From IMG/VR virus record IMGVR_UViG_3300035698_030599, positions 1 to 25,520 of that record: DNA of 25,520 nt. The stretch is one strand, 5' to 3'. The translations under genes and the position numbers were made by a program. Within the stretch, counting starts at the first letter, position 1; every line of letters begins with the position of its first letter. The notes beneath the pieces are model-generated. The model had not been told where the DNA came from, ran no database searches, and saw only the letters and a program-made list of their open reading frames with translations. Positions 1 to 25,520 of the stretch are shown here, piece after piece. The stretch comes from a virus.

Positions 1-416
1 AGAATCTCTCTGGTGAACTTCTCATGTCGGAAACGATCTACTCCCTCTTCCCTGCTAAAAACTGGTATCTTGCAAGTCGGGTCATACATGCCGACAAGAT
101 CAAAACCAGCTTTAACAGCTATCGTTGAGGGGAAAAGAACTTGGAAGACAAAGCCTGGGGTAATCTTACCAAGATCATGCAAAGCGCAGAAGAAAGGAAG
201 AAACCTTCGTAGTTCGTCAACAGTAAGATTAAGATTCAGGGCGGCAGTTTCCCTCTCTATCGGAGTAAGTCTGTCGAAAACGGCAAGAGATGTGAATCCA
301 ACATCAAGCATATGGAAAAGAGTCGGATGAGTCTTTCCTGTCTTGTCATCGTATTTGCCCCATAGCGCGCTATGAAACTGCTCGATGCTGTTCCATGATT
401 TCTTAGGCTCAAACAT
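1..416 (-). CDS. cas3: Cas3, N-terminal HD nuclease part (gene runs off the left edge)
   Basis: The minus strand is open from codon 1 to the window edge. Translation shows a Cas3-type HD domain. Numbered from an upstream ATG at 440, it has a tryptophan-containing start region (LWGKY, 26-30), a histidine followed by Asp (H43-M-L-D46), the signature ALHDLGK (H88, D89, K92) followed by a Phe-rich stretch, and RHE near the edge. This is the order seen in Cas3 HD nucleases, which degrade Cascade-bound target DNA in type I systems. The helicase part would lie outside the window. I chose the ATG at 416 because AAGGA lies 8 nt upstream; the ATG at 440 has no Shine-Dalgarno. It sits just after the CRISPR array on the same strand, with a candidate promoter between. 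Which type I subtype the effector belongs to cannot be seen from this fragment; the repeats suggest I-E. Confidence 0.88.
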   Translation of the reverse strand, partial: MFEPKKSWNSIEQFHSALWGKYDDKTGKTHPTLFHMLDVGFTSLAVFDRLTPIERETAALNLNLTVDELRRFLPFFCALHDLGKITPGFVFQVLFPSTIAVKAGFDLVGMYDPTCKIPVFSREEGVDRFRHEKFTREI

Positions 417-467
417 CCTTGGCTTCCTTACAAGTTCCATTTGGAAAATTCATCATCAACAATGGTA

Positions 468-495
468 ACTATATCGTCTTTGTATTCACAGTAAA
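468..495 (-). promoter_or_regulatory. Candidate promoter for cas3
   Basis: On the minus strand TTTACT (490-495) and TATAGT (468-473) are 16 nt apart, matching 4/6 and 5/6 of the sigma-70 consensus. They lie about 50 bases upstream of the chosen cas3 start, in the 115-base AT-rich gap between array and gene. This is a by-eye match only; nothing else is recognisable in the gap. Confidence 0.35.
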
Positions 496-555
496 GAGAA
501 AAATCAAATTTCTGTAAGATAATTTTAGGACATGATACGCTATTTATTGTGCGTG

Positions 556-1008
556 AATACACCCCCGCATTGCGGGGAAGACAGTATAACCGAGGGAAGC
601 AATAATATAGTAGGAGGAGCACCCCCAAGTGTGTGGGGAAAATGGCTCTGACTCACATTGTCAGTCTAACGGTGCGGGACACCCCCGCGCATGCGGGGAA
701 AACTATAGCGAAGGCTTTCCATCCTCACCCTTCAGCGGAACACCCCCGCGCATGCGGGGAAAACAGCCAGGTGAGCTACCAGTTCGTCGAAGCGATCGGA
801 ACACCCCCGCGCATGCGGGGAAAACTAAGAATTGTGAATCTTCGTTTGAGATCGAACCGGAACACCCCCGCGCATGCGGGGAAAACGGATTCGAACCTGC
901 GACCACTCGAGGCTGGGCCGGAACACCCCCGCGCATGCGGGGAAAACTCATGATCTACATCAGACGTACTTATTACAGCCGGAACACCCCCGCGCATGCG
1001 GGGAAAAC
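556..1008 (-). CRISPR. Type I-E-like CRISPR array, 8 repeats and 7 spacers
   Basis: Six near-identical 28-nt repeats lie at 676-703, 737-764, 798-825, 859-886, 920-947 and 981-1008, separated by 33-nt spacers. Two decayed repeats lie at about 556-582 and 616-643. Read on the minus strand, each repeat begins GTTTTCCCCGC, has a GC-rich palindromic middle and ends GGGTGTTCC, the typical I-E form whose last 8 nt become the crRNA 5' handle. Repeat decay on the left also places the trailer there and the leader at the right (1009 onward). The repeat at 676 differs at one base (GGGAC for GGAAC on the plus strand). The spacers at 765-797 and 887-919 resemble tRNA genes. No cas1 or cas2 is in the window, so whether the array still grows is unknown. 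The cas3 gene starts 140 bases past the trailer end. Confidence 0.97.
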
Positions 1009-1114
1009 ACTTCCAAAAGCAACGTAGAACCAGAACTTATGAACAAAAGCTCCGATTATTACGATAAGAAGTCTTTATTAGAACCTCTACGACTATTCAA
1101 ATATCAAAAAGCCT
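1009..1114 (-). promoter_or_regulatory. Putative CRISPR leader, AT-rich
   Basis: This 106-base AT-rich stretch lies between the RNA ligase stop codon and the first intact repeat, at the leader end predicted from repeat polarity. I see no convincing promoter: TTGATA and TAATAA occur on the minus strand but 21 nt apart. The array may therefore be read from the upstream minus-strand operon. Confidence 0.4.
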
Positions 1115-1897
1115 TTACTCTTGATCCCATTTCCTAATCGTCCGAGCGTAATCCTCAAAACGGATCTTAGCTATCTTCGTCCTACCAGCATCCCTCAACA
1201 CCAAACCCTCTGCCTTGCCCCTCGCCCCATTATCCAAAGTGACACCAGAAGCTCCGCAATTCACATCCAAGTAAACAGATGTACCTCTAACGTCCTGAGG
1301 AGGGATCGGGATCTCTCGCCTTGGAACCAAAGGCAATTCGAAAACTTCAGTATATCCTATCAAAGTCTTCTCTGGCAAAAACGGTTGTCCACCACGCTCT
1401 CGCCATCCCGAAAACTTCTCCACTGGCCAACTCGTCATTTCAATAAAAGACATACGCAACATATCGAATACTCTGAAACCGAATTCCGATCTGTCCGTAG
1501 TATAGTTCTTGGATGCCTTGCCAACGTTACCACCATAGACCTCAACATAAATAACAAACATTTCATATGGAATCATCCTGGCATTCATCTCTTCAACAAG
1601 CCTCTCAGCAACATCCTTGAGAGTATCCACGATTCCCATAGTCGGGATATGAATAATGTCACCACGAGCATGTAGAAGATCTTTACGACTACCAATTAGA
1701 TAGGTTCTCCCCGGCAAAAAGATGATCCTAGCATTGGCTCCATCGACCTTCTCTGTAGCTATCGGGCAGTTCTCGAACTGAACCAACACTTCTTCTCTGA
1801 GGCACTCCCTACCGCCTATAGCATGATAGGTGGGAATCGACGGGTACTTCGTCATCGAGTTCAGTTTTCTTAGATCTGCGTTTCTTAGGTCAAACAT
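1115..1897 (-). CDS. RNA ligase (nucleotidyltransferase, Rnl2-like)
   Basis: The 260-residue protein has the motifs of ATP-dependent RNA ligases: motif I EKVDG with the AMP-accepting lysine K50, motif III around E119 (VIYVEVYG), motif IIIa near F143, motif IV EGLVLRD (E230), and motif V lysines K241 and K244. Such enzymes seal nicked RNA through a lysyl-AMP intermediate. The length fits a compact adenylyltransferase with little extra C-terminal domain. The ATG overlaps the end of the upstream gene (ATGTTTGA), and GAGAAG lies just upstream. It is the last protein gene before the CRISPR array. With the polynucleotide kinase-phosphatase at 12863-13831 it could form an RNA-repair pair. Substrate preference cannot be read from sequence, but the fold is clear. 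Confidence 0.85.
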   Translation of the reverse strand: MFDLRNADLRKLNSMTKYPSIPTYHAIGGRECLREEVLVQFENCPIATEKVDGANARIIFLPGRTYLIGSRKDLLHARGDIIHIPTMGIVDTLKDVAERLVEEMNARMIPYEMFVIYVEVYGGNVGKASKNYTTDRSEFGFRVFDMLRMSFIEMTSWPVEKFSGWRERGGQPFLPEKTLIGYTEVFELPLVPRREIPIPPQDVRGTSVYLDVNCGASGVTLDNGARGKAEGLVLRDAGRTKIAKIRFEDYARTIRKWDQE

Positions 1898-2327
1898 TTG
1901 TCTTCTCTTTCCGATGGCGATAAAACAACTCTGCTAGTGTCTCCAAAAACCGTATGATAAATTTCCCATCACATTTTTGATTCTCGCCGGATCTAGACCG
2001 TACTACTTCTATAGCTGTACCTTTGCCTTTCGCCGTAAGCACAAGTATCTGCGCTTTCTCAAAAACAAAAAGATAGCTATGGAAGTAGAATTCTCCACGA
2101 TAGCAAAAGGAGACCTTACCGAATAGCTCCCTCATGGTCTTCCGGTTGTCTCCGTAAAGAGCCCACGGGAAAGTCCCTCTGGCAAAGCCAGAAGTCTTCC
2201 AGTTCTTCACCATCTCGATCATGCTTATCTCGACAGTAGAAATGGCTAAGCTTTCATAATCGGAGGCGCTAGCCTTCCTGTCAATCGAATTACGCAATTC
2301 ATCCAGAGATAGTAGTTCTATATCCAC
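1890..2327 (-). CDS. Hypothetical protein, 145 aa
   Basis: I do not recognise this family. It is a mixed alpha/beta-looking soluble protein without signal peptide or membrane segment. The middle is rich in aromatic residues (RGEFYFHSYLFVF) and the C-terminus is basic (FYRHRKEK). It starts with GTG, with AGGG 7 nt upstream, directly after the PcfJ stop, and its end overlaps the RNA ligase start by 8 bases. Translation of the two is therefore probably coupled, which hints at a linked role but does not prove one. Confidence 0.75.
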   Translation of the reverse strand: MDIELLSLDELRNSIDRKASASDYESLAISTVEISMIEMVKNWKTSGFARGTFPWALYGDNRKTMRELFGKVSFCYRGEFYFHSYLFVFEKAQILVLTAKGKGTAIEVVRSRSGENQKCDGKFIIRFLETLAELFYRHRKEKTNV

Positions 2328-2330
2328 GTT

Positions 2331-3707
2331 TCACCCTACCCATCTTGATATCGTTAGGTCTCTATGCGAACACCACACTCTTAAAAGCCTCAAGTCCTGT
2401 TCGTTCGGCTTTGTATTGAACTTCTTCCTAGCCTCAGTAACCGTCCTGCTCTTAGGATTCACATTGATTGTGAGCATCCTCTCTCCAGATTTCCCACCAT
2501 TCCTTAGAGAGTAAATCGCACTTGCCCCAGTCCCGCAACTATTGGCATATGACCCTACGCAATGCCACATTGAACGCCCTTCTTTCGTTAGTTGCCAATC
2601 TGTTATAAGCTCAACGATCTTATAAACGTGACGATTACTTTCCGGCCCCTCTGAGATGGTTATGCCATCGATACCGCAGCTATCCCAAAATGACTTATGA
2701 GGAATCTTTTCTTTTCCAAGCCCAGTATGCCATCTCTCCACTTGTGCCATAAGCGTTTCTGGTGTACGCCCATGCATGCAGAAGTTGGGCTGTGGTGGAG
2801 GGAATCTAACCGCCCTGTTCTCTACATACTCTACACCTGGGCTTACAAATTTCTGGTTATTCACGTAATCAAGCATTGGTCCATAATGATTCGCGTCCAA
2901 GAACGGGTGAGCAATGAAGAACCTTATTACAGTCACCCAGAAATCATCGTTTTCGAAGTCCCTACCCAGCCTCGTTCCCATGACTCCTTTCGCACATCGA
3001 CCATTGCCGCCAAGCCCAATTATTTGTCCCCACCGGATAGCCTCTTCAACTACCAACGAAGACGGGGCCTTCGTGAAATGGTGAGCCATTTTCTTTGTCA
3101 GTTTTATGGGCATGCCCCTGAGGTTACGAACGCTCTCTCCTGCTCCCATCTCCACAAACCATGCCATATAGCAATTGCGACCTCGCTGGGGATAGAACCA
3201 TGCGGAGTCCATAAACGAAGGCACATTGTACTTGGCAAAAAGGTGTCTTGCCAGGGACGAAAAAGCTCGTGACGCGTTCTTGCTCTTGGGCTTCCAGTCT
3301 TCTGGCTGTTTAATCCAACGGTCGTAATAACGAGCCAAGCCAAATAATCCAGACACAAAGTTGTTATGGTCATGCCACCCAAAATTCGGAATAGCTTTTC
3401 TTTCAAGATCCATGAGCCTCGTTCGTGAGCATGCGGTTAGAAGACTGTGATAAGCTTCCTCAATCTTCTCCCCACTTACACCACGCATGGTATTGCTAAT
3501 TGCGCAAGACAATCCCATCTTCGGGTTCTCCCCGAAAGCCTCATCGATAGCGTCCTGTGTGCTGATCTTCTTGATCTTCCTGATTACAGCCGCACCCGAC
3601 GCTTTGATATTGGCTTCACGGGCTTTTCCCTGGGCGCGCAAAAGTTGTGCCTTGTGCTTATTTTGGGCACTAGACTCCTTGAGAATCTGTCTCTTTCGTT
3701 TGCTCAT
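2331..3707 (-). CDS. PcfJ-domain protein
   Basis: The 458-residue protein carries the PcfJ signature in its C-terminal third: EGRSMWHCVGSYANSCGTG, then a serine-leucine-arginine segment (YSLR), then a beta segment MLTINV and a final tryptophan-containing helix. PcfJ-like proteins occur on plasmids, phages and bacterial chromosomes; their biochemical role is not established. The first ~50 residues are very basic (Lys/Arg-rich), which could mean nucleic-acid binding. The middle (about residues 100-330) is rich in Trp, Phe and His and is not recognised. Start: ATG preceded by a GGGGG run. It is followed 3 bases later by the 145-residue orphan and may be co-translated with it. Confidence 0.8.
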   Translation of the reverse strand: MSKRKRQILKESSAQNKHKAQLLRAQGKAREANIKASGAAVIRKIKKISTQDAIDEAFGENPKMGLSCAISNTMRGVSGEKIEEAYHSLLTACSRTRLMDLERKAIPNFGWHDHNNFVSGLFGLARYYDRWIKQPEDWKPKSKNASRAFSSLARHLFAKYNVPSFMDSAWFYPQRGRNCYMAWFVEMGAGESVRNLRGMPIKLTKKMAHHFTKAPSSLVVEEAIRWGQIIGLGGNGRCAKGVMGTRLGRDFENDDFWVTVIRFFIAHPFLDANHYGPMLDYVNNQKFVSPGVEYVENRAVRFPPPQPNFCMHGRTPETLMAQVERWHTGLGKEKIPHKSFWDSCGIDGITISEGPESNRHVYKIVELITDWQLTKEGRSMWHCVGSYANSCGTGASAIYSLRNGGKSGERMLTINVNPKSRTVTEARKKFNTKPNEQDLRLLRVWCSHRDLTISRWVG

Positions 3708-3731
3708 GCCCCCATTCTAATCAAGAATTGT

Positions 3732-3998
3732 TCACTTCCAAGCCGGAAAACCTCTTTTTTGCAGCCTTTTTATCTCTTCACCTGTGGCATGTCTAAGCAG
3801 AGGAAACCTCTCCGTAATGACAACTGTGAAATATACGGTCTTTTCCGTCCCCGTGAGACCTCGATCCTTGGCGAATTCTGGCGATACGGTCAAATCATCA
3901 CTGATGACGATGGTCGTTTCACCCCACGTATAGCTCTGGTTGACCTCAGGATTGCCCAGGAGCATCGATAAGATCATTGCCGATACTATGGATGTCAT
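3732..3998 (-). CDS. Small possibly exported hypothetical protein
   Basis: This 88-residue product begins with a hydrophobic stretch (MTSIVSAMILSMLLG) that could be a short signal peptide or anchor, followed by a polar beta-rich part and a basic C-terminus. No family is recognised. AGGA is placed 8 nt before the ATG, and the start overlaps the stop of the preceding gene as ATGA, a usual coupling arrangement. Confidence 0.65.
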   Translation of the reverse strand: MTSIVSAMILSMLLGNPEVNQSYTWGETTIVISDDLTVSPEFAKDRGLTGTEKTVYFTVVITERFPLLRHATGEEIKRLQKRGFPAWK

Positions 3999-4294
3999 TT
4001 CTGTTTCCTATTGTCATAAGACGGTAAAGAGATTACCAGCATGAAACAGTAAACGAGGAATAGCAAAAGTACCGGTATGAAAGCTGGGAAACACAAAATA
4101 ACCATAAGCGGGCGAACGCCCCTTTTATACTTCCTTTTGTAATCCCACGATTCCATGTTATTGTTATCTCTAAGTCTCTTAAGATATCCCATAGATGGCT
4201 TCAACGCCACAAGCACATAAGCGATCAAAGCTACCCACCAATACTGTGAAAACGCTTGTTCCAGGTTCGGTATCTGTATTACAAGTCCTAGCAT
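3995..4294 (-). CDS. Small membrane protein, about two TM segments
   Basis: The 99-residue protein has one hydrophobic segment at about residues 17-33 and another at about 62-88 (VILCFPAFIPVLLLFLVYCF and following), separated by a very basic loop (KRKYKRG). It ends in a basic tail. No family is recognised. AAGGA lies 8 nt upstream of the ATG. It follows the ion-channel gene by 10 bases, so the two may be made together, possibly as partners in the membrane. Confidence 0.7.
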   Translation of the reverse strand: MLGLVIQIPNLEQAFSQYWWVALIAYVLVALKPSMGYLKRLRDNNNMESWDYKRKYKRGVRPLMVILCFPAFIPVLLLFLVYCFMLVISLPSYDNRKQK

Positions 4295-4304
4295 CGTTCA
4301 ATCC

Positions 4305-4661
4305 TTATTCAAGAGGCTTGTAGCCTTCCAGTAGTTTACGAGCTTCCTGCCTCACCCGTTTCTGTTTTGCAAATTCTTCTAAGGGATCAATATTCGGATC
4401 GATCTCTTCCTCAACCACTTTGATGAAAGAGCTTCCGAGGACTCCTATTATCCCCGCGAAAATAGCGAGTGCTGGTATGAACGTCATCATCGCTATGATC
4501 TTGCCAGCTACTGTAGAAGGAGATATGTCTCCGTATCCTACTGTAGTGACTGTCACCATAGTGAACCACGCTGTATTGAAAACGGAATTGAAGACTTCCG
4601 GTTGCGCCTCTTTTTCTGCCTGGTGCATACACGCCATACTGAGAAGCCCTACAATAAACAT
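4305..4661 (-). CDS. K+-channel-type pore protein
   Basis: The protein contains TVTTVGYGDISP (filter T40-V-G-Y-G-D45), the exact selectivity-filter signature of potassium channels, preceded by a pore helix (FNTAWFTMV) and followed by a long second membrane helix (about residues 54-80) and a charged cytoplasmic tail. This is the 2-TM ion channel architecture. The first membrane helix is short if translation starts at the ATG at 4661 (MFIVGLLSMACMH). Hydrophobic codons continue in frame upstream (LLRSLAFG) to a stop at 4731-4733, but without an ATG, GTG or TTG. A short ORF in another frame starts at ATG 4729 and ends near 4680. The real start is thus uncertain (non-standard start, frameshift, or a shortened helix). 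Tetramer formation is known of the family, not seen here. Confidence 0.82.
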   Translation of the reverse strand: MFIVGLLSMACMHQAEKEAQPEVFNSVFNTAWFTMVTVTTVGYGDISPSTVAGKIIAMMTFIPALAIFAGIIGVLGSSFIKVVEEEIDPNIDPLEEFAKQKRVRQEARKLLEGYKPLE

Positions 4662-4753
4662 GCCGAATGCCAGCGACCTTAGAAGGCTCCCCTTTCTTCT
4701 TGGTTGCCTTTTCGGTTGACGATAAGCATACTATAGACTCGATTCACTTTTCT

Positions 4754-5137
4754 CTAATTCGAGAGAATTCTTACTCTTTTTTTCATGTGATGCTGGCAAA
4801 CATAAATCTGATCTCGCAGGTCTCCTATCCGTTTCCCGCTCTTACCATGTGCATTAACAAATGACGTTCCTAGGCTCCTGTTTCTATACGCCAGGTAAGC
4901 GGTCATGTACCTGTTACACTTCTTCTTGCAGCATCTTACTCTCACCCTGATGCCGTATTCTCCATTATCCATTTGACGGACAGTACCTTGACCGGCAAAT
5001 TTTGTGTAAACACGGACTCCACTCAAAAGGCTTATTTTCTCGACACCCATACCTCGGAGAAATAACACCATTTGAGATTCGTAAATAGGGTCAGAACGAA
5101 GAGGGTCAACCACTTCTTTTTTGCGTTTGGAAGACAT
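4754..5137 (-). CDS. Hypothetical protein with Cys/His pairs
   Basis: This 127-residue basic protein has CCKKKC in the middle and CQHH near the C-terminus, a spacing that could bind one zinc ion; that is inference. A middle beta-rich region (VRVYTKFAGQGTVRQMD) resembles a small barrel but I do not recognise a family. GGAG lies 10 nt upstream of the ATG. It lies between the kinase gene and the channel gene on the same strand. Confidence 0.65.
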   Translation of the reverse strand: MSSKRKKEVVDPLRSDPIYESQMVLFLRGMGVEKISLLSGVRVYTKFAGQGTVRQMDNGEYGIRVRVRCCKKKCNRYMTAYLAYRNRSLGTSFVNAHGKSGKRIGDLRDQIYVCQHHMKKRVRILSN

Positions 5138-5186
5138 ACTAATAAGTCTCCATTGTGCCCGCCCGTAGTTATGGTAATTATTTTGG

Positions 5187-6863
5187 TCATTTCATAGAGA
5201 TAGTGTATATCTCCGCTCCCCTCGTGAACATCAGCTTCATTCCCTTGTGGAACAATCTCATATCTCCACAAATTACAGGATCTTCGATTACCTTCGCGTT
5301 CGACTCTCCATTCTTGTTAAGGAAAAGCTCAAGCTTCTCTTCCTCTGTCAGATGGGCGCATATCCCGTTAGGAAGGACAACGAAGTTTGGTTCGTGGACT
5401 CGCACATCAGATGCGATCCTAACATCGTATGTAGTGAATGTCTCATCGAAACGAAAGATGAACTTATCGTATTTGCCCTGCTTACTAGCGACGACCATGA
5501 GAACGTTGCCATAATACTTGGCAGAAGCAATCTTGTAGTCCTTTAGCTCGTCAATCTTCACTTGGTAGCAATGCTGAGGCTTCGGGAATACCGTAGCATA
5601 CCATGCACCCAAAACATCCTGCATCACCACCCCGTCAAAGATGTTACTGGCTTTTTCCATCACATTGCCAGAGACCCTAACCGAGCATTGAACGTTGTTC
5701 CCAAGTTCCACAAACTGCAACTCAAGCATCTCCCCGCCCTTCTTGATGTAAATCCTGCCTTCACAGGACATCAAGGCTTCTCCCTCAAGATCTGCTGACA
5801 TCACTTGTCTTGCAGTCGCATCATACACAACCACTTTGCCGTTGTTTAGATAAGCGGAAACTACATGGTTGAGTACAGGGCTTATACCGACATGGACGTT
5901 AGAAGGGACAGACGGGTCCAAATGTCGATGCACAAACAATCCGCCTGTCGTAAGGAAAGCTTCCTGCCCGTCGAACCAATCATATCCGACGATATCGTCT
6001 TGGAAGTCTCGATACATTTTGATCTCGAAGTTATCTGTTCCAGTGACAGTCTTTATGACCGTCTGCACAACGATAACAGCCTGGGCATCAAGCGGAGGAG
6101 GGATTCGCTTCCCATCCTCAAATACAGCCTTGTACCAATCCCTGAACGCCTGAGGGATAGTATCAAAATCTGGACATATCCTTGGAATAGAGACATCCGC
6201 ATTGAATACGGATATGTTCCCCTTCATCCTAGCATCAAGGTCTTTCACCTGCTTATGTTTTCCCTTGTAAGGATGAATCCCCATCCACATCTGGAAGGTT
6301 ACGATCCCCCATGAGAACCAATCCGTCACCACACTAAAAGACTTTGCATGTCGATCTCTGATACTGTCCATGATCGCCGTTGCAGGAAAGCTGGGAGTCT
6401 GGTAGCTGTCCACATCGATGAAGTAGATATTTGTGAACTTATGATCCGCCAGGAAATTGAGTTCATTCAGGTCTACGATCAGTATGCCCTTGGAATGCAC
6501 ATGATCTACTGAGCCACGAAAGCCCAGCATCATCTTGAGTATCTGTTTCGCCGTTAGGTTGTTTCTCTTTTTGAACGCCATCGGGAAAAGCTGGCACAAT
6601 GCGTATACATCTTTGACGTATCTCATCGTGTATCCCACAGGCTTGTTCCTGGAGTCCAAGAGAACCTTGGTGGGACGTATGATATTCGGGTCTGTGATCA
6701 GGGATAGCTCATCCATCTTTGCGGGAGAGATCATCTTCTTAGGGTCTTTGTAAATCTTAAAAGCGGTTTGACCCTTTGCGTATACTGAACCTTCACCTCC
6801 TGAGGCCAGGAATTCCCTTTGCGTTACCGTAACGTTTCCGCCGCCCTTGATCTTAAGTTTCAT
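5187..6863 (-). CDS. Ser/Thr protein kinase of the TerY-P triad (COG4248-like)
   Basis: The first ~280 residues are a protein kinase: glycine loop SGGEGSVY (21-28), lysine K36 in AFKIYK, helix-C glutamate probably E52, catalytic D131 and N136 in VDLNELN, and D150-V-D152 in place of DFG (FIDVDSYQ). The IxDxN and IDxDSxQ forms are typical of COG4248 kinases, which occur with vWA and PP2C partners. The remaining ~275 residues are beta-rich with repeated strand patterns, possibly a propeller-like sensor; that part is not recognised. The gene starts 4 bases after the phosphatase stop, with AGGA 8 nt upstream. Kinase, PP2C and vWA genes are consecutive, which strongly supports the triad call. Targets are unknown. 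Confidence 0.87.
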   Translation of the reverse strand: MKLKIKGGGNVTVTQREFLASGGEGSVYAKGQTAFKIYKDPKKMISPAKMDELSLITDPNIIRPTKVLLDSRNKPVGYTMRYVKDVYALCQLFPMAFKKRNNLTAKQILKMMLGFRGSVDHVHSKGILIVDLNELNFLADHKFTNIYFIDVDSYQTPSFPATAIMDSIRDRHAKSFSVVTDWFSWGIVTFQMWMGIHPYKGKHKQVKDLDARMKGNISVFNADVSIPRICPDFDTIPQAFRDWYKAVFEDGKRIPPPLDAQAVIVVQTVIKTVTGTDNFEIKMYRDFQDDIVGYDWFDGQEAFLTTGGLFVHRHLDPSVPSNVHVGISPVLNHVVSAYLNNGKVVVYDATARQVMSADLEGEALMSCEGRIYIKKGGEMLELQFVELGNNVQCSVRVSGNVMEKASNIFDGVVMQDVLGAWYATVFPKPQHCYQVKIDELKDYKIASAKYYGNVLMVVASKQGKYDKFIFRFDETFTTYDVRIASDVRVHEPNFVVLPNGICAHLTEEEKLELFLNKNGESNAKVIEDPVICGDMRLFHKGMKLMFTRGAEIYTISMK

Positions 6864-6867
6864 CGTA

Positions 6868-7707
6868 TTAGTCCTGAATGGCTATAGCTGCCACAGAAAC
6901 ATCATCTGCGTGGTGAACGTTCGCCATAGCGAATCTCGCCAGCCCCTTACGAACTCTTCTCTGCACAAATTGCCCCTTCATTCTGGCAAACGCCATGAGT
7001 TCAGGTAGGACATCCAACATGGGGACTTGTATATTCGATCTCGAAGTCTCTTCTATAATAGTGCGGTAGAAGGATGAAATGCCATCAGAGATCAACGCAA
7101 TACAGCTTATGGAGCTAGTGGGCAAATTAACCCAATGAGGCTTGAGGCAATCTATTGGGGTAGGAGGCTCAGCGATTATGTCATCACCCGATACGATGAA
7201 ACGGTGTAGATGACATTCTTCTCCTACAGCAGCGTAAGCTTCCCTCTTGCGATCATCCACAACGTATGAGATGTATCCTGGGTAGCTTTTACTATATCTT
7301 ACTTCCTCGATAACCAATTCCCCGTTATTGAGGCGATAGACGATTGCGCCATCCCCGAATATCACCCCCACTGTCCTGTCTTGGTCAGCAACAGCCACAA
7401 GCAATGTTGCGTCAATCGCCTGGGCTTTCAGCCCAAGACTTATCGCATTCTTCCTTGCCGCCGAGCCGATTATCTTGGATGCAGTTTCCCAGTCTGAGAA
7501 ACTTTTTGGGCTATTATCAAAACCCACAGTTTTAATGTGAGATATTGTCTCCGTTACAAGCAGCCTTGAACCGAAATCAGAATCAACTGCTGATGAGCAA
7601 CCATCCGACAAAACCGCAACGCAAGCTTCGCCTTCGAGAAAAGTCCTCGCGTAGTCTTGGCAGACTGTGTGCGATGATCCGATTGTAAAAAACGAGTCAG
7701 CATGCAT
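6868..7707 (-). CDS. PP2C-family protein phosphatase of the TerY-P triad
   Basis: The 279-residue protein has PP2C metal-site motifs: H13 and D18 (SHTVCQDYA), LSDGCSSA with D35-G36, a middle GDG (IFGDGAIV), ISDGISSF in the third quarter, and a final DDVSVAAI. PP2C enzymes remove phosphate from Ser/Thr using two metal ions; here the obvious counterpart is the kinase encoded next. It lacks a membrane segment. The start ATG is preceded by GGGGAG, which sits at the foot of a perfect 12-bp hairpin (7719-7750), so translation may depend on that structure. The order vWA, PP2C, kinase on one strand fits the TerY-P triad of Anantharaman, Iyer and Aravind. Confidence 0.87.
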   Translation of the reverse strand: MHADSFFTIGSSHTVCQDYARTFLEGEACVAVLSDGCSSAVDSDFGSRLLVTETISHIKTVGFDNSPKSFSDWETASKIIGSAARKNAISLGLKAQAIDATLLVAVADQDRTVGVIFGDGAIVYRLNNGELVIEEVRYSKSYPGYISYVVDDRKREAYAAVGEECHLHRFIVSGDDIIAEPPTPIDCLKPHWVNLPTSSISCIALISDGISSFYRTIIEETSRSNIQVPMLDVLPELMAFARMKGQFVQRRVRKGLARFAMANVHHADDVSVAAIAIQD

Positions 7708-7718
7708 GATATAACTCC

Positions 7719-7750
7719 CCAGGGAGCCCCAGTGTATCGGGGCTCCCTGG
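7719..7750 (-). promoter_or_regulatory. Perfect 12-bp hairpin between vWA and PP2C genes
   Basis: CCAGGGAGCCCC (7719-7730) and its exact complement (7739-7750) flank an 8-nt loop. On the minus strand the 3' arm runs directly into the Shine-Dalgarno (GGGGAG) 7 nt before the PP2C start. There is no U-run behind it, so it is not a textbook terminator; attenuation, RNA processing or control of ribosome access are alternatives. Confidence 0.7.
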
Positions 7751-7766
7751 CGGGCATGGAGGAGAT

Positions 7767-8516
7767 TCAGACTGTCAGTGAGAGCGGAATCGACGGGCCA
7801 CCAGTCCCGAGAGCTTGAGACTGGGACGATATAGATTGCGAGATGAATTCGCCCAACTTGGCGATATTCTTCGGGGAGGCTTCGTCGATCTCGACGTACT
7901 GTGTCAATCCAGCTTCCTTTTGGAAGCCAGACAAGTAAGACGAAAGCTGTGGGTAATCCTTTACCCCAACACCCACCAAGATGGTGAGCATGGATTCGAG
8001 AGCCTCTTGACGCATGACGCCAGCAAGCGCCTTCTGTACGCCCTTCGCGGTAGCTGGCGCGCAGTTATTGTCACCATCCGTGATGATCACAACCAGCCCG
8101 TTGACCGTGAAATCGTTGTCCGCGAGATCCTTGCCGTAGTCTCCTTCGGCAGAGATGGCGTTCTGAGCAGCGGCAAACAGCGCTGTCGTTCCGCCGATCT
8201 CGATGCAGCCCACATAGTCGTCTGGGTTGCACTGTTCGAGCATCTTGAAGCCATGGAACTCTCGGAGTTCATGGTCGAAGAGGAGGACGCGAAGCAACAG
8301 GTTGTCCGCTCGTGGGCTCATGGCGCAGGCCCGGACAACGTTCTTGATCGCCTCTTCCATTTCTCCGCAGTAGCTGGAAACGCTACCGCTAACGTCCTGA
8401 ACGATAGTTACGAGCGTATACTCCGACGCTCCCAAGTCGTCCAGAGCAGCCGCCGAATAGCCGAAATGGCCAGTGGGCAACTTTCTCTGTTCGAGTGTGT
8501 CATCAATACGGGGCAT
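7767..8516 (-). CDS. vWA-domain protein, TerY-like
   Basis: The 249-residue protein is a single von Willebrand A domain. The metal-ion-dependent adhesion site is visible as QDVSGSVSS (D41, S43, S45), a threonine in GGTTALF, and an aspartate in ITDGDNN. TerY proteins have this form and work with a kinase and a PP2C phosphatase. It is followed by those two genes, completing the triad. The start is the ATG at 8516, with AAGGAG 7 nt upstream; the open frame continues further upstream but has no better ribosome site there. The start lies 24 bases after the stop of the coiled-coil gene. Function in tellurite resistance should not be assumed; TerD-family genes are absent here. Confidence 0.88.
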   Translation of the reverse strand: MPRIDDTLEQRKLPTGHFGYSAAALDDLGASEYTLVTIVQDVSGSVSSYCGEMEEAIKNVVRACAMSPRADNLLLRVLLFDHELREFHGFKMLEQCNPDDYVGCIEIGGTTALFAAAQNAISAEGDYGKDLADNDFTVNGLVVIITDGDNNCAPATAKGVQKALAGVMRQEALESMLTILVGVGVKDYPQLSSYLSGFQKEAGLTQYVEIDEASPKNIAKLGEFISQSISSQSQALGTGGPSIPLSLTV

Positions 8517-8539
8517 GGTTATCTCCTTCCGTCCCGTTG

Positions 8540-8863
8540 TTAGTTCTTGTTCAACCCAAAGAAGACCACATCTCCCAACGAGAGATGGAACTTCCTTTCC
8601 ATCGATCTCTTGAATTCGTGAACGAACACAGAACATTGCTCCGCGCTGTCACCATTCGATGCGATTTGCGTACGACATTTCGTGACATCATCGCTATCGT
8701 GAGCTACGTTCTCGTCTTGCAGCAACTTAGCGACCTCTTGCCTGGCAGCTTTCTCTTTTTCGCGGAAGAAAGCCAGCTTCTTCTCCGCTGCTTCTAGAAG
8801 CTCTTCACCTGTGTAAGTGAACTTCCAGGTTTGGCGATTCACGTTTCTGTGATCGTTGTACAT
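8540..8863 (-). CDS. Small coiled-coil hypothetical protein
   Basis: This 107-residue protein has a long charged helix (about residues 20-50, rich in Glu, Lys, Ala) likely to form a coiled coil, then a polar middle and a short hydrophobic C-terminus. No family is recognised. AAAGG is 11 nt before the ATG. It stands between the nicotinamidase-type gene and the vWA gene and may be a partner of the triad; that is from position only. Confidence 0.65.
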   Translation of the reverse strand: MYNDHRNVNRQTWKFTYTGEELLEAAEKKLAFFREKEKAARQEVAKLLQDENVAHDSDDVTKCRTQIASNGDSAEQCSVFVHEFKRSMERKFHLSLGDVVFFGLNKN

Positions 8864-8885
8864 GGCAGATGTAGCCTTTCTTCGC

Positions 8886-9686
8886 TCAGATGAGGAAGTC
8901 TTCGCACTTGACGACCTGCATCCCTCTTCCGGTCATCTCCTTGACGAAATCGTCTTGGAGCGACTCGAAACCGGTAACAGGGCTCGTGCCGTCAATCAAG
9001 AGAACGAACTTCTTGACATGCGAATCGTCGCCAAGCATGTTCGCGATATCCCGGACGGTGTTCGCCAGACAGTGAGATCCCGCCTCGCCGCAGATCGCAA
9101 CAACGTCCGCTTCTCGAAGCGTATCGATGAACGGAGTGTTGAGTTGCGTGGAGGGATCTTGCGGATCGGGGACTTCCGCTTGGACCGCACCGTAATGCTC
9201 GGTGTAGATGTTGGAGCCCTTCGTTACGTAATCGACTACGGCGAAGTTCTCCTCTTCCCACAGGACTAGAGCAGCGAACAGCCCGGAAACGACGTTCTGT
9301 CCCCAACTCCCGATCAGGCAGTGAGGAGGCCAGATGCAGAGCGGATACCGCTGGCCAGCTTCCAGAGCCTTGACGTAGGCCAAAAGCCTCTTGGTAAGCC
9401 CCGGCCTGGTGGGAGCCCAGACACCGTTCTCAACGTCGGAAGCGCTGATGAGGGTGAAGGGATCGGGGTGTTCGCCCTTGGAGTTCTTCCACATGATGGG
9501 ATGGGCGATATCGACGGGGTGGTGCGAATCGATGGTCGTATGGATATCGGTCAACTGCGCACCGATTTCCTCGATCATCTTGGCGACTCGCTCCATGTCT
9601 TCTTCGGCTCCGGGAACATACAGAGCCCCTGCTGGGTCGCAGAAATCGTTCTGCGGGTCAATCACAATAATTTGCACATTTTGCAT
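8886..9686 (-). CDS. Nicotinamidase / cysteine hydrolase
   Basis: The 266-residue protein has the isochorismatase-like fold with nicotinamidase residues: D10 in VIDPQNDF, metal-site residues around D53, H55 and H62 (DSHHPVDIAHP), lysine K156 (VTKGSN) and the nucleophile C206 in GEAGSHC. Nicotinamidases turn nicotinamide into nicotinic acid, the first step of NAD+ salvage by the Preiss-Handler route. It is a little longer than the usual ~210 residues, with an insert around residues 90-130. AAGGAG lies 6 nt before the ATG. An NAD+-dependent DNA ligase is encoded in the same window. Related hydrolases act on other amides, so the exact substrate is not certain. Confidence 0.82.
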   Translation of the reverse strand: MQNVQIIVIDPQNDFCDPAGALYVPGAEEDMERVAKMIEEIGAQLTDIHTTIDSHHPVDIAHPIMWKNSKGEHPDPFTLISASDVENGVWAPTRPGLTKRLLAYVKALEAGQRYPLCIWPPHCLIGSWGQNVVSGLFAALVLWEEENFAVVDYVTKGSNIYTEHYGAVQAEVPDPQDPSTQLNTPFIDTLREADVVAICGEAGSHCLANTVRDIANMLGDDSHVKKFVLLIDGTSPVTGFESLQDDFVKEMTGRGMQVVKCEDFLI

Positions 9687-9758
9687 CTTTTTCTCCTTCA
9701 GGAAAAGATGGTTAGTTGCCGATATTGTAGTAAGTAGTCACACAGGAGGATTTTTATT

Positions 9759-10568
9759 ATGGCTAGACAATATCTCAAATGGACGGAAGATGAGATCGCC
9801 TACATGATCTCTCATTATGCTACCACTCCCATGAACATTCTGAGAAAGAATCTTAGGGGCAGGGATCATCGGGCTGTTGTAAAAAAAGCACAAGTTCTTG
9901 GACTCCGTAAACAATCTACTCGACTTTCCGACCCGTCAGTTCTCTTATCAGATACCCCAGAAGCCTACTACTGGATAGGCTTTCTTTTGGCGGATGGAGG
10001 CTTTACCAAAAGACGCATAACCTTGAAAATCTCCGTCAAGGACCGCAATCATCTAATGTCTTTTCGGGAGTTCGTAAGCTCTGAGAACAAAGTTCGTGCC
10101 AAAGACAACACTTGCCAGCTAAGACTGACTGCTGTCGAGCAGGTCATGAAGCTGAGAGAGAAATTCGGTATCACCAATGACAAGACGCACCACCCTTGTC
10201 GAATAGATTGGATAATAGATGATGATTTGCTCTTCTCTCTCATCGTAGGTTTTATCGACGGTGATGGTTGTGTCTCAAGAAACAAACAGTTCAGCAAATG
10301 CCACCGTCTAAGCGTTGTAGGACATCACTCTTGGCTGTCTAACTTATTGTTTATGGAAGAAAGCCTATACAGGATCACCGATCACAATCATACCCCATCA
10401 GCAAAAACAAGAGATCATTGGACGACTGTCCCAGGGCAAACGCAAAAGAAAAGATACCGTATTGCCTCTTTCTACATCTCCAAGCGAGATATTCTATTGT
10501 CAATACGCCGCATGGCAGAAGATCTTGATCTGCCTTTTATGCAAAGAAAACTCGGTAAGATCGAATAG
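9759..10568 (+). CDS. LAGLIDADG homing endonuclease
   Basis: The 269-residue protein has an N-terminal helical DNA-binding part (about residues 5-55, with a WTEDE start and a repeated-helix pattern). Two LAGLIDADG motifs follow, YWIGFLLADGGF (about residues 71-82) and LIVGFIDGDGC (about 161-171), so one chain should act as a pseudo-dimer. It is free-standing and points against all neighbours, dividing the nicotinamidase gene from the SPFH gene without breaking either. AGGAGG lies 9 nt before the ATG. Its stop is followed by a strong hairpin. Such genes spread by cutting lineages that lack them; the insertion site is therefore a likely target in relatives. No intron borders are apparent. Confidence 0.88.
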   Translation: MARQYLKWTEDEIAYMISHYATTPMNILRKNLRGRDHRAVVKKAQVLGLRKQSTRLSDPSVLLSDTPEAYYWIGFLLADGGFTKRRITLKISVKDRNHLMSFREFVSSENKVRAKDNTCQLRLTAVEQVMKLREKFGITNDKTHHPCRIDWIIDDDLLFSLIVGFIDGDGCVSRNKQFSKCHRLSVVGHHSWLSNLLFMEESLYRITDHNHTPSAKTRDHWTTVPGQTQKKRYRIASFYISKRDILLSIRRMAEDLDLPFMQRKLGKIE

Positions 10569-10650
10569 TAGTTGATTCGTTTTCGTCTATACGATCCTAT
10601 GAAAAGACAGCATGTTTGGACAGGAAAAAATCTCCTATCCCAAACTGGCA

Positions 10651-10690
10651 AGGGACCGGTGCCGAATATCATCTATCGGTGCCGGTCCCT
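10651..10690. terminator. Strong hairpin between convergent genes, likely bidirectional terminator
   Basis: A 15-bp stem (two G-T wobbles) formed by 10651-10665 and 10676-10690 with a 10-nt loop lies 82 bases past the endonuclease stop and 25 bases past the SPFH stop. It lies between two converging genes, the expected place for a shared terminator. Neither side has a clean U-run, although a run of six T follows about 25 nt later on the minus strand. Confidence 0.7.
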
Positions 10691-10715
10691 GTCAGTCATT
10701 GGACGTAACTACTTT

Positions 10716-11900
10716 CTACTTCTTGGCAGGAGCGACAGCGCCAACACCTTGATCCGTCAATGCCACAGGAATCTTGGCACCTTCTGCCATCAAAGCGATA
10801 AACGCCTTCTCGGGGATAATGTTGACGCCAGCCATAAGACCTTTGAGCTTCTCAGCCAGCAATCCGCCGATTTCAACCTGAGCGCGAAGCTTGCCTTCCA
10901 CTCCGCCGTATTCGGCCATCTTCTTCAACTCGGTAACCTGAGCCAGTGCTGTGCCAAGAGCCAGTTCGCCCTCAGCCTGGAATCCCTTCTGAGCTTTCTC
11001 GCCTTCACCCTGCAAGGACATTTCTTCCTTCTCGGCTGTAGCTGCCGCGACCCTAGCTTTTGCCTTTGCCTCAGCCTCCAGGACTTGCTGCTCGGCTTCA
11101 CCTTCAGCCTCCATGACTACTTCGATCTTCTTCGCTTCCGCTTCGGCTCTACGAGTCTCAACCATAACCTGTTGTTTCGCAGCTTCCGCAGCCGCCTCTT
11201 CTACCGCAGCAAATTTCTCTTCGGTAGCTCTCAGCAGCTTCTGCTTCGCAAGCTGTTTGGCCTGGATCTCCGATTCGTACGCCGGATCGAGTTTGATATC
11301 ATAAAGCGTGGCGTTCTCGATGACGATACCGCGAGAGACCAAAACGTCGTGTTCTTTGATGCCCTTCTCGATCTCGTCTCGCAGGCTGTTGAATCCTTCG
11401 CCAGAGTAGATCTCAAGAGCTTCCTTCGGTCGTACTTTCTCATTGACGACATCGATGATCGTTCGCTTCATGATCTTGTAGCGATAATCTTTCGCAAGAC
11501 CATCCCTGTATAGCTGAACGACTTTCGCTTTCTCGATGTGATAGACGACAGTGAGGATGACGCCAGCTTTCTGACCGCCCTCGTTGCCACACGCTACTTC
11601 GATAACATCGAACTCATTATCAGCGGTATCTTCGCCTTCAGTATCCACTTTCTGCTGTGGTGCGAAAGATATCTTCTGCGTTCCGACATCGACGATATGG
11701 CAGTTGCCAAACCAGACGAAGTGCAAACCATCTTGCAGGGGCTCGTCTTGTACTCCGCTACCCCATTTGTGAACGACGCCAGACTGGTAGCCCTCAATGT
11801 TAACGACATCGATGCAAACCGCCAGGACAACGCACAGTACGATTATTCCTACGATAACGCCTACCAACCGCTTGATGAGTTTGTCAGACAGATCCAACAT
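10716..11900 (-). CDS. SPFH/band-7 (prohibitin-stomatin type) membrane protein
   Basis: The 394-residue protein has one N-terminal membrane helix (about residues 10-30), then a band-7 domain (about 32-210, starting GYQSGVVHKWGSGV and including VLTVVYHI and the RTIIDVV helix). A long Ala/Glu/Lys-rich coiled coil (about 215-320) and a hydrophobic C-terminal end (AGVNIIPEKAFIALMAEG) follow. SPFH proteins oligomerise into rings on membranes and organise or protect membrane complexes. AAGGA is 8 nt upstream of the ATG. The gene follows a small membrane protein with its own helical tail (11976-12278). In a phage the role could be membrane protection or defence evasion; that is inference. Confidence 0.88.
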   Translation of the reverse strand: MLDLSDKLIKRLVGVIVGIIVLCVVLAVCIDVVNIEGYQSGVVHKWGSGVQDEPLQDGLHFVWFGNCHIVDVGTQKISFAPQQKVDTEGEDTADNEFDVIEVACGNEGGQKAGVILTVVYHIEKAKVVQLYRDGLAKDYRYKIMKRTIIDVVNEKVRPKEALEIYSGEGFNSLRDEIEKGIKEHDVLVSRGIVIENATLYDIKLDPAYESEIQAKQLAKQKLLRATEEKFAAVEEAAAEAAKQQVMVETRRAEAEAKKIEVVMEAEGEAEQQVLEAEAKAKARVAAATAEKEEMSLQGEGEKAQKGFQAEGELALGTALAQVTELKKMAEYGGVEGKLRAQVEIGGLLAEKLKGLMAGVNIIPEKAFIALMAEGAKIPVALTDQGVGAVAPAKK

Positions 11901-11975
11901 GATTAGATTCCTTTGTTTTGAGTTACGTTCGTTTTCTTACCAACTGGTGAAACATTCCCTTTTTCTAGATATGCC

Positions 11976-12278
11976 CTATCCCATTTCTCCTCCATCTTCC
12001 GTGGTGTCGAAGTCCTCATACCACTCCGTGATGAATGACTCAACATCTGTGGGAGCCGCCTCATCCGTCTTCTCCATCTTGTTCCGGACAGCCTTAGCAA
12101 GCCTTTCAATCATCCGCTTGTTCTTGCTGGCGATATCAGCTTTGACTTTCTTGACTTCTCGACCCCATTCAGCAGTCTCCTGCATTTTCCAGATCTTATC
12201 CTTTTTCAGCCACTTAAGAATCATGTGGACGACAAGGACGGCTAGCAGCAATGCCAGCAATATGAATACAACTCTCAT
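11976..12278 (-). CDS. Small single-pass membrane protein with helical tail
   Basis: About 100 residues: a strong N-terminal membrane helix (VVFILLALLLAVLVVHMIL) followed by a Lys/Glu-rich helical region and an acidic C-terminus. No family is recognised. Two ATG codons stand side by side (12281 and 12278); the second has the better spacing, 6 nt after GGAG. It is encoded directly upstream of the SPFH protein and could be its membrane partner, judged by position alone. Confidence 0.68.
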   Translation of the reverse strand: MRVVFILLALLLAVLVVHMILKWLKKDKIWKMQETAEWGREVKKVKADIASKNKRMIERLAKAVRNKMEKTDEAAPTDVESFITEWYEDFDTTEDGGEMG

Positions 12279-12304
12279 CATTAGCTCCTTCTCTTACTAG
12301 AATA

Positions 12305-12347
12305 ATCCTTTTACGGTTAGACGTAGAAAGGATAAGGGCAAACCCTT
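12305..12347 (-). promoter_or_regulatory. Two adjacent hairpins in a 100-base intergenic gap
   Basis: Hairpin one pairs 12305-12315 with 12322-12333 around a 6-nt loop, with one bulged base. Hairpin two pairs 12334-12338 with 12343-12347 around a CAAA loop. They sit directly end to end between the stop of the 157-residue orphan gene and the small membrane-protein gene. No U-run follows, so terminator function is possible but not clear. Confidence 0.45.
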
Positions 12348-12379
12348 TCACTACAAGGCAATTTCAGATTATTTTTCGC

Positions 12380-12853
12380 TTAGTTATCGGTAGTCCCCAA
12401 TTTGCTATCTATCTGCTTCTGACTAATCCCAATAAAATGAAATGAAGAACCAGTAGCTGCAATGACCTTGATATCAGCATTTATTCCACTTTTCGCAAAA
12501 AGAAGACCGATCTTTTCGGAACAAAGCTTCGTAAGAAAGTCCATCGAAGCTTCATAATCACCATTCTCTGATCTCATCAAGAACGTAGTCGCTAAGTCTG
12601 TATCACTACTTACACAAGAGCTTATGTGTAATCTTCTAGTACCGTCTATATCTAGATCATCAGCGGGAGGCTCGTCCATACTGACGATTAGGTTCAAACC
12701 ATCCTCAAATAAAAACAGATGATCTATTGGCATTTTTGGGTCTTCGTTTATAGGACAAAGAGCCAAAAAGATCCTATCCTGCATCTGAGCCATCGTCTGC
12801 AACCGGAGGTCCTCAGTGATCTTTTTTATCTCTTCTTGTGTTATTGCTTCCAT
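12380..12853 (-). CDS. Hypothetical protein, 157 aa
   Basis: I do not recognise a family. The protein is acidic, starts with a charged helix (residues 1-30), and has hydrophobic beta-like segments (HLFLFEDGLNLIVSM; IKVIAATGSSFHFIGI). There is no signal peptide or membrane segment. AGGA precedes the ATG by 8 nt, and it starts 9 bases after the polynucleotide kinase-phosphatase stop, so it belongs to the same transcript. Confidence 0.7.
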   Translation of the reverse strand: MEAITQEEIKKITEDLRLQTMAQMQDRIFLALCPINEDPKMPIDHLFLFEDGLNLIVSMDEPPADDLDIDGTRRLHISSCVSSDTDLATTFLMRSENGDYEASMDFLTKLCSEKIGLLFAKSGINADIKVIAATGSSFHFIGISQKQIDSKLGTTDN

Positions 12854-12862
12854 TGTGATATC

Positions 12863-13831
12863 CTAAAAGAAATCCGATTGATCGAAGTATTCGATGCCAA
12901 GCCGTTTGGCAAAAGTCTTATCCGTTGTGCGGTCCCCTACCATGATACATTTCGAGGGGTCTAGTTTGTGCTTAAGAATCAAGGATACGCCCATACCAGA
13001 TTGAGGCTTCCTGCAATAGCACACAGGAGGAGTCCCATGCGGGCAATAAGCCACTTCGATATCCATTCCAAGATCTTTATTCGTCTTCGAGAAACAAGCA
13101 TGAGCTTGTTCTTTCGTCAACTGAACTCCACCATACTTATTCTTCGTTGCCATCCCCGATTGATTAGATGCTCCCAAAATGAGGTATCCCTCTTTCACAA
13201 GCTCCTGAATCTTTTCTTTCCTACCTGGTAAAACCCTAACTTGGCTCGGAGCGGTTGGGTATTTGAATTCCCCTCCTACCACTTCCCTCAGCGTTCCGTC
13301 ATAATCGAAGATTACCGCTTTGGACGTATGCCCAGGGCGAGGCGCTCTTATAAAAGTCACCTTTGAGACTTTGGAAAACCCCTCCCCAGTAGTGGGCTTC
13401 TGGAATGCTTTCTTGAACTTGAAGAGAACAACGATAGGAAAGATGTTGGAGTCTTTCCTGGCCGCACTAAGTGTTATGTCGTCTGGATGAAGAAACAACC
13501 GCCCGTATCGGTCATGCATGCGATAAAGTGCATTTTGCTGGGCGTCTTCAATCGAAGTCCCCATGAGCATGCATTCAACATCTACACCTGCCTTCTTCGC
13601 CGCAGCGACGAATGGGGCCCTAGATTCCACAGTTGGGAACAGATTGTCAAGAACAACATTTTTACCAGAAGCAAGAGCTTCTTCCATCTTGGGAACCAGG
13701 GCAACTACTCTACCACCTTCTTTATCCCTATTAAGATGAACGAAACCTTGATCTATGAAAGTTTGGCTCAGCGTCCCTTTGCCAGACGCTGGGAACCCCA
13801 TTACTACCACCACTTTGGCATTTCGCTGCAT
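12863..13831 (-). CDS. Polynucleotide kinase-phosphatase (PNKP-like)
   Basis: Two domains are visible. Residues are numbered from a TTG two codons upstream of the chosen ATG. The first half is a P-loop kinase: GFPASGKGT (14-22), the RDK segment (38-40) and a basic lid-like region (about 105-130). The second half is a HAD phosphatase: FDYDGT with D178 and D180, SNQSG (224-228), CYCRKPQSGM (273-282, a metal-binding loop seen in GmhB/HisB-type phosphatases) and VGDRTTD (300-306). The order kinase then phosphatase is that of T4 Pnkp, not of the animal enzyme. These enzymes phosphorylate 5'-OH ends and remove 3' phosphates, preparing breaks for ligation; the RNA ligase at 1115-1897 is the natural partner. 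Start: ATG 13831, with an alternative TTG at 13837 six nt after AAGGA. Its start overlaps the upstream gene. Confidence 0.85.
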   Translation of the reverse strand: MQRNAKVVVVMGFPASGKGTLSQTFIDQGFVHLNRDKEGGRVVALVPKMEEALASGKNVVLDNLFPTVESRAPFVAAAKKAGVDVECMLMGTSIEDAQQNALYRMHDRYGRLFLHPDDITLSAARKDSNIFPIVVLFKFKKAFQKPTTGEGFSKVSKVTFIRAPRPGHTSKAVIFDYDGTLREVVGGEFKYPTAPSQVRVLPGRKEKIQELVKEGYLILGASNQSGMATKNKYGGVQLTKEQAHACFSKTNKDLGMDIEVAYCPHGTPPVCYCRKPQSGMGVSLILKHKLDPSKCIMVGDRTTDKTFAKRLGIEYFDQSDFF

Positions 13832-14247
13832 TTCCAATGTCTTTCCTTGAAGAGTTTATCATACCACATTTTAATGATTGCTGTCTCTTCTTCCGCTGTC
13901 TTAGATTCCTTAAGCTCTTTAAGGAACTCCATAAGGACATCAGGAGAGGAGAGAAGTATTTTTGCGAAGTGTTTTCGTCGTAGTCGCCTGACCGCTGGAG
14001 TGCAGGCAAACACAGCAAGATCCAGTAGGATAAAAACCAAAAGGGCTATAGAACTAAAGGGTTTTGACAATAACCCAGTAACCGCATGGCTAATCGCCGC
14101 GCTTGTTAGGATGATTAACCCCATCCGCCACAACGCAGTCATCCACATCACTTTTTTTCGTGAATACTCTGCGAGTTTTTCCCTATACTCCCGCAAAAAT
14201 GCCATGTCATCATGGTCCAGATTATATTCCGGGATTATATTACCCAT
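13804..14247 (-). CDS. Membrane protein, two TM segments
   Basis: The 147-residue protein has a charged N-terminal helix, two membrane segments (about residues 42-60 and 67-85, the latter SSIALLVFILLDLAVFACTP), and a basic then acidic helical C-terminal half. The long cytoplasmic-looking tail could bind a partner. No family is recognised. Its ATG lies inside the last codons of the preceding gene, and its end overlaps the polynucleotide kinase-phosphatase start, so all three are probably translated in linked fashion. Confidence 0.7.
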   Translation of the reverse strand: MGNIIPEYNLDHDDMAFLREYREKLAEYSRKKVMWMTALWRMGLIILTSAAISHAVTGLLSKPFSSIALLVFILLDLAVFACTPAVRRLRRKHFAKILLSSPDVLMEFLKELKESKTAEEETAIIKMWYDKLFKERHWKCSEMPKWW

Positions 14248-14707
14248 CCTTATCGCCTTTCATCATCTCAAGAGGAATGCTCATCCAGATCATTTTCCTA
14301 CAAATCTCTCTGGCCATTTCTCTATGTTCTCCACTCAACAACAAAGTGAAGATGGCAGAGAAAGTTGATTTCCTGTCTTTGTGGCTTTTCGGGACAAACT
14401 TGTTCAAAACAAGAATGAACTTCCAAACGCCTTTAAGCGTTATCTTTAATCGGTCCCCATTCTTCTCTGCTTTAAGAGTTATCTCAGGCAACTCCACACC
14501 ATCTTTTGAGCGTATTGTGGAGAATGAAAGCTCGTCTGCATTCGATCTTTCCATCAGATCTTTCAAAACCGCCTCAAGCTTTTCCTTAGTGTATCCTTTC
14601 GATGGAAGAAAAAGCTCTTTGTCCATCTTCTTGCCATCAATAACAAGATGTACGACTTTCAGGTCGTCATCGTATCCTACAAGTTCTGCGCCTGCAATAT
14701 TACCCAT
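14240..14707 (-). CDS. Hypothetical protein, 155 aa
   Basis: The protein is not recognised. The first ~100 residues look beta-rich (KVVHLVIDG, DRLKITLKG) with a helix around 38-55. The C-terminal third is helical with many Met, Arg and Lys. No membrane segment is seen. AGGAG lies 9 nt before the ATG. Its first four residues (MGNI) are the same as those of the next gene, but the rest differ, so I take this as chance. Confidence 0.7.
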   Translation of the reverse strand: MGNIAGAELVGYDDDLKVVHLVIDGKKMDKELFLPSKGYTKEKLEAVLKDLMERSNADELSFSTIRSKDGVELPEITLKAEKNGDRLKITLKGVWKFILVLNKFVPKSHKDRKSTFSAIFTLLLSGEHREMAREICRKMIWMSIPLEMMKGDKDG

Positions 14708-14757
14708 GACAATCGGCTCCTATTCGGAACAAGATTGTAAACCTCATCTGCCCCACT

Positions 14758-15288
14758 CTAGACAAGAATATCTACTTCTTCGTCTTCTTTCTCAAAATAG
14801 CATGGAAGCTTAAGCCATGTCAGCAAGCGAAAAAGGAAGATCCTTTGATACGGGAGCATCAACCTGGAGGCTTCCTCAGGACTATGCCAACCGATATGAC
14901 TCACTTCTTGTATCTCTATGATTTCGCCAGACCCTTTGGGCCATTCTATGTGACAGGTATTGCTACTGAAATCTGTTTCTGGGTTGCAGTCGCCTTCTAT
15001 ACCCCATACATGCACAATCTTCCCGCCGATAGAAACAGTCGAGCCAAGATAGATCTCATTGAAGTTCTCTCTATCTGGTGATACGCCAGTTTCTTCTTCG
15101 AACTCTCGGAAAGCCGTTTCTTTTAGGGATGCATCAGTCTCTTCGTGAAGACCTTTGCAAATGGACCAGCCCCCTTCTTCTACTCCCTCCCATCTTGGTC
15201 CACCATGATGGCCCAAAATAATCTCTACGGATTTTTCCACCAATCGATAGAATATAATCCCCGCACTTTTTTGTCTATCTTTTTTCAT
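14758..15288 (-). CDS. Nudix hydrolase, COG4119-like
   Basis: The 176-residue protein matches the COG4119 form of the Nudix family: SAGIIFYR at the start, HHGGPRW, GGWSICKG, then the Nudix helix REFEEETGV (about residues 60-68), VVHVWGIEGD and a C-terminal NTCHIEWPKGSG segment. Nudix enzymes cleave nucleoside diphosphates linked to another group. The leading half of the Nudix box is slightly unusual: the expected Glu before the helix is Ala (TDASLKETAFREF), although the metal-binding REFEEE is intact. Substrates could be dinucleoside polyphosphates, oxidised nucleotides or capped RNA. The start overlaps the end of the methyltransferase gene by 14 bases. Confidence 0.85.
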   Translation of the reverse strand: MKKDRQKSAGIIFYRLVEKSVEIILGHHGGPRWEGVEEGGWSICKGLHEETDASLKETAFREFEEETGVSPDRENFNEIYLGSTVSIGGKIVHVWGIEGDCNPETDFSSNTCHIEWPKGSGEIIEIQEVSHIGWHSPEEASRLMLPYQRIFLFRLLTWLKLPCYFEKEDEEVDILV

Positions 15289-15832
15289 AGATCGCCAAAT
15301 GGTCGAAATAGATGTCCCACCTTGGGAGCCATATTATCTCGACAGTTTCAAAGTCCTTATCCAACAAGTCAAAGAACTGTTCCCCAGCAGTCAAACCGTT
15401 GCTTGGCTCTCCTACGTAGATGACAGTATCACCATCATAACTATTCAGAGCTTCACTTGCCATGAAGTTCTGTCTCTCCGTACATGGCCAAACTAGCATA
15501 AGCGCTCTCTCCGGGAAGTCTGCACTTACCTTTGAGTCTCCCTCGCTTACTTCAAACCACTTTTTAATCCAAAAACTGTGATCAGGAAAAGAGTCAAAGG
15601 CTACGATGTCTACCCCCAACTGAGACAACAGATAAGCCCAGTATCCATTGCCAGCGCCTACCTCAACGATAGATCGTTCCAAAGCGGCTATTGCTTTTAT
15701 CGCTTCCATAGAGGGAATAGCGTGAGAATAGCGACGAATGAGATCATTACGATCCCATCCGCCGCTACTATCCGTCTGGAAAGGAGGCTGTGTTTTCCCA
15801 AACTCGTTTAAGTATGGGTTTCTTAGTTTCAT
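15275..15832 (-). CDS. SAM-dependent methyltransferase-like protein
   Basis: The 185-residue protein has a class I methyltransferase motif I, VEVGAGNGYWA (about residues 56-66), followed by VDIVAFDSF with the acidic residue that normally binds the ribose of SAM. The later ALMLVWP and TVIYVGEPSNG segments match a small family of uncharacterised methyltransferases. The substrate is unknown. The start overlaps the previous stop in a TAATG arrangement, typical of coupled translation, and its stop overlaps the Nudix gene. No unusual residues in the SAM loop. Confidence 0.78.
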   Translation of the reverse strand: MKLRNPYLNEFGKTQPPFQTDSSGGWDRNDLIRRYSHAIPSMEAIKAIAALERSIVEVGAGNGYWAYLLSQLGVDIVAFDSFPDHSFWIKKWFEVSEGDSKVSADFPERALMLVWPCTERQNFMASEALNSYDGDTVIYVGEPSNGLTAGEQFFDLLDKDFETVEIIWLPRWDIYFDHLAIYEKR

Positions 15833-16206
15833 TATAGACCGAAGATTATGATGCTAGCGTAGAACCCAGCGACTATCGACCAAGACGGCACAATCATCCT
15901 AAGGACACTCGCCGCTCCCCAAGCAAGCAAAGCAATGAACATAGCCAAAACGACAGCCCCTTGCGAGAAATCTGGGGTCTGCACTTCAGCCTGTATCACA
16001 TAGAACTCTTGCAGCCACTTGAAGAAGCCAAAGACCAGAGTCAGGCATAGCAATGAATACCCGAGAACCTCCGACTCCGCTCCATCATAGTTGTTGTATC
16101 GAATCCTGATGATCGTCCAAAAAGCGTGGACCCCAAAGCCCGCTACGACGAAAGGGACAACGTAGGCGAAGAACAGTTGAAACGAATTTGTTACTAAATC
16201 CAACAT
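15832..16206 (-). CDS. Small integral membrane protein, about four TM segments
   Basis: The 124-residue protein is almost all hydrophobic, with segments at about residues 10-30, 47-65, 82-100 and 105-123 separated by short polar loops. No family is recognised; size and layout would fit a small transporter-like or holin-like protein, but that is not shown. AGGAG precedes the ATG by 7 nt and lies inside an inverted repeat that could hide it (16207-16260). Confidence 0.72.
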   Translation of the reverse strand: MLDLVTNSFQLFFAYVVPFVVAGFGVHAFWTIIRIRYNNYDGAESEVLGYSLLCLTLVFGFFKWLQEFYVIQAEVQTPDFSQGAVVLAMFIALLAWGAASVLRMIVPSWSIVAGFYASIIIFGL

Positions 16207-16260
16207 TGTTTTTCTCCTTCGCCTCTATGAAATGCAATCAACTTCCGACAGGAGAAAACA
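16207..16260 (-). promoter_or_regulatory. Inverted repeat that can pair with the ribosome site
   Basis: On the minus strand, TGTTTTCTCCT (16250-16260) is complementary to the segment at 16207-16218 that contains the AGGAG ribosome site of the downstream membrane-protein gene. The stem is about 11 bp with one bulge and a ~31-nt loop. If formed in the mRNA it would block translation; a long loop makes this less certain. Confidence 0.45.
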
Positions 16261-16264
16261 GACC

Positions 16265-16948
16265 TCAACGTTTTGGCTTGGACGCGACGTAAATCGTTGT
16301 TTTACCTTGCTTTACCTCTTTAAGCCCGCCAAACGCCCCCAATAGGATTTCTCCGAATTCTTCCCTACTGATCCAGCGGAACTTCTCGACATCGGGAGCG
16401 AGACCATTCCTGGTCTGGACATGATAGACCATATCATCTATGACATAGCTTATCTCAACGAAAGAGTTCCCACCGAACTTATACTCCTTGACGGTAGGAA
16501 TTTGAAGTGGTTTCTCATTGAATGTGTTAAAGACGAATCGTCCATCATCTTCCATCACATCTGCTACCATGAAAGCCGTTTCTTTTGTGAGCCAGTAGTT
16601 CACTGCCTGCTGGCAAAAAATCACATTAAACATATTCTCAAACGGCTTTATCATCGACCTTAGAAATAATTCGACTGGCGAAAGCACCAGTGACACAGTA
16701 GCTCCGCCGCTAAGTTCTATCACATTTGACCCGGTTGGAAACATGCCACGACTAGAGTCTACTGCCATTACCATAGCAGCACCCCTCTCCGCTGCTGCTA
16801 TTGCTCCACGGCAAGAGCCAGCACAAAGGTCAAGAAACCTATCGCCTGGTTTAAGACCTGCCTCATCTATCAATTCATTTGAAGATCTTTTGAGAAACCT
16901 GGCGTACAGTTCACCGTATCTATTCACTGTCATGTCATCGTAGGACAT
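16265..16948 (-). CDS. SAM-dependent methyltransferase
   Basis: The 227-residue protein shows a class I methyltransferase domain: motif I FLDLCAGSCRG (38-48), the acidic residue of motif II in MAVDSSRGM, a motif IV-like FNVIFCQQAVNYW, and a beta-rich C-terminal half (SYVIDDMVYHVQTR). It resembles UbiE-like small-molecule methyltransferases more than DNA methylases, and no DPPY or NPPY is present. The target is unknown. It begins 1 base after the stop of the MazG-like gene (TGATATG), so the two are probably translated together. An in-frame ATG five codons later is an alternative start. Confidence 0.78.
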   Translation of the reverse strand: MSYDDMTVNRYGELYARFLKRSSNELIDEAGLKPGDRFLDLCAGSCRGAIAAAERGAAMVMAVDSSRGMFPTGSNVIELSGGATVSLVLSPVELFLRSMIKPFENMFNVIFCQQAVNYWLTKETAFMVADVMEDDGRFVFNTFNEKPLQIPTVKEYKFGGNSFVEISYVIDDMVYHVQTRNGLAPDVEKFRWISREEFGEILLGAFGGLKEVKQGKTTIYVASKPKR

Positions 16949-16949
16949 A

Positions 16950-17231
16950 TCACCAATCCATTTCGCCTGATTCTATACTAGCTACTCCATGCATTGCTGC
17001 CACGATTATATCTAGAAGCTCTGCTTTAAGCTGTTCTTGGCCATGATTCTCATGTACTGAAGATGTGAACTCATCGAATTCTTCATTGAGGACACCGGAG
17101 ATCTCATGTTTTGACGCGAAAATTCCCCTACCCTTCCCGTTTGGATAATCGCGTAGTTCGTCCTTGTAGGCTTTTACCCCAAGAGCTATAGCTTTCGTGA
17201 TGTTAGCGTCTGATGCCTCTGGACGTTTCAT
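16950..17231 (-). CDS. MazG-like NTP pyrophosphatase
   Basis: The 93-residue protein is all helical and carries the MazG-type metal motif: E51-x-x-E54 followed 16 residues later by E71-x-x-D74 (NEEFDEF and ELLDII). Enzymes of this kind cleave NTPs or dNTPs to monophosphate and pyrophosphate; phage forms are linked to nucleotide pools and alarmone control. Start at 17231 is chosen because AAGGA stands 7 nt upstream; an upstream in-frame start at 17258 lacks this. The assignment is by motif and size only, with no substrate evidence. Confidence 0.68.
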   Translation of the reverse strand: MKRPEASDANITKAIALGVKAYKDELRDYPNGKGRGIFASKHEISGVLNEEFDEFTSSVHENHGQEQLKAELLDIIVAAMHGVASIESGEMDW

Positions 17232-17247
17232 GGTGTCATCCTTTTGT

Positions 17248-17721
17248 CTACGGTCCACCTTCTATTTGAACTTTACACGATTCTACTGGATAGCAAATAT
17301 TACTTATATGTCTTAATCTTATTTTATATGATCCACGTTTTAATCTCATTTTATATGATCCTTCTTCACTGCGAGAGCATCTTTCGAACTGTCCGAATTT
17401 CTTGCGAACCCAAACACCCGGACCATCTTTCGGATATCCGTGGTCAGGCCAGTTAATTACGCCTGTTACGGTCCAAATCCCATTGCCTTCATGGATTGTT
17501 TGTAGGGGGAGTATGTGTTCATCATACATAAACCAATTGCCATATTCTGACTTCAACTTCTCTGTGATATAGTCTCTAGCCTTTTCGCGGGCATCGGGTT
17601 CGCAACCAATTTTATCGTAATCCCATATGAATGTTACAAAACTATAAATCACAGCAAGGATACCTACACCGATTGCTACGGCGACCAGACCTGGGAGAAT
17701 CATCCCTATGCCTTTAAACAC
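17248..17721 (-). CDS. Hypothetical membrane-anchored protein
   Basis: About 157 residues with an N-terminal membrane helix (roughly LPGLVAVAIGVGILAVIYSFVTFI in parts) and a polar outer domain with Trp-rich strands. The start is a GTG overlapping the previous stop (TAGTG), with GGAG 8 nt upstream. Near the C-terminus a 9-residue unit occurs twice in tandem (SYKMRLKRG, SYKIRLRHI), caused by a 27-bp direct repeat. The previous gene encodes a protein of similar design, so the pair may work together. No family is recognised. Confidence 0.65.
   Translation of the reverse strand: MFKGIGMILPGLVAVAIGVGILAVIYSFVTFIWDYDKIGCEPDAREKARDYITEKLKSEYGNWFMYDEHILPLQTIHEGNGIWTVTGVINWPDHGYPKDGPGVWVRKKFGQFERCSRSEEGSYKMRLKRGSYKIRLRHISNICYPVESCKVQIEGGP
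17313..17361. repeat. 27-bp tandem duplication inside a coding region
   Basis: A 22-base core (17313-17334) recurs at 17340-17361 with one base changed, giving a 27-bp period that keeps frame and adds nine residues to the encoded protein. It looks like a recent slippage or duplication event. Confidence 0.8.
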
Positions 17722-18110
17722 TATTGACACTCCGATCTTACTCTATTCAACAAGCTATCATAAAAATCTGGATCTTGTTCCATAGCTTGTTCCAGGCAAT
17801 AATCATTCACAAATTTCTGGAAAAACTCTTTGTTTCTTTGAGCCGATCCAGAATGCCAAATTCTTATTCTATCAGAAGGAAATCCCCAACGAGCCTTCTT
17901 CACTTCTGGGAATTCTTCTTGCAGCTTTTCAATACAATTATCTCGGTTATCAGGGTTGTCATCCATAAACCCTGGAAATTGCACTTCATAACAAGAATAG
18001 CGTATATTATAATAGACACTAGACGTACAGTCCCATACGAACCAACATCCGAAACAAATCGCAATTGTAAGAATTAGAAGGATGCTACCTAATTTTGTCA
18101 ATATCTCCAT
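17721..18110 (-). CDS. Hypothetical membrane-anchored protein, 129 aa
   Basis: The product has an N-terminal membrane helix (about residues 8-27, ILLILTIAICFGCWFVW) followed by a polar domain with four Cys residues (in CTSS, SCYEV, DNCIE, DYCLE) that could form disulfides if outside the cell. No family is recognised. AGGA is 8 nt before the ATG, and the gene begins 12 bases after the CoaB-aldolase stop. Its stop overlaps the GTG of the next gene. Confidence 0.68.
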   Translation of the reverse strand: MEILTKLGSILLILTIAICFGCWFVWDCTSSVYYNIRYSCYEVQFPGFMDDNPDNRDNCIEKLQEEFPEVKKARWGFPSDRIRIWHSGSAQRNKEFFQKFVNDYCLEQAMEQDPDFYDSLLNRVRSECQ

Positions 18111-18121
18111 GATTGCATCCT

Positions 18122-19240
18122 TTACTTCGGCATTTCCTCGAATAGAGTGTAAGACCCGTGAGCCTCTATCTCGAAATCTTCCTTGATGTCTTCCGCAGGT
18201 CTTATTGTGTCTTCTCTTGTGCCAGCCGGTGCGTATGGAAGTCTTGGACCTACGCCCAACATCTTATGACTATGCACAATGACATTAACCTTTGGATTCA
18301 GATAAAAAATCCTATGAAGTAACGGTGCGTTCAGCGTAGCTTTTCTCGGGCATGTGTCAATAAACCTACTAACATGATTTACATTTTTTACATAAGCCCA
18401 CTCATCCATGCTAGTTTTGCCACGAGCCGTCGTCATGAACGAATTTGTTCCCAACACCCTTACTGCTATACAACCTAAGAGAAGCCCCTGCTTCCTTACC
18501 TCGCCCATCAGTCTTCTATGAGCCGCTACTGCTTCCTTAAATCTTCGAACATAAAGAGCCCAGATATCGGGATCTATAGTATTAGGGCGGGGATTCGATG
18601 TGTAATATTGATCCCTTGCTCGTGCCACTATGTACCCTGGCAGATCTAGCTCGTCCATGTCCTCAAAGCCTCCCTCTTTATTCACAGCTAGTTTCCGGTT
18701 GAGATCCTGCTTGTCGTTCGCAAAAACGATTGTCGATCTGCTTTCGAGGAGAACGCCATAAGCAGCATCAATCAACTCTTGTTCTGGGGCTCCATCTAGC
18801 AGCTTGAACCCAAACAGGTTTGTGTTTGGGTTAGCTATCTTCACCATATCAATGACACGAGGAGCGATCATAAAGTCAATGGGGATCTTGTCACCTGGCT
18901 TATAGTTATGAGAAGGGAACTTACCCTTCCACGGATCGCAGGGAATCAAGTTGCAAACCGCCGCACCTAAGACAACTGCGTCTTGATCTCCCGCAAGAGC
19001 TTTAACCCTCTCCATATAGTCCCAGAAACCATCGTGGATCTCAACCGTTATTCCCGATAGAACCTCCGGACGTTTTCCAGTACGAGAAGTCAGGTACTTC
19101 ACGCTATGTCCTATCCTAGCGAGATTAGAAGCAAGCGCAGCCATCCTTCCTCCGCGAAAACCATTAGTGATGATCTTTACAGAGTCCAAGTGTGCGTGAA
19201 CAGGACCGCCAGTAACCAGGATATTAAGAGGACGCTTCAT
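18122..19240 (-). CDS. CoaB-like / class II aldolase-like fusion protein
   Basis: The first ~200 residues match the phosphopantothenoylcysteine synthetase (CoaB) fold: ILVTGGP at the start, DSVKIITN, GGRMAALASNLARIGHSV, VVLGAAVCNL (89-98), FGFKLL and VFANDKQDLN (172-181). CoaB joins cysteine to phosphopantothenate in CoA synthesis. The last ~130 residues resemble a class II aldolase/adducin domain with a possible zinc triad H323, H325 (VHSHK) and H361 (AHGSY). Two enzymes in one chain would be unusual and the actual reaction is open; the CoaB-like part may have another substrate. Start at 19240 is chosen from AGGG 5 nt upstream; it overlaps the upstream gene by 17 bases. Confidence 0.72.
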   Translation of the reverse strand: MKRPLNILVTGGPVHAHLDSVKIITNGFRGGRMAALASNLARIGHSVKYLTSRTGKRPEVLSGITVEIHDGFWDYMERVKALAGDQDAVVLGAAVCNLIPCDPWKGKFPSHNYKPGDKIPIDFMIAPRVIDMVKIANPNTNLFGFKLLDGAPEQELIDAAYGVLLESRSTIVFANDKQDLNRKLAVNKEGGFEDMDELDLPGYIVARARDQYYTSNPRPNTIDPDIWALYVRRFKEAVAAHRRLMGEVRKQGLLLGCIAVRVLGTNSFMTTARGKTSMDEWAYVKNVNHVSRFIDTCPRKATLNAPLLHRIFYLNPKVNVIVHSHKMLGVGPRLPYAPAGTREDTIRPAEDIKEDFEIEAHGSYTLFEEMPK

Positions 19241-19709
19241 CTTTACCCTCATCGTGTTGCATGCCAGTAGCCTCTCGAACATGCTGAAACATACTTTCCG
19301 AATCCCCAGACTGAGCATCTATCCCGAAATCTTCCTTAGATACGTGTTTTGGAGTAGGCGGAGGAGCTACTGGTTTTGGAGCATTTACGGGGGGAGTTTC
19401 GAATTCGACGGGAGGGAAAACGATACTAAGATCAGACTCCGCTGGATCCTTTTCCGTAATCGCCTTCTTAATAATCGCTGCGACACCAAGTCCCACAACT
19501 CCTACGGCTGCAATTATGCAAAGCATTGCTAGTCCCACTACGACCACTAATGCCCAAAGACAACAGATAGCGATAATACACGCATCCATAATGCCATGAG
19601 CAGATTCCTCGAAGTCGTAAGAAAGATTCTCACGCACTACTTTGTAATAGAAAACGAGAAGTGCGATTACCGACAAAACATACAAGGGGATGCTAATTAC
19701 GAGGAACAT
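19224..19709 (-). CDS. Membrane protein with proline-rich tail
   Basis: The 161-residue protein has an N-terminal membrane segment (about residues 3-22) and a long hydrophobic region at about 43-82 that can cross the membrane twice. A Pro-rich stretch (PPVNAPKPVAPPPTPK) and an acidic polar tail follow. No family is recognised. AAGGAAG precedes the ATG by 4 nt. It overlaps the CoaB-aldolase gene. Confidence 0.7.
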   Translation of the reverse strand: MFLVISIPLYVLSVIALLVFYYKVVRENLSYDFEESAHGIMDACIIAICCLWALVVVVGLAMLCIIAAVGVVGLGVAAIIKKAITEKDPAESDLSIVFPPVEFETPPVNAPKPVAPPPTPKHVSKEDFGIDAQSGDSESMFQHVREATGMQHDEGKDEASS

Positions 19710-19721
19710 GGTTCTTCCTTT

Positions 19722-19907
19722 CTATGTCGAAAAGCTTAGATCAGCAGGGCGAGTCGCTATCCCGTAAGCAGTATACCCGTAGTTCACGAAAACGTAAACG
19801 GTATTCCAAGAAGTAATTATACCTTCTTCTTGCTGAGGTTCGCCTTGGCGATAAACAACGTTTCTTTTTACGTCATCATCCGTTAACTTGTGTAGGTCAA
19901 TAGCCAA
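19722..19907 (-). CDS. Small conserved-looking hypothetical protein, 61 aa
   Basis: The protein has the layout of a small beta-barrel: LTDDDVKRNVVYR, an insertion, ITSWNTVYVFVNY and a final ATRPADL. Similar short proteins (LTDDDVG...VxYR...G.ItSW....VFV.Y) are familiar from phage genomes, without known function. The start appears to be TTG 3 bases after the ligase stop, with no clear ribosome site, so start choice is weak; translation may be coupled to the ligase. Confidence 0.62.
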   Translation of the reverse strand: MAIDLHKLTDDDVKRNVVYRQGEPQQEEGIITSWNTVYVFVNYGYTAYGIATRPADLSFST

Positions 19908-19910
19908 TTT

Positions 19911-22040
19911 CTATTTTACCATCGCTTCCAGTTCCGCCGTATCTTCGATAAGATGTGGCTTACTGGTCTTCTGGTTGAGTTCTCTTGCCTTGGTTTCTTT
20001 CGACCCAGCATCCGTCCCGATGACAACATAGTCAGTCTTCTTCGATACGGAGGAGCCAATCTTACCGCCATTACTTTCCACCAGGTATTGCCATTTCTTT
20101 TTTCCGCCATCAAACCCGCCCGTAAAGACGAAGGTCATACCCGCCAACGGGCCAGTCGCAGGTGCCTCAATCTTCACAAACTGCATCATATACTTGATGT
20201 CGTTCTTCTTTGCGGCGAAAAAGCTGAACAACGAGTCCGCGGTTTTCGGTCCAACATCGTCTACTGCCAAAAGCTCATCTTTGGTGGCATCGAACAATGA
20301 ATCCATCGTTCCGAAGGTATCCGCTAGACGCCTTGCCGTCCCCTTACCAGACTGTGGAATACCAAGACTCTCAATGAACATCTGCATGCTAACCTTGAGC
20401 CCCTTCCCCTGAGCCTTACAGATCTTTTTAAGGAGAGCCTTGTTGTCCCTTTCCTTTTCTGGCGACCTCAGCTTCCATATCGAGGCAAGAATCAAAACCG
20501 ACTGTCTTTCTGAGAAACCTGCTTTTTGAAGCTGCCCAGTAGTGAGATTGTAGAAATCTCCAAACCTTTGTACTGCGCCAGCAGAAAGAAGCTGATCGAT
20601 CTTTGCCCCTCCAACGCCCTTGCATCCAATCGTCTTTAGATAGTGACTGAATGCTTGTATGTTCTGTGCCGGACAAGCATCTGATTTGCAGACAAGATCC
20701 ATGACATCTACTTCTTTGCCGCAAATCGTGCTGGTCCCGCCGCCAGGGACAACGCTAAGCGTAGAGCCGCAAGACGGGCACTTATCAGGATGCCCTACCT
20801 TGGGAGCCTTCTTCTTGACGCTGTAAATCTTCGGGATGATCTTGCCGCTCTTGATGATCGTGATCTTTGCAGCAAGACCAAGCCCAAGTCCCTTTACGAT
20901 GCCGAGATTGCTAGCGGTACAGTTAACAACGTTTGTTCCGTCGATCAGGACTGCATCGAACTCCAAGACAGGCGTAACTCTGCCGGTGCGTCCAGTCTGC
21001 CATCTGATGTTCTTTACCGTAGCCGCATAGTCCCTCTCGTTGAACTTCCAAGCCATCTTGCCGCGAGGGTTGCCAATTGGGTTGTCTCCATGCGTCCCCA
21101 GTTGTTCGCAATCCTCGAAGTTGTTAACTTCAACGACAACGCCGTCTACCTCATAAGGAAGAGTTGCCGCGTTCTTCTCCATAACAAGGAGTTGGCTTCC
21201 TCGGAATGGCTCTTTCCTTACAAAGTTCACCTTGAGAGTCTTGTTGACCCATTTCGCTTGTTGAATCGCCGTAACGAGATCTGGATCGTGATGTCCTATG
21301 ACGATATACCCGGTGAAGTTTAGATTAGCAATCCTCTTCGGGTCAGCGTCTTTCATCTTGCGAATGGTACCGGAAGTGAACATGCGGGGGTTTGCATACG
21401 TGTCTTCCCCAGCAGCCGTCAAACTATCATTGACCTTCTTAAAGGTTGCGATCTGGCATTCCAACTCTCCGCGAATTTCTATGTCGAGCGGGAGGGGAAG
21501 AGTTTGTGGTACGCCTTGAACATGGATGATGTTTGCTGTGACATCCTCGCCATTGACCCCATCTCTGGGGCGAAGCCCAGCAGAGACCAACTCGCCCTTT
21601 TCCCATTTGATTGCTACGGCAACGCCATCCCTCTTATAGGACTGGGCAAAAATGGCATGATCGGTATTATCTCTTTTGTTGTGAACTTTAGAAGTGTATC
21701 CTGCTCTCGTCATCGACTCTTGTAGGAACTTGGCGAGACGTTCGCGACGATCCGATCCATTGGCTTTCTCGATGGAGACCATCGGAGGATCGTGCTTAAT
21801 CATCGCCCCTTGGACTTTCCTCTTGGTCGCAGAGGGAGTTGTAAAGATGCGAGAATCTGGTCGCAGCTTCTTGAGTCGTGGACGGAAGCAGTCATACTCT
21901 GGGTCTGACACTTCTTTACCGTCGATGGGATTGATGCAGTCCTGCCCTTCGTCGTAGAGAGTATCAAGAACTTCGATGATCTCTTCGAGTTGATCCGCAT
22001 CAAATCTATCGGCGTATTGTTCTGCTTTTGATTTCGCCAT
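19911..22040 (-). CDS. ligA: NAD+-dependent DNA ligase
   Basis: The ~709-residue protein has all LigA parts: an N-terminal NAD+-binding Ia domain (SDPEYD), the adenylation domain with catalytic lysine in SYKRDGV (K136; Arg replaces the usual Leu of KLDG), and RPRDGVNGEDVT. It also has an OB fold, a four-Cys zinc finger (CPSCG and CKSDACPAQ), helix-hairpin-helix repeats (IGCKGVGGAKI, VDDVGPKTA) and a C-terminal BRCT domain (GMTFVFTGGFDG). It seals DNA nicks using NAD+. I chose ATG 22040, with GGAG 7 nt upstream. A second possible start at 22085 precedes an almost identical context; see the duplicate start segment. Length and domains are those of the bacterial enzyme, so this is likely acquired from a host. 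Confidence 0.95.
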   Translation of the reverse strand: MAKSKAEQYADRFDADQLEEIIEVLDTLYDEGQDCINPIDGKEVSDPEYDCFRPRLKKLRPDSRIFTTPSATKRKVQGAMIKHDPPMVSIEKANGSDRRERLAKFLQESMTRAGYTSKVHNKRDNTDHAIFAQSYKRDGVAVAIKWEKGELVSAGLRPRDGVNGEDVTANIIHVQGVPQTLPLPLDIEIRGELECQIATFKKVNDSLTAAGEDTYANPRMFTSGTIRKMKDADPKRIANLNFTGYIVIGHHDPDLVTAIQQAKWVNKTLKVNFVRKEPFRGSQLLVMEKNAATLPYEVDGVVVEVNNFEDCEQLGTHGDNPIGNPRGKMAWKFNERDYAATVKNIRWQTGRTGRVTPVLEFDAVLIDGTNVVNCTASNLGIVKGLGLGLAAKITIIKSGKIIPKIYSVKKKAPKVGHPDKCPSCGSTLSVVPGGGTSTICGKEVDVMDLVCKSDACPAQNIQAFSHYLKTIGCKGVGGAKIDQLLSAGAVQRFGDFYNLTTGQLQKAGFSERQSVLILASIWKLRSPEKERDNKALLKKICKAQGKGLKVSMQMFIESLGIPQSGKGTARRLADTFGTMDSLFDATKDELLAVDDVGPKTADSLFSFFAAKKNDIKYMMQFVKIEAPATGPLAGMTFVFTGGFDGGKKKWQYLVESNGGKIGSSVSKKTDYVVIGTDAGSKETKARELNQKTSKPHLIEDTAELEAMVK

Positions 22041-22091
22041 CTTTACTCTCCGTCTTCGTGGCAATAGTTTATTTGACTTCGCCATCTTTAT
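22028..22091 (-). repeat. Duplicated start segment of the DNA ligase gene
   Basis: On the minus strand TAAAGATGGCGAARTCAAA occurs twice, 45 bp apart, with ATG at 22085 and at 22040 in the same frame. The intervening codons are basic (PRRRRVK). Only the second copy has a good Shine-Dalgarno (GGAG, 22048-22051). The first lies immediately after the stop of the upstream gene. Confidence 0.75.
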
Positions 22092-22510
22092 TCTTCGCCT
22101 TCGTCTTCGTCTTCGTCGCAATAATCCAAAGGTTGTGTGTCAATCCCTGTCCACTCATCATCAAAAAGCTGTTTTTCCAACATCCCATCTTCCTTCACCA
22201 ACTCTGTTTCTGCAAGATACAGTTCTTCTGTTTCTGTAAGCATTGAAATCTTGGTGAGGAACATTAGGATGTCAATGACTTTTGCAAACGCCTCACGATT
22301 GTAACCGTCTAGCTCGTCTTCTTTCAAGACCTTTGTATTGACGTTGACCTCAAATATGCCGCCTTCAGCCATCATCATGTTTGCTATCTCTATGGATTGC
22401 GACTCTTTTCCGTCAGGAAAAATAGGCGAGTAAAGTATTTCCGCAACTTTTATTGCTTCTTGAGTAGTCCGGAGCGTAAAACGATCTAATTTTATCTCAA
22501 ATTCAAGCAT
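22088..22510 (-). CDS. Acidic hypothetical protein, 140 aa
   Basis: The protein is not recognised. It is acidic throughout and ends in a run of Asp and Glu (DEDEDEGEE). The first ~60 residues look like a small alpha/beta domain (LEFEIKLDRFTLRTTQEAIKVAEIL in parts); no membrane segment. Its ATG lies within the last codons of the cREC-like gene, with GGAG 10 nt before, so the two are likely translated together. Its end meets the ligase start region. Confidence 0.7.
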   Translation of the reverse strand: MLEFEIKLDRFTLRTTQEAIKVAEILYSPIFPDGKESQSIEIANMMMAEGGIFEVNVNTKVLKEDELDGYNREAFAKVIDILMFLTKISMLTETEELYLAETELVKEDGMLEKQLFDDEWTGIDTQPLDYCDEDEDEGEE

Positions 22511-22913
22511 CTGAGGAAAGCTCCGCTAAAGCTGCCTGGAATCCTGGCAGGTTCTTGCCTATCCGATATTTCAACGTGACAAAATCTATTCTAAAAACGC
22601 GAGAATGAGTGTTTTTCAATGTCGCCAAGATGTTGTCTGCTCCTGGCTTGTTCAAAGAGTGAACTATTATGCCCACATCCTGGTGATTCTTTTCTTCTGC
22701 CATCCACCTTGCCAGGTCAATCCCGTCGCCGTTTTTCCCTCGCACATAAGCATCACCACCAAGATCATGATCCAAGAAGATCAAATCAAACTGGTCACTC
22801 TTTAGTATCTCTTTAGCTTCTAAGACATCATCAGTATGTGTTGTTTCACCGAACATCTTCTCAAACCACTCGATACGGTTCGGGTCGTCTTCTAGCACAA
22901 ATACATTCAGCAT
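22503..22913 (-). CDS. Cyclic-phosphate-processing receiver (cREC)-like protein
   Basis: The 136-residue protein has a receiver-like fold: acidic pair E8-D9-D10 after the first strand, LDHDLGGD with D48, H49 and D50 after the third strand, and VHSLNKPGADNI (84-95) after the fourth. The added histidines in LDHDLG and VHS-N-xxG distinguish the cREC group, proposed to act on cyclic phosphates, from ordinary response regulators. Start at 22913 is chosen because GAGGAAGG stands 8 nt upstream. If the call is right it could process RNA ends with 2',3'-cyclic phosphate, fitting the polynucleotide kinase-phosphatase and RNA ligase. That function is a prediction in the family, not a tested fact I know of. 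Confidence 0.7.
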   Translation of the reverse strand: MLNVFVLEDDPNRIEWFEKMFGETTHTDDVLEAKEILKSDQFDLIFLDHDLGGDAYVRGKNGDGIDLARWMAEEKNHQDVGIIVHSLNKPGADNILATLKNTHSRVFRIDFVTLKYRIGKNLPGFQAALAELSSDA

Positions 22914-22917
22914 GGTT

Positions 22918-23787
22918 TCAACCTTCCTCAAACAAATCAATCTCTTGATTCGGCTCCTCCAATAGTGACGGATCAGAGGATATCAGGAGTTCTACTTTCT
23001 TTCTGCTCGTATTTATCGTGTAAGAGATTGGAATCTCAAGTATGTGAGCCCAATCGTACAGGTCTCGAATCACTTCATGGTCGTCATAAGACAACAGCCA
23101 CTGATTCTCAGTTTTTTGCAAAGCCTTAGCTAGCCTAGTGTGATCCCTTCTGCGGAAGGAATGCTGGTAAAGCTCTGGACCTTTCTTATAGTAAGGAGGG
23201 TCAAGATACAGGAAACGCCTTCCACTCTTTCTAATAAGTTGCCCGAAATCTACATGAGAGCATTTGTCCCCTCTCGCGTCCGTTTGCGACAAAGCTTCAT
23301 GTGCTTTCCTTATCATCTTACACAAATGGTTAGGGCTCCAACGACAGTCAATGGGATACTTGGAAGCTTGAGAGTTCCCACCTAGCGGAGATCCAGACAT
23401 TGTTCCCAAACCAGAATACGATGTTTGGTGTATGGCGATTTTCTTGAAAGCCAAATCTACAACGTCTTCGTTATGTTTCCCAGAAAGAAGCTCTTTCTTG
23501 AACAACTCGAATTTGGCTACACTGGGGACGAAAGCCTTTATCTTCTTGCCCAGTTCTTTAGGATAGAGCATAACCGCCGTCCAGATAGCGGCGATGCCTG
23601 GATCGAAGTCATTGATCCATATGCTTTCTATGGGAGTGATCCCTAGAAGATGGAACTCCATTCCTCCTGCGCCAAAAAATGGTGAAGCAAATTCAATGTC
23701 ATATCCATTCAGCTCATAGAAATACGAGATGCGATCAGCTATTAACCTTTTAATCTTGGCTTTCCCGCCAGGGTATCGCATCAACAC
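22918..23787 (-). CDS. Dam-type DNA N6-adenine methyltransferase (D12 class)
   Basis: The 289-residue protein matches the D12 class: the N-terminal RYPGGKAK (4-11), motif I FFGAGGMEF (38-46), NDFDPG (59-64) and the catalytic DPPY (196-199), followed by LLSYDDHE. These enzymes methylate adenine in short sites, for example to protect phage DNA from restriction. Specificity cannot be read here. Start: GTG at 23787, 8 nt after AAGGA; an ATG two codons later is possible. The ribosome site overlaps the last codons of the GIY-YIG gene. Confidence 0.88.
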   Translation of the reverse strand: MLMRYPGGKAKIKRLIADRISYFYELNGYDIEFASPFFGAGGMEFHLLGITPIESIWINDFDPGIAAIWTAVMLYPKELGKKIKAFVPSVAKFELFKKELLSGKHNEDVVDLAFKKIAIHQTSYSGLGTMSGSPLGGNSQASKYPIDCRWSPNHLCKMIRKAHEALSQTDARGDKCSHVDFGQLIRKSGRRFLYLDPPYYKKGPELYQHSFRRRDHTRLAKALQKTENQWLLSYDDHEVIRDLYDWAHILEIPISYTINTSRKKVELLISSDPSLLEEPNQEIDLFEEG

Positions 23788-23789
23788 AA

Positions 23790-24443
23790 TTATGATCCTT
23801 TATAATCTATGTGAAGTAACTTCCTATATTTCAAAGTCATATGACCTTCTTTATCTAAAAGTCCCTTTTCTATCATCGCTTTCCTGACTATATTATTGTA
23901 TTTTTCTGTTCTGCTACCATCTTTGTTCAATAACCCACGTTTTATCATTGTCTCTTTCCTCCTTTTGACAAAAGTATCTGGCCTCTTCTTCCCCATCTGA
24001 GATTCACTGATTTTTCTTTTTGTTTCTTCTGATCTAGGCTTCCCCAGTTTCGATTGCCTAATTTTCTCACGTTGTGCTGGCGTCAAAATGGTTTTCTGTG
24101 CTTTTGTGTTTATGTTATAACCTATTTTGTTATTCAAACATCCTGTATTGTCTAGATATAGTTGTTCAACATCCAGCATCTCATCTTTCGATGTTTCTTC
24201 TAAGATAAAGAACTCAAAAGATTCTTCGCCATAAAAATTCCAAGCTGCTTGAAGATGCGGGTTTGTATGAGCATTTTTTCTTAATCTTATTAAATGCTGG
24301 CCTCTAATCCTGTGGTAGCCAAAAACAGAACTTCCGATATAGAATTTATTGTTTACATTATTATATATGCAATAAATTCCACATTGTTTAACTCTGTAAT
24401 CAAGTTCAATTCTTTTCGCATTTTTTACATCGTATTGTCTCAT
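23790..24443 (-). CDS. GIY-YIG homing endonuclease with NUMOD3 motifs
   Basis: The 217-residue protein starts with a GIY-YIG nuclease domain: CGIYCIYN (21-28), KFYIGSS (33-39), arginine of the HRIRGQH segment (44-50), and the metal-binding E93 in DVEQLYLD. It continues with NUMOD3-type DNA-binding repeats (SKLGKPRSEETKRKIS and MGKKRP, about 131-155) and a basic C-terminal part. It is free-standing, lies between two DNA-acting genes, and is AT-richer than its neighbours, which fits recent arrival. GGAGG stands 7 nt before the ATG inside a hairpin loop, see the inverted repeat. Confidence 0.9.
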   Translation of the reverse strand: MRQYDVKNAKRIELDYRVKQCGIYCIYNNVNNKFYIGSSVFGYHRIRGQHLIRLRKNAHTNPHLQAAWNFYGEESFEFFILEETSKDEMLDVEQLYLDNTGCLNNKIGYNINTKAQKTILTPAQREKIRQSKLGKPRSEETKRKISESQMGKKRPDTFVKRRKETMIKRGLLNKDGSRTEKYNNIVRKAMIEKGLLDKEGHMTLKYRKLLHIDYKGS

Positions 24444-24475
24444 TATGTACCCTCCTATTTCTAAGACAGTACATA
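24444..24475 (-). promoter_or_regulatory. Hairpin holding the ribosome site of the GIY-YIG gene
   Basis: TATGTAC and GTACATA (24469-24475 and 24444-24450) are perfect 7-bp complements flanking an 18-nt loop whose last five bases are the GGAGG ribosome site, directly before the ATG. Translation control by such hairpins is known for T4 homing endonucleases such as I-TevI. Confidence 0.6.
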
Positions 24476-24537
24476 ATTCTGTTAATTGAGCATTTTTACC
24501 TTCAAGAGATATCTAAAGACCACTGGGTAACGAAATA

Positions 24538-25197
24538 TCACGTTGTAATTGCCTCCTTTTTCAGTGGCAAGATACCAGCAAGTCCATGACTTTCCAGGTC
24601 CGATAGAAGGATAGCTTTTTTGCTCTTTCTAAGGCTTTCTTTGTCAGGAGCCTTCCAGAGATCTAGCTCATGGATAGTCTTTGAAGGTACTATAGCTAAA
24701 ATCCTGCCACTTTTTCCCTCATAATTAACAAGTACGAAAATGAATATCCTCTTGTTCTTTGGGTCTAAGGCTTCATCTCTCCCGCCGCCTTTGTTAATAT
24801 TCCCCTTGTTAAAGATCCACGAAATTGGATAGCCATATTTCTCACTCATATATGTAGCCTGCCCTTTTACGCAGATCTTTAGCTTCGTACCAGTAGGCGT
24901 TACATACGAGAAATCCGCACCGAAGCTTTTCTTGTCTGATGGATATATCTCTAGATCAGGCTTCGGGAAGCCTTTGAAAATATTCTTGAGCTTGTGATAA
25001 ACGACGAACTCTGCCATCTTACCAACGTAATTCTGTTCCTTACCGATCTTTACGTCATTTTGCCCTCTTGACTTTTGTTCAGAATAGTCATACTTCTCAA
25101 CGAATTCGTAGATGGCTGCACACTCTTCTTGCGAAGGGGAATAGTCCTCTTCAAAAATGTCATGTTCTTTCTTCTTCTTTAGTTCCAGTGTAGTCAT
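24538..25197 (-). CDS. Putative PD-(D/E)XK nuclease
   Basis: The 219-residue protein has residues in the order expected for a restriction-endonuclease fold: E63 in VGKMAEF on a helix, D95 in FGADF, and VKGQ with K111 (KICVKGQ). This pattern (E, D, x-K) is that of the PD-(D/E)XK superfamily. The N-terminal ~50 residues are charged and helical. No exact family is recognised, so a non-nuclease role is possible. Start at 25197 is chosen: AGGAG 6 nt upstream; the ATG at 25212 overlaps the ribosome site. The adenine methylase nearby raises the idea of a split restriction-modification pair. Confidence 0.62.
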   Translation of the reverse strand: MTTLELKKKKEHDIFEEDYSPSQEECAAIYEFVEKYDYSEQKSRGQNDVKIGKEQNYVGKMAEFVVYHKLKNIFKGFPKPDLEIYPSDKKSFGADFSYVTPTGTKLKICVKGQATYMSEKYGYPISWIFNKGNINKGGGRDEALDPKNKRIFIFVLVNYEGKSGRILAIVPSKTIHELDLWKAPDKESLRKSKKAILLSDLESHGLAGILPLKKEAITT

Positions 25198-25222
25198 TGA
25201 ATGCTCCTGCATTTAAGTCTCT

Positions 25223-25228
25223 ATTATA
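25223..25228 (-). promoter_or_regulatory. Candidate -10 box of the minus-strand gene block
   Basis: A perfect TATAAT on the minus strand lies 26 bases before the start of the putative nuclease gene, at the head of the leftward genes. No good -35 box is seen 16-18 nt further up, so it may need an activator or a phage factor. Confidence 0.4.
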
Positions 25229-25353
25229 CCGATAACATAACCACTCTTATTATCGACATGTGTACTTTGTTTTGGGAAAGGATGTAGAACAAATATTGGG
25301 GAAATATAACCCTGTATTGATGAGATCTCCGCATATATACAGGACCCGTTTTT

Positions 25354-25520
25354 ATGGCTAGTCTAAGCACGTACAGAGGTTTGAAGTATGTCACTCCAGA
25401 GCCCGTAACTGGTGCTGGTGGGCAGGCCCTCAACGACAACTTCAAAGAGATCTCCACTCGTATCGGACCAGTAAACTACTCTTCTGCTGGTAACCCTGGG
25501 GTAAATAACGACTCCATCGA
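25354..25520 (+). CDS. Phage structural or fibre-like protein, N-terminal part (runs off the right edge)
   Basis: The frame is open from ATG 25354 to the end (55 codons). The start, MASLSTYRGLKYVTPEP, then TGAGGQALNDNFKEISTRI and a Gly/Asn/Ser-rich continuation, resembles N-termini of phage fibre-like or virion proteins (the GGxALNxNFK pattern). AGGA lies 9 nt before the ATG. It is the first gene on the plus strand after a long leftward block, suggesting the start of a structural module to the right. With only 55 residues the product remains tentative. Confidence 0.6.
   Translation, partial: MASLSTYRGLKYVTPEPVTGAGGQALNDNFKEISTRIGPVNYSSAGNPGVNNDSI

Follow-up and report, generated by a model that had tools for sequence, protein, structure and literature searches.

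Does a virus that carries its own CRISPR array aim it at tRNA genes? The question is raised by a 25,520-base virus fragment from IMG/VR (the window, by which we mean this whole stretch of DNA), in which an earlier note had read two of seven spacers, 765-797 and 887-919, as pieces of tRNA genes, and had seen in this, together with genes for RNA repair, a conflict centred on tRNA. Taken as a whole, the best explanation, which we regard as probably correct, combines an I-E-like phage array, a spacer 887-919 acquired from a foreign locus bearing tRNA sequence, a chance resemblance in spacer 765-797, and an ordinary use against mobile DNA.

Array Architecture and Type Assignment

The array is real and lies on the minus strand, where six good 28-nt repeats recur with a 61-nt period at 676-1008, and it adjoins the start of a Cas3 gene. 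The features of the locus are as follows.

3-440, minus strand: N-terminal HD part of Cas3, truncated at the contig end (PF18019 Cas3_HD, 6.5e-16; best PADLOC model Cas3e, 1.8e-13)
555-582, minus strand: degenerate remnant repeat at the trailer end (11/28 mismatches in this register; the shifted core CACCCCCGCATTGCGGGGAA is near-identical)
616-643, minus strand: degenerate repeat (7 mismatches)
676-1008, minus strand: six good CRISPR repeats, GTTTTCCCCGCATGCGCGGGGGTGTTCC(+G), 61-nt period
765-797, minus strand: spacer GATCGCTTCGACGAACTGGTAGCTCACCTGGCT, tRNA likeness not above chance, open frame DRFDELVAHLA
887-919, minus strand: spacer GGCCCAGCCTCGAGTGGTCGCAGGTTCGAATCC, the last 23 nt corresponding to the anticodon-stem 3' strand, variable loop and T-arm of a tRNA
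1009-1114, minus strand: probable leader, an A+T-rich gap upstream of the array in the crRNA sense and opposite the degenerate end

The array and the coordinates of both spacers had been given correctly, and the minus-strand reading was right as well, given the degenerate repeats at the low-coordinate end and the G with which all six clean spacers start on this strand. This initial G is presumably the PAM-derived last base of the repeat, as is typical of type I-E; since every clean spacer begins with it, the functional repeat would be 29 nt long and the spacers 32 nt, values that agree with type I-E. To count seven spacers one has to accept the remnant near 555 as a repeat, and we therefore speak of about seven.

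The palindromic repeat of 28-29 nt, the spacers of 32-33 nt and the PAM-derived terminal G all agree with type I-E, and so does the Cas3 fragment, with its HD domain (PF18019) and Cas3e as the best PADLOC model. The contig stops within Cas3, so that genes for Cascade (Cas8e, Cse2, Cas7, Cas5 and Cas6e) and for Cas1 and Cas2 are out of view. The array is type I-E-like, phage-borne and short. No relatives of the Cas3 encoded at 3-440 were found among viral contigs of IMG/VR or phage records, and neither Cas3 nor the spacers were found in eight viral records that encode a related RNA ligase. The 25-nt core of the repeat had no match in the genome contigs collection, and the 27-nt core had none in IMG/VR. 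Short repeats spaced 73-74 nt apart were seen in the terminal region (1-250) of a 323-kb viral contig.

tRNA Likeness of the Spacers

For each spacer the best ungapped score was taken over a set of 118 distinct phage and E. coli tRNAs, and 3,000 non-tRNA 33-mers drawn from DNA of the same sorts served as the control. Spacer 887-919 reached a best score of 23 (23/23 identities, to a tRNA-Pro), where the control maximum was 14. The statement that this spacer ends with the T-arm consensus is thereby borne out, and its tRNA likeness above chance is confirmed. The last 23 nt are identical to phage tRNA-Pro genes and contain, in order, the anticodon-stem 3' strand, a TGGTC variable loop, the GCAGG stem and the T-loop. 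By BLAST the spacer matched 949 phage records, and among the matches listed many lie at annotated tRNA genes. The first 10 nt would correspond to the anticodon loop, but read CCCAGCC and lack the T33...R37 pattern that 91 of 94 class I tRNAs show. Their fit to tRNA is intermediate at -0.7 bits (random median, -4.8), and 11% of real tRNAs fit equally poorly. Searches of the array with Rfam returned no family at its gathering score, the only match being a weak one to tRNA-Sec at 876-932 (14 bits, E 6.5).

Spacer 765-797 had been described as a near-match to the acceptor end and D-arm of a tRNA, but its score of 10 was reached by 25% of the control 33-mers (118-tRNA set) and by 31% of the 33-mers of the window (168 tRNAs), so that a quarter or more of ordinary sequences do equally well. 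At tRNA position 15 it reads C, although the D-arm pattern caught 48 reference tRNAs of which 46 show a purine there. Among the matches listed, 35 in phages and 7 in plasmids, not one falls at an annotated tRNA, all being located in protein genes or unannotated DNA; as the plasmid tables contain no RNA genes, the phage result is the informative one. With a score at chance level, a pyrimidine at position 15 and no annotated tRNA at the phage matches, the reading of this spacer as a tRNA piece was rejected. One of its frames reads DRFDELVAHLA without a stop, which is weak evidence of a coding origin because most frames of 11 codons are open by chance. The resemblance of spacers 826-858 (GGTTCGATC) and 644-675 to tRNA was likewise at chance level in this scoring.

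Of the two proposed tRNA pieces, then, 887-919 stands and 765-797 does not, and the view that two of seven is far beyond expectation falls with it, since only one of about seven spacers is tRNA-like. Two such spacers would have been notable. By our estimate, some 6-9% of arrays would contain one tRNA spacer among seven if their spacers were sampled from DNA like that of the viral records with a related RNA ligase. Seven of eight such records contain tRNA genes, up to 39 in 323 kb, and in the richest of them these genes make up about 0.9% of the genome. As competitors such as related large phages are rich in tRNA genes, a single tRNA spacer is unremarkable, and the array looks like the outcome of ordinary spacer capture rather than of a programme aimed at tRNA. 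One of the viral records that encode a related RNA ligase, with 39 tRNA genes in all, contains a region in which such genes are very densely packed.

Protospacer Searches

No full-length protospacer was found for any spacer searched in phages, plasmids, IMG/VR and 84,980 genomes; the collection scans used exact cores, by which diverged targets escape detection, and the set of spacers scanned differed between collections. For spacer 887-919, scans of IMG/VR found neither the 22-mer core nor the 17-nt left part, and the 84,980 species genomes likewise gave no match to the 22-nt core. The exact core of spacer 948-980 had no match in IMG/VR, and a codon-degenerate scan with spacer 765-797 returned none. 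The four remaining clean spacers had no match in phages, in a search of lower sensitivity with queries joined by runs of N. A single 20-nt match to the core of spacer 704-736 was rejected since both flanks mismatch.

Because no protospacer was found, we infer the target class, the PAM and the function of the array, and likewise the use of its crRNAs. These would most likely guide Cascade and Cas3, supplied by the phage or by its host, against competing mobile DNA, as in other phage-borne arrays. Spacer 887-919 was probably captured from a single foreign locus containing the 3' half of a tRNA, and would represent one incidental target among about seven, since tRNA genes abound in rival large phages and tRNA-derived attachment sites are common among mobile elements.

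Possible Targets of Spacer 887-919

In type I-E systems the seed is PAM-proximal. The tRNA-like part of spacer 887-919 is PAM-distal, and the seed falls in the unusual anticodon-loop-like CCCAGCC. As the predicted seed lies outside the generic T-arm, the guide is likely to be specific to one locus rather than a generic cutter of tRNA genes. We expect this locus to be a phage-type tRNA gene of odd sequence or an attachment site derived from a tRNA, two readings of similar weight. Of the targets proposed earlier, tRNA genes of rival phages and tRNA-integrated elements thus remain. A tRNA gene of the host appears less likely, given the poor fit of the seed half to normal tRNAs and the lack of a match to the 22-nt core in the 84,980 genomes, a set that need not include the host.

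That the spacer targets an unusual tRNA gene of a competing phage approaches an even chance in our judgement. The relatives are rich in tRNA genes, the T33...R37 pattern is likewise missing from its expected place in 7 of the 135 class I tRNAs of the set, and from the sequence both testable anticodon-stem pairs can form (30-40 as G-C, 31-39 as G-U). Such a gene would, however, need C33, C37 and C38 together, and the lack of an IMG/VR match for the 22-nt core and the 17-nt left part speaks against it. The other reading, that the target is the attP or att junction of a tRNA-integrating prophage, phage satellite or other mobile element, with unique element DNA in the seed and the tRNA 3' part PAM-distal, is a tentative one that we place short of probable. 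It would account for the switch, at about nt 11 of the spacer, from non-canonical sequence (no T33, no purine at 37) to perfect tRNA. Similar partial tRNAs occur at phage sites without a full tRNA by ARAGORN, for instance in ctl617 and at the end of prophiGD51-2, and the CRISPR system of ICP1 is used against a chromosomal satellite (PMC11656645). Against the junction, no attP match was found, and an odd tRNA gene fits nearly as well: in Stenotrophomonas phage Yut2, a tRNA-Ile shares the stem, the variable loop and C33 with the spacer and agrees with it at 27 of 33 positions. It appears unlikely that the guide acts on the attachment site of a satellite or prophage in such a way that integrated or circularised copies are cut and the host tRNA gene is spared through mismatches in the seed. 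If true, a guide on a tRNA gene or tRNA-derived attachment site would offer a useful case for how the host's own tRNA genes are spared. The main yield of the analysis is that a false second tRNA match is removed and one modest lead is left.

Relation to Known Systems

CRISPR arrays borne by phages are already known. Those of huge phages are compact, with a median of six repeats, and their spacers target other phages and sometimes host translation genes, e.g., a glycyl-tRNA synthetase (PMC7162821). Compact phage arrays mostly lack acquisition genes and are directed at other phages or host genes (PMC7162821, PMC13037316). The present array is likewise compact and located in a virus genome, but differs from those of huge phages (PMC7162821) in being I-E-like, in the Cas3 start beside it and in having one spacer with tRNA sequence. 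With the type I-F CRISPR-Cas system of ICP1, directed against PLE (PMC11656645), it shares a phage-encoded type I machinery and a possible use against an integrating parasite; here the type is I-E-like, and the target is known only for ICP1. CRISPR-associated transposons that home near tRNA genes (PMC11656645) also have a guide related to a tRNA locus, but in our case there is a Cas3 HD domain, and the guide is not delocalised but encoded by a spacer within a normal array. No Tns or TniQ family was detected among the window proteins searched. A full-text literature search, itself a narrow test, gave no direct precedent for spacers said to target tRNA genes.

RNA-Repair Genes and Other Genes of the Window

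The RNA-repair genes noted earlier are real: an RNA ligase gene lies at 1115-1897, and a kinase-phosphatase gene at 12863-13837 encodes a polynucleotide kinase domain and, after it, a HAD phosphatase domain, an arrangement also seen in T4 Pnkp. No link between these genes and the spacer was found, and a conflict centred on tRNA has no support beyond them. Their presence beside one tRNA-like spacer could be taken to mean that the spacers cut host or rival tRNA genes while the ligase and kinase-phosphatase repair the phage's own tRNAs. We consider this very improbable, as there is one tRNA-like spacer only, the window contains no tRNA gene, and like repair genes occur in other large phages (e.g., the polynucleotide kinase of Yut2 and the RNA ligase of Karimac).

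Elsewhere in the window, a protein-kinase-like gene (weak match) stands beside a PP2C phosphatase gene at 5187-7707, and the N-terminal half of the protein encoded at 18122-19318 matches the CoaB (phosphopantothenate-cysteine ligase) domain. A DNA adenine methyltransferase-like gene is located at 22918-23787, for which the best model in the defence library is PD-Lambda-5_B.
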